From contig NZ_CP020465.1 in the NCBI RefSeq assembly GCF_002076895.1, forward strand, positions 2,914,001 through 2,978,000: DNA of 64,000 nucleotides. The letters are read 5' to 3'. Position 1 is the first letter of the stretch; each line of letters opens with the position of its first letter. Positions 1 to 64,000 of this stretch are shown here, in pieces. The notes beneath the pieces are model-generated. The model searched no databases. It was given only the letters and a program-made list of their open reading frames with translations, and was not told the origin of the DNA. Made by a program: the position numbers and the translations under genes. This DNA is from Cognaticolwellia beringensis. GTDB lineage: Bacteria; Pseudomonadota; Gammaproteobacteria; Enterobacterales; Alteromonadaceae.

Positions 1-551
1 TATTCTTGGAATTTGCTGGCAAAATAATTTAGATCAAGAGCTACACCCGTAAAGCCGATAAATTCACCTTCACGATCGCGAATTTTATTATCAAAATATA
101 AATGTGGGTTTTGTGCATTACCTATGTCGGTAAATTGCTCGCCTGGCAAATCTTTAAGGCGGGTATACCATTCGGTATCTGAACTGTTTAGTGTCGACTC
201 TTTACCATTAGAATCGACCATTAAATTGTGTTTTTCTAAGGCGATAAACGCAATCATATTATATGATTTTGCTACCTTATTTAGATAAGAAACGACATAG
301 TCTTTATCTATTTTATCTTGGCCAGCATAATCGATAACAAACTGATTCTTAGCCATAAAATTTGCAACATTTAAAGGCCGAAGTATTTCACTCGTTACTA
401 AAGAAAATAACGGAGTTATAGCACTTTGTACTTGCTTGTTGTGGCTATTTATAACGTCTTTTAGGGTGAAATAAGAGGTTAAAATAACCGTAACGATTGT
501 TACAAAAAAAATTACTGCTATGTAGCGATCAAATTTATTACCAAACTTCAT
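1..551 (-). CDS. Membrane sensor protein, N-terminal part (PDC/Cache-like), cut by window edge
   Basis: An open frame runs leftward from an ATG at 551 to the window edge (183 codons) with no stop. It begins MKFGNKFDRY, followed by a hydrophobic segment at about residues 11-28 (IAVIFFVTIVTVIL), and then a soluble region containing DTEWYTRLKD and FIGFTGVALDLNYF. The last pattern is typical of the extracytoplasmic PDC/dCache sensor fold of chemoreceptors, diguanylate cyclases and histidine kinases. The output domain lies outside the window, so the protein class cannot be assigned; a GGDEF enzyme is one plausible guess. The sensor fold is inferred from sequence pattern only. Confidence 0.65.
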   Translation of the reverse strand, partial: MKFGNKFDRYIAVIFFVTIVTVILTSYFTLKDVINSHNKQVQSAITPLFSLVTSEILRPLNVANFMAKNQFVIDYAGQDKIDKDYVVSYLNKVAKSYNMIAFIALEKHNLMVDSNGKESTLNSSDTEWYTRLKDLPGEQFTDIGNAQNPHLYFDNKIRDREGEFIGFTGVALDLNYFASKFQE

Positions 552-668
552 AGGGAATTAATATTACCGTGTTTTACCATTTCCTAATTTATAACGCGGT
601 TAGTAAGTTTTAGCTACGATTTTTATTATTATATTTATATTTCAATGGTCTTAGAGGAAGGATTTTAA

Positions 669-1346
669 TTAATCTATACGTAAATACTTATTTAATAGTC
701 CCTGTGTAAAGCTTGTTTTCAAATAAAAACCACGAGGCAAAGTCATGAACGGCTGGCCATGGCGATTAAAAGCTTGAGTTTTTGCTTGGCTATTTGCTGC
801 TTTTGGTCGCAGTTGTAATACTTGACCATGTTTGCCGTGAATATTTTCCACATCTCCTAGCACGATCATGTCAGTAAGCTCTTGCCAGTCGAGAGCGAGT
901 AAATGTTCTTCTTCTTGTGAAGGTGACCAAATAAAGGCTGTGCCGACAATACGTTCTGCAATCGGAATAGTTCGCTCGGATATAACAGGTACCCATAAGA
1001 CACGTGAAATTTTATTGCGAATATGGCTAGTTTGCCACTGAGCGCCAACTAAACCTGTGAGAGGAGCAACGCAGACAAAGGTCGTTTCTAGTGGTTTACC
1101 TTGATAATTAATTGGTAACGATTTTAGTTCAATGCCTAAATGTGGAAAGTCAGGTTCTGGCCGAGAACCGGCGCTGGCACCTAATACTTGCTCTAACAGT
1201 AAACCGATCCAGCCTTTTTCGCGTTTAAGATCTTTAGGCACTTGAACATTAATCGATGCCGCAATTTCTCCTAACGACATGCCGGCAAGGTTCTGTGCTC
1301 GCGTGAGTAATTCTGCTTCGTTTTTAGGGCTTTTTCCGCTATTCAA
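669..1346 (-). CDS. mutH: DNA mismatch repair endonuclease MutH
   Basis: MutH nicks the unmethylated strand at hemimethylated GATC sites once MutS and MutL have recognised a mismatch. The 225-residue length fits the family. The catalytic D-(x6)-E-x-K triad is visible as D66, E73 and K75 ([15 protein letters not shown]), with the same spacing as D70/E77/K79 of E. coli MutH. The N-terminal helix-rich part ([16 protein letters not shown]) also matches. It is divergent from rppH, with about 215 bp between the starts, as in the conserved mutH/rppH/ptsP neighbourhood of enterics and Alteromonadales. A functional MutH implies a Dam methylase elsewhere in the genome, which is an inference from family knowledge. 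Confidence 0.95.
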
Positions 1347-1562
1347 TATTTACTCTGGAGTCAATTTTGTTTAGCTTATTATCATTCAGCTCTTAGGCTT
1401 TGAGCAAGGCAATTATTTTTTGTAATCTTTTAAACTTTGAATTGTTATGAGGTAACAATCGCTAATACCGATATATTGTGATGATTTCTGTTAATAAATG
1501 TTTGCCCAAAAGTGCAGAGTGTGGAAGAATCAAAGCATTATTAAATGCTGTCAGGAGTTCCT

Positions 1563-2069
1563 GTGATAGATGCCGAAGGCTATCGAGCTAACGTCGGCAT
1601 AGTAATAATCAATGACAGGGGACAAGTATTTTGGGCAAGGCGTTTTGGTCAGCATTCTTGGCAATACCCACAAGGTGGAGTTGACGAGGGTGAGTCTGCA
1701 GAACAAACAATGTATCGGGAATTGGACGAAGAAGTTGGTTTAAAACCTGAGCATGTTAAAATTGTAGCGACTACTAAGCATTGGTTAAGATATAAATTAC
1801 CGAAAAGGTTAATTAGGCACGAAAGCTTACCCGTATGTATTGGTCAAAAGCAGAAATGGTTTTTACTGCAATTGACAGCACCAGAATCAGCGGTTGATTT
1901 ATTACATTCAAATCATCCAGAGTTTGACGACTGGCGTTGGGTTTCATACTGGTATCCGGTCAGGCAAGTGGTGTCATTTAAGCGAGAGGTTTATCGTAAG
2001 GTGATGAAAGAATTTGCTTTATCGGCAATGCCTAGTTATCGCCAAGAACGTCGCCGACGCCGAGCTTAA
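1563..2069 (+). CDS. rppH: RNA pyrophosphohydrolase RppH (Nudix)
   Basis: RppH removes pyrophosphate from the 5' end of mRNAs and so starts RNase E-dependent decay. The full Nudix box GX5EX7REUXEEXGU is present ([12 protein letters not shown], then REL, DEEVG). The chosen start is the GTG at 1563, giving [12 protein letters not shown], which matches the usual family N-terminus. A strong AGGAG lies at 1553-1557, five bases upstream. An in-frame ATG at 1545 would add six residues but has no ribosome binding site. The protein is 168 residues with a basic tail (RQERRRRRA). A hairpin terminator follows at 2105-2130, so ptsP is probably transcribed mainly from its own promoter, although the two genes are classically linked. 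Confidence 0.95.
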
Positions 2070-2104
2070 ATATAGTTCACCTTAGATTATTATTATGTCT
2101 TGTA

Positions 2105-2130
2105 AAATAGCTCACTTCGGTGAGCTATTT
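2105..2130 (+). terminator. Terminator of rppH
   Basis: A perfect 11-bp stem (AAATAGCTCAC / GTGAGCTATTT) is closed by a TTCG tetraloop 35 bases after the rppH stop. The T-tract after it is weak (TTTAGTTT). Confidence 0.75.
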
Positions 2131-2168
2131 AGTTTAAAGTTATTGAGTCTGCAACGATAATATAACTA

Positions 2169-2330
2169 ATACCAAGTTGATTAATTAACGGCTCATTTTT
2201 AATGGTTGAAATTAATAATGACGGTGTTATAAAATTTATAAGTAGCATAACTACTGACTAACTTTTATGCCTTGTAATTATCCATTTTCCCTCATGAAAA
2301 AGTAGAAAACTTAATTAATCAAATTGGTAT
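2169..2330 (+). mobile_element. MITE-like element, copy 1
   Basis: This 162-bp non-coding element is bounded by near-perfect terminal inverted repeats of about 20 bp: left ATACCAAGTTGATTAATTAA, right ending TTAATTAATCAAATTGGTAT. It contains a small central hairpin (AGTAG CATAA CTACT). It recurs at 6716-6879 in the same orientation, at 40171-40332 inverted, and as a decayed copy at about 50464-50612. No open reading frame is present. The structure fits a MITE mobilised in trans. The element fills most of the 360-bp gap between rppH and ptsP. Confidence 0.8.
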
Positions 2331-2431
2331 AACTTAATTAAAGAGTGCTGAGTTAGCACAGGTCATTTTAATCATACTAGTTTGTATGATACTTATATGT
2401 ATAAAAAAAGAACTAATTTAAAGGGACGGTA

Positions 2432-4711
2432 ATGCTTACTATTTTACGTCGAATTGTTCTCGAGTTTAGTCAAGCTACGGAACTTGACCAGGCATTATTA
2501 CGCTTAGTTAGTCAGGTAAAATCTGCGCTTTCCACTCAATGCTGTTCAGTGTATTTAGCTGACCATCAAAAAAAACACTTCATTTTAATGGCTTCTAATG
2601 GCTTAGCTGAAAATGCTTTTGGCCGAACGAGTGTTGGCTTTACCGAAGGTCTTGTTGGCCTAGTTGGACAACGTGAAGAACCCATCAATATCGCTAATGC
2701 TAAGTTACATCCAGATTTTATTCACGCTCCTGAAGTTGAAGAAGAAAAGTTTAAAGCCTTTTTAGGTACGCCGATTATCCATCAACGCAAAGTTTTGGGC
2801 ATATTAACGGTACAGCAAGAACAAGCTCGCGTATTTAATGAAGATGAAGAAGCCTTTTTGGTTACACTATCTGCACAACTTGCAACGGTGTTGGCCAGTG
2901 TTGAAGCGCAAGGTATGATTGAGTTATGCCATAGCAACCAAGGGGTTGGTAAAAGCATTATCGGTATAGGCGGTTCTCCAGGTGTTGCTATAGGTGAGAT
3001 GGTCGTTATGTCCCCGAAAGCAGACCTGTCTACTGTCGCGGTTGATAAAGCAAGTAATAGTGTGCAGCAGTTAACTATTTTTAATGATGCTGTAAGTCGC
3101 ACCATTGCTGAATTTTCTCAGATGAGTGAGAAATTAAAAGCAATAATCTCAGATAGTAGCCTCGATATCTTTGATGTTTATAAACAGTTGATCGAAGGCG
3201 ATAATTTTAAAATTGAAGTGATTGCTAAAATTCAGTCAGGTTGGAATGCCCAAAGTGCGCTTAAACTGGTGGTTGACCATTATGTGATGCAGTTTGAAGC
3301 CTTAGACGATGAATATTTACGTGAGCGTGCTTATGATATTAAAGATTTAGGTAATCGCTTATTAAATAATATTCAAAATATGGAAGAGCTTGAACAACAG
3401 CTACCTAATAAATTCATATTAGTCGCAGAAGATGTCAGTGCGTCGATGCTTGCTGAATATCAGCACCTTGGTTTATTAGGTATTGTTTCAATAACCGGCT
3501 CAAATAATTCTCATACTGCCATTCTTGCGAAAGCGCTAAATATCCCAGCGATTATGGGAGTTGATTATCTTGCTATTCGACAGTTACATAAAAAAAATGC
3601 GGTTTTAGACGGTTACGCCTATCAACTCTATGTTAATCCTGGTGATGCACTGATAAATGAGTATCGTCATATTTTAGCAGCAGAAAACTTACTAAACGCC
3701 CAAGTCAAAGAGGCTGAACATTTACCTGCATCGACAATAGACGGTCATAGCGTGAGCTTACTGATAAATTCCGGATTATCTGCGGGATTTGAATACTCAC
3801 AAAATGTTGGTGCTGATGGTGTTGGTTTGTACCGCACTGAAATCCCATTTATGAATCGTAGTTGTTTTCCGTCTGAGGCGGAGCAAACTGCACTGTATAG
3901 AGAAGTGCTAGAGTCATTCGCAGGTAAGCCTGTTACTATGCGTACTTTAGATGTTGGTGGTGATAAATCATTACCGTATTTTCCCATTATTGAAGCTAAT
4001 CCGTTTTTAGGTTGGCGTGGCATACGTATTACCTTAGATCACCCAGAAATATTTTTAGTACAAATCCGTTCGATGATGAAAGCTAACCATGGTCTCGGTA
4101 ACTTAGCTATAATGTTACCAATGATTTCAAGTATTACTGAAGTTGATGAAGCTATTAGGCTTATTAATCAGGCCTATTATGAGCTCACAACTGAATTTTT
4201 TTGCAATGAAAGTGACGTCTTAATTCGGCCAAAAGTCGGTGTGATGATTGAAGTGCCTGGCGTTATTTTTCAACTTGAAGATTTAGCCAATAAAGTTGAT
4301 TTTTTCTCTGTAGGAAGTAATGACCTAACGCAGTATTTATTAGCTGTAGATCGTAATAATAGCCGTGTGGCGAGCTTATATGATTTTTATCATCCTGCAG
4401 TGCTCCGCTCGCTGAACTATATTGCACAAAAAAGCCAAACTCGGGACGTACCATTAAGTATCTGTGGCGAATTGGCAAATGAACCTACAGGTGCACTTTT
4501 ACTTATCGCTATGGGTTATAAAAACTTGAGTATGAGTGCGCATAGTCTTGCGAAAGTTAAATGGGTGATTCGACATGTGGAGTATCGCGAGTTAAGGCAA
4601 ATTTTAGATCAAGTATTGAGCTTAACAACTACCGCTAGTGTCCACAGTTACATGCATGAACAGTTAGTTAAATTAGGCTTAGGAGACTTTGTTCATGCGA
4701 AATTAAAGTAA
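2432..4711 (+). CDS. ptsP: Phosphoenolpyruvate-protein phosphotransferase PtsP (Enzyme I-Ntr)
   Basis: PtsP is the first enzyme of the nitrogen-related PTS: it takes phosphate from PEP and passes it to NPr and then EIIA-Ntr. At 759 residues the length agrees with PtsP of enterics (about 748). A GAF domain covers about residues 1-160, then an Enzyme I N-terminal domain, the swivelling phosphohistidine domain with H361 in NNSHTAILAKALNIPAIMG, and the PEP-binding barrel (VGLYRTEIPFM, LDVGGDKSLPYF, SVGSNDLTQYLLAVDRNN, C678 in SICGELANEP). AAAGGGACGG precedes the ATG. The gene lies between a MITE-like element and the TSUP gene, whose start is 45 bases downstream. Confidence 0.95.
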   Translation: MLTILRRIVLEFSQATELDQALLRLVSQVKSALSTQCCSVYLADHQKKHFILMASNGLAENAFGRTSVGFTEGLVGLVGQREEPINIANAKLHPDFIHAPEVEEEKFKAFLGTPIIHQRKVLGILTVQQEQARVFNEDEEAFLVTLSAQLATVLASVEAQGMIELCHSNQGVGKSIIGIGGSPGVAIGEMVVMSPKADLSTVAVDKASNSVQQLTIFNDAVSRTIAEFSQMSEKLKAIISDSSLDIFDVYKQLIEGDNFKIEVIAKIQSGWNAQSALKLVVDHYVMQFEALDDEYLRERAYDIKDLGNRLLNNIQNMEELEQQLPNKFILVAEDVSASMLAEYQHLGLLGIVSITGSNNSHTAILAKALNIPAIMGVDYLAIRQLHKKNAVLDGYAYQLYVNPGDALINEYRHILAAENLLNAQVKEAEHLPASTIDGHSVSLLINSGLSAGFEYSQNVGADGVGLYRTEIPFMNRSCFPSEAEQTALYREVLESFAGKPVTMRTLDVGGDKSLPYFPIIEANPFLGWRGIRITLDHPEIFLVQIRSMMKANHGLGNLAIMLPMISSITEVDEAIRLINQAYYELTTEFFCNESDVLIRPKVGVMIEVPGVIFQLEDLANKVDFFSVGSNDLTQYLLAVDRNNSRVASLYDFYHPAVLRSLNYIAQKSQTRDVPLSICGELANEPTGALLLIAMGYKNLSMSAHSLAKVKWVIRHVEYRELRQILDQVLSLTTTASVHSYMHEQLVKLGLGDFVHAKLK

Positions 4712-4756
4712 ATCTCCCCAAGACTTTTTTTTTCCATTTTAAATTGAGTAATTTTA

Positions 4757-5551
4757 ATGTTTATTAGTGTTTTCTTAGCTTGTGCCTTGTTGGGCGCTAT
4801 TGTTGGTTTTTTTGCCGGCTTACTGGGTATTGGTGGCGGACTAATTATAGTGCCCGTGTTGGTGTATTTATTACCATTATTGGGTATAAGTGCAGAACTT
4901 GCTTTTCCTATGGCGCTTGCAACATCACTGGCTTCGATCATGTTTACTTCGACGTCGGCCGCTTTTGCCCATCATAAAAATGGTAATATTCCATGGCCGC
5001 TAGCAAAAAGTTTAGTGATAACGGTGGCCATTGGTGCTGTATTGGGTGCTGTTATTGCTGGGGTACTGTCATTAAAGGCTTTAACGACTATATTCGCTAG
5101 TGCGGTACTCATTTTAGCGCTGTACATGTTTTTATCTATTAAAGTCGAGCGCAGCGTGCCATTACCCTCGAAATGGTGGTTGCAACTTATTGGGCTTTTG
5201 ACCGGCGTTTTAGCAAGCTTGATGGGGATTGCAGGTGGGGCGATATTAGTGCCTATTTTAATGTATTGCTCATTATCGATGCGACAAGCCATTGGTGTTG
5301 CGACAGCTTGTGGAATAATTGTCGCCTTATTTGGTACTTTGGGTTATGTCTTTATTGGTTTAGGGCAAAGCGAGCTGCCGCCGTGGAGTATCGGTTATAT
5401 CTATTTACCGGCTTTATTAGGGATTGTTTTAACTTCGTCTTTATTCGCGCCAATTGGTGTAAAAGCGGGGGCTAAATTGTCTTTACCTTACTTGAAAAAA
5501 GGCTTCGCAGTATTTTTGATGCTAGTGGCAATTAAAATGATGTGGTATTAG
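4757..5551 (+). CDS. TSUP/TauE-SafE family permease
   Basis: This 264-residue, highly hydrophobic protein has about eight predicted membrane segments. It carries the duplicated TSUP signature, once near the N-terminus (GFFAGLLGIGGGLIIVPVL) and again in the middle (GVLASLMGIAGGAILVPIL). The family moves sulfite, sulfoacetate and other organic or sulfur anions; the substrate here cannot be read from sequence. It sits between ptsP and thyA. In E. coli, lgt occupies the position before thyA, and no lgt is seen here. Spacing to ptsP is 45 bases without a clear terminator, so co-transcription is likely. Confidence 0.85.
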   Translation: MFISVFLACALLGAIVGFFAGLLGIGGGLIIVPVLVYLLPLLGISAELAFPMALATSLASIMFTSTSAAFAHHKNGNIPWPLAKSLVITVAIGAVLGAVIAGVLSLKALTTIFASAVLILALYMFLSIKVERSVPLPSKWWLQLIGLLTGVLASLMGIAGGAILVPILMYCSLSMRQAIGVATACGIIVALFGTLGYVFIGLGQSELPPWSIGYIYLPALLGIVLTSSLFAPIGVKAGAKLSLPYLKKGFAVFLMLVAIKMMWY

Positions 5552-5707
5552 TGGAAAACACTCACTTTCATCCGAAAAATTCATGCCAAATAATGCTAAG
5601 TGCTGATAAACTGCAAGTATTGTAGAGCCGTAGTTAATACTTTCGTTCTGATGTTACGATTGGCATCAACTCTCTATTACTTATAAATAACGTTAAAGGA
5701 AAACCTA

Positions 5708-6541
5708 GTGAAAGAATATCTTGATTTAATGCGTCATGTTAGAGACGAAGGGGTTGAAAAATCTGATCGTACTGGTACGGGCACTAAAAGTATATTTGGT
5801 CATCAAATGCGTTTTGATCTTTCGAAAGGTTTTCCGTTAGTAACAACGAAAAAATGTCATCTAAAATCCATAATTCATGAATTATTATGGTTTATTAAAG
5901 GTGAGTCTAACATTGCATATTTAAAGCAAAATGGCGTAAAAATTTGGGATGCTTGGGCAACAGAAGACGGTGAACTTGGTCCTGTATACGGTGTACAATG
6001 GCGTAATTGGCCAGCGCAAAACGGCGAAACTATTGACCAATTAACACAACTTATTCATGACTTAAAAAATAATCCAGATTCACGTCGACATATTATTACC
6101 GCTTGGAATCCTGCGTTATTGCCAGATACTTCAATAAGCCCAGACGCTAATGCTGCAATAGGTAAACAAGCTTTGCCACCCTGTCATACTTTGTTTCAGT
6201 TTTATGTATTAAATGGCAAGTTAAGCTGTCAGTTATATCAAAGAAGTGCTGATATTTTTCTTGGAGTACCCTTTAATATTGCAAGTTATGCCTTGTTTAC
6301 CATGATGATTGCGCAAGTTTGTGATTTGGAATTAGGGGATTTTGTACATACCTTTGGTGATGCGCATTTGTATTTAAACCATCTTGAACAGGTTGATGAG
6401 CAATTATCACGCGAGCCTTTACCATTACCAAATATGTGGATTAATCCTGAAGTTAAAAGTATTTTTGATTTTACTTTTGAAGATTTTGAGCTACAAAATT
6501 ATCAAGCGCACCCACATATTAAAGCCGCTATTTCAGTATAG
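5708..6541 (+). CDS. thyA: Thymidylate synthase
   Basis: ThyA makes dTMP from dUMP using methylene-tetrahydrofolate. The start is GTG at 5708 with AAAGGA seven bases upstream. Recognisable blocks are [17 protein letters not shown], the catalytic region [11 protein letters not shown] with C159, and the dUMP-binding [17 protein letters not shown]. The protein has 277 residues against 264 in E. coli. The extra 13 residues fall in one place, between TAWNPALLP and the catalytic Cys ([13 protein letters not shown]), so C159 corresponds to C146 of E. coli. The rest aligns without gaps. A hairpin terminator follows. Confidence 0.96.
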
Positions 6542-6580
6542 ACTTTTGTCATAATCGCAATACAACTACAGACTATTAAG

Positions 6581-6605
6581 GAGTGCATCGTGCGCTCTTT
6601 TTTTT
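6581..6605 (+). terminator. Terminator of thyA
   Basis: A 7-bp stem with one G-T pair (GAGTGCA / TGCGCTC, loop TCG) is followed by a run of eight T, starting 40 bases after the thyA stop. Confidence 0.75.
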
Positions 6606-6715
6606 GCTGAAAAAGTATTGATACCAAGATATACAACTTTATGGTCAAGATGCTGCAATAAAGTTGCATGGGTTTATATATAGCCATGACGCTACACGGT
6701 GTCCAAGTGCAATTA

Positions 6716-6879
6716 TACCAAGTTGATTACTTAACGGCTCATTTTTAATGGTTAAAATTAAGAATGACGGCGTTATAAAGTTTATAAGTAGCATAACTAC
6801 TGACTAAATTTTATGCCTTGTAATTATCCATTTCCCCTCATGAAAAAGTAGAACACTTAATTAATCAAATTAATGGTAT
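6716..6879 (+). mobile_element. MITE-like element, copy 2
   Basis: This copy has the same orientation as the one at 2169-2330 and differs by scattered substitutions. A 3-base insertion lies inside the right terminal repeat (CAAATTaatGGTAT). Left end: ATACCAAGTTGATTACTTAA. It occupies the 460-bp gap between thyA and the HDOD gene; the remaining AT-rich stretch to 7003 presumably holds the HDOD promoter. Confidence 0.8.
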
Positions 6880-7003
6880 TAGGTGCTTTTGTTGAAACAT
6901 TTAGTTATAAATAGGGGGCATAAAAATTATACTTTTAATTGCTTAAATTTCAATGTACTGTATTAATCGCTGTGTATATTAACGTTAATATTAAGGAAAA
7001 TTT

Positions 7004-7843
7004 ATGGGCGCTGAAAACGCACTCTACATCATACTCGTCGAAAAAATTAGACAAGATGCGTTAGTGTTACCTACCTTACCAGAAATCGCTTTGAAAGTTA
7101 GACAAGCCGCAGATGATCCAGAAATTAGCTTAGGAAAAATGAGCGAAATTATTAGTCATGATGCAGCGTTATCATTAGGTATGTTGAAGGTAGCGAACAG
7201 TGTTGCATATGGGCGAGAAGTTAAGACTGACTCAGTTAGTAAAGCAGTAACTCGTATTGGCCTAAGACAAATTAAAAGCATAGCTACGGCAATGGCAGTT
7301 GAACAAATGTTTATATCTGATAACCGTGTTATTTCTGAATATATGCAAAGTTCGTGGCGAAAAACTGTAGATGTTGCTTCGGTTGCAATCGCACTGATGA
7401 CGAGATACATACAAAAAAACAAACAGACACCACTGACACTTGAGACTTTAACCTTAGCTGCGCTTATACATAATATTGGCATATTACCAATATTAACCGA
7501 AGCGGAAGGTCACCCAACGGTATTTGCCAAACCAGCATTTTTAAATAAAGCTATTAATAAGTTTTCCCATGTTATTGGTGCTGAAATGACAAAAGCTTGG
7601 GGATTTTCAGAAGATTATACTGAATTAGTGTTGTCATGGAACGATTTGAGCTTTTTGCCAAAAGATGTGCATTATATTGACTTCATTCGAGCCGGAGCTG
7701 TGTATCATGAAATTTTTAAAAATGAGTCGACAAGAGATTTTTTACTTAGAAGCTATGTTGATAAAGGTATTTTACCCAAGCTAAATTTTATGGCATCAGC
7801 AGAGTTTAGTGACGTGTTAGTAAAAGCTAGATCGATGTTTTAA
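7004..7843 (+). CDS. HDOD domain protein
   Basis: This 279-residue cytoplasmic protein consists almost entirely of an HDOD domain. Diagnostic stretches are LPTLPEIALKVRQAADDPE, ISHDAALSLGMLKVANS and LAALIHNIGILPIL. HDOD proteins resemble HD phosphohydrolases but usually lack a complete metal site; here the second HD-like motif reads HN, so catalytic activity is doubtful. They act in signalling, often near chemotaxis or cyclic-di-GMP functions. The start follows TAAGGAAAATTT. The gene is convergent with rdgC, and the two share a bidirectional terminator. The specific role is unknown. Confidence 0.85.
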   Translation: MGAENALYIILVEKIRQDALVLPTLPEIALKVRQAADDPEISLGKMSEIISHDAALSLGMLKVANSVAYGREVKTDSVSKAVTRIGLRQIKSIATAMAVEQMFISDNRVISEYMQSSWRKTVDVASVAIALMTRYIQKNKQTPLTLETLTLAALIHNIGILPILTEAEGHPTVFAKPAFLNKAINKFSHVIGAEMTKAWGFSEDYTELVLSWNDLSFLPKDVHYIDFIRAGAVYHEIFKNESTRDFLLRSYVDKGILPKLNFMASAEFSDVLVKARSMF

Positions 7844-7882
7844 GATTTCATAGCCTAAAAGCTATATTTAAATAAATATACT

Positions 7883-7909
7883 AAAAAGGCGCTATTTAGC
7901 GCCTTTTTT
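7883..7909. terminator. Bidirectional terminator between the HDOD gene and rdgC
   Basis: A symmetric hairpin AAAAAGGCGCTA TTT AGCGCCTTTTTT lies between the two convergent stops. It carries A and T tracts on both sides, so it can serve either strand. Confidence 0.9.
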
Positions 7910-7930
7910 AACAACTTTAAATGAGTAATG

Positions 7931-8851
7931 TTATGCTTCTAAATAATCACTCGCTTTAAGTGAAAACTCAGCTAATAAGTTGTCTATAAAGCGGTTTAAC
8001 TCGCCTGCCATCAGGGCAAAATCAGCATCAAGTTTAGCAACAACGTCGTCACTATCTAGATCGTCATTTTGCTCTTGAATAACGTCATAAAACTTAAGGC
8101 GTTTAACTGCCAAGTCGTCACATAATATAAACGACAATGATTCATCCCACTCTAGCGCAACTTTTACCACATATTTATCGGCATCTAAATGTGCTTTAAT
8201 TTCTTCGCTAGTGAGATCTTGGTTTTTAACTCTCACGACTGCACCGTCATCGCCTAAAGCGTTAAATTCTGCTTCCATACCTAATTGAAAGTTAGCACCT
8301 AAGTTACTTTCTACTAACCATTCAGTCATTAATTCATCAGGGGCTTTTTCTGGTGACGGCGTTGTTACTGGTAAAGTACCAAGCGATTTGCGTAAAAGTG
8401 CTAAAAAGTCTTCAGCTTTGCCTCGACTACTGGTATCGATAACAATAATGTTATGAACAGAGTTGATATAAGCACGCGTATCGCTATAGCGAGAAAATGC
8501 GCGTGGTAGTAATTCAAAAATAATATCTTCTTTAAACTGTTCTTTCTCTTTTTTAGTTGCGCCGCGTGATTGTTCTGCTTCTAATTGCGCTACTTTTTGC
8601 TCGATCATGTCTTTTACAACAGGAGCGGGAAGAATTTTTTCTTCTTTACGTGCACATAACAAGTAATTACCGTTTACCGCGTGGACAGTTGTGTCGCCAT
8701 GCTTACCTAATGCATTTACCCAACCAAAATGAGATTGTTCAGTTGAGGCACAAGGGGTAAATAAATGCTCAGATAATTGTTTCTCTAAATCTTCTTCAGA
8801 ACATTCAAAAGGGCGAGTAAAGGCAAAAAAGTATAGGTTTTTAAACCACAT
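7931..8851 (-). CDS. rdgC: Recombination-associated protein RdgC
   Basis: RdgC forms a ring around double-stranded DNA and modulates RecA-dependent recombination. The 306 residues agree with about 303 in E. coli. Conserved blocks are MWFKNLYFFAFTRPFE, LCARKEEKILPAPVVK, LLPRAFSRYSDT, LLRKSLGTLPV, KNQDLTSEEIKAHL and FILCDDLAVKRLKF. It is a single gene, convergent with the HDOD gene. The upstream 115 bases separate it from an unrelated histidine kinase gene on the same strand. Confidence 0.95.
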   Translation of the reverse strand: MWFKNLYFFAFTRPFECSEEDLEKQLSEHLFTPCASTEQSHFGWVNALGKHGDTTVHAVNGNYLLCARKEEKILPAPVVKDMIEQKVAQLEAEQSRGATKKEKEQFKEDIIFELLPRAFSRYSDTRAYINSVHNIIVIDTSSRGKAEDFLALLRKSLGTLPVTTPSPEKAPDELMTEWLVESNLGANFQLGMEAEFNALGDDGAVVRVKNQDLTSEEIKAHLDADKYVVKVALEWDESLSFILCDDLAVKRLKFYDVIQEQNDDLDSDDVVAKLDADFALMAGELNRFIDNLLAEFSLKASDYLEA

Positions 8852-8966
8852 TAAAATAATCCTATGCCCTATAAAAGTGGGCGAATAATTGAAAAACGAG
8901 GGCTATATTAACGTACTTACTTGCATCACGCACGCCTTAAACTAATCGAGGTAAATTATTGTCCAC

Positions 8967-10718
8967 TCATCGCAGATTATCAAACTTGATATCGTAAATC
9001 AGGCCTTTTTCTAGTGTTGAACTGGCACTGACACTCCCATTTAAGGTGTCGTTTACTAAGTTATGAACTATGTGTGTACCTAAGCCTGTACCACCTCTAT
9101 TTCCTGCTGTGGTGTAAAATGGGTCAAAGAGATGTATTAATTGTTCTTCAGATACACCATGGCCGTTATCTTGATATATAACATGAACATGTTGACCGTT
9201 TATCTTTACTAATATGGTGATTTCACCGTTATTTATGTCTTTAAAGCCATGAATGACTGAATTTATGATCAGATTGGTAAAAATTTGAGAAATAGCGCCG
9301 GCATGGCAATATATTTCAGCGTCATCAGGGCAATCTACCTTAATGCTATGATTAGTTTTTTTTAGTTTTGGCTGCAATGAATGAATGATTTCATCAATAT
9401 ACTTAGCCAGATTGACCTGCCGAATTTTTTCACTGATTTGGTCGGCCGCAACTTGCTTATAGCTAGAAACTAATTCAGATGCACGTTCTAGGTTATTTAA
9501 AACTAAATTAAGCCCTTGCTCAGAATGCTCGGTAAAGTCATTAAGCACTCGTTTGGAGAGTTTATTATCTTCTATGTCAAGTTTCAGCTTAGTGAGTAAA
9601 TCTGCCAGGTAAGACGTGGACGTAATACTGACACCTATTGGAGTATTAATTTCATGGGTTACTTCTGCTGACATATTACCGAGCACCGCCATCTTTTCAG
9701 CGTCAAGTAAACGCTCTTGCGCTTTTTTTAATTCGATAATAGAGCTTTTTAACTCGTGATTTGTTTCTAGTAGCGTTTTTTCTGTCATGCTTCTGCGAGT
9801 ATTTTCTGCTTGTAGTTTAGCTTGTTGATCTAATAACTCACGTTGCTGCATTTCCATTTTCAACATGGTGGTACTAAGTGAAGATGTTTTACGAGCTACT
9901 TCTTGTTCAAGCATCAAGTTTTGTTCATCTAATTTACTGTTAGCGGATATAATTTTGCTTTGCGCTAAAGCGAGCTTTTCTTTATAAGCGACCAGTTCAT
10001 CAATTAAATTATTGTAGGCATTTTGCAGAATGTTTAATTCGTTATTTTCATAATTAATTACATGCAGTTTAGAGGCTTCAGGATCATCGATGTCGAATTG
10101 GTTGATTTGTTCTGTCAGTTCATTAAGGGGGTTAGTTAATAGGCTTGAAAATGCTAAGGAAAACAATAGGACCAGAGCGGCTGTTTTCACCATTGCATTG
10201 CCGATAAGAAAATAAATCCCCACTTGTATTCGGTTAAAAATAACCTCATTGCTCGATAATAGGGTGACTGAGCCCACTCTAGTAGTACGACCTGAAAATT
10301 CAAATATTAATGGGAAGCCATGACCAAATAAACCTGAACTATTAGAGCTAACGTTAAAATATTTACGGTTATCGCCTTCGTCGTCAATCGATTCTAGGAA
10401 AAGGGTTTCTTTATCAGCTGCTACACCCAATTGGGCGATAAGCTGATTATTTTCATCAGTAATCGTAATACCTTTAATCATTGGAATAGCAACTAAACCT
10501 TCCGCTATTGTGACGGCTTGTTGGGTATTAAGCTCCCATACTGCACGGGTTAAACTGCCACTAAAGGTTTTTTCAAGCGTTAATAGCTCATTAGCAATGT
10601 GATTTTTGGTATTGATGTACTCAGCACCAATCTGCACGCAAGTTACGATAAATGTCAGGACAAAGTAAAATGACAATACACGAGTTAGTAATTTCCGAGA
10701 CAGGCTAGTTGCTTTCAT
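8967..10718 (-). CDS. Membrane sensor histidine kinase, orphan
   Basis: This 583-residue kinase has a transmembrane segment at about 12-33, an extracytoplasmic sensor region at about 34-175, a second membrane segment near 176-198 and a HAMP-like linker. A long glutamine- and lysine-rich coiled coil (about 240-345) follows, then the phosphoacceptor H355 in AEVTHEINTP. The ATPase domain has an N box (FTNLIINSVIHGF), a G1 box (DNGHGV) and a G2 box (GGTGLGTHIV). The H-box and the coiled coil resemble those of DctB-type kinases. No response regulator gene is adjacent, although phoB lies 1.5 kb away beyond the porin gene. The ligand is unknown. Confidence 0.88.
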   Translation of the reverse strand: MKATSLSRKLLTRVLSFYFVLTFIVTCVQIGAEYINTKNHIANELLTLEKTFSGSLTRAVWELNTQQAVTIAEGLVAIPMIKGITITDENNQLIAQLGVAADKETLFLESIDDEGDNRKYFNVSSNSSGLFGHGFPLIFEFSGRTTRVGSVTLLSSNEVIFNRIQVGIYFLIGNAMVKTAALVLLFSLAFSSLLTNPLNELTEQINQFDIDDPEASKLHVINYENNELNILQNAYNNLIDELVAYKEKLALAQSKIISANSKLDEQNLMLEQEVARKTSSLSTTMLKMEMQQRELLDQQAKLQAENTRRSMTEKTLLETNHELKSSIIELKKAQERLLDAEKMAVLGNMSAEVTHEINTPIGVSITSTSYLADLLTKLKLDIEDNKLSKRVLNDFTEHSEQGLNLVLNNLERASELVSSYKQVAADQISEKIRQVNLAKYIDEIIHSLQPKLKKTNHSIKVDCPDDAEIYCHAGAISQIFTNLIINSVIHGFKDINNGEITILVKINGQHVHVIYQDNGHGVSEEQLIHLFDPFYTTAGNRGGTGLGTHIVHNLVNDTLNGSVSASSTLEKGLIYDIKFDNLR

Positions 10719-10970
10719 TAAATATTTCTTTTATTTAGTGTTTCTTGATTCTAGCGGTTTTCATTAGGGTTAAAAGTTTTTTATTTTAAATACAGCTACT
10801 TTTAATCAATAAATTAATAATTAGAGATATACTATCTTCTTAGCATCAATCATTAAATATACGGGGATGCCGATAATTTAGCCATAATTTAGATTAAAAT
10901 CTTGCTGTAGTTACGAATAAAAATCAATATAAATTATGTTTTGCGTAAAATGGTGATAAATTTTTCTTTG

Positions 10971-10988
10971 GTGTCACAATAGTGTCAT
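10971..10988 (+). promoter_or_regulatory. Pho box upstream of the porin gene
   Basis: GTGTCAC-AATA-GTGTCAT matches the 7-4-7 PhoB recognition layout, with two direct heptamers one helical turn apart. It lies 63 bases before the porin start. Ten bases downstream is only a weak -10 (CAAACT), as PhoB-activated promoters allow. The surrounding 330-bp gap also holds the divergent kinase promoter. Confidence 0.8.
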
Positions 10989-11051
10989 AAAGCTTTGGCA
11001 AACTAGCCGCAATTAATTTTTAGCCATACTTAAATTTATAAAGGTATCAAG

Positions 11052-11978
11052 ATGAAATATACTTACAACAAAATCGCTGTCGTTTTACTGTCTTCTTTAT
11101 CATTGTCGGCATTTGCAGCTGATGTTGAAGTTTACGGTAAAGCAAATCTTTCTCTGCAATCTTCTGATGAAGGTGAAGGATCGTTCACAGAAGTCAAAAG
11201 TAATGCTTCGCGCATTGGTCTAAAAGGCTCACATGATTTGGGCGATGGCTTAACGGTTATTTATAAAGCAGAGTTTCAAGTTGACTTAGACGGCGATAGT
11301 GACTCAGGTGATAGCATTACTGATCGTAACCAATATGTTGGTTTAGCGGGTAGCTTTGGTGAAGTTTTGCTTGGTAAAAATGACACTATGCTTAAACAGT
11401 CACAAGGTAAAGTTGATGTGTTTAGCGATTTAAATGGCGATATTAAAAGTTTATGGAAAGGTGAAAACCGCATGGCAGATACGCTTTCTTATAAATCGCC
11501 TAAATTTAGTGATTTTCAAGTAGGTATTACTTATATCGCTGAAGACGCCGTTGACGCAGAAGACGGGGTGTCGGTTGCGGTATTTTACGGTGATGCTAAA
11601 TTAAAAAAATCTAAAATATTCGCCTCAGTTGCTATTGATTCTGACGTGAAAGGTTATGACATCACTCGTGCCACAGTGCAAGGTAAAGTGTCAGGTGTGG
11701 TCTTAGGTGCAATGCTGCAAACTCAAGAAAAGGTAGACGGCAGTGATGAAATGGATGGTTTCATGGTATCAGCTAAATACAAAATGGATAAACTCACTTT
11801 TAAAGGTCAATATCAAGCTGCTGACTTTAAAGGCGGCGATGATAAATCTGGTATTACTCTTGGTGCAGATTATTCATTAGCCAAAAGCACTAAGTTATAT
11901 ACCTTCTATACTACCTTTGATATGGACAGTGGCGAAGACCAAGACTACTTAGCTGCAGGTATTGAATATAACTTTTAA
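11052..11978 (+). CDS. Outer-membrane porin, probably phosphate-starvation induced
   Basis: A 308-residue Gram-negative porin of the 16-strand type. It has a signal peptide (cleavage after SLSAFA, giving mature ADVEVYGKANLSLQS), the EVYGKANL first strand, the SRIGLKGSHDLGDGL turn typical of OmpC/PhoE-like porins, and a C-terminal strand ending in F (AAGIEYNF) for Bam recognition. The mature sequence is rich in Asp and Glu. The Pho box upstream and phoBR downstream suggest that it admits phosphate or phosphorylated compounds during starvation. A terminator separates it from phoB. The function is inferred from regulation, not from pore residues. Confidence 0.88.
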   Translation: MKYTYNKIAVVLLSSLSLSAFAADVEVYGKANLSLQSSDEGEGSFTEVKSNASRIGLKGSHDLGDGLTVIYKAEFQVDLDGDSDSGDSITDRNQYVGLAGSFGEVLLGKNDTMLKQSQGKVDVFSDLNGDIKSLWKGENRMADTLSYKSPKFSDFQVGITYIAEDAVDAEDGVSVAVFYGDAKLKKSKIFASVAIDSDVKGYDITRATVQGKVSGVVLGAMLQTQEKVDGSDEMDGFMVSAKYKMDKLTFKGQYQAADFKGGDDKSGITLGADYSLAKSTKLYTFYTTFDMDSGEDQDYLAAGIEYNF

Positions 11979-12044
11979 TGTTGACGCTGCAACTCCGCTA
12001 ATAATCGATATTTGTAGAGATTACGTTTAAGTTAATATTGTATT

Positions 12045-12068
12045 AAAGCCGCATTGAGCGGCTTTTTT
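12045..12068 (+). terminator. Terminator of the porin gene
   Basis: Hairpin AAAGCCGC ATTGA GCGGCTTTTTT, 66 bases after the porin stop, with six T. Confidence 0.9.
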
Positions 12069-12150
12069 CTTGCCTAATTGTTTGGTATCGTCGATCATGA
12101 TGTTGGTCAATTTATAGTTGGACTAAGGAATTTTAAGTATATTTCTGCCG

Positions 12151-12168
12151 TTGTCATGAAACTGTCAT
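12151..12168 (+). promoter_or_regulatory. Pho box upstream of phoB
   Basis: TTGTCAT-GAAA-CTGTCAT is close to the enterobacterial Pho box consensus. A -10-like CACAAT begins exactly ten bases later (12179-12184), which is the spacing expected for PhoB activation. It implies autoregulation of phoBR. Confidence 0.9.
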
Positions 12169-12218
12169 ATTTATTTATCACAATGTTCATTATGCGATTA
12201 GGCTATTAGGACGGATTC

Positions 12219-12920
12219 ATGAATAGACAAATTTTAGTTGTTGAAGACGAAACGGCAATAAGAGAAATGATCACCTTTGTTTTAGAACAAAATGGTTTCA
12301 ATGCCATAGAGGCTGAAACAATAGAACAAGCACAAGCAAAAATTAAAGAGCCTTATCCCGATTTGATTCTACTTGATTGGATGCTTCCAGGCGGTACCGG
12401 TGTCAAGTTAGCAAAATCATTAAAACAGAATGAGTATACACGCTCAATACCTATTATTATGTTAACGGCTAGAGCTGATGAAGATGATAAAGTAAAAGGC
12501 TTTGACGCCGGCATTGATGACTATGTTACTAAACCTTTTTCACCGAAAGAATTAATTGCACGTATTAAGGCGGTTATTCGACGTGTTGCACCAACCGCGT
12601 TAGAAGAGTCGATCGATTTTCACGGCATTACCTTAGACCCGGTAGCGCATCGAGTGACAATTAATGATAAAGCCCTTGAGCTGGGACCAACAGAGTTTCG
12701 CTTGTTACATTTTTTCCTAACCCATACTGAGCGTGTTTATAGCCGAGAGCAATTATTAGACAACGTATGGGGAACCAATGTTTATGTTGAAGATAGAACG
12801 GTTGATGTTCATATTCGACGTTTACGTAAGGCTATTTCAGGCGAGGGTCATGAAGAATTCATTCAGACCGTACGCGGATCTGGTTACCGCTTTTCGGGCA
12901 AAATTAAAACCTCAGGTTAA
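12219..12920 (+). CDS. phoB: Phosphate regulon response regulator PhoB
   Basis: OmpR-family response regulator of 233 residues. The receiver domain (1-120) has acidic residues in LVVEDE, the phosphoacceptor D53 in [11 protein letters not shown], and the switch Lys in [10 protein letters not shown]. The C-terminal winged helix (135-230) contains [33 protein letters not shown] and TVRGSGYRF, all characteristic of PhoB. The gene begins 51 bases after a Pho box and is followed after 10 bases by phoR, so the two form an operon. It is the likely activator of the Pho-box promoters seen at the porin, phoB, pstS and pstC genes. Confidence 0.97.
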
Positions 12921-12930
12921 TGGCTAGTAT

Positions 12931-14226
12931 ATGTATTTTCGTATTTCAGCTCGCACGCTTATAACACGTATTCTTGGGGTGCTTTTTGCCAGTGCTGTTG
13001 TTGGTTATGCACTTGGTCAAACATTTCTTGTCGTTTGTCTCGTTTCATTAGGTTTGCTTGCTTGGCATTACAGTCATTTATTTAAATTAATTCAGTGGTT
13101 GTGGCAAGGTAAAACAATTTCCCCCCCACAAGCCAACGGCGTTTGGGGCAGAATATATGATGGTCTTTATCGCCGAATTCGCAAACAACGTTTAAAGCAA
13201 AAGCAATTGAATCAGCGAATTAGAAAGTTTCGTGATGGCGCTGAAGCATTACCCGATGCGGCGTTAGTACTATCAAATGAACTCATTATATTATGGGGAA
13301 ATAAAAAAGCTTCTCAACTTTTAGGTGTCCGTTGGCCGGGTGATGTTGGTCAACGTATTGATAATTTAATTCGCTTTCCAGAATTTTATAAATATTTGGA
13401 AGATGGCGATTACGATAGCCCATGCCTTATTGTTTCTCCAATTAACAACGAATTGCAGCTTGAACTGCGTATGATGACCTACGGCAGTGATCAAATTTTA
13501 TTATTGGCTCGTGATATCAGTAAAATTCAACGTCTAGAAGAAATGCGTCGCGATTTTGTCGCTAATGTCTCTCATGAGCTAAAAACGCCATTAACCGTGG
13601 TACGAGGTTATGTTGAAATGGTGCAAGCAAGTGAAACTGCACTAGATCCTCATTGGAAAAAAGCTTTCACCACGATAGAAACACAAGTATCACGAATGGA
13701 CAGACTAGTTGAGCAACTGTTGGTGTTATCAAAAGTCGAAAATAATGTCGATGGCGACAAACACCAGCAAGTAGATTTGTCACGTTTGATTATATCAATA
13801 TTTGAAGAGGTGCAATGGTTAAATCAAGATAAAAATCATAGCATTACCAAAGATATATCGGCAAATTTAAGTATTAATGGCAATGAGCAAGAATTAAAAA
13901 GCGCCTGCTTGAATTTAATTACCAATGCTATCGCCTATACCCCAGCATGTGGCGTTATAGATGTATCCCTGCGTGATGATGGCAATAAAATACGCTTTAG
14001 TGTTAAAGATAATGGACCAGGTATTAAACCTGAGCATGTTAATCGTTTAACTGAACGTTTTTTCCGTGTCGATAAGTCTAGGTCACGCAATACCGGTGGA
14101 TCTGGTCTCGGCTTAGCGATAGTCAAGCATGTGTTGAATCACCACCATGGTGAGCTTTCAATTGAGAGTGAATGGCAAAAAGGTAGTGAGTTTATTATCT
14201 GTTTCAGTCCTGAAATAGCTAAATAA
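12931..14226 (+). CDS. phoR: Phosphate regulon sensor kinase PhoR
   Basis: 431 residues, the same length as E. coli PhoR. Two short N-terminal membrane segments (about 10-50) with almost no periplasmic loop, a basic linker (RIRKQRLKQKQLNQRIRKF), a PAS domain at about 95-200, then HisKA with H215 in VANVSHELKTPL. The ATPase domain has an N box (ACLNLITNAIAYTP), a G1 box (DNGPGI) and a G2 box (GGSGLGLAIVKHV). PhoR phosphorylates PhoB when the PstSCAB-PhoU complex signals low phosphate. The lack of a sensing periplasmic domain fits signalling through Pst/PhoU, whose genes are downstream in this window. Confidence 0.97.
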   Translation: MYFRISARTLITRILGVLFASAVVGYALGQTFLVVCLVSLGLLAWHYSHLFKLIQWLWQGKTISPPQANGVWGRIYDGLYRRIRKQRLKQKQLNQRIRKFRDGAEALPDAALVLSNELIILWGNKKASQLLGVRWPGDVGQRIDNLIRFPEFYKYLEDGDYDSPCLIVSPINNELQLELRMMTYGSDQILLLARDISKIQRLEEMRRDFVANVSHELKTPLTVVRGYVEMVQASETALDPHWKKAFTTIETQVSRMDRLVEQLLVLSKVENNVDGDKHQQVDLSRLIISIFEEVQWLNQDKNHSITKDISANLSINGNEQELKSACLNLITNAIAYTPACGVIDVSLRDDGNKIRFSVKDNGPGIKPEHVNRLTERFFRVDKSRSRNTGGSGLGLAIVKHVLNHHHGELSIESEWQKGSEFIICFSPEIAK

Positions 14227-14622
14227 TACGCTTGTTAATATGCCTACCCGCATGACTAAACCTCATTGTCGGGTTATTTATCTACTGTACGGTTCAAATA
14301 ATATATCTAAGAATAATAAAAGTCATTTGCAATTAATTTTACACTCATTATCTCTATAGTTTTGGCTACCAAATCTATCACTTAGCAAGGTTAAAATCTT
14401 ATATACTTTGTGCCTATACACTTGTTCAACAAGCCAGTTTTAAACATAAAGCTCACTAGGGCTTTGGTATCTTTACTTTAAAATAAAATGCTTAACCTGG
14501 TACTCAAAAGCCCAACCTTCTGCAAGTAAACTTAAAGCTGATAGCGAGTGTTTTACTTTTTACTTTTAACTGAAAGCAGACAGCAGACAGCTATTGCTTT
14601 TCAACTGACAGCTTTTTTAGGT
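14227..14622 (+). other. Intergenic stretch between phoR and the pstS promoter
   Basis: About 400 bases without a credible gene. Near 14248-14276 an imperfect inverted repeat (ACCCG...CGGGT) followed by TATTTATC may end phoR transcription, but it is weak. At about 14575-14615 there is a small purine-rich repeat (GCAGACAGCAGACAGC). Nothing else recognisable. Confidence 0.4.
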
Positions 14623-14678
14623 TTGTCATACAAGTGTCATAAACTTTACTTATTATTGTCATATTCACTTTCTATAGT
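14623..14678 (+). promoter_or_regulatory. Pho boxes and promoter of pstS
   Basis: TTGTCAT-ACAA-GTGTCAT at 14623-14640 forms a full Pho box. Another heptamer, TTGTCAT, at 14656-14662 lies 22 bases (two 11-bp units) after the second heptamer and exactly ten bases before the -10 TATAGT (14673-14678). This is a tandem Pho box arrangement as at strongly induced pst promoters. Confidence 0.88.
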
Positions 14679-14715
14679 GTTCTCAAATTAATTATATTTC
14701 TCATCGGAGAGTAAC

Positions 14716-15675
14716 ATGAGTTTAAAACGTACATTAGGCGTTATTGGTTTATCAAGCCTTATCAATTTTTCTGCATTAGCAGTCGATAATGATTTACCTA
14801 CCTATAAGAAAGTCAGTGGTGTTTCAGGCAATGTCTCGTCTGTAGGCTCGGACACACTAGCCAATATGATGACATTTTGGGCGGAGGAGTTTAAACGTAC
14901 TTATCCCAATGTTAATGTGCAAATTCAAGCCGCAGGTTCTTCAACAGCGCCACCAGCTTTAACGGAAGCTACATCTAACCTTGGACCTATGAGCCGTAAG
15001 ATGAAGTCACGTGAAATTGAAGCCTTCGAGAAGCGTTACGGTTATAAGCCAACGGCTGTTCGAGTAGCAATTGATGCATTAGCGGTATTTGTGCACAAAG
15101 ATAACCCAATTAAAGGTCTACGTATCGACCAAGTTGATGCGATTTTTTCTAATAACCGTAAATGTGGCGCGCTTAAAGATGTTGATCGCTGGGGCGATTT
15201 AGGTTTAACCGGTGACTGGACGGGTAAAGATGTACAGTTATACGGTCGTAATTCAGTATCAGGTACTTACGGCTACTTCAAAAAGAAAGCGTTATGTAAG
15301 GGGGATTTTAAAAATAGTGTTAATGAGCAACCAGGTTCAGCTTCTGTTGTTCAGTCAGTTTCTGCATCGTTAAACGGCATTGGTTACTCAGGTATTGGCT
15401 ATAAAACATCAGGTGTACGAGCATTAGCACTGGCTAAAAAAGGTGAAAACTTTATTGAAGCTAATATGGAAAATGCCATTTCTAAAAAGTATCCATTATC
15501 ACGATTTTTATATGTTTATGTTAATAAACATCCAAACAAGCCTTTAGCGCCTATGGAAGCTGAATTTTTGAAAATGGTTTTATCAAAATCAGGACAAAGC
15601 ATTGTTGAGAAGGATGGCTATATTCCTTTACCCGCATCAGTGGTCGCCAAAGAGTTTACAAAGTTAGGTTTATAA
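14716..15675 (+). CDS. pstS: Phosphate-binding periplasmic protein PstS
   Basis: 319 residues with a signal peptide ([15 protein letters not shown]...SALA). Ligand-binding motifs of the PstS family are visible: [29 protein letters not shown], the [11 protein letters not shown] stretch and [17 protein letters not shown]. This protein captures phosphate and delivers it to PstCA. It is transcribed alone, from its own tandem Pho box to a strong terminator, and lies about 5.7 kb from pstC. That separation is unlike the E. coli pstSCAB-phoU operon and would allow PstS to be made in excess over the membrane complex. Confidence 0.95.
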
Positions 15676-15710
15676 AGTTTAGCGACTAAACACTTAGCGA
15701 AAAAATAAAT

Positions 15711-15745
15711 AAAAAGTCCGGAATCAGTGATGATTTCGGACTTTT
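15711..15745 (+). terminator. Terminator of pstS
   Basis: 14-bp stem AAAAGTCCGGAATC / GATTTCGGACTTTT with one mismatch and loop AGTGAT, 36 bases after the pstS stop. Confidence 0.85.
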
Positions 15746-15906
15746 ATGTTTAAGGTGATCGGTATGCTGCGGTCACATGACCGTTTCAAGCCTTCCTTGT
15801 TTTATGATATCAATGTCTCCATCCTCGTCGATGAATTGTCATTTTGTTTGTTCCATATTGAAACTAAGTACCTACGTCCATGTCAGCAATATTGCGACTT
15901 CTTAAT

Positions 15907-16404
15907 CTATCGAGAAATATCTACCATCAGGTCATCAGCTAAGTTTTCAAGCGCATCAATCATGGGTTCTATATTGTTTTTATCAGCCGAAATCGTAACC
16001 TTTGCTTTGAATAATTCATGGCCGGCATGCGGAGCGCTTTCTTGTGTGCTAACCAATTTGAGTAAGTTGCCACCATGATGATGAATAGTTGAAGATATTT
16101 CTTGCACTATACCCGCTCTATCATTTGCTGTTAACTCTAAAACCAGTAAAGTTTCAGGTGTTGATGCTTGCTGTTGCACATGCTCAATTTGCATTTTAAA
16201 GCCAGGTAGTACAGTAAGTTTATCCGCTAAATCTGTCGCACTTTCAGCAGGCACTGCAATTTCGATAACACCGGCAAAAACTCCAGACATTTGATGCAAG
16301 CTTGATTTTTTCCAATTAGCTTTATGTTCGGAAATTAGATCGGACAAAACTTTTACTATGCCTGGGCGGTCAGCGGTGATAAAAGAAATAATAAGGTGAT
16401 TCAT
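15907..16404 (-). CDS. Tandem ACT-domain protein, GcvR-like
   Basis: 165 residues consisting of two ACT domains: residues about 1-80 (HLIISFITADRPGIVKVLSDL) and 88-165 (LLVLELTANDRAGIVQEISS). The architecture matches GcvR, which in E. coli restrains the GcvA activator of glycine cleavage, but many marine homologues are uncharacterised. It lacks a DNA-binding domain, so it would act through a protein partner or by binding an amino acid. It lies 36 bases downstream of the PilZ gene on the same strand and may be co-transcribed with it. No gcv genes are nearby. Confidence 0.82.
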   Translation of the reverse strand: MNHLIISFITADRPGIVKVLSDLISEHKANWKKSSLHQMSGVFAGVIEIAVPAESATDLADKLTVLPGFKMQIEHVQQQASTPETLLVLELTANDRAGIVQEISSTIHHHGGNLLKLVSTQESAPHAGHELFKAKVTISADKNNIEPMIDALENLADDLMVDISR

Positions 16405-16440
16405 GTTAAATCCTTTGAAATTTAGTTAGAGTTAAGAGTA

Positions 16441-16800
16441 TTAAGTGTGGGTTAGTTGCGATAGCTCTTTATTAAATTGCTCATCGTCTGCGAGATTAAG
16501 CTCAATTAAACGCCGTAATAAACTAACACTGTCAATATCAATATTATTACAGCGAAGACCAATAATGTTAACTTCTTGATGGGCTACGGTGACATTCATT
16601 ATGATTTTGGCGTCGAAACCGTTTAATTGAAATGACAAAACACCGCGCATTCCTTTGAGGGTTTCCCCCTTAGTGTCTAAGGAAAGCAGAGCGCCATTTA
16701 ATGAGATATCAGTAATATTGACATTAAATATTTGCTGCTCTATTGCTAGTTCAGCCTGCAGAGAAAAAAGTATGCGAGTAAATTGACGTCTATTCTGCAT
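16441..16800 (-). CDS. PilZ-domain protein, candidate cyclic-di-GMP receptor
   Basis: 119 residues, essentially a single PilZ domain. The cyclic-di-GMP binding signature is present as an RxxxR motif at the N-terminus (NRRQFTR) and DxSxxG further on (DISLNGALLSL), so the protein is expected to bind the second messenger. It probably acts as a small effector or adaptor. It heads a two-gene unit with the GcvR-like gene. A PAS-GGDEF diguanylate cyclase is encoded 1.9 kb away, so ligand synthesis and sensing are physically close, though a functional link is only inferred. Confidence 0.85.
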   Translation of the reverse strand: MQNRRQFTRILFSLQAELAIEQQIFNVNITDISLNGALLSLDTKGETLKGMRGVLSFQLNGFDAKIIMNVTVAHQEVNIIGLRCNNIDIDSVSLLRRLIELNLADDEQFNKELSQLTHT

Positions 16801-16850
16801 GGTGTTTAATTATGGCAAAAGTGATTTATTCAGCATAGCTCGCTTTTAGT

Positions 16851-16888
16851 AAAAAGGCACCTTAATTAATAGATTAAGGTGCCTTTTT
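16851..16888 (-). terminator. Terminator of ettA
   Basis: A perfect 16-bp stem, AAAAAGGCACCTTAAT / ATTAAGGTGCCTTTTT with loop TAATAG, lies 20 bases beyond the ettA stop on the minus strand. It ends in a T tract in that direction. Confidence 0.9.
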
Positions 16889-16907
16889 CTTGTTGTTAAC
16901 TAATTAG

Positions 16908-18587
16908 TTAACCTATTTTTTTATATTTGATTCTATGTGGTTCAGCGGCTGCTGGACCATAAGTTTTCTTCAACCATTCTTCGTAGTCGGTATAGTTACC
17001 TTCATAGAAGTTGATTTGGCCTTCATCACGGTAATCCAAAATATGAGTAGCGATACGGTCAAGGAACCAGCGATCATGAGAAATAACCATGGCACAGCCT
17101 GGAAACTCTAATAACGCTTCTTCAAGTGCACGCAAAGTTTCAACATCTAAATCATTGGTTGGCTCATCAAGCAGCAATACATTACCACCGGTTTGCACAA
17201 GCTTGGCTAAATGAACACGGTTACGCTCACCACCAGATAAGTCACCAATAATTTTTTGTTGATCATTACCTTTAAAGTTAAAACGGCTAACGTAAGCACG
17301 ACTTGGAATTTCAAAAGTACCAATTTGCAATACTTCATGGCCTTGAGATATTTCTTGATATACCGTTTTGCTGTTATCCATGTCATCACGGAACTGATCA
17401 ACACTGGCAAGCTTGACGGTATCACCCAATTCTACCTGACCAGAGTCTGGCTTTTCAGCACCTGACATTATTTTGAATAAGGTTGATTTACCTGCACCGT
17501 TTGGCCCGATAATACCAACGATAGCACCTTTAGGAACGCTAAAGCTTAAGTTGTCAATGAGTACTCTATCGCCAAAAGATTTTGTTAAGTTATTCACATC
17601 TAATACTTTATCGCCTAGACGAGGTCCAGGTGGGATGTACAACTCATTTGTTTCGTTACGCTTTTGATGATCTTGACTATTAAGCTCTTCAAAGCGTGCC
17701 ATGCGGGCTTTGCTTTTAGATTGACGTGCTTTAGGATTCGAACGAACCCACTCAAGTTCTTGCTTGATGGTTTTTTGTAGCGCACTTTCACTTTTACTTT
17801 CTTGCTCAAGACGAGCATTTTTTTGCTCTAACCAAGAAGAATAGTTGCCTTCATAAGGAATACCATGTCCTCTATCAAGCTCTAAAATCCAGCCAGCCAC
17901 ATTGTCTAAGAAATATCTATCATGGGTAATCGCCACAACGGTGCCGGGGTAGTCATGTAAGAATCGCTCTAACCAAGCTACAGATTCAGCATCTAAATGG
18001 TTGGTTGGTTCATCAAGTAGCAACATGTCAGGTTTTTGCAATAACAAGCGACAAAGTGCTACACGACGACGTTCACCACCACTAAGTACACCGATTTTTT
18101 GTTCCCAATCAGGCAAGCGCAAAGCATCGGCTGCTCGTTCTAATACATTATCGATATTGTGTCCGTCTTGGCTATTTATAATATCTTCTAATTGACCTTG
18201 TTCTTTTGCTAAGGCGTCAAAATCGGCTTCAGGTTCAGCGTATTCTGCATAAACTTGGTCCAAGCGTGCCATGGCATCTTTAACTTCAGAAACAGCCTCT
18301 TCAACAATCTCACGGACGGTTTTTGCTTCATCTAAAATTGGCTCCTGTGGCAAGTAACCGATGTTAGTACCAGCAAGTGCTTTTGCTTCACCTTCAAACT
18401 CAGTGTCAAGACCAGCCATAATACGTAGTAAGGTTGATTTACCAGAGCCATTGAGACCTAGCACACCAATTTTTGCACCAGGGAAAAAGGACAGAGAGAT
18501 ATCTTTTAAAATTGTACGTTTAGGAGGAACCACTTTTGAAACGCGGTTCATCGACATAATGAATTTATCTGGTAATGGTTGTGCCAT
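16908..18587 (-). CDS. ettA: Energy-dependent translational throttle protein EttA (ABC-F)
   Basis: 559 residues, against 555 in E. coli. Two ABC domains are present with Walker A motifs GLNGSGKSTLLRIMAG and GPNGAGKSTLFKIMSG, signatures LSGGERRRVALCRLL and LSGGERNRVHLAKLV, and LLLDEPTNHLD / LLLDEPTNDLD. The PtIM linker between them is basic (ARQSKSKARMARFEEL). There are no transmembrane segments. EttA binds the ribosomal E site and gates entry into elongation according to the ATP/ADP ratio. It is a single gene with its own terminator. Confidence 0.95.
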   Translation of the reverse strand: MAQPLPDKFIMSMNRVSKVVPPKRTILKDISLSFFPGAKIGVLGLNGSGKSTLLRIMAGLDTEFEGEAKALAGTNIGYLPQEPILDEAKTVREIVEEAVSEVKDAMARLDQVYAEYAEPEADFDALAKEQGQLEDIINSQDGHNIDNVLERAADALRLPDWEQKIGVLSGGERRRVALCRLLLQKPDMLLLDEPTNHLDAESVAWLERFLHDYPGTVVAITHDRYFLDNVAGWILELDRGHGIPYEGNYSSWLEQKNARLEQESKSESALQKTIKQELEWVRSNPKARQSKSKARMARFEELNSQDHQKRNETNELYIPPGPRLGDKVLDVNNLTKSFGDRVLIDNLSFSVPKGAIVGIIGPNGAGKSTLFKIMSGAEKPDSGQVELGDTVKLASVDQFRDDMDNSKTVYQEISQGHEVLQIGTFEIPSRAYVSRFNFKGNDQQKIIGDLSGGERNRVHLAKLVQTGGNVLLLDEPTNDLDVETLRALEEALLEFPGCAMVISHDRWFLDRIATHILDYRDEGQINFYEGNYTDYEEWLKKTYGPAAAEPHRIKYKKIG

Positions 18588-18715
18588 GGAAAGCCTTTTT
18601 GAAACAGTATTGGAATGGTAGCTATTCTAGGTTAATAGCTACCTTGTTGGCAATGAGGTTTTGTTGGCTTGGACTTAATGTAGTGACAATTTATGCTGTT
18701 ATTGCTTCGGTGCGA

Positions 18716-20008
18716 TTAATCCATCAGATATACATGATTTCTACCATGTGATTTAGCTTTATATAAAGCACTGTCAGAGCGGGAATAGAGATCTTGAAAA
18801 CAACTGTCGCTGGCTTTTATTACTGATACGCCAAGACTTATTTTTATGGGTAATTTAATATTGTTGTTAATTAATATTGGGTTTGTATCTAATAATTCAC
18901 GTAATCTTTCCGCCGCTTGAAGGCTTTTAGACTGAGAGATGTTTGGTAGTAATATTGAAAACTCTTCCCCGCCAATACGGGCAAAAATATCTTCGGCTCT
19001 TATCGTTGGCGCAATTAATTGTGCAATTTTTATTAACACTTGATCACCAATAGGGTGACCATATTGATCATTAACAGCCTTGAAATGGTCTACATCTAAA
19101 GAGATAACAGCCATTGGCTGTTGGTGCCTTTTCGCTCGTTTGAATTCACGATTGGCATTTTCAAAAAAATAACGACGATTATAAATAGCGGTGAGTTCAT
19201 CTGTATTAGCAAGTTGTTCAAATTTTTCTTTTAGTTGATATAGCTCAGTTACATCAGTAGAAAAGGCGACCATCGTTTGTAAATCGCCATTCAATTGAAA
19301 AGGCACTTTTGTGCTGAGATAATGATGAACCTTTTTGTCGGCATCTTCCAATGTTTCATTCATTACCATTTTTTCATTTTTTTCAAAAACGATTTTGTCA
19401 CTTTTCCAAAAGTGTTCGGCATATTTTGGTGGAACCACGTCGTGATCGAATTTGCCAATAATTTCTTCTGCAGGAAGACCAATAAGCTCTGCAACACGGC
19501 TATTAACATAGCGATAGCGGCGCTCGGCATCTTTCATATAAATGTAGGCATCAACATTATTTAAAACGACGTCGAGTAAATGCTTTTGATTCAGATTATC
19601 TGTTTCTAGTGCTTTTTGCGCAGTAATATCGGTTGATATTCCAGAAAGGCCAATAACTTCGCCAATATCGTTGAATATAGGGTTTTTAATAACTTTATAG
19701 GTGAGGATTTTCCCCGTAGATTTAATGACATTAGTTTCTTCACTTGTTAGTGAAACCTTTTCATTGATAACCTTACGATCGTTTTCTAATAATTCATCCA
19801 GTATATCTAAATCAAAAAAATGGCTGTCGTTTTTACCTATAATATATTTCGCAGGCCGTTGAAACAAGGCTTCAACGTTGGCATTAACATAAGTATAGTT
19901 ACCCGCTAAATCTTTACTAAAAACATATGAGCCGATGTTATCGAGTACACTAGACATTACTGATATTTGTTGCAATAACGACTCTGTATTATTAATTTTA
20001 TTTGTCAT
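18716..20008 (-). CDS. PAS-PAS-GGDEF diguanylate cyclase
   Basis: 430 residues, soluble. Two PAS domains lie at about 12-130 and 135-260; both begin with similar stretches (GSYVFSKDLAGNYTYVNANV; VDAYIYMKDAERRYRYVNSR), suggesting internal duplication. The GGDEF domain occupies 265-430 with an intact catalytic GGEEF at 346-350 and an I-site RAED at 337-340, five residues upstream. It is therefore predicted to make cyclic-di-GMP and to be product-inhibited. The sensed signal is unknown. The PilZ gene nearby is a possible receptor. About 90 bases upstream of its start lies an inverted repeat carrying Pho-box-like heptamers. Confidence 0.9.
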   Translation of the reverse strand: MTNKINNTESLLQQISVMSSVLDNIGSYVFSKDLAGNYTYVNANVEALFQRPAKYIIGKNDSHFFDLDILDELLENDRKVINEKVSLTSEETNVIKSTGKILTYKVIKNPIFNDIGEVIGLSGISTDITAQKALETDNLNQKHLLDVVLNNVDAYIYMKDAERRYRYVNSRVAELIGLPAEEIIGKFDHDVVPPKYAEHFWKSDKIVFEKNEKMVMNETLEDADKKVHHYLSTKVPFQLNGDLQTMVAFSTDVTELYQLKEKFEQLANTDELTAIYNRRYFFENANREFKRAKRHQQPMAVISLDVDHFKAVNDQYGHPIGDQVLIKIAQLIAPTIRAEDIFARIGGEEFSILLPNISQSKSLQAAERLRELLDTNPILINNNIKLPIKISLGVSVIKASDSCFQDLYSRSDSALYKAKSHGRNHVYLMD

Positions 20009-20096
20009 TTGTGCATCCTATCACTGCTCTTTTTGAACCTAATTTCGATTTTCCATTCGACACTTGCTTTACAGGTTGCCTAAACAATCAGTGACT

Positions 20097-20133
20097 TGTC
20101 ATGAAAAAACACTTCCCCTGAAGTTTCATGACA
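20097..20133. promoter_or_regulatory. Inverted repeat with Pho-box-like heptamers
   Basis: TGTCATGAAA (20097-20106) and TTTCATGACA (20124-20133) form a perfect 10-bp inverted repeat enclosing a nested CTTC/GAAG stem. Each arm matches the first ten bases of the phoB Pho box, but the second direct heptamer of a true box is absent. No T tract follows on either strand, so it is not an obvious terminator. The rest of 20009-20420 is AT-rich with no gene seen, apart from a short tandem CAATTTATCAA repeat near 20345-20372. Confidence 0.5.
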
Positions 20134-20419
20134 GTGATTTAATATCTGCTTTATGAAATTAAATTGCAAATAAAATTTACTGTGAGGCAGCTAAGCATAA
20201 CTTAAGCTACAACTTCTGAGCTTTACAATATATTGATTGAAATGTAATAACTTAAAATTTTAGTATGTAGAGTTGAAGTATTAAACATGTCAATTCAACC
20301 GATAAACAATTTTTTAGTGTTGTATTAATTAAAATTTATAAAGCACAATTTATCAAGTGCAATTTATCAAGCGTCTTGTTGAATTCGATGTTTGTACCGT
20401 CGATATTCACTAGCTTGCT

Positions 20420-20620
20420 TTAATCGAGAGAGCTTAGCCGATCGTTATATATTGTATTTTCCCAAGATAATAAGTTCACTACCACCTTTGCCGCTGATGA
20501 AGTGACGACAAACTCCCCATGACAATTGATGAGCCATTGAGCTAGCTGAAAAGGAATATTATTCCTTGCTTCATCAGTTATAAAAAGTGTTAACTGAGCG
20601 ATATGATGAGCAACCTGCAT
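20420..20620 (-). CDS. Small hypothetical ORF, possibly part of a frameshifted gene
   Basis: 66 codons starting MQVAHHIAQLTLFITDE and ending NDRLSSLD. A second minus-strand ORF at 20574-20678 (34 codons, MEQAALFLAQIGLVSVMLL) overlaps its 5' end in another frame and follows the CBS gene by 27 bases. Joined by a single-base shift near 20615, the two would give one protein of about 85-90 residues. This may be a genuine small gene cut by a frameshift or simply chance. No family was recognised and no good ribosome binding site is seen. Confidence 0.3.
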   Translation of the reverse strand: MQVAHHIAQLTLFITDEARNNIPFQLAQWLINCHGEFVVTSSAAKVVVNLLSWENTIYNDRLSSLD

Positions 20621-20705
20621 TTAAAAGCATTACTGAAACGAGTCCTATCTGGGCAAGAAATAAAGCGGCTTGCTCCATGTTATTTGTAACTCTTAGGCTT
20701 ATTAA

Positions 20706-21200
20706 TTACTTGTTGTCGATATCATCATGGTTGTCAGTATTGATAACTTTTTGGCTGTCGCTATGCGTTGTTAAGTTGTCATTAGTTTTTCGGCGATATT
20801 GCACCGCTATGACCTTGATGATATCGCGCCAAGTAATAATACCAACAGCTTGTTGATTTTCATTAACGACAGGAAGGCAAGATATTTTATGGTCATGAAA
20901 TAGCAGTATCGCATCAGTTAAGCTTACTTCTTCTGTTGCGGTGATCAGATCCCGAGCCATGATCAAATGCACTTTTTTATTCAGTATAAAACTATCTTGT
21001 GGCGTTTCATTTCGAGTACCCACTGTGGGGCTTAAGTTTTGCCATAAATCACGGTCGGTAATAACCCCTGCTAACGTCGACTTATTATTGATTAATATGT
21101 GATGCATATTATGCTGTTCAAACAGCTTTTTAGCATTCGCTAAAGTATCATCCATATCTAAGGTTATTAATTTACGCTGCATCATTTGACTAATTTTCAT
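20706..21200 (-). CDS. CBS-pair domain protein
   Basis: 164 residues containing two CBS motifs in tandem: residues about 1-60 (MQRKLITLDMDDTLANAKKLF ... AGVITDRDLWQNL) and 78-132 (MARDLITATEEVSLTDAILLF ... VGIITWRDIIKVIAV). CBS pairs bind adenine nucleotides and often regulate transporters or enzymes. No fused catalytic domain is present. The gene is divergent from pstC across a 206-bp gap carrying a Pho box, so the two could be co-regulated, but the box is oriented toward pstC. The C-terminal 30 residues are polar and low-complexity (TNDNLTTHSDSQKVINTDN). Confidence 0.85.
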   Translation of the reverse strand: MKISQMMQRKLITLDMDDTLANAKKLFEQHNMHHILINNKSTLAGVITDRDLWQNLSPTVGTRNETPQDSFILNKKVHLIMARDLITATEEVSLTDAILLFHDHKISCLPVVNENQQAVGIITWRDIIKVIAVQYRRKTNDNLTTHSDSQKVINTDNHDDIDNK

Positions 21201-21330
21201 GCCTTTACCTTTTTAAAAGTGCGCTGTTGTTTAAATAGTCTTAATCAATAAATCATACCATAACCAAGAATCAGCAGATTGCTACTTACTGTTTGCAAAA
21301 GTTTGAGTGATGACTTTGGCTAATTTGTGC

Positions 21331-21364
21331 TTGTCACAAAACTGTCATGTTAGTGCCTTATAAT
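21331..21364 (+). promoter_or_regulatory. Pho box and promoter of pstCAB-phoU
   Basis: TTGTCAC-AAAA-CTGTCAT (21331-21348) is a near-consensus Pho box. Exactly ten bases later comes a perfect -10 TATAAT (21359-21364). The predicted start point is about 35 bases before the GTG of pstC. Confidence 0.92.
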
Positions 21365-21406
21365 CGCTGCAGTTATAAAAATTATCATAGTTAAAGGTAT
21401 TTTTAA

Positions 21407-23647
21407 GTGGCCATTGCTTCTAAATCAGCAAATTATCGCAAGGTAAAAAATTCATTAGCAAAATGGATTATTACCTTAGGCGGTATCAGTGTTTTATTTA
21501 CTTTAGTATTAATATTCATGTATTTACTCTACGTGATAAAACCTATTTTTGAATCTGCAAAAGTTGAACATATCGCACAATTTGTGATTGACGAAGAATA
21601 TAAGGTGTTAGCAACAGGGGTTGATGAATTAAAAGAAGTTGCTTATAGCATTACAGAGCAGGGCAATATTAACTTTTATCAATTAGTTGATGGCGGTGGT
21701 TATAAAGCTGGAGATAAAATACTTTCCAAGCAACTAACTGCTGACGGCGAAACTATTAAGCAGCTAGTTAATATCGGTCAAGACCAGAAACTACTGCTTG
21801 ATAGTGCTGGTAACGTACAGCTTGTTGTCCCCAGCTTTTCTGCTAATTTTGACAGTGGTGAAAGAGTCATAATTCCAAGTCTTCGTTACCCATTAGGTAA
21901 AGGGTATTTACCACTCGATGAAAGTAACGTCGCACTAACCAAACTTTCGTTTGCTATGAATGATGAAAAGGCAATTTTCGTTGGTTTTACTGATGATAAT
22001 CGCTTGATAAAAACAACCCTTCTAGCCGAAGACGATTTTAGTTATGACATTGCCTATGACGCGCAATATGAAGAAATTGACTACGCGGCGAAACAAATTA
22101 ACGATATATTAGTTTCGCCCGATTTAGCCATGGTGTTTGTTCGCCAAGGAGATCAAGTCGCCGTGTTTTCATTAGATGACGATGAAGTAGAGCTAAAAGC
22201 GACCATTATTCCGCAACTTGCACAAAACAAATCAACACCAAATCATATTACCGCCATGGCGTTACTTTCTGGTGGTAGTTCGATTCTATTGGGTGACGAC
22301 AAGGGCTCTGTAAGTCAGTGGTTTGAAGTGGCAACAGAGCAAGGGCGTGAGTTTAAAGAAATACGCCGTTTTAATGTCAGTGACCATGAACCTGTAGTCG
22401 CCATATATACTGAGCAATATCGTAAAAGCTTTTATACTGAAACACCATCGGGTGAAATGGGCATGTTTTATACCACCAGTGAAGCGGATTTATGGCGTGG
22501 TAAATTACATCAAGGTAATGCTCAAGCTTTTGCCATTGCGCCTCGTGCCGATGGTTTAGTGATGTTTTCTAACAATGAATTAACGCTTTTCTCTGTTGAA
22601 AACGAACATCCGGAAGTTACGTGGCAAGCACTTTGGGAAGAGGTTTGGTATGAAGGTTACCCTGAACCTGAGTTTATTTGGCAATCAACTTCAGGCTCTG
22701 ATGATTTTGAAGCAAAATTCTCTTTAGTGCCGATTTCTTTCGGTACCATTAAAGCGGCATCTTACGCGATGATGTTTGCCGTACCTATTGCTTTAACGGC
22801 TGCAATATACACTGCTTATTTTATGACGCCAGGTATGCGCCGAAAAGTTAAGCCAACGATTGAAATGATGGAAGCGTTGCCCACCGTAATTTTAGGTTTC
22901 TTGGCTGGGCTTTGGCTGGCGCCAATTATTGAAATTTACTTACCTGCCATCTGTTTATTACTGATATTTATTCCGTCATCGGTATTTATTACCGCTTTTG
23001 CGTGGCATAAATTACCGCGAGAATACAAAACCCTTATTCCTGAAACATGGGCGCCAATTATTTTAATTCCCGCCATTTTAGTGGCAGCCTATGCGGCATT
23101 CGCGTTATCCCCAGTACTTGAATTACATTTGTTTGGCGGCGACGTTAGACAGTTTATTACCAATGATTTAGGTATTGATTTTGATCAACGAAATGCCTTA
23201 GTTGTTGGTATCGCGATGGGTTTTGCGGTTATTCCAACCATTTTCTCTATGGCAGAAGATGCAATCTTTAGTGTGCCTAAGCATTTAACCAGTGGTTCAT
23301 TGGCCTTAGGCGCTACGCAATGGCAAACATTAATTAAAGTCGTATTACTGACCGCAAGTCCAGGCATATTCTCAGCCGTTATGATGGGGCTAGGGCGCGC
23401 CGTAGGAGAAACCATGATCGTGTTAATGGCCACCGGTAATACGCCAATTCTTGATTGGAGTATTTTCCAAGGCATGAGAACACTTGCAGCCAATATTGCG
23501 GTTGAAATGCCAGAGTCAGAAGTCGGTAGTTCTCATTATCGAATCTTGTTCTTGGCAGCATTTGTTTTATTTGTATTTACTTTTGTATTCAACACGCTTG
23601 CTGAGTTTATACGTCAGCGTTTACGTGAAAAATATAGCTCAATGTAA
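21407..23647 (+). CDS. pstC: Phosphate ABC transporter permease PstC, long form
   Basis: 746 residues, more than twice the roughly 320 of E. coli PstC. The start is GTG at 21407 after AAAGGTATTTTTAA. An N-terminal membrane segment (about 21-44) is followed by some 390 residues predicted to be extracytoplasmic and rich in short beta-like segments (LLSGGSSILLGDDKGSVSQW suggests a propeller-like fold, inferred). The canonical permease core begins near 440 (VPISFGTIKAASYAMMFAVP) and carries the EAA-like loop (TSGSLALGATQWQTLIKVVL). With PstA and PstB it imports phosphate and signals to PhoR. Its stop is 15 bases before pstA. Confidence 0.95.
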   Translation: MAIASKSANYRKVKNSLAKWIITLGGISVLFTLVLIFMYLLYVIKPIFESAKVEHIAQFVIDEEYKVLATGVDELKEVAYSITEQGNINFYQLVDGGGYKAGDKILSKQLTADGETIKQLVNIGQDQKLLLDSAGNVQLVVPSFSANFDSGERVIIPSLRYPLGKGYLPLDESNVALTKLSFAMNDEKAIFVGFTDDNRLIKTTLLAEDDFSYDIAYDAQYEEIDYAAKQINDILVSPDLAMVFVRQGDQVAVFSLDDDEVELKATIIPQLAQNKSTPNHITAMALLSGGSSILLGDDKGSVSQWFEVATEQGREFKEIRRFNVSDHEPVVAIYTEQYRKSFYTETPSGEMGMFYTTSEADLWRGKLHQGNAQAFAIAPRADGLVMFSNNELTLFSVENEHPEVTWQALWEEVWYEGYPEPEFIWQSTSGSDDFEAKFSLVPISFGTIKAASYAMMFAVPIALTAAIYTAYFMTPGMRRKVKPTIEMMEALPTVILGFLAGLWLAPIIEIYLPAICLLLIFIPSSVFITAFAWHKLPREYKTLIPETWAPIILIPAILVAAYAAFALSPVLELHLFGGDVRQFITNDLGIDFDQRNALVVGIAMGFAVIPTIFSMAEDAIFSVPKHLTSGSLALGATQWQTLIKVVLLTASPGIFSAVMMGLGRAVGETMIVLMATGNTPILDWSIFQGMRTLAANIAVEMPESEVGSSHYRILFLAAFVLFVFTFVFNTLAEFIRQRLREKYSSM

Positions 23648-23662
23648 GGAAGGCGAAATAGT

Positions 23663-25300
23663 ATGAATAATTGGTTTAAGTCTGGCTCGCCTTGGGTGTG
23701 GTTGTCAGCAGGCGGTGTCAGTATCAGTCTGATATCGGTTTTAGGTCTACTGTGGTTAATTGCCTCACGTGGTTTGAGTTATTTTTGGCCAGCAGATATT
23801 TATCAGTTCGATATGACTGATGAACAAGGGAAAAACTTAACGGTTATCGGTGAAATTTACGATAGAGAAAGTATACCAACATCACAGTTGGTCCATCTAA
23901 ATCTCGATATTGATAAGTCAAAGGAGACAATAGAACGTCTATTAATTAAAACCGGTAACCGCGAATTAGTCAGTTTAGACTTTCGTTGGATTTTAGTACC
24001 ACAAATTAATAAAACCTCATTACCTGAAGAACTTGTGGTGATTGAACGCCGCACCAATGGTAATTTCTATGGTTATATCGAAGAAATAATCCTCGATGGT
24101 AATGCTGTTGGTCAAGATAAAATGGCTGAACTGATCAAGCGAGTAAGTAACTTTCAAGCTGAAATGGAAGCATTACAAAAGTCTGATATTGGCGCTATAA
24201 ATTATCAAATTGAACGCACACGATTAAAAGAGCGCAAGCATATACTTGATGACACGCTTACTACTGAGTTACAACAAGTATTTAGAGATAAAGTAGCGGG
24301 TTTAAAGGCTGAATATCAAGTGCTTGAAAAACAGCTAATGGCTTTACGTGAGAACATATCTCGTGACCAAATAGTTATGCGCGCTATGGATGGACAGAAG
24401 GTTACTATCAATTTTGAAGATGTACTACACGTTACTTTTAATAATAAACTTAGTGTGTTTGACAAACTACAATTGTTTTTCAGCCAAATAGCAGCCTTTG
24501 TAAGTGATGACCCGCGTGAAGCAAACACCGAAGGCGGCGTATTTCCGGCGATATTCGGGACGGTACTCATGGTGTTGTTGATGACGGTTATTGTTTCGCC
24601 ACTGGGTGTAGTTGCTGCTATTTATTTACATGAATATGCAGGGAATAATGCCCTGACAAAACTATTACGTATCGCAGTAATTAACCTTGCTGGTGTGCCA
24701 TCTATTGTTTATGGCGTCTTTGGTTTAGGATTCTTTGTTTACATGGTAGGCGGTAGCTTAGATCAATTATTCTATGCTGAAACCTTGCCGAGCCCAACGT
24801 TTGGTACACCAGGGGTAATGTGGTCAGCCCTTACCTTGGCTATTTTAACTTTGCCTGTGGTTATCGTGTCTACAGAAGAAGGGTTATCGCGTATCCCTTC
24901 TGCTATGCGACATGGAAGCTTGGCGTTAGGTGCCACTAAAGCTGAAACGTTATGGCGTATTATTCTCCCCATTGCCAGTCCGGCAATTATGACCGGCATA
25001 ATTTTAGCCATAGCACGTGCAGCGGGTGAAGTTGCGCCATTGATGTTAGTTGGTGTGGTGAAAATGGCACCGAATTTACCCCTTGATGGTAACTTCCCGT
25101 TTTTGCATTTAGACCGTAAATTTATGCACTTAGGCTTTCATATCTACGATGTAGGCTTTCAAAGCCCGAATGTTGAAGCGGCAAGACCTTTGGTTTACGC
25201 CACGGCTTTATTATTAGTGACTATTATTGTTGCTTTGAATATGACGGCAGTATCGATTCGTAATCGTCTACGAGAAAAGTATCGTATGTTAGAGCATTAA
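23663..25300 (+). CDS. pstA: Phosphate ABC transporter permease PstA, long form
   Basis: 545 residues, against about 296 in E. coli. A first membrane segment (about 13-36) is followed by a roughly 230-residue insertion containing a coiled coil (about 155-230, QIERTRLKERKHILDD). The permease core begins near 285 (FPAIFGTVLMVLLMTVIVSP) and includes the cytoplasmic coupling loop (RHGSLALGATKAETLWRIIL). The insertion resembles the N-terminal extension seen in many marine and alphaproteobacterial PstA proteins. AAGGAAGGCG lies nine bases before the start. It is the second gene of the pstCAB-phoU operon. Confidence 0.95.
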   Translation: MNNWFKSGSPWVWLSAGGVSISLISVLGLLWLIASRGLSYFWPADIYQFDMTDEQGKNLTVIGEIYDRESIPTSQLVHLNLDIDKSKETIERLLIKTGNRELVSLDFRWILVPQINKTSLPEELVVIERRTNGNFYGYIEEIILDGNAVGQDKMAELIKRVSNFQAEMEALQKSDIGAINYQIERTRLKERKHILDDTLTTELQQVFRDKVAGLKAEYQVLEKQLMALRENISRDQIVMRAMDGQKVTINFEDVLHVTFNNKLSVFDKLQLFFSQIAAFVSDDPREANTEGGVFPAIFGTVLMVLLMTVIVSPLGVVAAIYLHEYAGNNALTKLLRIAVINLAGVPSIVYGVFGLGFFVYMVGGSLDQLFYAETLPSPTFGTPGVMWSALTLAILTLPVVIVSTEEGLSRIPSAMRHGSLALGATKAETLWRIILPIASPAIMTGIILAIARAAGEVAPLMLVGVVKMAPNLPLDGNFPFLHLDRKFMHLGFHIYDVGFQSPNVEAARPLVYATALLLVTIIVALNMTAVSIRNRLREKYRMLEH

Positions 25301-25399
25301 TATGCGCTGATAAAATAAAGCGATATAAAGATGATTTAGAAAGTTAAAAATGAACGGGAAGACATTCCCCTCTATTGAATAAGATTTAAAGAGAACACT

Positions 25400-26236
25400 A
25401 TGATTTCTGTTACGCCAAAAAATTTATCAGATCCACTTTCACAACAGAGAGTTAAACTCGATCTTAATAACCTTTCGCCAGAGCAAGTAGCATTAGAAAT
25501 TAAGAACCTAGATTTATACTATGGTGACAAGCAGGCATTGCAAAACATCTCAATGTCGATCCCTAAAGGTCAAGTCACAGCGTTTATCGGGCCAAGTGGT
25601 TGTGGTAAATCGACACTGTTACGTTGTATTAACCGGATGAATGATCTGGTTGATATTTGTAAAATTACCGGACAGATAAACCTGAATGGCGAAAATATTT
25701 ATGACCGCCATACCGATGTAGCAGCATTGCGTCGTAAAGTGGGTATGGTGTTTCAACGTCCTAATCCATTTCCTAAATCTATCTATGAAAATGTTGTCTA
25801 TGGTTTACGTATTACCGGTGAAAATAATCGCCGGGTATTAGACGAAGCAGCAGAAAATGCACTGCGCAGTGCTGCGTTGTGGAATGAAGTAAAAGATAGG
25901 TTACATGAAAGTGCTTTAGGGCTTTCTGGTGGTCAGCAGCAGCGTTTAGTGATTGCCCGTGCAATAGCTATTCAGCCTGAGGTGTTACTGCTTGATGAAC
26001 CAACATCGGCACTAGATCCTATTTCAACATTAACCATTGAAGAGTTAATCAATGATTTAAAGAAACAATTTACTGTGGTTATTGTTACCCATAACATGCA
26101 ACAAGCGGCACGTGTTTCAGACCAAACGGCCTTTATGTATATGGGCGACCTTATTGAGTATAGTGACACTAATACCTTGTTCACCACACCAATGAAGAAG
26201 AAAACAGAAGATTACATTACTGGCCGTTACGGTTAA
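25400..26236 (+). CDS. pstB: Phosphate ABC transporter ATP-binding protein PstB
   Basis: 278 residues. Walker [11 protein letters not shown]-loop [16 protein letters not shown], signature [15 protein letters not shown], Walker [15 protein letters not shown] and H-loop [10 protein letters not shown] are all intact. The QRPNPFP and LYYGDKQAL stretches are diagnostic of PstB. An N-terminal extension of about 30 residues precedes the ABC core. AAAGAG lies before the ATG. It lies 99 bases after pstA and 49 before phoU, on the same strand, as the motor of the Pst complex. Confidence 0.97.
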
Positions 26237-26285
26237 TGCAATTAATCAGAGTAAGCTAAATTGACGATAAACAGAGGATTTTACC

Positions 26286-26978
26286 GTGGATAATTTAAAT
26301 ATTGGTCGTCATATTTCTGGCCAGTTTAACGAAGACTTAGAACGGATCATTAATCATGTGATGCATATGGGCGGCTTAGTTGAAAAACAGTTAACTGACG
26401 CACTAACATCGGTTTGTGATGCTGATGAAGAGTTAGCAAAAAAAGTGCTCAGTAACGACTATCTCATTAATAATGCAGAAGTAAGTATTGATGATGAATG
26501 TACGCGCATTATTGCTAAGCGTCAGCCAGCTGCGGGCGATTTACGTTTAGTAATGGCGATTGTAAAAACGATAACAGATCTAGAGCGCATTGGTGATGAA
26601 GCGGGTAAAATAGCTAATGTGACCTTAGAAAGTTTATCAGGTAAGCACAAAGACCTGTTATCCAACTTAGATAACTTGGGTCGTCACGTGTTAACTTTTT
26701 TACAAGCGACTTTAGATGCATTTACCCGCATGGATTCTGATGCGGCGGTGATAGTACATAAAAGTGATGATAAAATTGATCGAGAATATGAAGCGCTTAT
26801 GCGTCAACTAATGACTTATATGATGGAAGATCCACGTTCTATTCCACAAATAATGAGTGTTATATGGTCAGCACGCGCATTAGAGCGAATTGGGGATCGT
26901 TGTCAAAATATTTGTGAATATATTATTTACTTTGTTAAAGGTAAATCTGTTCGCCACACCACACCTGAAGATTTTTAA
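26286..26978 (+). CDS. phoU: Phosphate signalling protein PhoU
   Basis: 230 residues with two three-helix PhoU repeats. The start is GTG at 26286 after CAGAGGATTTTACC. The repeat signatures KTITDLERIGDEAGKIANV (about residue 97) and SARALERIGDRCQNICEYI (about residue 199) hold the metal-binding ExxxD-type residues. PhoU links Pst transport state to PhoR and keeps the regulon off in phosphate sufficiency. It closes the pst operon; no clear terminator was seen in the 196 bases before the DUF47 gene. Confidence 0.96.
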   Translation: MDNLNIGRHISGQFNEDLERIINHVMHMGGLVEKQLTDALTSVCDADEELAKKVLSNDYLINNAEVSIDDECTRIIAKRQPAAGDLRLVMAIVKTITDLERIGDEAGKIANVTLESLSGKHKDLLSNLDNLGRHVLTFLQATLDAFTRMDSDAAVIVHKSDDKIDREYEALMRQLMTYMMEDPRSIPQIMSVIWSARALERIGDRCQNICEYIIYFVKGKSVRHTTPEDF

Positions 26979-27174
26979 TCATTATCTTGAAACTTAATAC
27001 TTTACTAAATTAGCTTTACTCAGTTAATAAGGTATATACTTTTAAGTGAACTGATAATAACTAATCATTCTATAAACAGCCGTTATCTTGTTATAAAGCC
27101 TTTGAATTAATTTTCAAATGCTTTAATATCCGCGGCGAATAAAAACAAAGAGCATAAGCTCCTGGAAATTAATT

Positions 27175-27855
27175 ATGGCCAGAAACTCAATCATTGGCAT
27201 ATTTGCAAAGTCGCCAATTAAACCTTTAGAAAAACACATTCGAATAGTACATAAATGTTGTAGTCAACTTGTACCTTTCTTCGCAGCAGTTACTGAAGAA
27301 GATTGGAGTGCCGCAGGAAAAATGCGTACTAAAATCTCTAAATTAGAACGTGATGCTGATGACCTAAAACGTCAAATTCGTTTAGAACTTCCGGGTGGTT
27401 TATTTATGCCGGTTGATCGCGCTGATTTATTAGAGTTATTATCTCAACAAGACAAAATTGCCAATCGCGCAAAAGATATTGCAGGTCGTATCTTTGGCCG
27501 CAAATTAACAATTCCCACCGAACTGCAAGAACAGTTCATCGCTTATGTAGCACGAAGTATCGATGCTGCTGAAAAAGCCGCCGATGCAATTAATGAATTG
27601 GATGACTTACTAGAAACTGGATTTCGTGGTCGTGAAGTTGAATTGGTTACTAAAATGATCAGTCAACTTGACGAAATTGAAGATGAAACTGATGGTATGC
27701 AAGTTAAACTACGTAAAGATCTATTAAATATTGAAAAAGACTTAAATTGCGTAGATGTAATGTTTTTATATCAGATCATCGATTGGATTGGCGACTTAGC
27801 TGATCTTGCCGAGCGTGTTGGTGCACGTTTAGAAATTCTTTTAGCTAGAAAATAA
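27175..27855 (+). CDS. DUF47/PhoU-like protein, Pit accessory
   Basis: 226 residues of the all-helical DUF47 family (TIGR00153 type), distantly related to PhoU. Typical stretches are IFAKSPIKPLEKHIRIVHKC, LPGGLFMPVDRADLLELLSQ and QIIDWIGDLADLAERVGARL. Genes of this family very often precede a pit-type transporter and are thought to modulate it. Here the pit gene starts nine bases after the stop, so the two form an operon. No Pho box was found upstream, so this unit is probably not PhoB-activated, unlike the pst genes. Confidence 0.92.
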   Translation: MARNSIIGIFAKSPIKPLEKHIRIVHKCCSQLVPFFAAVTEEDWSAAGKMRTKISKLERDADDLKRQIRLELPGGLFMPVDRADLLELLSQQDKIANRAKDIAGRIFGRKLTIPTELQEQFIAYVARSIDAAEKAADAINELDDLLETGFRGREVELVTKMISQLDEIEDETDGMQVKLRKDLLNIEKDLNCVDVMFLYQIIDWIGDLADLAERVGARLEILLARK

Positions 27856-27864
27856 GGCTTACTC

Positions 27865-29160
27865 ATGGAAATAATACTATCTCATGGCTCAACGTTAGTC
27901 ATGATCGCCGCTGCTGTTGGTTTTTTTATGGCATGGGGCATAGGTGCAAACGATGTTGCTAATGCAATGGGAACTTCAGTTGGTTCAAAAGCATTAACAA
28001 TTAAGCAAGCCATAATCATTGCAATGATTTTTGAATTTGCTGGCGCATATTTAGCGGGTGGTGAGGTTACATCAACCATACGTAAGGGCATTATTGACCC
28101 AGCGCAGTTTATTGATATTCCTGAGCTATTAGTCTTTGGTATGATCTCTGCGCTACTGGCAGCCGCTACATGGTTATTAGTGGCGTCTGTCTTAGGCTGG
28201 CCCGTATCAACAACGCATTCAATCGTTGGTGCTATTATTGGCTTTGCTGCCATTGGCGTAAGCCCTGATACTGTTGCTTGGGGTAAAGTCGGCGGGATTG
28301 TAGGTAGTTGGGTTATCACACCGTTAATTTCAGGTGTTATTGCTTTTATTATATTTAATAGCGCACAAAAGCTTATTTTTGATACCGATAAGCCATTAGA
28401 ACAAGCTAAACGTTATGTCCCTTTTTACATGTTTTTAGCGGGCTTTGTATTGTCGTTAGTTACGATTAAAAAAGGCTTGAAGCATATTGGTTTAGAGAAT
28501 ATCAATTTAGGTTTCTATAACTTTGAAATTGCTGGTGCTGGTGGTTACTACCTCGCAATTTTTGTTGCGGTTATTGTTGCAATTATAGGTAAGTATTTTG
28601 TTACTCGCCTTAAGTTCGATGAAAAAGCCGATAAAACTACGCATTATGCTAATGTTGAAAAAGTATTTGCTGTTTTAATGGTAGTAACGGCTTGTTGTAT
28701 GGCATTTGCCCACGGTTCAAATGACGTTGCCAATGCTATTGGGCCATTAGCGGCTGTTGTGAGTATTGTTGATAACGGCGGTGAAATTGCGAAGAAAGCT
28801 ACGCTAGTTTGGTGGATATTACCACTAGGCGGTTTAGGTATTGTTGCAGGTCTTGCGTTGTTTGGTCATCGTGTTATTGCCACTATTGGTAAAGGCATTA
28901 CGCACTTAACACCCAGTCGTGGTTTCGCGGCTGAGTTAGCAGCAGCATGTACCGTTGTTATTGCTTCAGGCGCTGGCTTACCTATTTCTACCACTCAAAC
29001 CTTAGTAGGTGCTGTGTTAGGTGTAGGAATGGCGCGTGGTATTGCAGCAATTAATTTAGGTGTAGTACGTAATATTGTTATCTCTTGGGTGATTACATTA
29101 CCAATAGGTGCAGGTCTTTCAATTATCTTCTTCTGGATAATGAAAGCGATATTTAGTTAA
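27865..29160 (+). CDS. Inorganic phosphate transporter, Pit family
   Basis: 431 residues, about ten to eleven membrane segments. The duplicated Pit signature is visible: GIGANDVANAMGTSVGSKAL near the N-terminus and AHGSNDVANAIGPLAAVV in the second half, plus STTHSIVGAIIGFA and ISTTQTLVGAVLGVGMA. Pit carriers import metal-phosphate complexes using the proton motive force, with lower affinity than Pst. The adjoining DUF47 gene fits the typical accessory arrangement. A strong terminator lies 27 bases downstream. Metal or phosphate specificity cannot be told from sequence. Confidence 0.93.
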   Translation: MEIILSHGSTLVMIAAAVGFFMAWGIGANDVANAMGTSVGSKALTIKQAIIIAMIFEFAGAYLAGGEVTSTIRKGIIDPAQFIDIPELLVFGMISALLAAATWLLVASVLGWPVSTTHSIVGAIIGFAAIGVSPDTVAWGKVGGIVGSWVITPLISGVIAFIIFNSAQKLIFDTDKPLEQAKRYVPFYMFLAGFVLSLVTIKKGLKHIGLENINLGFYNFEIAGAGGYYLAIFVAVIVAIIGKYFVTRLKFDEKADKTTHYANVEKVFAVLMVVTACCMAFAHGSNDVANAIGPLAAVVSIVDNGGEIAKKATLVWWILPLGGLGIVAGLALFGHRVIATIGKGITHLTPSRGFAAELAAACTVVIASGAGLPISTTQTLVGAVLGVGMARGIAAINLGVVRNIVISWVITLPIGAGLSIIFFWIMKAIFS

Positions 29161-29186
29161 TACATTCGCTAAATAGACTTTAAACG

Positions 29187-29212
29187 AAGCCAGTATTTAT
29201 ACTGGCTTTTTT
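29187..29212 (+). terminator. Terminator of the pit operon
   Basis: Stem AAGCCAGTA / TACTGGCTT with loop TTTA, followed by TTTT, 27 bases after the pit stop. Confidence 0.9.
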
Positions 29213-29383
29213 ATGTACAGGATGTACGGTATATCGCGGGTGCAAGGATGCACAGTAGCGTGTATGTACAGGATATACGGTATATCGCGGGTGCATGGAT
29301 GCACAGTAGCGTGTATGTAAAGGATGTACGGTATATCGCGAGTGCAAGGATGCACAGTAGCGTGTATGCAAAGGATGTCGCGT
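29213..29383. repeat. 51-bp tandem repeat, three full units plus a partial
   Basis: Units start at 29213, 29264 and 29315; a partial fourth starts at 29366. Each unit contains two short inverted repeats, GTAC AGGAT GTAC and GTGCA AGGA TGCAC, separated by GGTATATCGCGGG. Units differ by a few substitutions. Because 51 is a multiple of three, both strands have open frames through the array, but the encoded 17-residue repeats have no plausible start context. It is probably non-coding. The 234 bases from here to the tRNA show nothing else certain. Confidence 0.85.
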
Positions 29384-29617
29384 GTTCAATACCAACGATA
29401 ATCTGCGCTCACTATAGAATTAAGCGCAGTTATGCGTGTTAAACAACAGGTGTAATTCGAGGTGCTAGTACTATAATTGTCGGTTTTTTATGCGAACTGT
29501 AGTAATTATCAATGTAGGTAGAGAAAATGCCTTGCGAGCGAGATTAATTCCCGATATTATGTCGCCTCTTTCGAAATGAATCCGTTACTGAATTGGTTTA
29601 TTTCATTGAAAGACAGT

Positions 29618-29693
29618 GCCTTGATAGCTCAGTCGGTAGAGCAGAGGATTGAAAATCCTCGTGTCCCTGGTTCGATTCCGGGTCAAGGCACCA
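29618..29693 (+). tRNA. tRNA-Phe (GAA)
   Basis: 76 bases including an encoded CCA end. The acceptor stem GCCTTGA pairs with TCAAGGC. The D arm contains AGCTCAGTCGGTAGAGC, the anticodon stem GAGGATT...AATCCTC holds GAA at 29651-29653, and the T arm has GGTTCGATTCC. A hairpin terminator follows immediately, so it is a single-gene unit. Confidence 0.97.
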
Positions 29694-29699
29694 TATTAT

Positions 29700-29730
29700 A
29701 AAGGCCTGCAAGAAATTGCAGGCCTTTTTT
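29700..29730 (+). terminator. Terminator of tRNA-Phe
   Basis: 12-bp stem AAAGGCCTGCAA / TTGCAGGCCTTT with loop GAAA, then a T run, starting 7 bases after the tRNA. Confidence 0.92.
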
Positions 29731-29760
29731 GTTTCAGCTCCCAGGTGTTGTTAACTACAT

Positions 29761-29787
29761 AAAAAAGCCCGCGGAGTAGCGGGCTTT
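29761..29787 (-). terminator. Terminator of trhO
   Basis: AAAAAAGCCCGC GGAGTA GCGGGCTTT. Read on the minus strand, it is a GC-rich hairpin followed by six T, 26 bases after the trhO stop. Confidence 0.85.
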
Positions 29788-29812
29788 CATGATGTTGGAT
29801 ACTTAACAACGG

Positions 29813-30802
29813 CTATTTTTTCTGGGCCTGTTTATTGGCGCTTTTCGTTGCTCTTCGCTGCTCAATAACTTGTTTTATCTCTCCGCCAATATGGGCTTCG
29901 CCACGAGCTTTAGCCAAGTTGATTTGTTTTTCACGTTCTTGAAAACTACTTTTTTGTTCATCAGTATATTTATCATAACAACGCGGGCAACTCACGCCCT
30001 GAATATAATGTTTACTGGTTTTTTCTTCGTCGGTAATAGGGTAGCGACAGGCAAAGCATTGATCATATTTACCACGCTCTAAGCTATGGTTTACCGCTAC
30101 TCGGCCGTCAAATACAAAGCATTCGCCTTGCCACATTGTTTCTTGCTCAGGCACGTCTTCAAGATATTTTAAAACCCCGCCTTCTAAATGATATACCTCT
30201 TCAAAACCTTGTTCTTTTAAGTAGGCAGTAGACTTTTCACAACGTATGCCACCAGTGCAAAACATAGCGACTTTTTTGTGTTTATCTTTATCTAAATTTT
30301 TAGCGACATATTCAGGAAATTCACGAAAAGTTTCAGTGTTTGGATTCACCGCATTTTCAAAGGTACCAATTTCTACTTCGTAATCATTACGCGTGTCTAT
30401 CAGTAAGACTTCAGGATCAGAAATAAGAGCATTCCAATCTTTAGGTTTTACATAGGTGCCAACGGTTAATGTTGGATCGATACCTTCAACCCCCATAGTG
30501 ACAATTTCTTTCTTCAATTTAACTTTAGTGCGTTGAAATGGGTTTTCTTGATGAAAAGAGCATTTAGATGATACGCCTGAAAGGCGACTGTCACTATTGA
30601 TGAAAGCTAGTACTACGTCTATGCCGGCTTGTGTGCCAGCAATAGTACCATTAATACCTTCAAGTGCTAAAAGTAAGGTACCTTTAACTGAGTTATCTTC
30701 CATTACTTTTTGCAATGGTAGTTTAAGGTTTTCGAAATCTTCTAAGCGCACAAATTTGTACAGTGCACAAACCGTTATGTTATTCATATAGTATTGACCC
30801 AT
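29813..30802 (-). CDS. trhO: tRNA uridine(34) hydroxylase TrhO
   Basis: 329 residues. An N-terminal domain ([26 protein letters not shown]) is followed by a rhodanese domain with catalytic Cys in [17 protein letters not shown], then a Cys-rich C-terminal segment ([24 protein letters not shown]). TrhO (YceA) uses oxygen to hydroxylate U34 of certain tRNAs, the first step to 5-methoxy- or oxyacetyl-uridine. The ATG at 30787 ([12 protein letters not shown]) is an alternative start closer to the usual N-terminus. It lies next to a tRNA gene, which is probably coincidental. The 328-bp gap before the next gene shows no feature beyond AT-rich promoter-like sequence. Confidence 0.92.
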
Positions 30803-31130
30803 TGAGCGAGCCTGATAGTAAGTCAGGAGCTATAGATTGAATGTAAACCTACCCTTTAAAGCAGGCGTGTTAATTTATCATCAATTGATGAAGCGGCAGC
30901 ATTCTAGCAAATGTGACTTCGGGCTAAAAGTGTTCATCTTGATTATTTTTTAAATGGCGGGTTATTCCGTTGTAAACTAGAGTCTGCAACATATTGTTGA
31001 CAGTTGTTTATCAGGTATATTTTCTTGGCATAGCCTTTATTTAAACGCTTGTTATAATATTGCTCATTGCAAATTTAATCATGTGTGTTGTACACACGTA
31101 TTTCACCTATTTTCTGGAGTTGTTTAGCCC

Positions 31131-32453
31131 ATGTCTAACACCAATTTACTTAATGAAACGCATAATCCGGCTTTAATCAGTTGGGTCGAGTCAGCTAATG
31201 TCGAAAATTGTGATTTTCCAATACAAAACTTACCCTTTGCTAGCTTCAAGCGTAAAGGCAGCACTGAGGATTTTCGAGCAGGTGTTGCTATTGGTGATCA
31301 AGTTATAGATTTAAAAGCACTTTTTGCTTTAAATATTTTTACCGGAGATGCGCAACTTTCATTAGAACAATGTTGTCATTCGCAATTAAATGCTTTTATG
31401 TCGATGGGTAAACAGTTTTGGAGTGCACTACGTCAAACATTATCACAAGCGTTAACACAAGGCTCACCATTTCAAGAGAAATTGGCGACCTGCTTAGTTG
31501 CTCAAGCTGATATTGAATATGCTCTACCTTGCCAAATTGGCGACTACACTGATTTTTATACTTCAATTCACCATGCAACTTCAGTCGGCATTAAGTTCCG
31601 CCCAGATAACCCATTGTTACCAAATTATAAGTGGGTGCCAATTGGTTACCATGGTCGTTCTTCTTCAATTGAAGTTTCAGGTAGTGATTTCAAGCGCCCT
31701 AAAGGCCAAACTAAAGCGCCAACAGCGACTGAGCCTTCTTTTGGTCCATGTAAACGTTTAGATTATGAAATGGAAGTGGGCATATTTATTGGTAACGGTA
31801 ATGATTTAGGTGAGCCTATCAATATTGAAAATGCTGAAGATCACGTTTTTGGTATGTGTTTATTCAACGATTGGTCGGCACGTGATATTCAAGGTTGGGA
31901 ATATCAGCCTCTAGGTCCATTTTTATCGAAAAGTTTTGCCTCAACAGTTTCACCATGGATTGTCACATCTGAGGCGCTAGCACCTTATCGTGTGCAATGG
32001 ACACGTGATGAAGCCGATCCTCAACCATTGCCTTACCTAGAATCACAACAGAATCGTGAACTTGGCTCTTTAGATTTAAACCTACAAGTATTAATTGAAA
32101 CTGAAACAATGCGCAATGCCGGTCAAGATGCGGTGCAATTGTCACAATCAAATTTTAAAGACTCATACTGGACCGTAGCACAAATGGTAGCGCACCATAC
32201 GGTTAATGGCTGTAACCTTCGTTCAGGTGATATGTTTGGTAGTGGTACGCAGTCTGGTCCTAATCCAGAAGAGGCAGGGTCGATGCTCGAATTATCAAAT
32301 GCAGGTTCAGAGCCTATTAAATTGCCTAATGGTGAAACGCGCACTTTCTTAGAAGATGGTGATTGTGTGATCATGAAAGGTTGGTGCAAAAAAGACGGCG
32401 CTGCTCGAATTGGTTTTGGCGAAGTAAATGCAACTATTTTAGCTGCTGATTAA
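31131..32453 (+). CDS. Fumarylacetoacetase
   Basis: 440 residues of the FAH family. The N-terminal SH3-like part contains LPFASFKRKG, and the catalytic domain has DYTDFYTSIHHATSVG with the catalytic His, WVPIGYHGRSSSIEVSG, LDYEMEVGIFIG, and the metal-site region LFNDWSARDIQGWEYQPLGPF. It hydrolyses fumarylacetoacetate to fumarate and acetoacetate, the last step of tyrosine and homogentisate degradation. The genes for homogentisate dioxygenase and maleylacetoacetate isomerase are not adjacent. It is a single gene between a long upstream gap and its own terminator. Confidence 0.94.
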   Translation: MSNTNLLNETHNPALISWVESANVENCDFPIQNLPFASFKRKGSTEDFRAGVAIGDQVIDLKALFALNIFTGDAQLSLEQCCHSQLNAFMSMGKQFWSALRQTLSQALTQGSPFQEKLATCLVAQADIEYALPCQIGDYTDFYTSIHHATSVGIKFRPDNPLLPNYKWVPIGYHGRSSSIEVSGSDFKRPKGQTKAPTATEPSFGPCKRLDYEMEVGIFIGNGNDLGEPINIENAEDHVFGMCLFNDWSARDIQGWEYQPLGPFLSKSFASTVSPWIVTSEALAPYRVQWTRDEADPQPLPYLESQQNRELGSLDLNLQVLIETETMRNAGQDAVQLSQSNFKDSYWTVAQMVAHHTVNGCNLRSGDMFGSGTQSGPNPEEAGSMLELSNAGSEPIKLPNGETRTFLEDGDCVIMKGWCKKDGAARIGFGEVNATILAAD

Positions 32454-32476
32454 AATCATTATTTCTTCAATTAGAT

Positions 32477-32504
32477 AAAGCTCCACATTGTTGGAGCTTT
32501 TTTT
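32477..32504 (+). terminator. Terminator of the fumarylacetoacetase gene
   Basis: AAAGCTCCA CATTGT TGGAGCTTTTTTT: 8-9 bp stem and seven T, 24 bases after the stop. Confidence 0.9.
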
Positions 32505-32608
32505 ATGGTTAATTCATCAAATAATCTGAATTTAGCAGAAAGATTGATTCCTCTACAGCCACCGCCATTAACAAGTTGTTAACTTTTTTGATGTATATTT
32601 AACCTCTC

Positions 32609-32624
32609 CTTACGTTAACGTAAG
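32609..32624. promoter_or_regulatory. Perfect 16-bp palindrome, candidate operator
   Basis: CTTACGTTAACGTAAG is fully self-complementary and lies in the 543-bp gap before the first TonB receptor gene. The shape resembles operators of MerR- or TetR-type regulators of amino-acid and fatty-acid catabolism (LiuR-like), but I cannot assign it. The same gap has a direct repeat of GGTTACA at 32768 and 32779 (11-bp period). No gene is visible in 32505-33047, and no cobalamin or other riboswitch signature was recognised. Confidence 0.5.
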
Positions 32625-33047
32625 CTGTAACTTTTAAATTAGTTCATTTTTTTTTACATTTTTTTACATACTTTTATTTGATTAAATATGCAAAGACAGT
32701 TTACTTAATACGAGAATAATCGCAGATTACTAATTTGAATGTTGTTCTATAGCGCACGCAGAATGTGGGTTACAGGTCGGTTACATATGTTGATAGCCTG
32801 TGAATAGGTATTGAATAGCTTTGCATATCATTCCTTTTTAACCATTTTTTGTAATAACTGAGAGAAAATCATCCCTTGTAATGTTTTTCTAGCTGTTTTA
32901 TAAAAGTATCAAGCTCTTTGGGTTAATCGAACGATTTATAACGCATTAGTGGTGTTGCGAATAACACATTGAGCAATAAACAATAAAAATAGCTATCAGT
33001 AAAATAGCTAACTAAAAAAGCATACTCATATATTAGGAAGAAATAAC

Positions 33048-35633
33048 ATGTCTACAACATTCCGTACAGGCACTTTAGCCCTTGCTGTTGGCTTAGCTCT
33101 TGGTACAGCCCCTAGCTTTGCCGCAGGTTTTGAAGAAACATCGAAAGTAAAAGCAAAAGATGTAGAGCGCATTGCCGTCGTTGGCTCTCGTTCTGCCCCA
33201 CGTTCAGTAGCTGATTCTCCAGTGCCAATTGATATTGTTGGTGGTGATGAGCTTGGTAAGAATGCTTCAAGTGACATGCTAGACATGTTACAAGCAGCTG
33301 TACCATCATTTAACGTTCGTCAACAACCTATCTCAGATGCGGCATCGTTTATTCGTCCCGTTAACCTACGTGGCCTTTCATCTGATTCAACATTAATTTT
33401 ATTAAATGGTAAGCGTCGTCATCGTGCTTCTGTTATTGCCTTCCAAGGTGGTGGTGTTAACGATGGTGCTCAAGGTCCTGATGTTTCAGTTATTCCTAGT
33501 GTTGCCTTAAAACAAGTTGAAGTATTACGAGATGGTGCTGCCGCACAGTATGGTTCTGATGCTATTGCTGGTGTAATGAACTTTGTACTTAAAGATGACG
33601 CTGATGGCGGTTCACTTTCTGTTAAACAAGGTTCTTACTACGAAGGTGACGGCGACTCTACTATTGTTGACGGTAACATTGGTTTACCTTTCACCAAAGA
33701 TGGTTTTGTTAACCTTTCTTTTCAATTAAAAGAATCTGATGCTACTAGTCGAAGTGTACAACGCCCTGACGCACAAGCTTTAATTGACGCAGGTAATACT
33801 AATGTAGCAAGCCCTGCAATGACTTGGGGTAATCCAAAAATTGAAGACGATATTACATTATTTGGTAATGTTGGTCTTGATTTAGGTGACGATAAAGAAT
33901 TTTACATGTTTGGTAACTATTCAAGCCGAACGGGTACTGGCGGTTATTATTATCGTAACCCACAAAACCGTGGTGGTGTATTCACCGACGAAAACGGTGA
34001 CTTATTAGTGGGTGCTATGGATGGTAATGCTGGTGCATGTCCAAACATCGCTATTACAGCTGCTGATGTTAGAACTCAACAAGATTACATTGACGGTGTT
34101 GCTAACAACGATAATTGTTGGGCATTTAATGAACTACTGCCTGGTGGTTACACGCCGCAATTTACTGGTGATATTAACGATACTTCATTAGTGATGGGTA
34201 CACGTGGTGAAATTAAAGGCGGCTTCTTAGATCAAGCTATGTATGATATCAGCGGCTCAGTTGGTCGTAATAAATCAACTTATACTTTAGTTGACACAGT
34301 TAACCCTTCAATGGGTGCGTTGAATGCCGATCAACCAGGTCTTTCGTTTGAAGCGGGTTCTTATATTCAATTAGAGAAGTCTTTTAATGCTGATTTAGTA
34401 AAAGGCATTGACATGGGCTTATCAGAGCCAGTGAATTTTGCAACTGGTCTTGAATGGCGTCAAGAGAGTTTTGAAATTGTGTCAGGTGAGCAAGCTTCAT
34501 GGAAGCAAGGTCCACTAGCAACTCAAGGTTTTAGTGTGGGTTCTCATGGTTTTGCTGGTTTTTCTCCTGAAGCACAAGGTATTAATAAACGCCAAAGTAT
34601 TGCAGCTTACATCGATGTTGAAGCATACATTACTGAAGACTTTTTATTAGGTGCTGCATTACGTTATGAAGATTTCTCTTCATTTGGTAATACCACTAAC
34701 TATAAATTAACAGCGCAATATCAACTTAATGATGAGTTATCTTTCAGAGCTTCTCATAGTACCGGTTTCCGTGCACCAACAGTTGGTCAAGCCAACGTGG
34801 TAAATACGCAAACATCATTGGTTAATGGCGAGCTAATTCAGTCAGCAACTTTCCCACCAACCCACCCTGTTTCGGCAGAGCTAGGTGGTGTTGAGCTTCA
34901 ACCTGAAGAGTCAGTAAGTTATGCATTAGGTATGGTTTACCAAAGTGGTGATTTCTTCATGACAGTTGATGCTTATAATATTGAAGTATCAGACCGTGTA
35001 GCACAAACTGATAAAGTATTTATTACACCAGCACATGTAGCTGCATTACAAGGTAAGTACCCAAGCCCTGAATTACTACTAAATGGTTCAATTACTTTCT
35101 TTGCTAATGATTTTGACACTACAACTAAAGGTGTTGATATTGTTGCTAACTACGGTATGGAGTTATTAGAAGGTGACACTAAGTTTAGTCTTGCTTATAA
35201 CTTCAATGCTACTGAAGTAGATGACCCAGGTTTGTTTACATCTGGCTTTAAAGTACGTCGTTTAGAAGAAGGTATTCCTGAGCATCGTGCAACGTTTACA
35301 GTAGCTCAAAACTGGGAAAACGTTAGTATGTTTGTACGTGCCAACTACTTCGGTGAATGGTTTGCAACACATGCTGATGAACCTGATGAGTTCAGCTCAT
35401 ACGGTTGGTCAGAAACTGTAGGTTCTTCTTACACTATTGATGCTTCAGTTAGCTACTTCTTAAACGATAGCTGGACATTATCAGTAGGTGCTAACAACTT
35501 ATTCGACAAAGAAGCACAAGAGCTTCAAAAAGATGGTGGCGCTTACGGTGTAGTTAGTGGTAAGTACTACGAAAGTGGTCCATACGACTATAATGGTGGT
35601 TACTACTACGTTAAAGCCGCATATAAGTTTTAA
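33048..35633 (+). CDS. TonB-dependent outer-membrane receptor 1
   Basis: 861 residues. Signal peptide (MSTTFRTGTLALAVGLALGT...SFA), a TonB-box-like ERIAVVGSR, a plug domain at about 60-180 (PVPIDIVGGDEL, SFIRPVNLRGLSSDSTLILL, VEVLRDGAAAQYGSDAIAGV) and a large barrel ending in aromatic-rich strands (GGYYYVKAAYKF). A long extracellular loop near 325-365 has a pair of Cys. The substrate is unknown, with no adjacent enzyme or inner-membrane transporter. AGGAAGAAATAAC precedes the ATG. It is a close paralogue of the next gene, sharing the leader sequence and the terminator, and arose by tandem duplication. Confidence 0.94.
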   Translation: MSTTFRTGTLALAVGLALGTAPSFAAGFEETSKVKAKDVERIAVVGSRSAPRSVADSPVPIDIVGGDELGKNASSDMLDMLQAAVPSFNVRQQPISDAASFIRPVNLRGLSSDSTLILLNGKRRHRASVIAFQGGGVNDGAQGPDVSVIPSVALKQVEVLRDGAAAQYGSDAIAGVMNFVLKDDADGGSLSVKQGSYYEGDGDSTIVDGNIGLPFTKDGFVNLSFQLKESDATSRSVQRPDAQALIDAGNTNVASPAMTWGNPKIEDDITLFGNVGLDLGDDKEFYMFGNYSSRTGTGGYYYRNPQNRGGVFTDENGDLLVGAMDGNAGACPNIAITAADVRTQQDYIDGVANNDNCWAFNELLPGGYTPQFTGDINDTSLVMGTRGEIKGGFLDQAMYDISGSVGRNKSTYTLVDTVNPSMGALNADQPGLSFEAGSYIQLEKSFNADLVKGIDMGLSEPVNFATGLEWRQESFEIVSGEQASWKQGPLATQGFSVGSHGFAGFSPEAQGINKRQSIAAYIDVEAYITEDFLLGAALRYEDFSSFGNTTNYKLTAQYQLNDELSFRASHSTGFRAPTVGQANVVNTQTSLVNGELIQSATFPPTHPVSAELGGVELQPEESVSYALGMVYQSGDFFMTVDAYNIEVSDRVAQTDKVFITPAHVAALQGKYPSPELLLNGSITFFANDFDTTTKGVDIVANYGMELLEGDTKFSLAYNFNATEVDDPGLFTSGFKVRRLEEGIPEHRATFTVAQNWENVSMFVRANYFGEWFATHADEPDEFSSYGWSETVGSSYTIDASVSYFLNDSWTLSVGANNLFDKEAQELQKDGGAYGVVSGKYYESGPYDYNGGYYYVKAAYKF

Positions 35634-35656
35634 TTAAGCCCATAAGTAAAACCTGA

Positions 35657-35686
35657 AAAGCCATATCAATTGATATGGCTTTTTTA
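35657..35686 (+). terminator. Terminator of TonB receptor 1
   Basis: AAAAGCCATATCAATTGATA followed by TGGCTTTTTT forms a near-continuous palindromic stem with a T run, 24 bases after the stop. It is homologous to the terminator after receptor 2. Confidence 0.9.
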
Positions 35687-35828
35687 TGTCTGATATTTAG
35701 GACTTGTTTGGGCTATGTTGCTTGTATTATAAAATGTGATTGATAATTTACGCTTTAAATTATTGTAAAACGAAGTAGGGGGTATTAGCTTTTAATTACA
35801 GATTCAACAAAATTTCATATTACATACT

Positions 35829-35942
35829 CACTCATATTCTGCTGTTAGATATAACTAATTTTAAATGGCGACATTGCATTTAGCCTTTGTTTTGTAATCA
35901 CTTCTTGAAAATAAAACCTTTTAAGCCATGTTCAACAAATGG
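35829..35942 (-). pseudogene. Decayed fragment of the cca 3' end, duplication scar
   Basis: The minus strand reads PFVEHGLKGF before two in-frame stops, against PFVEQGLKGF near the C-terminus of the intact Cca at 38837-40105. The DNA aligns on past the cca stop into its downstream flank: 35763-35828 resembles 38777-38840 (TATTGTAAAAC then GAAGTAG / TAAGTAG, TTTTAATTACAGA). At 35941 the match to cca ends and a match to the leader of TonB receptor 1 begins (GGTGTTGCGA, as at about 32950). This is the junction of a tandem duplication of the receptor gene plus the neighbouring cca end. Confidence 0.88.
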
Positions 35943-36052
35943 TGTTGCGATATATGTATTTAGTATTAAACTATAAAATAGCTAACTCTAAAAAAGCTAC
36001 TATTAAGAGCAAATTCATATATTAAGCATATTTATTATTAGGAAGAAATAAC

Positions 36053-38662
36053 ATGTCTACAATATACCGTACAGGAACTTTAGCCCTTGCTGTTGGCTTA
36101 GCACTTGGTACATCACCTAGCTTTGCCGCCGGTTTTGAAGCTGTAGCAGAAAAAAAAGCTAGTGTTGAACGTATTGCCGTTTTAGGCTCTCGGTCAGCTC
36201 CGCGTTCGGTAGCTCAATCTCCTGTGCCAATTGATATTATCAGCGGGGATGAGTTAGGTAAAAATGCATCGAGTGATATGCTTGATATGTTAGTCGGTGC
36301 TATTCCATCTTTAAATGCACGCGCTCAACCAATTAGTGATGCTGCATCATTAATTCGCCCAGTAAACTTACGTGGTTTACCTTCAGATTCAACCTTAGTG
36401 CTTTTAAATGGTAAGCGTCGTCATCGTGCTTCAGTTATTGCTTTCCAAGGTGGTGGCATTAATGATGGTTCACAAGGTCCTGATATTTCGGTAATCCCGA
36501 GCGTTGCCATTAAGCAAATTGAAGTATTACGAGATGGTGCAGCCGCACAGTACGGCTCAGATGCTATTGCTGGAGTAATGAACTTTGTACTTAAAGATGA
36601 CGCTGACGGCGGTTCAATTTCAGTAAGACAAGGTTCATATTACGAGGGTGATGGCGATTCAACGGTCGTTGATGGTAACGTTGGTTTGCCTTTTATGAAA
36701 GATGGTTTTGTTAATTTAAGCTTCCAGATAAAAAATGCCGACGCAACAAGCCGAAGTGTACAACAATTTGAAGCTCAAAGTATTGCTGAAGCTGGCAATA
36801 CCTTTATCCAGAACCCAGTACAAATTTGGGGTAATCCCGAAATTAAAGATGATATTACCCTATTCGGTAATCTTGGTCTTGATTTAGGTGACGATAAAGC
36901 ATTTTATATGTTCGGTAACTATTCTAAGCGTAATGCTACAGGTGGCTTCTATTACCGTAACCCACATAACCGGGATAATGTCTTTTCAATCGATGGAGGA
37001 GAAACCTTGCTGGTTGGTGATGTTGGATTAGCCACAACAGGTGTGCCGAGTTGTTCATGGTCAAATGCTACGGCTGATGACCCTTTGGCGTCTTCAAATG
37101 TATCAGCCAATGTACCGAATGTATTAGACACAGCTGATTACCAAGCGATGGTAGCTGATGCTCATTGTTTCTCAATGAATCAAATTATGCCTGGCGGTTA
37201 TACGCCACAATTTGGCGGTGAAATTATAGATACATCGCTAACTGTTGGTACGAAAGGTGAGATTAACAGCGGTGTTTTAAAAGACTGGTTTTTTGATGTA
37301 AGTGGTTCTTTAGGTCGTAACGAATCGAAATTTAATTTGAGCAACACGTTAAACCCATCACTTGGTTTAGACACCCCCGTTAATTTCGACACAGGTAGCT
37401 ATATTCAAATGGAAAAAACTTTCAACTTTGATTTAGTTAAAGGTATTGAAATGGGCCTAGGAAGGCCTGTTAATGTTGCTATGGGGCTTGAATGGCGAGA
37501 AGAAAGCTTTGAAATTATCTCAGGTGAAGAAGCATCATGGAAAGCAGGCGCATATGCAGATCAGGGTTTCAATATTGGTTCACATGGTTTTAAAGGTTTT
37601 GGTCCTGAAACACAAGGTCGTAACGACCGCCGTAATGCGGCCGCTTATGTTGATGTAGAAGCTCATTTAACCGAAGCGCTTTTAGTTGGGGCGGCGCTTC
37701 GTCACGAAAGCTTTAATAGCTTTGGTAGTACTACCAATTACAAATTAACGGCACAATTAACTATTAGTGAAGAGATTTCAATTCGTGGCTCTCATAGTAC
37801 AGGTTTTAGAGCGCCAACAGTAGGTCAAGCCAATGTGACTAATACGCAAACCTCAATTGTTGGTGGCAACTTAATTCAATCATTTCTTGCACCGCCAACT
37901 AACATACTCTCTGCATTTTATGGTGGTAAAGAGTTAACACCAGAAATGTCAAAAAGTTTTGCTCTTGGCGGTGTGTATCAACACGGTAACTTCCTCTTTA
38001 CACTAGATTACTACAATATCGAAGTCATTGACCGATTAACACAGTCAAGCCAGGTTCCAGTATTAGCTGAAAATCACGCTCAACTTGCAGCGTTAGGTGT
38101 TGTTAATCCAGAGTTGATCTCGGCAGTAACATATTTTACCAATGATTTTGATACCACAACACAAGGTGTCGATGTTGTTGCAAACTATAATATGGCGTTA
38201 CTCGGTGGTAATACAGTATTGTCACTAGCGTATAATTGGACTGATACAAGGGTAGATAAATTTAACGTGGCAACCACGGATATTGGTAAAGTTCGCCGCT
38301 TAGAAGAAGGTATACCCGAAAATCGTGCAACTGTTACCATTGCTCAAAATTGGGAAAATTTAACTAGCTTTGTCCGTGTAAACTATTTTGGTGAATACTT
38401 TGCTACGCATGCCGATGATACTTGTGCTGAACCCGAATGTTTGAATGAAACGGGGGCTTCAGCCGTAACAATTGATGCTGAAGTGAGTTACTTGTTAAAT
38501 GATAGTATTACTTTATCAGCGGGAGCGAATAACATTTTTGATCAAGAAGCTCAAAAATTATCTGAGAATGCATCGGGTGAATTTGGTGCTCAATACTACG
38601 AAAGTGGTGCATTTGATTACAATGGTGGTTATTACTACGTAAAAGCAACTTATAACTTTTAA
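36053..38662 (+). CDS. TonB-dependent outer-membrane receptor 2
   Basis: 869 residues, paralogous to receptor 1 over its whole length. Signal peptide, ERIAVLGSRSAPRSV TonB-box region and plug motifs are nearly identical, while the external loops differ most. The loop around 320-380 is longer here and carries two Cys (PSCSWSNATADDP, DAHCFSMNQ); another Cys pair (DTCAEPECLNE) occurs near the C-terminus and has no counterpart in receptor 1. This pattern, conserved plug and barrel ends with divergent loops, suggests altered ligand preference after duplication. The leader AGGAAGAAATAAC matches that of receptor 1. Substrate unknown. Confidence 0.94.
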   Translation: MSTIYRTGTLALAVGLALGTSPSFAAGFEAVAEKKASVERIAVLGSRSAPRSVAQSPVPIDIISGDELGKNASSDMLDMLVGAIPSLNARAQPISDAASLIRPVNLRGLPSDSTLVLLNGKRRHRASVIAFQGGGINDGSQGPDISVIPSVAIKQIEVLRDGAAAQYGSDAIAGVMNFVLKDDADGGSISVRQGSYYEGDGDSTVVDGNVGLPFMKDGFVNLSFQIKNADATSRSVQQFEAQSIAEAGNTFIQNPVQIWGNPEIKDDITLFGNLGLDLGDDKAFYMFGNYSKRNATGGFYYRNPHNRDNVFSIDGGETLLVGDVGLATTGVPSCSWSNATADDPLASSNVSANVPNVLDTADYQAMVADAHCFSMNQIMPGGYTPQFGGEIIDTSLTVGTKGEINSGVLKDWFFDVSGSLGRNESKFNLSNTLNPSLGLDTPVNFDTGSYIQMEKTFNFDLVKGIEMGLGRPVNVAMGLEWREESFEIISGEEASWKAGAYADQGFNIGSHGFKGFGPETQGRNDRRNAAAYVDVEAHLTEALLVGAALRHESFNSFGSTTNYKLTAQLTISEEISIRGSHSTGFRAPTVGQANVTNTQTSIVGGNLIQSFLAPPTNILSAFYGGKELTPEMSKSFALGGVYQHGNFLFTLDYYNIEVIDRLTQSSQVPVLAENHAQLAALGVVNPELISAVTYFTNDFDTTTQGVDVVANYNMALLGGNTVLSLAYNWTDTRVDKFNVATTDIGKVRRLEEGIPENRATVTIAQNWENLTSFVRVNYFGEYFATHADDTCAEPECLNETGASAVTIDAEVSYLLNDSITLSAGANNIFDQEAQKLSENASGEFGAQYYESGAFDYNGGYYYVKATYNF

Positions 38663-38682
38663 TTTCAAAGTTACTTAAGTCT

Positions 38683-38713
38683 AAAAGCCATATTATTTGA
38701 TATGGCTTTTTTT
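38683..38713 (+). terminator. Terminator of TonB receptor 2
   Basis: AAAAGCCATAT TATTTG ATATGGCTTTTTTTTT, 20 bases after the stop. Paralogous to the terminator at 35657. Confidence 0.9.
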
Positions 38714-38836
38714 TTGCTGGGTATTTAGTGCTCTATCTGGGCTCTGTCTTGTGTAACATTGAATGTGAGTGATTTATTGTAAAACTAAGTAGAGGCTATT
38801 GGTTTTAATTACAGAACAAGCAAATTCTTGTATCAC

Positions 38837-40105
38837 TTACTCATTCATATTGTGCTCTTCGATATAACTTGTTTTAAACAACGTTAATGTATGTAGTCTT
38901 TGCTGTGCTATGGCTTCTTTAATAGCAAAGCCTTTTAAACCCTGTTCAACAAATGGCTTAGCTGTAATCTTATTTAGCAAAGTATAGGCACTAAAGAGGA
39001 AGTCTTTTTGGCGGTATTCACGCGATTCGAATCCCAAGCGGCCGGTAAAGTCAGCTTGGCAACAGAGTAAAAAGTCAGTAAATTCATCAGGCTTTCGCCA
39101 TACGTCTAATTGATCTAATAACTTTAAAATTGTACTCGGCTTTAATTCAAATACTTTATGCAGATGTAAGTGAAACTGGCACACTTTTAAAGCTAAGTTT
39201 TTATGTGCGCTCGGCACACGCAAACGAGAACACAGGGTTTCTATTAGCGGCAATCCTGCTGTTTCATGACCGGGGTGCGAGGGGAGTTTTACGTCTTCTG
39301 TTAATGACTTACCTAAATCATGACAAACACTGGCAAATCTGATGGTAGTTTTATCAGATAATAATACCGCTTGCTTTAGTACCATCATGGTATGTATACC
39401 AGAACAAATTTCCGGGTGCCATTTTTCTGGGTTAGGTATGCCCCATAAATTATGCAAGTCAGGCCATATGGATTTCAGTGCTTGGCATTGGTAAAGCACT
39501 TGAAAAAACACTTCAGGATTCTTTTCTCCAAGACTACGCTCCATTTCTTGCCAGATACGTTCGCCGGAAAGACTGAGTAATTCGCCACTTTCACTTAATT
39601 GAGTCATTAGTGCGAGTGTTTCAGGCGCTATTACAAAGCCATACTCATGATATCGTGCTGCAAATCGTGCTACACGTAAGACACGGAGTGGATCTTCAAT
39701 AAAAGCCTGTGATACATGACGTAATACGCGATTTTTCAAGTCTACTTGCCCGTTATACGGATCAATTATTTTACCGTGTTCGTCCATTGCCATGGCATTT
39801 ATGGTGAGATCTCGGCGCAGTAAGTCTTCTTCAAGTGTTACGTCGGGTGAAGCATTGCAATTAAAGCCCGTATAACCTTGTCCTGCTTTTTTCTCTGTGC
39901 GGGCTAGGGCATATTCTTGCTTACTTTTAGGATGTAGGAATACTGGGAAGTCTTTTCCTACTTGTAAAAAACCAAGGCGAAGCATTTCCTCAACACTAGC
40001 GCCGACAACCACATAGTCCTTATCAACAGCTGCGCGATTAAGTAAGGCGTCGCGAACGGCACCGCCGACTAAAAAAGTGTTTAGCTGCTGGGTTATATCT
40101 GCCAT
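38837..40105 (-). CDS. cca: CCA-adding tRNA nucleotidyltransferase, multifunctional
   Basis: 422 residues, close to the 412 of E. coli Cca. Class II nucleotidyltransferase motifs: VGGAVRDALL, the catalytic D-x-D in DKDYVVVG, RRDLTINAMA, and the nucleotide-selecting EDPLRVLRVARFAARY. A C-terminal HD domain is present (SVCHDLGKSLTED, SHPGHETAGLPLIETL). The enzyme adds or repairs the 3' CCA of tRNAs; the HD domain gives phosphatase and phosphodiesterase activities in E. coli. Its 3' end has been copied into the gap between the two TonB receptor genes. It is divergent from the GspAB gene across a MITE-like element. Confidence 0.95.
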   Translation of the reverse strand: MADITQQLNTFLVGGAVRDALLNRAAVDKDYVVVGASVEEMLRLGFLQVGKDFPVFLHPKSKQEYALARTEKKAGQGYTGFNCNASPDVTLEEDLLRRDLTINAMAMDEHGKIIDPYNGQVDLKNRVLRHVSQAFIEDPLRVLRVARFAARYHEYGFVIAPETLALMTQLSESGELLSLSGERIWQEMERSLGEKNPEVFFQVLYQCQALKSIWPDLHNLWGIPNPEKWHPEICSGIHTMMVLKQAVLLSDKTTIRFASVCHDLGKSLTEDVKLPSHPGHETAGLPLIETLCSRLRVPSAHKNLALKVCQFHLHLHKVFELKPSTILKLLDQLDVWRKPDEFTDFLLCCQADFTGRLGFESREYRQKDFLFSAYTLLNKITAKPFVEQGLKGFAIKEAIAQQRLHTLTLFKTSYIEEHNMNE

Positions 40106-40170
40106 TAAGTGCTTTAAACCTCTGAAAATAATAATTTAATAATATGGGGTTATTATAGCAATAAACTTTA

Positions 40171-40332
40171 ATACCAATTTGATTAATTAAGTGATCTACT
40201 TTTTCATGAGGGAAAATGGAAAATGATAAGGCATAAAATTTAGTCAGTAGTAATTCTACTTATAAATTTTATAACGTCGTCATTATTCATTTTAACCATT
40301 AAAAATGAGCCGTTAATTAATCAACTTGGTAT
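40171..40332 (-). mobile_element. MITE-like element, copy 3, inverted
   Basis: 162 bp, the reverse complement of copies 1 and 2. It begins ATACCAATTTGATTAATTAA and ends TTAATTAATCAACTTGGTAT. It fills most of the gap between cca and the GspAB fusion gene and ends 80 bases before the likely start of the latter, so it may contribute to that promoter region. Confidence 0.8.
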
Positions 40333-40412
40333 AACACAATAGCACGTGATTTTTGACATATGAACGCGTACAAGGTAATTTCACTGGGTCGATCCCTCAG
40401 TTAATATTTGCT

Positions 40413-42071
40413 ATGTATACTAGTTATTTTGGTTTAGAAGAAAAGCCGTTTTCAATTGCACCAAATCCCGATTATTTGTTTATGAGCGACAGGCACCGTG
40501 AAGCGCTCAATCACTTAACTTATGGCTTAGGTGATACGGGTGGTTTCGTTCTGTTAACCGGCGAGGTTGGAACAGGAAAAACTACGCTTAGCCGTCGTTT
40601 AATGGAAAATTTGCCAGAAAATACTCAAGCCGCTTTTATTCTTAATCCTACATTATCAAGCCAAGAGTTGTTAGCGACCCTGTGTGATGAATTAAAAATT
40701 CGCTACCGAAAAACGGGCGCAACGTTAAAAACGTTAACCGATAAAATTCAACAGAAATTACTTAAAAACCATAGTGACAATATTAATACCTTGTTGATTA
40801 TTGATGAAGCCCAGCATTTACAGCCTGAAGTTTTAGAGCAGCTCCGCCTGTTAACGAATTTAGAAACTAATACTAAAAAACTCTTACAAGTCATTTTGAT
40901 TGGTCAACCTGAATTGCAGCAGTTATTGCAGCGACGAGACTTACGACAATTGGCGCAAAGAATAACCGCGCGCTATCATTTGTTGCCACTTAATAAACAA
41001 GAAGTTGCCCAGTACCTTAAACACCGTTTGTCGGTGGCAAAATGTTTTCGTAATATTTTTGATAAAAGTGCTGTGAGCGCCATCCATAAAACTTGCAATG
41101 GTATACCACGTTTAATGAATCTGTTAGCAGAGCGCTCTTTGATGAACGCCTATAACAGTAACAATGCCGTGGTTAATCGAAAAATTGTACTACAAGCTGC
41201 TCACGATGCCTTAGGTGATGAATTTGAAGTCACCCCGTGGTGGAATAATTCATTTATAAAAGCTGGCAGCCTTATTACTTTGTTAGGCTTAGTTTTAGCG
41301 ATCGGTATTTGGTGGGGAACTCATCAACCCCTGAGAATAACAAACCCAACTATCGTTGATATAAATAAACTTGTGGCTGTTGATACGCAAAAGCCTCAAT
41401 CGGGTCAAAAAGAAATCACAGCAGAAATAAGTAAATTACCAGCTGTAACTACTATTGGTGCAAGTGACAGCGACACTAAAGTAATTGCCTCAGAGCTTGC
41501 TAGCGAGACAAGATTAGCGAGAACAGAAACTGAGAATGTGGCAGCTAATGTTAATGATGCAACATTACTTAAAACTTCAAATACTATTGACGCTAAATTA
41601 GCTAATAAAGTCGATGATAATAGCCAATTTATAGCGGATGAAAAGAACTTAGCTAATACGCAAAAAACAGCACAGGTGCCAAAAGTTACAGCTAAAAAGG
41701 TAGCGCCCAACAATTTTATGGTTGAAGCTGAAGAGGGCGTTTCAGATGCGTTGTTAGCAAGTTTTAAGTCAGCTATTGAACAAACGAAACAAGGTAACGA
41801 ATCAAGCGATAATGTCACAACAGATACTAGTGAGTTAATACCGCTGACGCAAATGCCAACTTGGGTGCAAGACGGTGTACCGTCATTAGAATTTGAAATG
41901 CATATTTATGCCAGTGATGGTCAAGGCTGGATAAGGGTTAATGGCCGCGATCGCTATGAAGGGGATTATATAAGCCGTGAATTACTGCTTAATGAAATAC
42001 TGCCACAAAAGGTAGTATTGAGCTTTCGAGGTGAAAAATTTACGATGGCTGCGTTATCTTCTTGGAATTAG
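40413..42071 (+). CDS. GspA-GspB fusion: AAA ATPase with C-terminal GspB domain (type II secretion)
   Basis: 552 residues from ATG 40413 (MYTSYFGLEEKPFSIAPNP), the usual ExeA/GspA N-terminus; the frame is open 20 codons further upstream but without support. An AAA ATPase has Walker A GEVGTGKTT (about 50) and Walker B LLIIDEAQ (about 130). A membrane segment lies at about 284-304 (SLITLLGLVLAIGIWWGT), then a Thr/Ser/Ala-rich periplasmic linker. The last 60 residues (FEMHIYASDGQGWIRVNGRD, LLNEILPQKVVLSFRGE) match the GspB C-terminal domain. GspA and GspB together help place the secretin GspD through peptidoglycan and are usually separate proteins. No other gsp genes lie nearby. Confidence 0.85.
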   Translation: MYTSYFGLEEKPFSIAPNPDYLFMSDRHREALNHLTYGLGDTGGFVLLTGEVGTGKTTLSRRLMENLPENTQAAFILNPTLSSQELLATLCDELKIRYRKTGATLKTLTDKIQQKLLKNHSDNINTLLIIDEAQHLQPEVLEQLRLLTNLETNTKKLLQVILIGQPELQQLLQRRDLRQLAQRITARYHLLPLNKQEVAQYLKHRLSVAKCFRNIFDKSAVSAIHKTCNGIPRLMNLLAERSLMNAYNSNNAVVNRKIVLQAAHDALGDEFEVTPWWNNSFIKAGSLITLLGLVLAIGIWWGTHQPLRITNPTIVDINKLVAVDTQKPQSGQKEITAEISKLPAVTTIGASDSDTKVIASELASETRLARTETENVAANVNDATLLKTSNTIDAKLANKVDDNSQFIADEKNLANTQKTAQVPKVTAKKVAPNNFMVEAEEGVSDALLASFKSAIEQTKQGNESSDNVTTDTSELIPLTQMPTWVQDGVPSLEFEMHIYASDGQGWIRVNGRDRYEGDYISRELLLNEILPQKVVLSFRGEKFTMAALSSWN

Positions 42072-42110
42072 TGTTACCTATAGATGAACAGCTTGGTTAG
42101 GAAACTATGT

Positions 42111-42139
42111 GAGCCACCAGACGTGAAGCCTGATGGCTC
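42111..42139 (+). terminator. Terminator of the GspAB gene
   Basis: GAGCCACCAGAC GTGAA GCCTGATGGCTC hairpin with mismatches, followed by TTGTTATTT, 40 bases after the GspAB stop. It sits between convergent genes. Confidence 0.65.
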
Positions 42140-42166
42140 TTGTTATTTACTTAATGCAAAGCTTAC

Positions 42167-42763
42167 TTATTGCCAAGCTGGTATTTTAGCTTCATAACTT
42201 TCTATTTTAGCAATTTTATTTAACGTCCAGCCGACACTATCAACACCATTCTCTAAACAGTACTTGTGAAAAGGTGTCATGGTGAAATTATATTGCGCAT
42301 TTGCTGTTTTAACTGTGCTTGCTGTTAAATCAACGGTAAGATGTTGCAGACCATCTTTTGATTGCTTAAATAGTTCCGTTATTTCAGCTTCTGTTAATGT
42401 AATCGGCAAAATGCCAATGTTGATACAGTTACCATAGAAAATATCGGCAAAGCTAGAGGCGATAATCACTTTAAAACCATACTCTTGTAATGCCCAAGGT
42501 GCATGTTCTCGACTTGAGCCACAACCAAAGTTTTCGCCCGTTAATAAAATGCTAGCACCTTGATATTTTGGATTATTCAGAATAAATTCAGGATTATCTA
42601 CTTTGCCTTCATTATCTAAATAGCGCCAATCATTAAATAAATGCTGGCCAAATCCTGTTCGCGTAGTTTTTTGTAAAAACTGTTTCGGGATTATTTGATC
42701 GGTATCGACATTTGCTGCGTCCAATGGCACAACTAAACCATAATGTTGGGTAAAATTTTCCAT
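42167..42763 (-). CDS. leuD: 3-isopropylmalate dehydratase small subunit LeuD
   Basis: 198 residues, against 201 in E. coli. Recognisable blocks: [23 protein letters not shown], the substrate loop [17 protein letters not shown] and [19 protein letters not shown]. With LeuC it isomerises 2-isopropylmalate to 3-isopropylmalate. The ATG lies one base after the leuC stop (TAG-C-ATG), with AAGGAG for leuD inside the end of leuC, so translation is coupled. It is the last gene of leuABCD and converges on the GspAB gene. Confidence 0.97.
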
Positions 42764-42764
42764 G

Positions 42765-44183
42765 CTATGCTCCTTGAACTTGTTTGTTAATAGTCGTTAA
42801 GTCGACAAAGTGTCCTGCAATAGCAGAGGCAGCGGCTAACTCAGGGCTAACTAAATGTGTACGGCTACCACGGCCTTGTCGGCCTTCAAAGTTACGATTA
42901 CTGGTAGAAGCACAACGGTCGCCTTCGGTTAACACGTCATCATTCATGCCTAAACACATTGAACAACCAGGTAAGCGCCATTCAAAACCTGCATCAATAA
43001 AAGTTTGTGCTAAGCCTTCAGCTTCGGCTTGTGCTTTAACGCGGTAAGAGCCAGGAACTACAATAGCATCAACTGTTGGAGATACTTTTTTACCTTTGGC
43101 AATCGCTGCTGCAGCACGTAAATCTTCAATTCTAGAGTTCGTACATGAGCCAATAAACACTTTATTGATCGTGATATCAGTAATTTTTGTACCCGCGGTT
43201 AAGCCCATGTATTTTAAGGCTGCAACACAAGACTCGCGCTCTACAGGGTCAGAAAAGTCTTCTGGTGATGGCACAACATTATCAACTTGGGTCACTTGAC
43301 CCGGTGTTGTTCCCCAAGTAACTTGGGTTTTAATGTCTTTTGCTTCAAGCGTTAAATAGCTATCAAAAGTTGCATCAGTATCTGATCTTAGCTGTTTCCA
43401 ATCATTCACCGCTTGCTCCCATACTTCGCCTTTTGGCGAGTAATCTTTGCCCTTTAAGTATTCAAAAGTGGTTTCGTCTGGCGCGATAAGGCCCGCTTTA
43501 GCACCAAATTCAATACTCATATTACACACCGTCATGCGCTCTTCCATGGTTAAGCGCTCAATAGCATCACCACAGTATTCAACTACATAACCGGTTGCGC
43601 CTGCGCTGCCAGTTTTGCCAATAATCGCTAAGATAATATCTTTAGCGCTGATGCCAGGAGCGACTTGGCCTTTTACTTCAATTCGCATGGTTTTAGCTTT
43701 TGTTTGACGTAAAGTTTGAGTAGCAAATACATGCTCAACTTCAGAGGTACCAATACCAAATGCTAAAGCGCCAAAAGCACCATGTGTAGCAGTATGCGAG
43801 TCACCACAAACAATAACCGTACCGGGTAACGTTAAGCCAAGTTCCGGCCCCATTACATGCACAACACCTTGGTTTTTATGGCCCATGCCAAATAATTCAA
43901 TACCGAATTCTTTACAATTTTTTTCTAATGTACGTAATTGATTTGCTGCACCTTCACCCGCGGCATTAATTTCAATGGAACGAGTAGAAATATTATGATC
44001 CATTGTCGCGATGGTACGTTCAGGGTGGCGTAATACACGATTATGAAATTTTAAATTGGCAAAAGCTTGTGGTGAAGTCACTTCATGGATTAAGTGACGA
44101 TCAACGAAGATCAATGGTGTCTCGTCGGCTTTTTCTTCAATGACATGACTTTGCCATAATTTTTCGTATAAGGTGGTTGCCAT
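42765..44183 (-). CDS. leuC: 3-isopropylmalate dehydratase large subunit LeuC
   Basis: 472 residues from the ATG at 44183 ([14 protein letters not shown]), which has CAGGAG upstream. The frame is open to 44282, but that extension lies inside leuB and has no support. Aconitase-family signatures: [20 protein letters not shown], the [4Fe-4S] ligands in [17 protein letters not shown] and [13 protein letters not shown], and [20 protein letters not shown]. The leuB-leuC junction is TAG-C-ATG, the same one-base spacing as leuC-leuD. Function as for LeuD. Confidence 0.97.
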
Positions 44184-44184
44184 G

Positions 44185-45303
<1,119 letters not shown>

Positions 45304-45337
45304 TTAAACCTATAAATATATTAATTGAATTTAATTT

Positions 45338-45363
45338 AAGACTAGCTAAGTTTAGCTAGTCTT
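45338..45363 (-). terminator. Hairpin in the leuA-leuB gap
   Basis: AAGACTAGCTAA GT TTAGCTAGTCTT is a perfect 12-bp stem. On the minus strand it is followed by only a mixed TTAAATTAAATT run, so it may attenuate or stabilise rather than stop transcription. Confidence 0.5.
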
Positions 45364-45384
45364 TATCTGTTTATATTGATTTGG

Positions 45385-46992
45385 CTATATTTGGTTTTGA
45401 CCATCAATAGCCGCTTCTTTTACAAACTCGATATTTTGTTCTGTTTTTAGCTCAGTTTTAAGCTCGGCAATGGTAATAGCACGATGAATACCGTTAAGCG
45501 CATTAACTAAGGCATGGCCTGAAGCTTTAATAACGTCGGTATCTAAGCCGTAGCCATGAAAATTCCGGCCTTGCCACGAGACAACAATATCGGCTTTACC
45601 TAAACCATCTTCACCTTCACCTTTGTTTGAAATTTTGTAATCGCTTACTTCAAATTCAATATCAATGGCTTTTTTAATTGCTCGATAAAGGGCATCTACA
45701 GGACCATTACCGGTTGCAGAAACGATTTTATGTTCATCGCCGATGGCAAGTTTGATGCTCGAAGTAGCAAACTCACTACCGCCGCTTTGCACGTTTACCG
45801 TTTGTAAGCGATAAAAGTCTTGCTGGTCTTGTTGTTTAATATTAAATAGTAAAGCTTCTAAGTCATCATCGAAGACTTGGCCTTTTTTATCCGCTAAGGC
45901 TAAAAAGTCAGCATAAAGTGTTTCTATTTCATAATCAGACTCTTGATAACCTAAGCTTTCCATACGATGTTTAATAACATGTCGACCACTGCGCGAGGTT
46001 AGATTCAACTTGGTTTTACTGATACCGACACTTTCTGGTGTCATAATCTCATATGTATTACTGGCTTTTAGCATTCCATCTTGATGTATCCCCGAAGAAT
46101 GACTAAAAGCATTACCGCCAACAATCGCTTTATTTAACTGTACTGGCATATTACAAAGTTGACTGACTAATTTTGACGTACGGGCAATTTCGTGATGATT
46201 AATTTGAGTATGCACGCCCAATAATTCATGGCGAGTTTTCATAATCATGGCGACTTCTTCAAGTGAACAATTACCTGCACGCTCACCAATGCCGTTAATG
46301 GTACATTCAATTTGCCTTGCACCGGCTTGCACTGCTGACATTGAGTTAGCTACGGCTAAACCTAAATCATTATGACAATGCACAGAGATAACCGCTTTAT
46401 CAATATTAGGTACGCGATTAAATAAAGTTTCGATAATGCCGCCAAATTCGTTTGGTAAAGTATAACCCACCGTATCAGGAATATTGACGGTTGTAGCACC
46501 CGCTATAATGGCTTGTTCAACCATGCGGCATAAGTTGTCGATTGGGGTTCTACCCGCATCTTCACAGGAGAACTCGACATCATCGGTAAAGCGACGGGCA
46601 TATTTAATGGCATGTATTGCCATGGCTTGCACATCAGCAAAGCTTTTTTTCAATTTTTGTTGAACATGCACATCAGAAGTAGAAATGAAGGTATGAATAC
46701 GAAATTGATCTGCAGGCTTCAAGGCATCTGCACAGGCTTTAATATCAGCTTCAACCGCTCGCGCTAAGGCACAAACTCGAGCGTTTTTCACTGTGCGTGC
46801 AATCTCTTGTACAGACTGGAAATCACCCGGTGACGATACTGGAAAACCCACTTCCATAATGTCGACACCTAAACGTTCAATAGCGTGTGCTATTTGTAAC
46901 TTTTCGTGTACCGATAAACTCGCGTTCAATGCCTGTTCGCCATCACGTAATGTTGTGTCAAAAATAATTACTTTATCGTTAGAAATGCCCAT
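45385..46992 (-). CDS. leuA: 2-isopropylmalate synthase LeuA
   Basis: 535 residues. An HMGL-like barrel carries [39 protein letters not shown] with the metal-binding HxH, and [20 protein letters not shown]. The C-terminal regulatory LeuA dimer domain (about 390-510) would bind leucine for feedback inhibition. It condenses 2-ketoisovalerate with acetyl-CoA, the committed step of leucine synthesis. It is first in leuABCD and is preceded by a leader peptide and attenuator. Confidence 0.97.
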
Positions 46993-47033
46993 GTTTGTCC
47001 CTGATTTAAAAGTGTTTACGCTAAATAACGAGC

Positions 47034-47065
47034 ATAAAAAAACCCGCGTTGAATAGCGCGGGTTT
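47034..47065 (-). terminator. leu operon attenuator terminator
   Basis: AAACCCGCG / CGCGGGTTT stem with loop TTGAATAG, followed on the minus strand by seven T. It lies between the leader peptide and leuA. The leader tail (GCGCGGC at the leader stop) could pair with the terminator arm to form an alternative fold. Confidence 0.85.
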
Positions 47066-47108
47066 AGTGTTTTATTATGTTATCTATTTATTTTTCAAGC
47101 AATAAAAC

Positions 47109-47171
47109 CTAGCCGCGCGTTGATAATGCGAGGAGGAGGTTAATTCGAATCATGTTAGTGAAATTTTTCAT
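47109..47171 (-). CDS. leuL: leu operon leader peptide LeuL
   Basis: A 20-codon ORF, MKNFTNMIRINLLLALSTRG, with an internal ATG at 47153 giving a 14-codon form. It holds three consecutive Leu codons (CTC CTC CTC) and then GCA TTA, so four Leu in five codons, followed by an attenuator hairpin and leuA. This is the classical arrangement for leucine-tRNA-dependent attenuation as in E. coli leuL. CTC is a likely rare codon in this AT-rich genome, which would sharpen the response; that is an inference. Confidence 0.85.
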   Translation of the reverse strand: MKNFTNMIRINLLLALSTRG

Positions 47172-47218
47172 TTATGCTTTTGCTTAAGTTTTTTGTTTAA
47201 TAAATAGTGAGTACGTTA

Positions 47219-47248
47219 TTAATAGCGCACTTATCACTGTGATGTCAA
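47219..47248 (-). promoter_or_regulatory. Promoter of the leu operon
   Basis: Read on the minus strand: TTGACA (47248-47243), a 17-base spacer, then CTATTA, overlapping TATTAA at 18. The start point would be about 40 bases before the leader peptide. Confidence 0.7.
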
Positions 47249-47406
47249 TTGTGATTTTGTTATATATTATAAGTTATAAGGTTTTTTTTCTGTATATAAC
47301 CTTATTCTTAAGTTTGATCTTAAGTTTGATTTATCTGTAGCTGATTTTTAACATATATCTTGCTAATATCTGCGATTCTATAATTGCACTATTTGATGAG
47401 CCAAAA

Positions 47407-47508
47407 ATGCAAGCAAAAAAGTTTGTTTTAAATATATCTCAACACTATAGTTTCGCTATTTTAAGACCATTACAAGAAGCCATTCGCAATAGCAACAGAG
47501 ATGTGTAG
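47407..47508 (+). pseudogene. Truncated remnant of a glycerophosphotransferase-like gene
   Basis: It encodes 33 residues, including LNISQHYSFAILRPLQEAI, then a TAG. This matches the N-terminus of the intact gene at 47602 (FFISQNYSFAILRPLQKTI). Beyond the stop the frame continues with LFVIIEV, another stop, and LSAKLAGNT, which may correspond to AVFVPGNT of the intact protein after a deletion. The remnant then runs into the 5' region of the intact gene. It looks like a decayed tandem copy. Confidence 0.8.
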
Positions 47509-47601
47509 CTTTTTGTTATTATTGAAGTTTAATTATCAGCTAAACTAGCTGGAAACACCAAGTTGCAATGTGCATGGCACTTAATTGTAGAGATTCTCCT
47601 T

Positions 47602-48651
47602 ATGACAGTTAAAAAGTACCTTTTTTTTATCAGCCAAAATTACAGTTTTGCTATTTTAAGACCGCTGCAAAAAACCATAAAGGAAAATGGTGGTGAAGTA
47701 CGCTGGTTCTTGTATGGCAGCGAAATTAATAATGAATTTTTACAACGTAATGAAGTAAAAATTGAATCAATAAAAGCAATAAAAGAATATGATCCGCTTG
47801 CTGTTTTTGTACCAGGAAATACCGTACCTAGCTTCATACCAGGTTTAAAAGTGGCAGTTTTTCATGGCTTTAATTCTGGAAAGCTAAATAGAAGAGGACT
47901 CGAAGATCATTTTAATATTAGAGGGTGTTTTGATCTTTATTGTACTCAAGGACCAAATACCACTGAAAAATTTCAATTATTAGCACAACAGCACGGACAT
48001 TTTTCGGTTGTTGAAACAGGTTGGCCGGCTTTAGATCCACTTTTTGTAAAGACGAGCAAAGCTGATGCTGATAATAGAAAACCAATGATTCTGATGTGTT
48101 CAACATTTTCACGCAATTTAACTTGTGCTCCAATATTGTTAGAAACGATTAAGAGGTTAAGCCAGTCAGGAAAATGGCAATGGAAAATTCAATTTCACCC
48201 GAAAATGGATGCAGGAATTGTTGACCAATATAAAGCCATCCAAAGCGAACATTTAACCTTTATTGAAACTGATAATGTTATTCCACTGTTGCAAGAGGCT
48301 GATGTGATGCTTTGTGATACATCGTCAGTGCTTATTATGTTTTTGTTGCAGGGGAAGCCGGTAGTGACATTTAATAACATCTCGCCAAGTGACTATTTAC
48401 TTGATATCAATCAGCCAAGTCAATTAGAGCTTGCGTTAGAAAATGCTTTGTCTCGACCTAAGTCTTTAATGGCGAATATTGAGAGGTTTATCAGTGAAAC
48501 GCACCCAAAACAAGATGGGCAGTCAGCTCAACGAGTGCTAGATGCTGTTGATAGTATGATTGATTCTGGTAAGCGTCCAGCTAAAACTAAGCCGATGAAC
48601 TTAATTAGGGCATTGAAAATGCGGAAAGAGCTAAACTACTGGAAGTTTTAA
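47602..48651 (+). CDS. CDP-glycerol glycerophosphotransferase-like protein
   Basis: 349 residues from ATG 47602 (MTVKKYLFFISQNYSF). The frame extends 13 codons upstream, but that part is the tail of a pseudogene copy. The C-terminal GT-B-like domain has AVFHGFNSGK, CSTFSRN, IQFHPK and DVMLCDTSSVLIMFLLQGKPV, matching the TagB/TagF glycerophosphotransferase family pattern (His in HGF and HPK, and the DxSS motif). These enzymes transfer glycerol phosphate, or related polyol phosphate, from CDP-alcohols to a polymer or lipid acceptor. It is divergent from leuA. With the TagD-like gene next door it suggests phosphoglycerol decoration of a surface glycan. Confidence 0.75.
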   Translation: MTVKKYLFFISQNYSFAILRPLQKTIKENGGEVRWFLYGSEINNEFLQRNEVKIESIKAIKEYDPLAVFVPGNTVPSFIPGLKVAVFHGFNSGKLNRRGLEDHFNIRGCFDLYCTQGPNTTEKFQLLAQQHGHFSVVETGWPALDPLFVKTSKADADNRKPMILMCSTFSRNLTCAPILLETIKRLSQSGKWQWKIQFHPKMDAGIVDQYKAIQSEHLTFIETDNVIPLLQEADVMLCDTSSVLIMFLLQGKPVVTFNNISPSDYLLDINQPSQLELALENALSRPKSLMANIERFISETHPKQDGQSAQRVLDAVDSMIDSGKRPAKTKPMNLIRALKMRKELNYWKF

Positions 48652-48694
48652 TAAGGAAAAACAAGCGGTATTATAACGGCTTAGTCATTTAACT

Positions 48695-49090
48695 TTAGTT
48701 TCGTTTAGTTTTCACCACTTCAATAATTTCTGTTGTGGAAACTGATGGTGTTCTTGGTAAATAAATAACTTTGCAAAGATCTTTCAAATGATCAAACTTA
48801 CCTTGCCAATCATCACCCATCACGAGAATATCGGCATTGTATTTTTTAATGTACTCCGCTTTTAGCTCTAAAGATTGTTCAAGAAATACTTCGTCTACGC
48901 AGCGCAATGAACTGATGATATGTTGTCTGTCATCTTCTGAATATATAGGATATCTAGTTTTCTTTTCCAAATTCAAATTATCTGACGAAACGCCTACTAT
49001 TAGATGTACCCCCTGAAGTTTAGCTCGCTCTAAAATATTGACGTGACCAACGTGAAATACATCAAAAGTGCCAAAAGTTATAACTCTCAT
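48695..49090 (-). CDS. Glycerol-3-phosphate cytidylyltransferase-like protein (TagD type)
   Basis: 131 residues from the ATG at 49090 (MRVITFGTFDVFHVGHV); this ATG overlaps the stop of the upstream gene as ATGA, indicating translational coupling. Nucleotidyltransferase motifs: GTFDVFHVGHVNIL (HxGH), MGDDWQGKFD, and RTPSVSTTEII, equivalent to the RTxGISTT signature of TagD. It would make CDP-glycerol from CTP and glycerol 3-phosphate. An alternative substrate such as another polyol or sugar phosphate is possible. A strong ribosome binding site for an independent start was not seen. Confidence 0.82.
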   Translation of the reverse strand: MRVITFGTFDVFHVGHVNILERAKLQGVHLIVGVSSDNLNLEKKTRYPIYSEDDRQHIISSLRCVDEVFLEQSLELKAEYIKKYNADILVMGDDWQGKFDHLKDLCKVIYLPRTPSVSTTEIIEVVKTKRN

Positions 49091-50157
49091 GCACATTCAC
49101 CTACAATAAATTCGGCAATTCTTTCACTACATTTACCGTCAACTTTACCGGTTAAATGTTCAGACATTTCGAGTCTGTTTACTTCGTTTAATTGTGGTTC
49201 ATTCAGATGCAATTTTGTATTTTCAATAAGCTCCTTTATATTTGTTACTCTTGCGGCAACTTTTCCAAAGTAACTTAAGTCAGTATCTAATCTTTTATTT
49301 AATCTAAATTTAAATATGCCACGATAAGACCATCGTAGTTTATAAAAATCACACCAGATAGCGGGCTTATTGAGAGCTGTGAATTCGAAGAGGGTTGACG
49401 ATGCATCACTGATCATTAAAGAGGCAAGTTGCATAAATGGTAGGATAGAGACATCATCAACATCACAAGCATATACATTTGCATAACGGCTCCAGTTTAT
49501 TAATTTTTCTTTTTGTGATTTATACTTACTTTTAATTAAAGAAAAAAAATGGGGCTTGATAATAATATTGTATTCTTTAAAAAGATCAGGAAAATTTTGT
49601 GGTAAACATTCAATAGAACTAGGATAAAAAGTAGGAGCATAAAGAATAGTTTTCTTAGTGGGATCTAATGCTAAACTTTCAAGCGTTATTTTAGTTTCAG
49701 TATTATTGATAATAGGATCAAGCTTCGCATAGCCGGTATCAATAAATATTTTTTTCGGAAAAATTTTCTGTAATCTTTCTAGTCTGTGTTTTCCTTCAAC
49801 AAAACGATACATTATTGGGGAATAAGAAACATCGTAGTAGCATGCTTTTGGACCTATACCATGCTGCAATAATGCTGTTTTTGAAAAACAATGTATTTCA
49901 TTTAAGTCATCGGTAGCGTTACCAAAAATTATCCATTCAGGCTTAGCTTCTAAGTATATTTTTTTAGCATCTTTTCTGTCATTTACCCAAACATAATTCA
50001 AATTATGATTTTTTACATAATTCTCTAAAGTATTATTTAAATGCTCTTGTTGATATAGAATAAAAATACATTCAATATTTTTGGCTTCTAATGCATTTTT
50101 TACGGGCAAATATTGTGGCAAATAATAGAGGTGTAAAATGTCGAAATAAACACGCAT
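49087..50157 (-). CDS. CDP-glycerol glycerophosphotransferase family protein
   Basis: 356 residues. N-terminal Rossmann-like part (MRVYFDILHLYYLPQYLPVK), then ALLQHGIGPKACYY, a TLLYAPTF-type motif (KKTILYAPTFYPSS), IIIKPHFF and LMISDASSTLFEFTALNKPAIW. These match the TagB/TagF family (H, KPH, SDxSS). It is upstream of and coupled by ATGA to the TagD-like gene, so donor synthesis and transfer are co-expressed. Codon use is AT-rich even for this genome. Together with the gene at 47602 this gives two transferases around one cytidylyltransferase. Acceptor and polymer are unknown. Confidence 0.82.
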   Translation of the reverse strand: MRVYFDILHLYYLPQYLPVKNALEAKNIECIFILYQQEHLNNTLENYVKNHNLNYVWVNDRKDAKKIYLEAKPEWIIFGNATDDLNEIHCFSKTALLQHGIGPKACYYDVSYSPIMYRFVEGKHRLERLQKIFPKKIFIDTGYAKLDPIINNTETKITLESLALDPTKKTILYAPTFYPSSIECLPQNFPDLFKEYNIIIKPHFFSLIKSKYKSQKEKLINWSRYANVYACDVDDVSILPFMQLASLMISDASSTLFEFTALNKPAIWCDFYKLRWSYRGIFKFRLNKRLDTDLSYFGKVAARVTNIKELIENTKLHLNEPQLNEVNRLEMSEHLTGKVDGKCSERIAEFIVGECA

Positions 50158-50463
50158 TAGTATCTCTCTTAAAACTAATAGTAATGCTGGTGAGTTAATC
50201 CTTTAAAACCAGTTGATTATCAAGTATGCATTATTTTGTTACAATATGTAACGATAAGTTAAATATGAATTGATTTAAGGAAAGTTAATGACGAGTTTAT
50301 GTCGAATTAGATAAATATTTCTTTTCAGGTGGCTATCAAATCAACAGCTTAAATATTTATATTATCGAGGGGGATTCTTCTTTAATAGTAGAGTTAATAA
50401 CTACTGACAGATGATATAACAATTATATTCAGTAAAAAGCTAAGTTATTTGATTGAAGTTTAA

Positions 50464-50612
50464 TCAAACTTATTAATTAACTGATCATTTTTTAGAGGTA
50501 AAATGAACAATACGAAGATATAAAATTGATAAACATCATAACTACTGGTTATGTTTTATATCTTGTATTTATCCATTTACCTATTGAATATAGACTACTT
50601 AATTAGTCAAAT
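50464..50612 (+). mobile_element. MITE-like element, decayed copy 4
   Basis: Recognisable by TTAATTAACTGATCATTTTT, CATAACTACTGG and CTTGTATTTATCCATTTACC in the same order as the intact copies, ending CTTAATTAGTCAAAT. The outer ATACCAA ends are lost. It lies in the 460-bp gap between the CDP-glycerol genes and the Wzi-like gene; the rest of that gap (50158-50463) shows nothing definite. Confidence 0.6.
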
Positions 50613-50617
50613 ATATT

Positions 50618-52126
50618 TTATAAGTTATATTCAACTTTTAAAAATAAGTTTGCTTGATTCTTATCTGCAATCGCATTTTCGAATTTAGAGTTACTGAGGT
50701 CTAAACCTAACGTGTAGCGCCAGTTTTTGTAACTATGCTGAACTTTAGTCGAAATCATGATCATGTCTTCGGCGATTTTTGTCAGTGGGTTACCAATAAG
50801 GATATTATTCGGCGCTTTGTCGTTGTTATCTTTATTAAGCTGTAAATGACGAATTTTGCTCGTGACATTGGTATTTTGGCTGATGGTAGTAATAAAGCCT
50901 AAAACCACGCTGGTAGCATCGTTATCGTATAAATTACCTAAGGTTCTTTGTTGATAACGCATACCGGTATGGTAAATATGATGTTCATAGAAGCAGTTAC
51001 CAACACTGCTATTATCAGTATCTGAGCAATCAGCGTAGGTATCGGTGTATTCTAAGTAAATTGTGGTTGGCGCTGAAAAAAGTCTTAAATGGGTATCTAT
51101 ACCTACTTGTACTTGTGGTTCAGTTAAGAAACTTAATGAAGAACCACTATTGTCGCCATCCTCTGCAAAATATTGACCATACAGACCGATAGGGGTATTG
51201 AGTACGCTAAATGAATAGCGTAAATCGTATCCGGCTTGTTGATTGCCAGGTTCGTTTTCTTTATTTACGCCACAATCGAGTCCTGAAGCGCCACAATTAT
51301 CTTTGCCTAATAACACATTCCAAAAAGTGCCTAAGCTTTTTGAACGGCCTTTGCCGCCAAATTGCGCTAAACGAGTAATGCCGACTTCTAAACCATCAAA
51401 TGGTAGGAAATTTAGCCTAAAGCCCCAGAGCAAGGTGTCATCAATAACGCGATTATCGTCCATAACGCCCATAAAAGAAGTTACGGTCCAAGGAATTTCA
51501 ATTTCAGTAAATGGAATTTCTAGTGGCATTGCAGATCTTCTTGATAACGAAATCGCAGGAATAGGCCTAGCGTTATTGGTTAAGCTTAAATTGCTGTCCC
51601 AACCTGGACCCCACCATCGATCTTGTTTCCCTACAGAAACCACCCAGTTGCCGATAAAACCGGCAACATAACTACCATCAAAACGAGTTTTGTCGTTATC
51701 TTGTGGTGAGAAGGTATAAGTTGTTGAAAGACCAAAAGCAAAAGAGTCTGTCATATGACTCGTTTGGATTTTTATATTATTTTTATCTCTAAAGTCCTCA
51801 CCAAAACTTGTGAAACGTTTGTCTTTATTGGCGGTATTGAATTCTAATTTCTTACTGTTTTTTTTAGCCATACGAAATTGATGATTTACATAATCAAAGG
51901 CTTGTTTTTCAGAACTATTTAACGAGGAGTATTCTACATGCTTTAAGTCTCGCCCTATATCTAACCACATTAATGGAAATGTTGTTACGGGGGTGTTTAT
52001 ATGGCCAGCGTCAGCAAGTTGCTGAATACTTGCTCTGAGGTATATATTTGATGTGTCGATCCAAGGTTCTGCAGACGTAAAAAAGCAAAATAAAAATAAC
52101 GTGTAAGATAATTTATGTAATTTCAA
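50618..52126 (-). CDS. Capsule assembly Wzi family outer-membrane protein
   Basis: 502 residues with a signal peptide (MKLHKLSYTLFLFCFFTSA) and a beta-barrel-like sequence. Family hallmarks are PWIDTSNIYLRASIQQLADAG near the N-terminus, SVGKQDRWWGPGWDSNLSL, ARPIPAISLSRRSAMP, and a terminal LFLKVEYNL. Wzi proteins are outer-membrane lectin-like barrels that help attach capsular or exopolysaccharide. Its position next to the CDP-glycerol genes suggests a common surface polymer, although the separation and the MITE remnant make co-transcription unlikely. It could instead be a Wzi-like relative of unknown role. Confidence 0.8.
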   Translation of the reverse strand: MKLHKLSYTLFLFCFFTSAEPWIDTSNIYLRASIQQLADAGHINTPVTTFPLMWLDIGRDLKHVEYSSLNSSEKQAFDYVNHQFRMAKKNSKKLEFNTANKDKRFTSFGEDFRDKNNIKIQTSHMTDSFAFGLSTTYTFSPQDNDKTRFDGSYVAGFIGNWVVSVGKQDRWWGPGWDSNLSLTNNARPIPAISLSRRSAMPLEIPFTEIEIPWTVTSFMGVMDDNRVIDDTLLWGFRLNFLPFDGLEVGITRLAQFGGKGRSKSLGTFWNVLLGKDNCGASGLDCGVNKENEPGNQQAGYDLRYSFSVLNTPIGLYGQYFAEDGDNSGSSLSFLTEPQVQVGIDTHLRLFSAPTTIYLEYTDTYADCSDTDNSSVGNCFYEHHIYHTGMRYQQRTLGNLYDNDATSVVLGFITTISQNTNVTSKIRHLQLNKDNNDKAPNNILIGNPLTKIAEDMIMISTKVQHSYKNWRYTLGLDLSNSKFENAIADKNQANLFLKVEYNL

Positions 52127-52186
52127 AATATGAGTTTCAATTCTATGAGTAATTTATAGGTGACTTCTTAAATTATAATTAAAAAG

Positions 52187-52786
52187 TTAACCCCAGTTTT
52201 CCATGCTTGCTTTACGCTTTGAAAATAAGCGCGGTAAGATCAAACCAAATAATAAACCAATACCTAAGACGATTGCGCCATTAAAAAACCATTGTTTTTT
52301 AATACTAGTGTCTTGATTTTTCAATTGTGATTTAGTTTGTGTTAAATCCATATTGAGTGCTGATATGCTATTTTGTAAATCACTACGTTCTGATTTTAAT
52401 GCATCAATTTCGATAACTGCTTCGTTTAGTTGCTGAGTAATGTGACTTTTTCCCGCTTGAAAACTAGCGAGCTTTTCATTGAGATCAGCAATAACGTAAC
52501 GCATGCCTGGTTTTGTTGAAACATGCTTGCTTTCAATCCAACCGGTACGGTCTTTATCAGTAATAATTTCGCTGTATTCATTGTTAGACTTACCCGTTAG
52601 TACGACTTTTTCACCTGAGTTTACCGTACCTTGTATACGATAATTTTTGCCAGCACCGGTGTGCATATAAACAATTAAATCTTCAGAGATATATCCAGCA
52701 GTAGTCGACGAATTCGCCTCTTCAGCGAGAGAAAATAAGGAAATTAATAATAGTAGGGTAACGAATGTTTGTTTTATGTTCATCAT
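52187..52786 (-). CDS. SH3-domain membrane protein, YgiM type (TIGR04211 family)
   Basis: 199 residues: signal peptide (about 1-22), bacterial SH3 domain at about 28-92 (EDLIVYMHTGAGKNYRIQGT, GWIESKHV), coiled coil at about 100-160, and a C-terminal membrane anchor (NGAIVLGIGLLFGLILPRLF) followed by a basic tail. This architecture matches E. coli YgiM, whose gene lies beside cca and ygiF. Here ygiF follows divergently. It is presumed to be a periplasmic protein tethered to the inner membrane; its precise role is unclear. Confidence 0.85.
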   Translation of the reverse strand: MMNIKQTFVTLLLLISLFSLAEEANSSTTAGYISEDLIVYMHTGAGKNYRIQGTVNSGEKVVLTGKSNNEYSEIITDKDRTGWIESKHVSTKPGMRYVIADLNEKLASFQAGKSHITQQLNEAVIEIDALKSERSDLQNSISALNMDLTQTKSQLKNQDTSIKKQWFFNGAIVLGIGLLFGLILPRLFSKRKASMENWG

Positions 52787-53004
52787 GAAATAACCAATAG
52801 CGCCATTTTAAACAGGAATGGCAAAGATAGTAGGACTTTGCAGGTATGATAGCAAGTGATGTCGCTTAGATTTCTAAGATTTTTGCTATAAAATATCAAT
52901 CATGTAATATTGAGGTTATTATTTGCTGCCATTGTACGAAAAACAATCTCAAAAGATTGTCGTTGCAGTTAATAGGCTTGATTTATAACTAATATTGGAA
53001 AAGT

Positions 53005-54516
53005 ATGACGACCGAAATAGAGCTTAAATATTTAGTTTTAGGCGATAACACTGTAGAAAAAATAACCCAAGTATTTGGCCGTGAAAATATTCACTTTAGC
53101 TATCAAGAAAAGCAGCTCGCAAATTGCTATTTTGATACCCCAGAGTTGAATTTACGACAACATGACATGGGATTGAGAGTTCGCCGTAGTAATAATCATA
53201 TTGAACAAACTATTAAAACCGCAGGGCAGGTTGTTGGTGGTTTGCATAGTCGTCCGGAATATAATGTTAATATTGAAAGTGACTTCCCTATTTTATCACT
53301 TTTTCCAGATGAAATTTGGCAATCGGGACAATCAGTAGCAAATATTCAACATGAACTAGTCGCTTTATTCAATACCGATTTTAAACGTTGCACTTGGCTA
53401 ATTACCGATGCTAATGGCAATGAAGTTGAGTTGGCTTATGACCAAGGTGAGATTGCCAGCGCTGAGAAAAAAGAAACCATTCATGAACTTGAATTTGAGT
53501 TAGTTCAAGGCGATACGTCAGCATTGTTTAACTTAGCGTCGTTGCTTTTTAAAGCGCTAGCACTTCGCCCTGGTATCAAAAGTAAAGCGGCACGAGGCTA
53601 TGCACTTTGGCGCACTGAGCCAGCTGTTGAGCAAGTTCAGCAAACAAGTTATATTTGTGAAAATCGAAGTAACTCGATTGCACAAGCCTTTACGTATGGG
53701 CTAGGTCACGGTCTTACCCTGCTACAAAAAAGTATTGAGGGCTATTTAGCGACTCAAACCTTAGATGAATTAGTGAAAGTAAAAGCAAACCTAGCGGTTT
53801 TACGTCATGGTTTTTGGTTGTTCGCGGATTACTTAACAGAAGAAGAATTGCTTATCAGAAATGAATTAAGCCATTTTATTCATTTACTTGCTTGGGTTGA
53901 TAACGCGATACATTTACGTGAGCTTACCAATAAAACGGGTAATTACCGTAAAAAACTTGATTTTAGTAAGCAACTTATTAAGCAACTTAAAATAGAAAAA
54001 CGTCGATTTCCCAACAATGAAGACATTTGCCAACTGCTACATAATAGCCGCTTTAATCAACTGCAGCTTTCGATATTACAGCTGTATTTATTACGCAGTG
54101 AAAATAAGGCTGTAGATAATTATGAAGGCGGCGAAACACTAATTAAATTTGCTCAAGATAAAATTCAATTTAGCTTAAGTGAAATTAGTACTCAGATGAA
54201 AAATATGGCGAGCTCACACTGTCAAAGGTACATAGCACAAAGCAAACCCCTATATCGAAGCTCATTAACCGGTACTTGGCTTGCGGGATTATTTGATAAC
54301 GAATTGCGTGATAAATTTCGTCGCCCTTGGTTAGACTTGCAGCAAGGCATAAGTGAATTACAATCGCTTTGGATTATCCAGCTGCAATTAGAGAAACTTT
54401 CTGATCCGCCTAAAAAAATCGTTCAGTGGCAACAAAGTAAAGTCGAAGGCTTGTTAGTGGCACTAGACAATACTAAGGCTATAGCAATTGCCATGCCGCC
54501 ATATTGGCTTGAGTAA
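53005..54516 (+). CDS. CYTH-CHAD domain inorganic triphosphatase (YgiF-like)
   Basis: 503 residues. A CYTH domain (1-205) starts with the ExExK signature (TEIELKYLVLG) and contains LRVRRSNNHIEQTIKT, VELAYDQGEI and GIKSKAARGYAL. A helical CHAD domain (about 220-480) follows, with conserved His and basic residues. E. coli YgiF is a metal-dependent inorganic triphosphatase with the same architecture; CHAD domains bind polyphosphate. In E. coli ygiF is directly upstream of glnE; here glnE is 8.3 kb away and the gap is filled by cell-envelope genes. Confidence 0.9.
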   Translation: MTTEIELKYLVLGDNTVEKITQVFGRENIHFSYQEKQLANCYFDTPELNLRQHDMGLRVRRSNNHIEQTIKTAGQVVGGLHSRPEYNVNIESDFPILSLFPDEIWQSGQSVANIQHELVALFNTDFKRCTWLITDANGNEVELAYDQGEIASAEKKETIHELEFELVQGDTSALFNLASLLFKALALRPGIKSKAARGYALWRTEPAVEQVQQTSYICENRSNSIAQAFTYGLGHGLTLLQKSIEGYLATQTLDELVKVKANLAVLRHGFWLFADYLTEEELLIRNELSHFIHLLAWVDNAIHLRELTNKTGNYRKKLDFSKQLIKQLKIEKRRFPNNEDICQLLHNSRFNQLQLSILQLYLLRSENKAVDNYEGGETLIKFAQDKIQFSLSEISTQMKNMASSHCQRYIAQSKPLYRSSLTGTWLAGLFDNELRDKFRRPWLDLQQGISELQSLWIIQLQLEKLSDPPKKIVQWQQSKVEGLLVALDNTKAIAIAMPPYWLE

Positions 54517-54615
54517 TATTAGTATTTATCATTTTAAACTGCTGATGTTCATTGGTCATTTATTCAAATTTAGTAATAAACTAGATTAGTTTATGATATT
54601 TATTTAACCCGTAGA

Positions 54616-55557
54616 GTGACCGCCGTTATTTTGATTAAAAGTTTTTTCTCAGCCAAGCTCATACTTATCGCTATGAGCTATATTTTATTGCTGTCTAGTT
54701 TTATGACGACGGTAAGTTTTGCAAAAATATATTCGCTACCTGAGGCAGGTTCAAGATTAATTGGTGAACCGCAATATCATGAAGTTGCCAAGGGGGATTA
54801 CTTTCAACTTATTGCTGAGCAATATGATGTCGGTTTTCTTGCGCTAATGGCCGCCAATCCTGGTGTTGATCCTTTTTTACCTACTGTTGGGCATAAACTG
54901 GTTATTCCAACTCAAATGCTACTGCCGTTTGGCAAGCGTGAAGGTATTATTATTAATTTGCCCGAGTTACGCTTGTATTATTTTCCCGAAAATAGTGACA
55001 AGGTGCATGTTTTCCCCGTTGGCATTGGCAGACAAGGGTTAGAAACGCCTAAGACGGTGAGTTACATAAGTGAAAAACGTAAAGATCCTGTTTGGCGTCC
55101 AACAAGTGAAATGAAAGCGCGTTATTTTGCTGAACATGGCAGGAAGTTAGCTGATGAAGTGCCTGCAGGACCTAAAAATCCATTTGGTAAATATGCCTTA
55201 CGTCTAGGTACAAGTGTCTATTTATTGCATGGGTCAAATCAGCGTTTTGGTATTGGTATGCGAGCTAGCTCAGGCTGTATTCGCTTATATGATGATGATA
55301 TCGAGTGGCTATATCAGCATATTGAAATCAACACACCGGTGCGCATTGTTGATCAAACAATAAAATTATCCTATGAACCCGATAAAAGATTAATAGAAGT
55401 ACATAGCCCACTAACAGGTGATGATGGTGATGTAAGTAAAACTGAAATCACTCCTGCTGTAACAGCATTTGTTGGCGACTCACCTGACGATAAAATGCTC
55501 TTACTAGATCAAGTCGAAAACCCAAAAGGTTTAGTCACGCAATTGCATGTGCATTAA
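54616..55557 (+). CDS. L,D-transpeptidase with LysM domain (ErfK/YbiS type)
   Basis: 313 residues from the GTG at 54616 (GTAGAGTG context); the ATG at 54673 could instead be used. N-terminal membrane or signal segment (ending TVSFA), LysM domain at about 55-100 (YHEVAKGDYFQLIAEQYDV), then a YkuD catalytic domain with HGSNQRFGIGMRASSGCIRL and catalytic C221. Such enzymes cross-link peptidoglycan or attach Braun lipoprotein to it. The next gene, convergent across a shared terminator, encodes a Braun-type lipoprotein with a C-terminal Lys, so Lpp anchoring is the more likely role. Confidence 0.92.
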   Translation: MTAVILIKSFFSAKLILIAMSYILLLSSFMTTVSFAKIYSLPEAGSRLIGEPQYHEVAKGDYFQLIAEQYDVGFLALMAANPGVDPFLPTVGHKLVIPTQMLLPFGKREGIIINLPELRLYYFPENSDKVHVFPVGIGRQGLETPKTVSYISEKRKDPVWRPTSEMKARYFAEHGRKLADEVPAGPKNPFGKYALRLGTSVYLLHGSNQRFGIGMRASSGCIRLYDDDIEWLYQHIEINTPVRIVDQTIKLSYEPDKRLIEVHSPLTGDDGDVSKTEITPAVTAFVGDSPDDKMLLLDQVENPKGLVTQLHVH

Positions 55558-55578
55558 CACGTTCCCCGCCATTAACAA

Positions 55579-55612
55579 TAAAAAAACACTAAACTAAGGT
55601 TTAGTGTTTTTT
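55579..55612. terminator. Bidirectional terminator between L,D-transpeptidase and lipoprotein genes
   Basis: AAAAAACACTAAAC TAAG GTTTAGTGTTTTTT: a long stem with A and T tracts on both sides, between convergent genes. Confidence 0.92.
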
Positions 55613-55652
55613 ATTAATTCAACCTAGTGCATTTAAGCTCGCGGCAGACTTC

Positions 55653-55913
55653 TTACTTTTTATAGCTAGCAACGACATTATCAATACGTTCGTTGGTATC
55701 TTTTACAGCTTGGTTTGTTTGCTCTTGTGCCATTCCCAATTCGTTTACTTCAGCTGAAACAGCTTTAGTTTGAGAAGATAAGCTATTCACTTTTTCTGTT
55801 AAATTATCAACTTTTTGGTTTAATTGTGAAATATTTGCTTCTAGTGCTGAGTTATTTGCACAACCGCTAATAATGGCAACTAAGGCTACAAGCGTTAATT
55901 TTTTTAATAACAT
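55653..55913 (-). CDS. Braun-type (Lpp-like) outer-membrane lipoprotein
   Basis: 86 residues: a lipoprotein signal with lipobox ISGC (Cys at about residue 18), then a continuous heptad-patterned helix (ISQLNQKVDNLTEKVNSLSS and onward) and a C-terminal YKK. The terminal Lys is the residue that L,D-transpeptidases link to peptidoglycan in E. coli Lpp. It is somewhat longer than E. coli Lpp (78 residues with signal). CAGGGATCCC precedes the ATG. Convergence with the L,D-transpeptidase gene supports an enzyme-substrate relation; this is inferred. Confidence 0.88.
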   Translation of the reverse strand: MLLKKLTLVALVAIISGCANNSALEANISQLNQKVDNLTEKVNSLSSQTKAVSAEVNELGMAQEQTNQAVKDTNERIDNVVASYKK

Positions 55914-56117
55914 AATGGGATCCCTGTGTTTTTTATTAAGTTTGAATGTTCTAAGCTAGTATGGCACAAAATTATCACACTCCCAAAAGCTATTAATTAG
56001 CAGAATCACTTTAGCGGTAAGTGTCGTTTAATAAGGTGTTTTTGTGGATATTGATAATTGAATACAGCTAAGATAATAGCTGTATTCTGACTTGTTTTCA
56101 GAATTGGTAAGCTGAGG

Positions 56118-56606
56118 TTATTTATTAAGTGCTTTGGTTAACGCTTCTAATTTTTCTTCTAACGCTAAAAGTTTTTTATTAATTTCTGTGTTTTGAGCAA
56201 TAATTTGTGAGTTTTGCATTCTTAACTCTCGATTTTTAATATTGGTATCAGCAAAGCCAAATATTTTATTAACAAATACCGCCCCCATGCCGCCAAGTAA
56301 ACCGATACCCAAAATAAACATAATAAAGACAGATGCTCGGCCAATAAAACTGATGGGATAAACATCGCCAAAACCAATGGTAGTAGAGGACATGACCATC
56401 AGCCAAATGGCATCTGCATAGCTTTTAACAGGTGAATCTGTAAGCCCGAGTTCAGCTTGATAAGTGATATAACCTAATGATAAATTTAAGGACAAAAATA
56501 AAACTAAAGAGATAGTGCCAATAAAGCCGTAGTTGTAGTTTTTTACCCCGAAGTCATCAACACGGTATAAATTAGTTTTTTCCATAGCTTTTTGAACGAC
56601 TATCAT
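56118..56606 (-). CDS. Two-TM potassium channel (Ion_trans_2 type)
   Basis: 162 residues. Two membrane segments (about 27-47 and 90-112) flank a pore loop whose filter reads TTIGFGDVYP, the K+-channel signature. A C-terminal coiled coil (about 125-160, IIAQNTEINKKLLALEEKLE) probably supports tetramerisation; no RCK nucleotide domain is present. AGAGG lies six bases before the chosen ATG. It is the last gene of the PspA-DUF2170 unit. A weak double hairpin (56061-56103) follows without a T run. Confidence 0.88.
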   Translation of the reverse strand: MIVVQKAMEKTNLYRVDDFGVKNYNYGFIGTISLVLFLSLNLSLGYITYQAELGLTDSPVKSYADAIWLMVMSSTTIGFGDVYPISFIGRASVFIMFILGIGLLGGMGAVFVNKIFGFADTNIKNRELRMQNSQIIAQNTEINKKLLALEEKLEALTKALNK

Positions 56607-56662
56607 TTGAACCTCTTACTTACATTGTCTAATGGTTGAAACTAATTAAATAAAGCTCAGCG

Positions 56663-56992
56663 TTAATCAATTAGGGTGTTATCAACGTAATTGATTAAAT
56701 CATCCATTAATTTTTTCTTAATTTCAAGTTGTTGTTCTGCAAGCAAGTCATACTTTTCGCCAAGCAAAGCATAATCATCAGCAGATAAGCTGACGGTTAA
56801 TCTTGGGCGCTTTGGACGTTTGTTAGTTGGTAGCCCTAAAATATCTCTAATTTGCTCTGAAGGGCTAATACCAGCCTCCAAAGCTTGCTTTCTAATGGCG
56901 AGCTGAATTTTTTCATCCATATCAAAAGCAACTTGTACCGCTTTTACTGCTTTGATTGATGATTGCCATTTCTCGGGGATTTTTCGCGACAC
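56663..56992 (-). CDS. Ribbon-helix-helix protein, candidate regulator
   Basis: 109 residues. The stretch AVQVAFDMDEKIQLAIRKQA and the following GISPSEQIRDILGL show the beta-strand/helix/helix pattern of ribbon-helix-helix DNA-binding proteins. A second, similar pattern occurs after a basic linker (RPKRPRLTVSLSADDYALLG), suggesting two RHH-like halves or an RHH plus helical dimerisation part. The gene starts two bases after the stop of the DUF2491-like gene and precedes the channel gene. It could be the regulator that binds the GACATA(A/T)TATGTC palindromes of this island. That link is my inference, and non-DNA roles are possible. Confidence 0.65.
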   Translation of the reverse strand: MSRKIPEKWQSSIKAVKAVQVAFDMDEKIQLAIRKQALEAGISPSEQIRDILGLPTNKRPKRPRLTVSLSADDYALLGEKYDLLAEQQLEIKKKLMDDLINYVDNTLID

Positions 56993-56994
56993 AA

Positions 56995-57633
56995 TTAACT
57001 CCCTGGATACATATCAACAATATCTGTGGTGGGTCTAAATAAGGTTAAAAATACTTCGGTGTCACCGTCTTGCCACACTTCAATATCTAGGCCTTTGTCT
57101 TGGTCTTCATTAAACAGTGCATATAGTTCAAACTGCTCGCCGCTGTCCTTACCTTCATAGGCTGAAAGTGCATCTTTGCGATAATCTTTACGATGAAAGT
57201 AACCCACTTGCGCATAGCTACTTTGCTGGTAAATTTCGCTGCTCCAGCCGGCAGTATTGTTGCTATCTTTTATACGCGTTAATTGAGCTTGGCCGGGTTC
57301 ATCGAAAACTTCAGCAAATTGCTCAAGATCAAACAGTGTTTCAACATCTTGATGTAATATTTTCAGGGAAAACTTTAAGTAGGTTTTATCGTCAACGTCC
57401 AATGTTAAGTATAACTCTAAGTCATTATTGCCTTGTAAAACCCACTCAGCTTGAGTTTTATGCTCAAATTCATAACTGTTAACCGCACTGACTTGAAATT
57501 CTTGTGCTCGCAGTGCCGTTGGCAAACCAAAACTGTCTGACATAACAATAATATCACCTAAGGTGAGTTCTTTGACATTATTGAGTTTGCGCTCTTGTGT
57601 TGGCTTTTTGAATATGTTTTTAAAAAAACTCAC
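56995..57633 (-). CDS. DUF2491/YjfK-like protein
   Basis: 212 residues, soluble, acidic. It begins MSFFKNIFKKP and has the modules LGDIIVMSDSFGLP, DLELYLTLDVDDKTYLKFSL and GLDIEVWQDGDTEVFLTLFR. I place it with the DUF2491 (YjfK) family from its context after DUF2170 and PspA, as in the E. coli yjfIJK order; a DUF4178-type relationship is possible. It has no obvious catalytic motif. It is separated from pspA by a strong terminator hairpin, so its expression may depend on read-through or on its own promoter. Confidence 0.65.
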   Translation of the reverse strand: MSFFKNIFKKPTQERKLNNVKELTLGDIIVMSDSFGLPTALRAQEFQVSAVNSYEFEHKTQAEWVLQGNNDLELYLTLDVDDKTYLKFSLKILHQDVETLFDLEQFAEVFDEPGQAQLTRIKDSNNTAGWSSEIYQQSSYAQVGYFHRKDYRKDALSAYEGKDSGEQFELYALFNEDQDKGLDIEVWQDGDTEVFLTLFRPTTDIVDMYPGS

Positions 57634-57683
57634 TGTTTGCTCCGAATATTATGGCGAATAATCGACCTAAATTAAGCTAAAAA

Positions 57684-57712
57684 ACCGCTTTGCATCATAA
57701 ATGCAAAGCGGT
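57684..57712 (-). terminator. Terminator hairpin inside the PspA operon
   Basis: A perfect 12-bp stem, ACCGCTTTGCAT / ATGCAAAGCGGT, followed on the minus strand by TTTTTT. It lies between pspA and the DUF2491-like gene, both on the minus strand, and would reduce transcription of the distal three genes. Confidence 0.85.
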
Positions 57713-57728
57713 GATAGCAATGTGTTAT

Positions 57729-58418
57729 CTACTTTTGTTTAGCTTTTAAACGCTCTAATACTGAATTTGCGTTGTTGTCACTAGCGCCAATGCCTGCTTC
57801 TTTAAGCTTAGCCTCAAGTGAAGTATCTGAGTTTTCAGATTCTAACACTTCTGCCGCTTTCATTCGATCATCAAACTTTTGTTGCTTAGCTTTAATGCGC
57901 TCTAAAGAGTCTTTAGCGTTTAATAGCTTAGAATTACTTGATGAAAAGTTATCGGTAATTGCTGAAGTGGCTTTTTGCACGCTTTCTGTGGTTTTCACCA
58001 TAGATAATTGACGCTTGTATTCAGCCACTTGACGTTCACTCTTTTTCACTAGCTCTTTTAAGCGCTCAGCATTTCCTTGGAAGCTATCAAGTGCTTGCTG
58101 CTGTGTGGTGAGTTCATTTTCAAGCGTTGATATTTTTTCAGCAACAGCTAAAGCAAGTTCGTCGTCACCTTTTTCAAGGGCTTGAACGGCATAGCCTTCA
58201 TGTTCAACTACTTCACGCTTGATGCGTTCAACGTCACGGCTAGATGACATTTGTTGGGCCATAACACCGGTTAAATCTCGTTTAGCTTTGGTTAAGTGGT
58301 TTTCTGCGTCACGAATTTCTTGTTCAAAAATACGGGTAGCATTTGAGTCAATAATTGATTCGCCCACTTCAGTTGCACCGCCGCGAATGGCGGTCATAAT
58401 TTTTTTAAAAATACTCAT
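57729..58418 (-). CDS. PspA/IM30 family membrane-remodelling protein (YjfJ-like)
   Basis: 229 residues, almost wholly coiled coil. Family features: an N-terminal amphipathic stretch (MSIFKKIMTAIRGGATEVGE), then DSNATRIFEQEIRDAENHL, a long helical hairpin with KGDDELALAVAEKISTLENE at its tip, and a polar C-terminus ending SVLERLKAKQK. PspA proteins polymerise on damaged inner membrane and relieve envelope stress. No pspBC or pspF is present. Its neighbours (DUF2170, DUF2491-like, DUF350, spermidine-synthase-like) correspond to the YjfIJKL type of PspA cluster rather than the classical pspABC operon. Confidence 0.9.
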   Translation of the reverse strand: MSIFKKIMTAIRGGATEVGESIIDSNATRIFEQEIRDAENHLTKAKRDLTGVMAQQMSSSRDVERIKREVVEHEGYAVQALEKGDDELALAVAEKISTLENELTTQQQALDSFQGNAERLKELVKKSERQVAEYKRQLSMVKTTESVQKATSAITDNFSSSNSKLLNAKDSLERIKAKQQKFDDRMKAAEVLESENSDTSLEAKLKEAGIGASDNNANSVLERLKAKQK

Positions 58419-58441
58419 AATAATACTCCTAAGGTGGCTGC

Positions 58442-58855
58442 TTAAATTAAGTAATCACTCATGTCGTCAATAATTTCTAGTGCATTGTTGCTCAATACCG
58501 CTAGTTCGTGTTCGATATCATCAAAGGTAGAGCTAATAGCCAGCGCACCAAAAATGACATATTTATCACCAATTTTTGAAAATGAAGATAACGGCATTGG
58601 AATGTTCATTTCTAACATACTTACGTGCATCTCATTCAATTTGTTTGCTTTAACTTCTTCTTCACCCCAGAGGTAAGTGATACAAAGAATTTGATCATCG
58701 GTTACCGAGACAAAAATAGGTAACTCTTCACGGCCAAATACTGTTATTTGTAATACATCAACTTCACCTGAAATAGGTTGGCAATCAAAAACCATGCCCG
58801 TGTCAGAATCATCTGCCAAGGTATTTAAGTAGTCAGCTATCTTATGAATATTCAT
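58442..58855 (-). CDS. DUF2170 protein (YjfI-like)
   Basis: 137 residues from the ATG at 58855 (MNIHKIADYLNTL), chosen because GAGG lies six bases upstream; the frame also has ATGs at 58861 and 58867. The fold looks alpha/beta: FDCQPISGEVDVLQITVFGR, ELPIFVSVTDDQILCITYLW, VIFGALAISSTFDDIEHEL. The length and position immediately before a PspA gene match YjfI of the E. coli yjf cluster. Function unknown. It is the first gene of the transcription unit DUF2170-pspA-DUF2491-RHH-channel, 23 bases before pspA. Confidence 0.82.
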   Translation of the reverse strand: MNIHKIADYLNTLADDSDTGMVFDCQPISGEVDVLQITVFGREELPIFVSVTDDQILCITYLWGEEEVKANKLNEMHVSMLEMNIPMPLSSFSKIGDKYVIFGALAISSTFDDIEHELAVLSNNALEIIDDMSDYLI

Positions 58856-58911
58856 GTTCATCCTCATGTTCTAATAAGTAGCGTAAAATCAGCAAAACTG
58901 CTTTTACTAAC

Positions 58912-58960
58912 GACATATTATGTCGCACTGGGTTAATTTAGCATTGTGACATAATATGTC
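58912..58960 (-). promoter_or_regulatory. Promoter with two palindromic operators for the DUF2170-pspA operon
   Basis: Two 13-bp palindromes, GACATATTATGTC (58912-58924) and GACATAATATGTC (58948-58960), have centres 36 bases apart; each extends to 15 bp with its flanking base. On the minus strand the upstream one overlaps TTGACA, followed after 16-17 bases by TAAATT/AAATTA, so it covers the -35. The other lies near the predicted start point. This is a typical repressor layout. The same palindrome occurs at 62747-62759. Confidence 0.75.
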
Positions 58961-59007
58961 AAGTGCTAATTCATTTTATTTCTTCACTTAGTTTAACTTA
59001 ATCACTC

Positions 59008-60714
59008 TTACTGTAAATGGGCATTATTTAACCCTTGTTGATCTTGCCAAGCTTGTTGATGTAATTGATAAATGGCATGACTGCCAAGGTAATTAATTGG
59101 CACCGAATCACTATCTAGATAAAAATCACGCGAAAACTCAAAAGCATTGGTCACCATAGGTAATGTTAGCCAATGGTGTGAAACTGGTAGTTCTGGCAAG
59201 CTGTTTAGTCTTGATAATGGACTCGCGCCCATTTTACTGGCAATAGTCCAGCCCCATTCGCCAAAACTGGGTACGTTGTCATGATATTGCTGAACGGTCG
59301 AGTAGCCAGCAGCTTGAACGGTTTTACCAATGGCGATAAAAGCATTTTTAGCGTGATAAGGACTGGCTGATTGAATACCAATTAAACCATCGCCAGCCAA
59401 TAATTGCTTTAAGCGGGCATAAAAGTTTACCGAATAAAGTTTATTTAGGTCAGGGTGGCTAGGATCGGGTAAATCAACGATAATAGCGTCGAATGTTTGT
59501 CCGCTTTGTAAAAGTTTATCGATAGCGATAAAGGCATCAGCAGAAATAATGTCAACACGTTTGTCACGTAAACTGGCGGCATTTAAGTCTTCAATGGCGT
59601 TAGCAAGTGATAACGGTAATTTATCATGTGGATGCTTAAACAGCTCAATAAGCTCAGTGTCTAAATCCACTAAAGTAACTTTTTTAGGCTGCCATTGTAA
59701 AACATCTCTGAGTGCTAAGCCGTCACCACCACCAATAATAAGAATGTTATCATGGCGTGCTGACCCCGCTAATACAGGGCTAACTAAATAACTGTGGTAA
59801 ATAAACTCATCTGAAGATGAAAACTGTAAGCGACCGTTTAAATAGAAGTTAATAATGTTGCCATCGTTAGGCCCCATATTTCTTTGGGTAAAAGTCAGTT
59901 GTTGAAAACGGGTTTTATCGCTGTAAACGACTTTATCGAGGTACAGCAAGTTACTCATTTGGCTTAACCAACTATTGCCATATTGATATATAGCTAAAAT
60001 CAATACTAGCAAAACACCATGCGCTGCAATTAAGGTTTTTCGCCAGGTAAGTTTTTGCCAGTAATAGAGTATAAATATGATACCTGCGGACAGGTTTAAT
60101 GCAGCCGTTAATGCGCTTGCTTTACTTATGTCTATTGATAATAAAAATATAACCCAAATCGCCGCGCCGATACCTGCGCCGATATAATCAGCGCCGTAAA
60201 TAGTTCCTAAGTTATTTTTAAGATGCTTTTGATGTATTTCTTCACGAATACGCGCAATTAGCGGTATTTCCATGCCAATAAAAAAACCTAAAATGAAGCC
60301 GAAAAAGTAAGGGCTATTAAAGGCAATAAAGCTCAGTTGTTTAAATAGGCCTCCGCGTGGGTATGCGTCTGGCGGCAAGTTGAACATGCTACCTAATATC
60401 TCAGGAAAGGTTTGCGTTAGCGCTATCAGTCCGCCAATGATCAATATTGAGCTACTACCTAGAAATGCGATGGTAAGCTCTAGCCAAACAAAACCATTAA
60501 AAGCGCATTGAATTTTCCGTGCTGCAAATGCTCCTAAGCCCATAGCGACAATCATTAGGCCGATCATGGCGTATATGGTGCTTTCCATGATGCCAAGCAC
60601 GCGACCAGCATAATGCGATAAAAGGTATTCGTATATCAACCCACAACCTGCTAAAACAGCCATGGTTAAAATCAGGAGAATATCGTCCCAAAGCCGACTT
60701 CTGTTGATGATCAT
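59008..60714 (-). CDS. Membrane-embedded spermidine-synthase-like aminopropyltransferase
   Basis: 568 residues. The N-terminal half (about 1-255) has seven or so membrane segments (TMAVLAGCGLIYEYLLSHYA; IYAMIGLMIVAMGLGAFAA; FFGFILGFFIGMEIPLIARI). The C-terminal half is a spermidine-synthase fold with DNILIIGGGDGLALRDVL, VTLVDLDTELIELF, DAFIAIDKLL and IIVDLPDPSHPDLNKLYS. Soluble SpeE uses decarboxylated SAM to add aminopropyl groups; the substrate of membrane-fused members is unknown and methyl transfer cannot be excluded. No SAM decarboxylase gene is present here. It is the third gene of the lipoprotein-DUF350 unit. ATAGGAATATCC-type spacing (AGGA) precedes the ATG. Confidence 0.85.
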   Translation of the reverse strand: MIINRSRLWDDILLILTMAVLAGCGLIYEYLLSHYAGRVLGIMESTIYAMIGLMIVAMGLGAFAARKIQCAFNGFVWLELTIAFLGSSSILIIGGLIALTQTFPEILGSMFNLPPDAYPRGGLFKQLSFIAFNSPYFFGFILGFFIGMEIPLIARIREEIHQKHLKNNLGTIYGADYIGAGIGAAIWVIFLLSIDISKASALTAALNLSAGIIFILYYWQKLTWRKTLIAAHGVLLVLILAIYQYGNSWLSQMSNLLYLDKVVYSDKTRFQQLTFTQRNMGPNDGNIINFYLNGRLQFSSSDEFIYHSYLVSPVLAGSARHDNILIIGGGDGLALRDVLQWQPKKVTLVDLDTELIELFKHPHDKLPLSLANAIEDLNAASLRDKRVDIISADAFIAIDKLLQSGQTFDAIIVDLPDPSHPDLNKLYSVNFYARLKQLLAGDGLIGIQSASPYHAKNAFIAIGKTVQAAGYSTVQQYHDNVPSFGEWGWTIASKMGASPLSRLNSLPELPVSHHWLTLPMVTNAFEFSRDFYLDSDSVPINYLGSHAIYQLHQQAWQDQQGLNNAHLQ

Positions 60715-60754
60715 GGATATTCCTAGCTTGAGTTATTTACTTTTAAGTGACAGG

Positions 60755-60790
60755 AAAGTCATCAAACGCATAAGAGCGCTTGATGACTTA
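60755..60790 (-). terminator. Hairpin between DUF350 and the aminopropyltransferase gene
   Basis: AAGTCATCAAACGC / GCGCTTGATGACTT, a 14-bp stem with one mismatch and a 6-base loop. Only TTTCC follows on the minus strand, so it is at most a partial terminator or an RNA processing or stability element. Confidence 0.5.
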
Positions 60791-60811
60791 AATAGAAAAG
60801 TTGCGATAAGG

Positions 60812-61714
60812 TTATGACATTAACGCCGTTAAAATAAGTGCGATAGAAATACTAATCGCCATTTCAACACTGGCAACACCAATATTGTGTTGTTGGTCTA
60901 CTTCTTCAACTAAGTTGATGCCCATTAGTACTAGGCGTTTAGCAATTGAGGTGAGTAGAGCAACCAATAGGGTCATGATCATACCAAAGACTAACCAGCC
61001 GACTAAGTTAACCAATAAAGTATCTGGGCTATAAGTTAAAAAGTGACTGGCAGCTGTTACGGCTAAGGCGGTACTAATAGCTTGGCCCGCGTAGCGAATG
61101 GCTAAAGCGACGTGACCTTCAGCAAAAGCGCTTTGCATGCTGTGATTCTGATTGTTTTTCGCGTATTGACGTTCTTTAAGACGAGTAACTAACACTAACA
61201 TAGCTTGTGAAACAATAAAGCCGGCAACAATAGCCGTAAATGTGCTGATGTCTAAGCCATAAACCCACAGTAATACGGCGCGAATAACGATGGCCGTGGC
61301 AATTGCACCTGACGCATCGACGATGCCAACAGCAATATTACGTGATTTAATTTCTGCGTTTTTGTCTATTTTATTTAAGGCAAAGCGGTCATGAAAAATT
61401 CGGCCAATTTTAATTAAAATTAATCCTAAAATTCCGTAACTTGCCATACCGATAATTTCCATCAAATAACTTTCAGCATTTTCACCTGTAATAGCACCAG
61501 TTAATACAATGCCTAATGCTGCAACACTGCCTGCAACACTGATACCAAAGGCAAAGTTATCTTCTTTGGCAAGCTCGTCGGTTGAATTTACTTTGGCCGA
61601 CAAACCGCTGATGAAGCGCATTGCGCCAAGTAATATAATAGCAATGGTAATATCGATAGCTAAGAAAATTAATAGCTCTATATTTAGGCCTGTTATTTCA
61701 ATAAAGGTATTCAT
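60812..61714 (-). CDS. DUF350 membrane protein, duplicated form (YjfL-like)
   Basis: 300 residues, about eight membrane segments arranged as two DUF350 halves: the first at about 12-150 (AIDITIAIILLGAMRFISGL, FAFGISVAGSVAALGIVLTG) and the second at about 155-300 (VNLVGWLVFGMIMTLLVALL, NIGVASVEMAISISIALILT). DUF350 proteins are small membrane proteins of unknown function that accompany PspA and polyamine genes. The stop of the lipoprotein gene is eight bases upstream, so the two are co-translated. Its two-fold repeat is clear from the recurring NFAFGIS / NIGVASV helices. Confidence 0.88.
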   Translation of the reverse strand: MNTFIEITGLNIELLIFLAIDITIAIILLGAMRFISGLSAKVNSTDELAKEDNFAFGISVAGSVAALGIVLTGAITGENAESYLMEIIGMASYGILGLILIKIGRIFHDRFALNKIDKNAEIKSRNIAVGIVDASGAIATAIVIRAVLLWVYGLDISTFTAIVAGFIVSQAMLVLVTRLKERQYAKNNQNHSMQSAFAEGHVALAIRYAGQAISTALAVTAASHFLTYSPDTLLVNLVGWLVFGMIMTLLVALLTSIAKRLVLMGINLVEEVDQQHNIGVASVEMAISISIALILTALMS

Positions 61715-61722
61715 ATTTATCC

Positions 61723-62700
61723 CTACTTTCCACGTCTAAAGCTACGTGACGTTGTACTCTTACTATTTCTAAAACTAGCATTTTTGGCACTTTTACTTGA
61801 TTTTGCATAAGCGCTTTTATTGGTCGTTTTGCTAGCAAATCGATTGGCACTGGTTTGTGCACTTTTACTTTGACTAGAGATACTTGACGCGCCCGTTCTA
61901 TTTTTACTGTAAGCGCTAGTATATTTTTGGCCACGGCTTTGAAACGATTTTTTAGTGCGGGTATCTAAATCAGTTTGTTTACGAAGCTGATCGGGTGAAC
62001 TATAACGCTTGCGACCATAATCATTGTAATAACTATAATTTCGGCCACGGCCCCAATCACTATAACTCGTGCGTCGTGAACCAAATACGTCTCCCATCAT
62101 CGAGTACATACCATACCAAGCCCAAAATGACATGCCATTAGAGCCAGACGTCCAACTTCCGTATGATGGATTGCCAATAAGTTGTTCTCCAGTGCCAAAG
62201 TCTTGCGCCTTATTGGCCGCCATACTTTGTGCTTTGGACATGGCATTAACACGCGGCAAAGTTCCGTCAGACATATCAGCTAAAACATTGAGTGGGTCGC
62301 TTAATGCATCAGAATATAAAACTGGATCGGCAGCTTGATACAGGTTTAATAGTTCATCATAAATAGCTTGAGAATTCTCAAACATTTGTGGTTGAGTTTT
62401 TACCGTGTTTAATCGATCAACTAAAGCAACAAACATCGGGCCTTTAGTGCCAGTGTCTTTTAAAAACTCGTCAATTAGCGGTTTATAACTTGGTTTACTT
62501 TGTAATAGTCTTTCTCCGTACTGGCTAATTAAATTAGCATTACGAACTTGCCCATTCGCCAGTGCTTTAGCAAGTAGTTCAATACGTTGTTCTGTGAGTG
62601 GAATTTGCTGGGTGATTTGCTCTTTTATTGGATCTGTACAAGCGAAGAGCAATAACGTCAGCAAGAGTATCATTAATTTTAGCGGCTGCATTCCTGCCAT
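61723..62700 (-). CDS. Putative lipoprotein with basic Ser-rich tail
   Basis: 325 residues from the ATG at 62700 (MAGMQPLKLMILLL), chosen because GAGGA lies just upstream; the frame is open to 62742. A lipobox-like LLFAC ends the signal (Cys near residue 21). Residues about 25-130 are helical (TEQRIELLAKALANGQVRNA; PLIDEFLKDTGTKGPMFVAL). A glycine- and aromatic-rich segment follows (SYGSWTSGSNGMSFWAWYGM, YSDWGRGRNYSYYNDYGRKR), then a highly basic Ser/Lys/Arg tail ending SFRRGK. I recognise no family. First gene of the DUF350-aminopropyltransferase unit. Confidence 0.75.
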   Translation of the reverse strand: MAGMQPLKLMILLLTLLLFACTDPIKEQITQQIPLTEQRIELLAKALANGQVRNANLISQYGERLLQSKPSYKPLIDEFLKDTGTKGPMFVALVDRLNTVKTQPQMFENSQAIYDELLNLYQAADPVLYSDALSDPLNVLADMSDGTLPRVNAMSKAQSMAANKAQDFGTGEQLIGNPSYGSWTSGSNGMSFWAWYGMYSMMGDVFGSRRTSYSDWGRGRNYSYYNDYGRKRYSSPDQLRKQTDLDTRTKKSFQSRGQKYTSAYSKNRTGASSISSQSKSAQTSANRFASKTTNKSAYAKSSKSAKNASFRNSKSTTSRSFRRGK

Positions 62701-62729
62701 ACTGTCCTCAAAAATGCTATGGTTATCAT

Positions 62730-62760
62730 TCATTAATACCATTTATGACATATTATGTCT
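62730..62760 (-). promoter_or_regulatory. Promoter and palindromic operator for the lipoprotein-DUF350 operon
   Basis: GACATATTATGTC at 62747-62759 is identical to the operator at 58912. On the minus strand it gives TAGACA (-35), a 17-base spacer and TATTAA (-10), so the palindrome begins at the -35 exactly as in the DUF2170-pspA promoter. It lies 47 bases upstream of the lipoprotein start. Confidence 0.75.
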
Positions 62761-62846
62761 ATTGTTTTAGGTATATCAATGAAATTAATTTATTGTCCAT
62801 TATTAATTATTGCTCATTTGCCATTGTAGCTTTTATCGAGGATAAC

Positions 62847-64000
62847 GTGTCTAATTCATCTGCTTTGCCTTTTCCGCCATTACTTGTAGACCAGCAAGCT
62901 AAAAGTTGGCTCCAGTTTTCTCAACAATATCCTAATGTTACCGACAACTTACCGCCAGAGCGTTTAGTGCTGTTTAAAAATGCATTAGCGTTGAGTGACT
63001 TTATTTTGCGTAGTGCTTTACAAGCCCCTGAGTTACTTGTTGAACTTTTTAACAGTGAGCAGTTACTCTCGACCCAAACACCTAACTATAAAGTTATGCT
63101 CGCTGAAGATGTAGATAAGTGCTCAACAGAGGAGCAACTGCAACATTGCCTTAGAATGTTTCGTTTAGAGCAAATGGTGCATATTGCCGTTGGTGATTTT
63201 CTGTTGGATATAACGCTTGATGAATCGTTAAAAAGACTGTCGTCGTTAGCCGATAACATGATAATTGCAGCCAATGATTGGTTATCAACACTGTGCCAAG
63301 AAAAATGGGGTGTACCGGTTAATTCTGCCGGAGAACCACAAAGTTTATTGGTCTATGGCATGGGAAAATTAGGGGGTCAAGAGCTTAACTTCTCATCAGA
63401 TATAGATTTAATTTTTGTTTACCCTGAAGCCGGTGAAACACAAGGGCTTAGGCGTAGTATCGACAATCAATTATTTTTTACCCGTTTAGGGCAAAAATTA
63501 ATTACCGCGTTAAATCAACAAACAGCCGATGGTTTTGTTTATCGTGTTGATATGCGCTTGCGACCTTTTGGTGAAAGTGGGCCTTTAGTGCTGTCGTTTA
63601 ATGCCATGGAAAATTATTATCAAGATCAGGGGCGTGATTGGGAGCGCTATGCGATGTTAAAGGCGCGTTTGATTGGCGAGAGTGATTATCACGGACAATT
63701 GTCTAACATGTTGCGACCTTTTGTTTATCGACGCTATATTGATTTCAGTGTTATTGATAGCCTGCGAAGAATGAAAGCTATGATTGCTCAAGAAGTTAGA
63801 CGCAAGCAGCTTAATAATAATATTAAATTGGGTGCTGGTGGTATTCGTGAAGTAGAGTTTATTGTGCAAGTTTTTCAGATGATAAGGGGAGGGCGAGATA
63901 GCGATTTACAGCACCGTAATTTACTGACCGTTTTACCATTATTAGTTACGCACGGTGAGATCACACAACAGAGCGCGAAAATTTTAACTGATAGCTATCG
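62847..64000 (+). CDS. glnE: Glutamine synthetase adenylyltransferase/deadenylase GlnE, N-terminal part
   Basis: The GTG at 62847 has GAGGA six bases upstream; 384 codons fit before the window edge, out of roughly 950 in the family. The N-terminal (deadenylase) nucleotidyltransferase domain shows YGMGKLGGQELNFSSDIDLI, DGFVYRVDMRLRPFGESGPL, NYYQDQGRDWERYAMLKAR, RPFVYRRYIDFSVI and NIKLGAGGIREVEFIVQVFQ. GlnE adenylylates glutamine synthetase when nitrogen is plentiful and removes AMP when it is scarce. It is divergent from the lipoprotein operon. No sigma-54 promoter was recognised upstream. Confidence 0.96.
   Translation, partial: MSNSSALPFPPLLVDQQAKSWLQFSQQYPNVTDNLPPERLVLFKNALALSDFILRSALQAPELLVELFNSEQLLSTQTPNYKVMLAEDVDKCSTEEQLQHCLRMFRLEQMVHIAVGDFLLDITLDESLKRLSSLADNMIIAANDWLSTLCQEKWGVPVNSAGEPQSLLVYGMGKLGGQELNFSSDIDLIFVYPEAGETQGLRRSIDNQLFFTRLGQKLITALNQQTADGFVYRVDMRLRPFGESGPLVLSFNAMENYYQDQGRDWERYAMLKARLIGESDYHGQLSNMLRPFVYRRYIDFSVIDSLRRMKAMIAQEVRRKQLNNNIKLGAGGIREVEFIVQVFQMIRGGRDSDLQHRNLLTVLPLLVTHGEITQQSAKILTDSY

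What the first reader, a model, noticed from the sequence alone, without database searches (positions are those of the whole stretch)
56118..62760. PspA-centred envelope island with polyamine-type enzyme, DUF350, K+ channel, RHH protein and lipoprotein
Eight adjacent minus-strand genes combine DUF2170, PspA/IM30, a DUF2491-like protein, an RHH protein, a two-TM K+ channel, a seven-TM spermidine-synthase-like enzyme, a doubled DUF350 protein and a novel basic-tailed lipoprotein. The YjfIJKL-type core is known from gene neighbourhoods in E. coli and others, but its biochemistry is largely undescribed. The variant here adds the channel, RHH protein and lipoprotein and lacks the ATP-grasp glutathionylspermidine ligase and SAM decarboxylase. 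One model is a membrane-damage response pairing PspA scaffolding with K+ flux and modification of membrane or polyamine components by the fused enzyme. It is inserted between ygiF and glnE, which are adjacent in E. coli.
Basis: partly seen in the sequence, partly recalled or inferred. Interest (0 to 1): 0.78.

Follow-up and report, generated by a model that had tools for sequence, protein, structure and literature searches.

The report
Membrane-stress operon with its own repressor
This is a known type of bacterial membrane-protection gene cluster, but it carries a small predicted DNA-binding protein whose likely binding sites also sit in front of other membrane-repair genes around the chromosome, which points to an undescribed switch for membrane stress.

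Summary
The eight minus-strand genes are there, between ygiF and glnE. One label is wrong: the 'DUF2491-like' gene is a sub-threshold DUF4178. The cluster is a published PspA gene context (PMC11237479), lipoprotein and sometimes RHH gene included. Only the K+ channel is not listed there for that group, and it is optional (38 of 80 named loci).

The 13-bp palindrome GACATAWTATGTC occurs at seven places in this 4.66-Mb genome: three in the island's two promoter regions, the others before nfeD-stomatin, a second pspA-pspC operon, htpX and nhaA. Of 147 genomes, 65 have palindrome and RHH homologue, 3 RHH only (with variant palindromes), 2 palindrome only. Thirty genomes with DUF2170 but no RHH have none. 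In 80 of 80 named loci two palindromes lie 35-39 bp apart around the DUF2170 promoter. Of 86 off-island loci fetched from 24 RHH+ genomes, 59 precede PspA, SPFH/NfeD, HtpX or NhaA genes.

Best reading: the RHH protein autorepresses the island and controls an inner-membrane-stress regulon. Binding is inferred, not shown. The 'aminopropyltransferase' has no detectable SpeD partner in this genus.

The parts
62747..62759 (.). Palindrome GACATAWTATGTC (operator 1 site) before the lipoprotein gene; overlaps the -10-like CATAAT of a predicted promoter (62779-62752)
61723..62742 (-). Lipoprotein gene with basic tail; the true start may be a later Met, just before the LLFAC lipobox
   Evidence: lipobox by eye
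60812..61714 (-). Doubled DUF350 membrane protein
   Evidence: (124.2 bits, two stretches)
59008..60714 (-). Membrane-fused spermidine-synthase-like enzyme (PRK03612)
58948..58960 (.). First palindrome before DUF2170; contains the -35 box TTGACA (58962-58957)
58935..58962 (-). Predicted sigma-70-type promoter TTGACA-16-TAAATT
   Evidence: same layout in the 40 pair sequences printed
58912..58924 (.). Second palindrome before DUF2170, 36 bp from the first
58442..58867 (-). DUF2170 protein (CesT/ExsC-like fold by relation to BacA, PDB 8q8o)
57729..58418 (-). PspA/IM30 protein, YjfJ type
   Evidence: 139.3 bits; only 19.2 bits to the PspA equivalog model with cut-off 242.95
57684..57712 (-). Intrinsic-terminator-like hairpin between pspA and the DUF4178-RHH genes
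   Evidence: a hairpin there in 60 of 80 named loci
56995..57633 (-). DUF4178-like protein (below cut-off)
56663..56992 (-). Tandem ribbon-helix-helix (RHH) protein, proposed repressor that binds the palindromes
56118..56606 (-). Two-TM K+ channel with TIGFGD filter and a C-terminal predicted coiled-coil-like stretch; accessory member

Best explanation
The island is a known DUF2170-PspA operon type that carries its own transcription switch. The tandem-RHH protein binds the 13-bp palindrome GACATAWTATGTC. At the DUF2170-PspA promoter two copies 36 bp apart cover the -35 box and the region just after the -10, so bound protein would block RNA polymerase and repress the operon, its own gene included. 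A third copy covers the promoter of the lipoprotein-DUF350-enzyme genes. Elsewhere in the genome the same sites put a second pspA-pspC operon, nfeD-stomatin genes, htpX, nhaA with an SPFH gene and, through a one-mismatch site, yccA under the same control: an inner-membrane-stress regulon. Release is proposed to work by partner switching: membrane damage draws PspA to the membrane, which frees the ExsC-like DUF2170 protein to take the RHH protein off DNA. A terminator after pspA would keep the repressor scarcer than its sensors. SHOWN by computation: the palindromes, their positions, conservation and co-occurrence with the RHH gene. INFERRED: that the RHH protein is what binds them, and repression rather than activation. 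SPECULATIVE: the partner-switching signal (about 0.3). The confidence given is for the RHH-palindrome-regulon core.
For: Seven perfect sites in 4.66 Mb against 0.17-0.32 expected; none of the reversed palindrome. Of 147 genomes: both 65, RHH only 3, site only 2, neither 77; the three RHH-only genomes have variant palindromes at the same promoter positions. 0 of 30 DUF2170+ RHH- genomes have a site. Order-wide set of 394: 92, 24, 23, 255; 3.42 against 0.10 sites per genome. Paired sites 35-39 bp apart in 80 of 80 named loci. Off-island loci before PspA, SPFH/NfeD, HtpX or NhaA genes in 59 of 86; yccA site kept in 15 of 17 genomes of the genus. Strand-helix-helix twice in a predicted model, with RHH proteins among the top structural matches. 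Hairpin after pspA in 60 of 80.
Confidence: 0.75

Rival explanations
1. The palindrome is the site of another regulator, encoded elsewhere, that controls membrane-stress genes; the RHH gene merely travels with the island.
For: No binding was tested. G193 and a few other RHH- genomes have two or more sites. The RHH protein passes no family cut-off.
Against: Palindrome and RHH gene rise and fall together: 65 of 68 RHH+ against 2 of 79 RHH- genomes; in seven genera with both states 29 of 31 against 1 of 26. DUF2170-PspA without RHH has no sites (0 of 30). G193 is only 88% complete and belongs to a genus whose eight other genomes in the set are RHH+.
Confidence: 0.15
2. The RHH protein activates, or acts mainly as a local autoregulator, and the off-island sites matter little.
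For: Some RHH+ genomes have on-island perfect sites only. About a third of off-island loci (27 of 86) precede unrelated or unidentified genes.
Against: The same gene classes recur before off-island sites in 23 of 24 genomes, and the yccA site is kept in 15 of 17 genomes. The first palindrome contains the -35 box, which suits repression.
Confidence: 0.2
3. One reading: PspA scaffold plus K+ flux plus aminopropylation of polyamines or membrane components is the main point of the island.
For: The enzyme matches polyamine aminopropyltransferase strongly (592.9 bits) and keeps GGGDG. Ravi et al. suggest polyamine sensing or aminopropylation (passage).
Against: No AdoMet decarboxylase in 17 of 17 genomes of the genus, nor in 11 of the 20 genomes whose surveyed islands carry the enzyme. 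The channel is in 38 of 80 named islands.
Confidence: 0.15

Closest known systems
'Second major group' of PspA contexts in Ravi et al. 2024 (PMC11237479, passages read)
   Same: DUF2170(CesT/Tir)-PspA pair, 7TM-spermine synthase fusion, 8TM DUF350, a lipoprotein, DUF4178, sometimes a final RHH gene
   Different: K+ channel added here; their passages describe no operator, regulon or role for the RHH protein beyond 'transcription factor'
'Third group' of the same paper (ATP-grasp, DUF2491, DUF1190, K+ channel)
   Same: DUF2170-PspA, DUF350, K+ channel
   Different: No ATP-grasp, DUF2491 or DUF1190 gene found among the eight; DUF350 doubled here
P. aeruginosa bac operon (PMC10948618, passages read)
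   Same: DUF2170 and PspA genes; the DUF2170 protein BacA is reported to act negatively on its operon
   Different: Reported sigma-54 promoter and no spermidine-synthase gene; here a sigma-70-type promoter with palindromes
Canonical Psp response with PspF (recall)
   Same: PspA and PspC under membrane-stress control
   Different: Here a separate pspF-pspABC locus exists without palindromes; the palindromes mark a second pspA-pspC operon
Cpx response of E. coli (recall)
   Same: htpX and yccA are shared targets as recalled
   Different: Two-component system with another DNA site; not tested here

Membership tests
Ravi 2024 group 2 PspA operon | DUF2170-PspA pair | tested here: met
   122.7 and 139.3 bits, over cut-offs
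Ravi 2024 group 2 PspA operon | Spermine/spermidine synthase domain fused to an N-terminal membrane domain | tested here: met
Ravi 2024 group 2 PspA operon | 8TM DUF350 protein | tested here: met
   124.2 bits, two stretches; 8 hydrophobic segments
Ravi 2024 group 2 PspA operon | DUF4178 protein | tested here: inconclusive
   21.9 bits against cut-off 25, E 2e-4
Ravi 2024 group 2 PspA operon | Lipoprotein with Ctha_1186 domain | tested here: inconclusive
   A lipoprotein is present; the domain itself was not in the libraries' matches
Ravi 2024 group 3 PspA operon | ATP-grasp ligase, DUF2491 and DUF1190 genes | tested here: not met
   None among the eight proteins
RHH transcription factor | Strand-helix-helix fold | tested here: inconclusive
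RHH transcription factor | Sequence-specific DNA binding | not testable with these tools
   Only co-occurrence with the palindrome
Polyamine aminopropyltransferase | Family model and GGGDG motif | tested here: met
   PRK03612 592.9 bits, cut-off 472; motif
Polyamine aminopropyltransferase | Genome supplies decarboxylated AdoMet (AdoMet decarboxylase) | tested here: not met
   PF02675 absent in 17 of 17 genomes of the genus; E. coli control positive
Canonical PspA (TIGR02977 equivalog) | Over the curated cut-off | tested here: not met
   19.2 bits against 242.95 for the island PspA

The most novel reading that the evidence does not exclude
DUF2170-PspA-RHH is a self-contained membrane-damage sensor and transcription switch, distinct from PspF, Cpx and LiaRS: PspA senses the membrane, the ExsC-like DUF2170 protein carries the signal, and the tandem-RHH repressor controls an inner-membrane regulon (two PspA operons, stomatin, flotillin and HflKC-like SPFH genes, HtpX, YccA, NhaA) across many marine gammaproteobacteria.
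Probability: 0.35. Interest if true: 0.82.

Novelty: new variant of a known kind. Interest (0 to 1): 0.66.

Why it matters
How PspA-type systems outside the PspF/sigma-54 model are switched on is largely open. This gives a concrete regulator, a 13-bp site and a target list, testable by gel shift and RNA-seq. It would tie PspA, SPFH/NfeD membrane-domain proteins and membrane proteases together in one regulon, a link so far drawn mainly from gene neighbourhoods. It would also give a function to a protein family named 'hypothetical' or 'uncharacterized' wherever a name was given among the 120 homologues listed (of 1551).

Tried and rejected
RHH protein replaces PspF: rejected. PspF is over its cut-off in 119 of 147 genomes, this one included, and the canonical pspF-pspABC locus here has no palindrome.

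Palindrome belongs to the DUF2170-PspA pair as such: rejected, 0 of 30 DUF2170+ RHH- genomes have it.

One-mismatch sites as general targets: of five in this genome four were judged noise from their positions; only the one before yccA was followed up, and it is conserved.

Carboxyspermidine route to spermidine: nspC found only below cut-off (36.4 bits); left open.

A sequence search for solved RHH relatives (E up to 10) found nothing convincing. A deeper alignment raised pLDDT only from 71.3 to 74.7 and lost the short strands.

Searches gave nothing on the biochemistry of DUF350 or the fused enzyme in their listings. Passages of PMC4432559 and PMC9239133 were not informative on this operon.

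Not done: phylogeny-corrected test, weighted-matrix genome scan, complex prediction, sigma-54 promoter scan, fetching of the sites listed for other genomes of the same genus, and of one listed place in G103 (C2:37276, 18 kb from its RHH gene).
Full report
OBSERVATION. The eight minus-strand genes between 56118 and 62742 are real, in the order lipoprotein, DUF350, membrane-fused spermidine-synthase-like enzyme, DUF2170, PspA, DUF4178-like, RHH, K+ channel. Pfam and NCBIfam confirm DUF2170, PspA_IM30, Spermine_synth/PRK03612, DUF350 and Ion_trans_2 over cut-off. The DUF2491 label is not supported; the only match is DUF4178, just under its cut-off. glnE and ygiF are adjacent in E. coli K-12. Here an Lpp-like gene (55653-55913) and one more ORF (54616-55557) also lie between ygiF and the island.

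ALREADY KNOWN. Ravi et al. 2024 (PMC11237479; [quoted passage not shown] The window holds such an operon plus a K+ channel. In the 80 best named RHH loci (one search kept 80 of 261 relatives; most are titled Colwellia, Thalassotalea or related genera) DUF2170, PspA, DUF4178, RHH, DUF350 and lipoprotein are in all 80, the enzyme in 77 and the channel in 38. The channel is therefore an accessory. These 80 are the closest relatives; among 31 islands fetched more widely some lack the lipoprotein-DUF350-enzyme part, and my ORF filter failed to show the RHH gene in three of them (L187, L188, L216).

THE MISSED FEATURE. Reading the two promoter regions shows one 13-bp palindrome, GACATAWTATGTC, once before the lipoprotein gene and twice before DUF2170. 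In the whole 4.66-Mb genome it occurs at seven places, against 0.17 (first-order model) to 0.32 (base composition) expected from window composition. The reversed palindrome, of equal composition, occurs nowhere in this genome, in 1 of 147 genomes of the first set and in 8 of 394 of the second (table, counted by eye). The looser GACATNNNATGTC finds the same seven and no other (its reversed control finds three).

TARGETS IN THIS GENOME. The four off-island sites lie before: nfeD with two stomatin-type SPFH genes (about 56-70 bp from the start, by start chosen); a small protein, PspA and PspC (160 bp); htpX (31 bp); and nhaA followed by an SPFH gene (27 bp). Of five one-mismatch sites, one lies 126 bp before yccA, the FtsH modulator. 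That variant, GACATATTATGGC, is found in 16 of 17 genomes of the genus and lies upstream of yccA in 15 of the 17 (125-127 bp in 14, 79 bp in one with a longer ORF call); of the other two, one has its only copy elsewhere and one, a 66%-complete genome, has none. The canonical pspF-pspABC locus has no site.

WHO READS THE PALINDROME. Among 147 genomes, 68 have an RHH homologue and 67 a perfect palindrome: both 65, RHH only 3, palindrome only 2, neither 77. The three RHH-only genomes, all one genus, have GACATTTAATGTC and an imperfect TTGACATATAATG[A/C]C at the same two promoter positions. DUF2170 is in 98 of the 147; the 30 with DUF2170 but no RHH have no palindrome. In 394 genomes drawn across the order the table is 92, 24, 23 and 255, with 3.42 sites per RHH+ genome and 0.10 per RHH- genome. 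Of the 24 RHH+ genomes without a perfect site, 22 belong to the genus with the variant centre (three of its genomes were inspected). Exceptions against the reading: G324 and G381 (RHH+, no perfect site); G193 (88% complete, RHH-, four sites); G365, G041 and G167 (RHH-, two each). In seven genera with both states, read off the tables by hand, 29 of 31 RHH+ and 1 of 26 RHH- genomes have a site. The eighth, g62, is the variant genus: 1 of 23 RHH+ and 1 of 1 RHH- have a perfect site. The two sets overlap, nothing is corrected for phylogeny, and on-island sites travel with the gene.

PROMOTER ANATOMY. All 80 named loci have a close pair of palindromes, 36 bp apart in 52, 35 in 23, 37 in 4 and 39 in 1. 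In the 40 pair sequences printed, the first palindrome is preceded by TT so that it contains TTGACA, and TAAATT (TACATT in one) follows at -10 spacing, with the second palindrome beyond it. This suits repression. Of 97 off-island sites in RHH+ genomes, 53 also read TTGACATA in one orientation. A terminator-like hairpin lies between pspA and DUF4178 in 60 of 80 loci, against 1 of 80 between DUF2170 and pspA and 5 of 80 between DUF4178 and RHH. The repressor may thus be made in smaller amounts than PspA and DUF2170.

REGULON ACROSS GENERA. From the 29 genomes (whose list of places was cut before the end, so G104 and G137 are missing) and from G019, G035 and G065, I fetched 89 off-island loci: 86 from 24 RHH+ genomes and 3 from two RHH- genomes. 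One listed place of G103 was left out. By gene similarity and family search 59 of the 86 precede NfeD-stomatin (14), NhaA (13), a PspA operon (12), HtpX (9), YqiJ/flotillin (5), HflKC-like SPFH (5) or YjfJ-type PspA (1); 27 precede other or unidentified genes; 0 of the 3 RHH- loci is of these classes. 23 of the 24 genomes have at least one such target. The class lists were made by hand from the script output; in a few loci the class gene is second in line or up to 410 bp away. A binomial figure rests on an assumed 1% background and is not used as evidence. Some RHH+ genomes have on-island perfect sites only.

ENZYME. PRK03612 and solved spermidine synthases match, but no AdoMet decarboxylase is detected in this genome or its genus (17 of 17), nor in 11 of 20 genomes with the enzyme in surveyed islands; 9 of the 20 do have it. 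Unless another source of decarboxylated AdoMet exists, the enzyme may use a different donor or acceptor.

SIGNAL. By recall, E. coli PspA inhibits PspF directly. BacA, a DUF2170 protein, is reported to resemble ExsC in structure and to affect its operon negatively (PMC10948618; abstract and passages). Two surveyed islands have DUF2170, PspA and RHH but no DUF4178 (G102, G104). This suggests PspA as sensor, DUF2170 as go-between and RHH as switch; it is a hypothesis without direct evidence.

VERDICT. The island itself is a known kind. The palindrome regulon and its tie to the RHH gene are, as far as the searches named in Tried and rejected show, undescribed, and directly testable.

Noticed in passing
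55653-55913 (-): Lpp/OprI-type alanine-zipper lipoprotein gene next to the island (NCBIfam 45.3 bits, cut-off 43); an Lpp-like gene is near the RHH gene in 50 of 80 named loci.
   Followed up: partly
L225, L227 and window 57729-58418: This genome has three PspA genes: pspF-linked pspABC without a palindrome, a second pspA-pspC operon with one, and the island's YjfJ type.
   Followed up: yes
L187 and L165 (genome G110): Here the RHH homologue lies on a different contig from the YjfJ-type pspA gene and its two palindromes, a natural separation of proposed regulator and target.
   Followed up: no
L102, L104, L114: In three genomes a palindrome lies before or within the start of related genes; one of them, L104, matches eukaryotic-type carbonic anhydrase (grouping).
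   Followed up: partly
L097 and L137; L134: Other off-island palindromes precede a Yip1-domain gene followed by an HlyD-type gene (L097; L137 groups with it), and a short YidC-like insertase gene (L134).
   Followed up: partly
window 59008-60714 (-): Spermidine-synthase-like enzyme in a genus without detectable AdoMet decarboxylase; nspC only below cut-off. How this genome makes spermidine, if it does, is unclear.
   Followed up: partly
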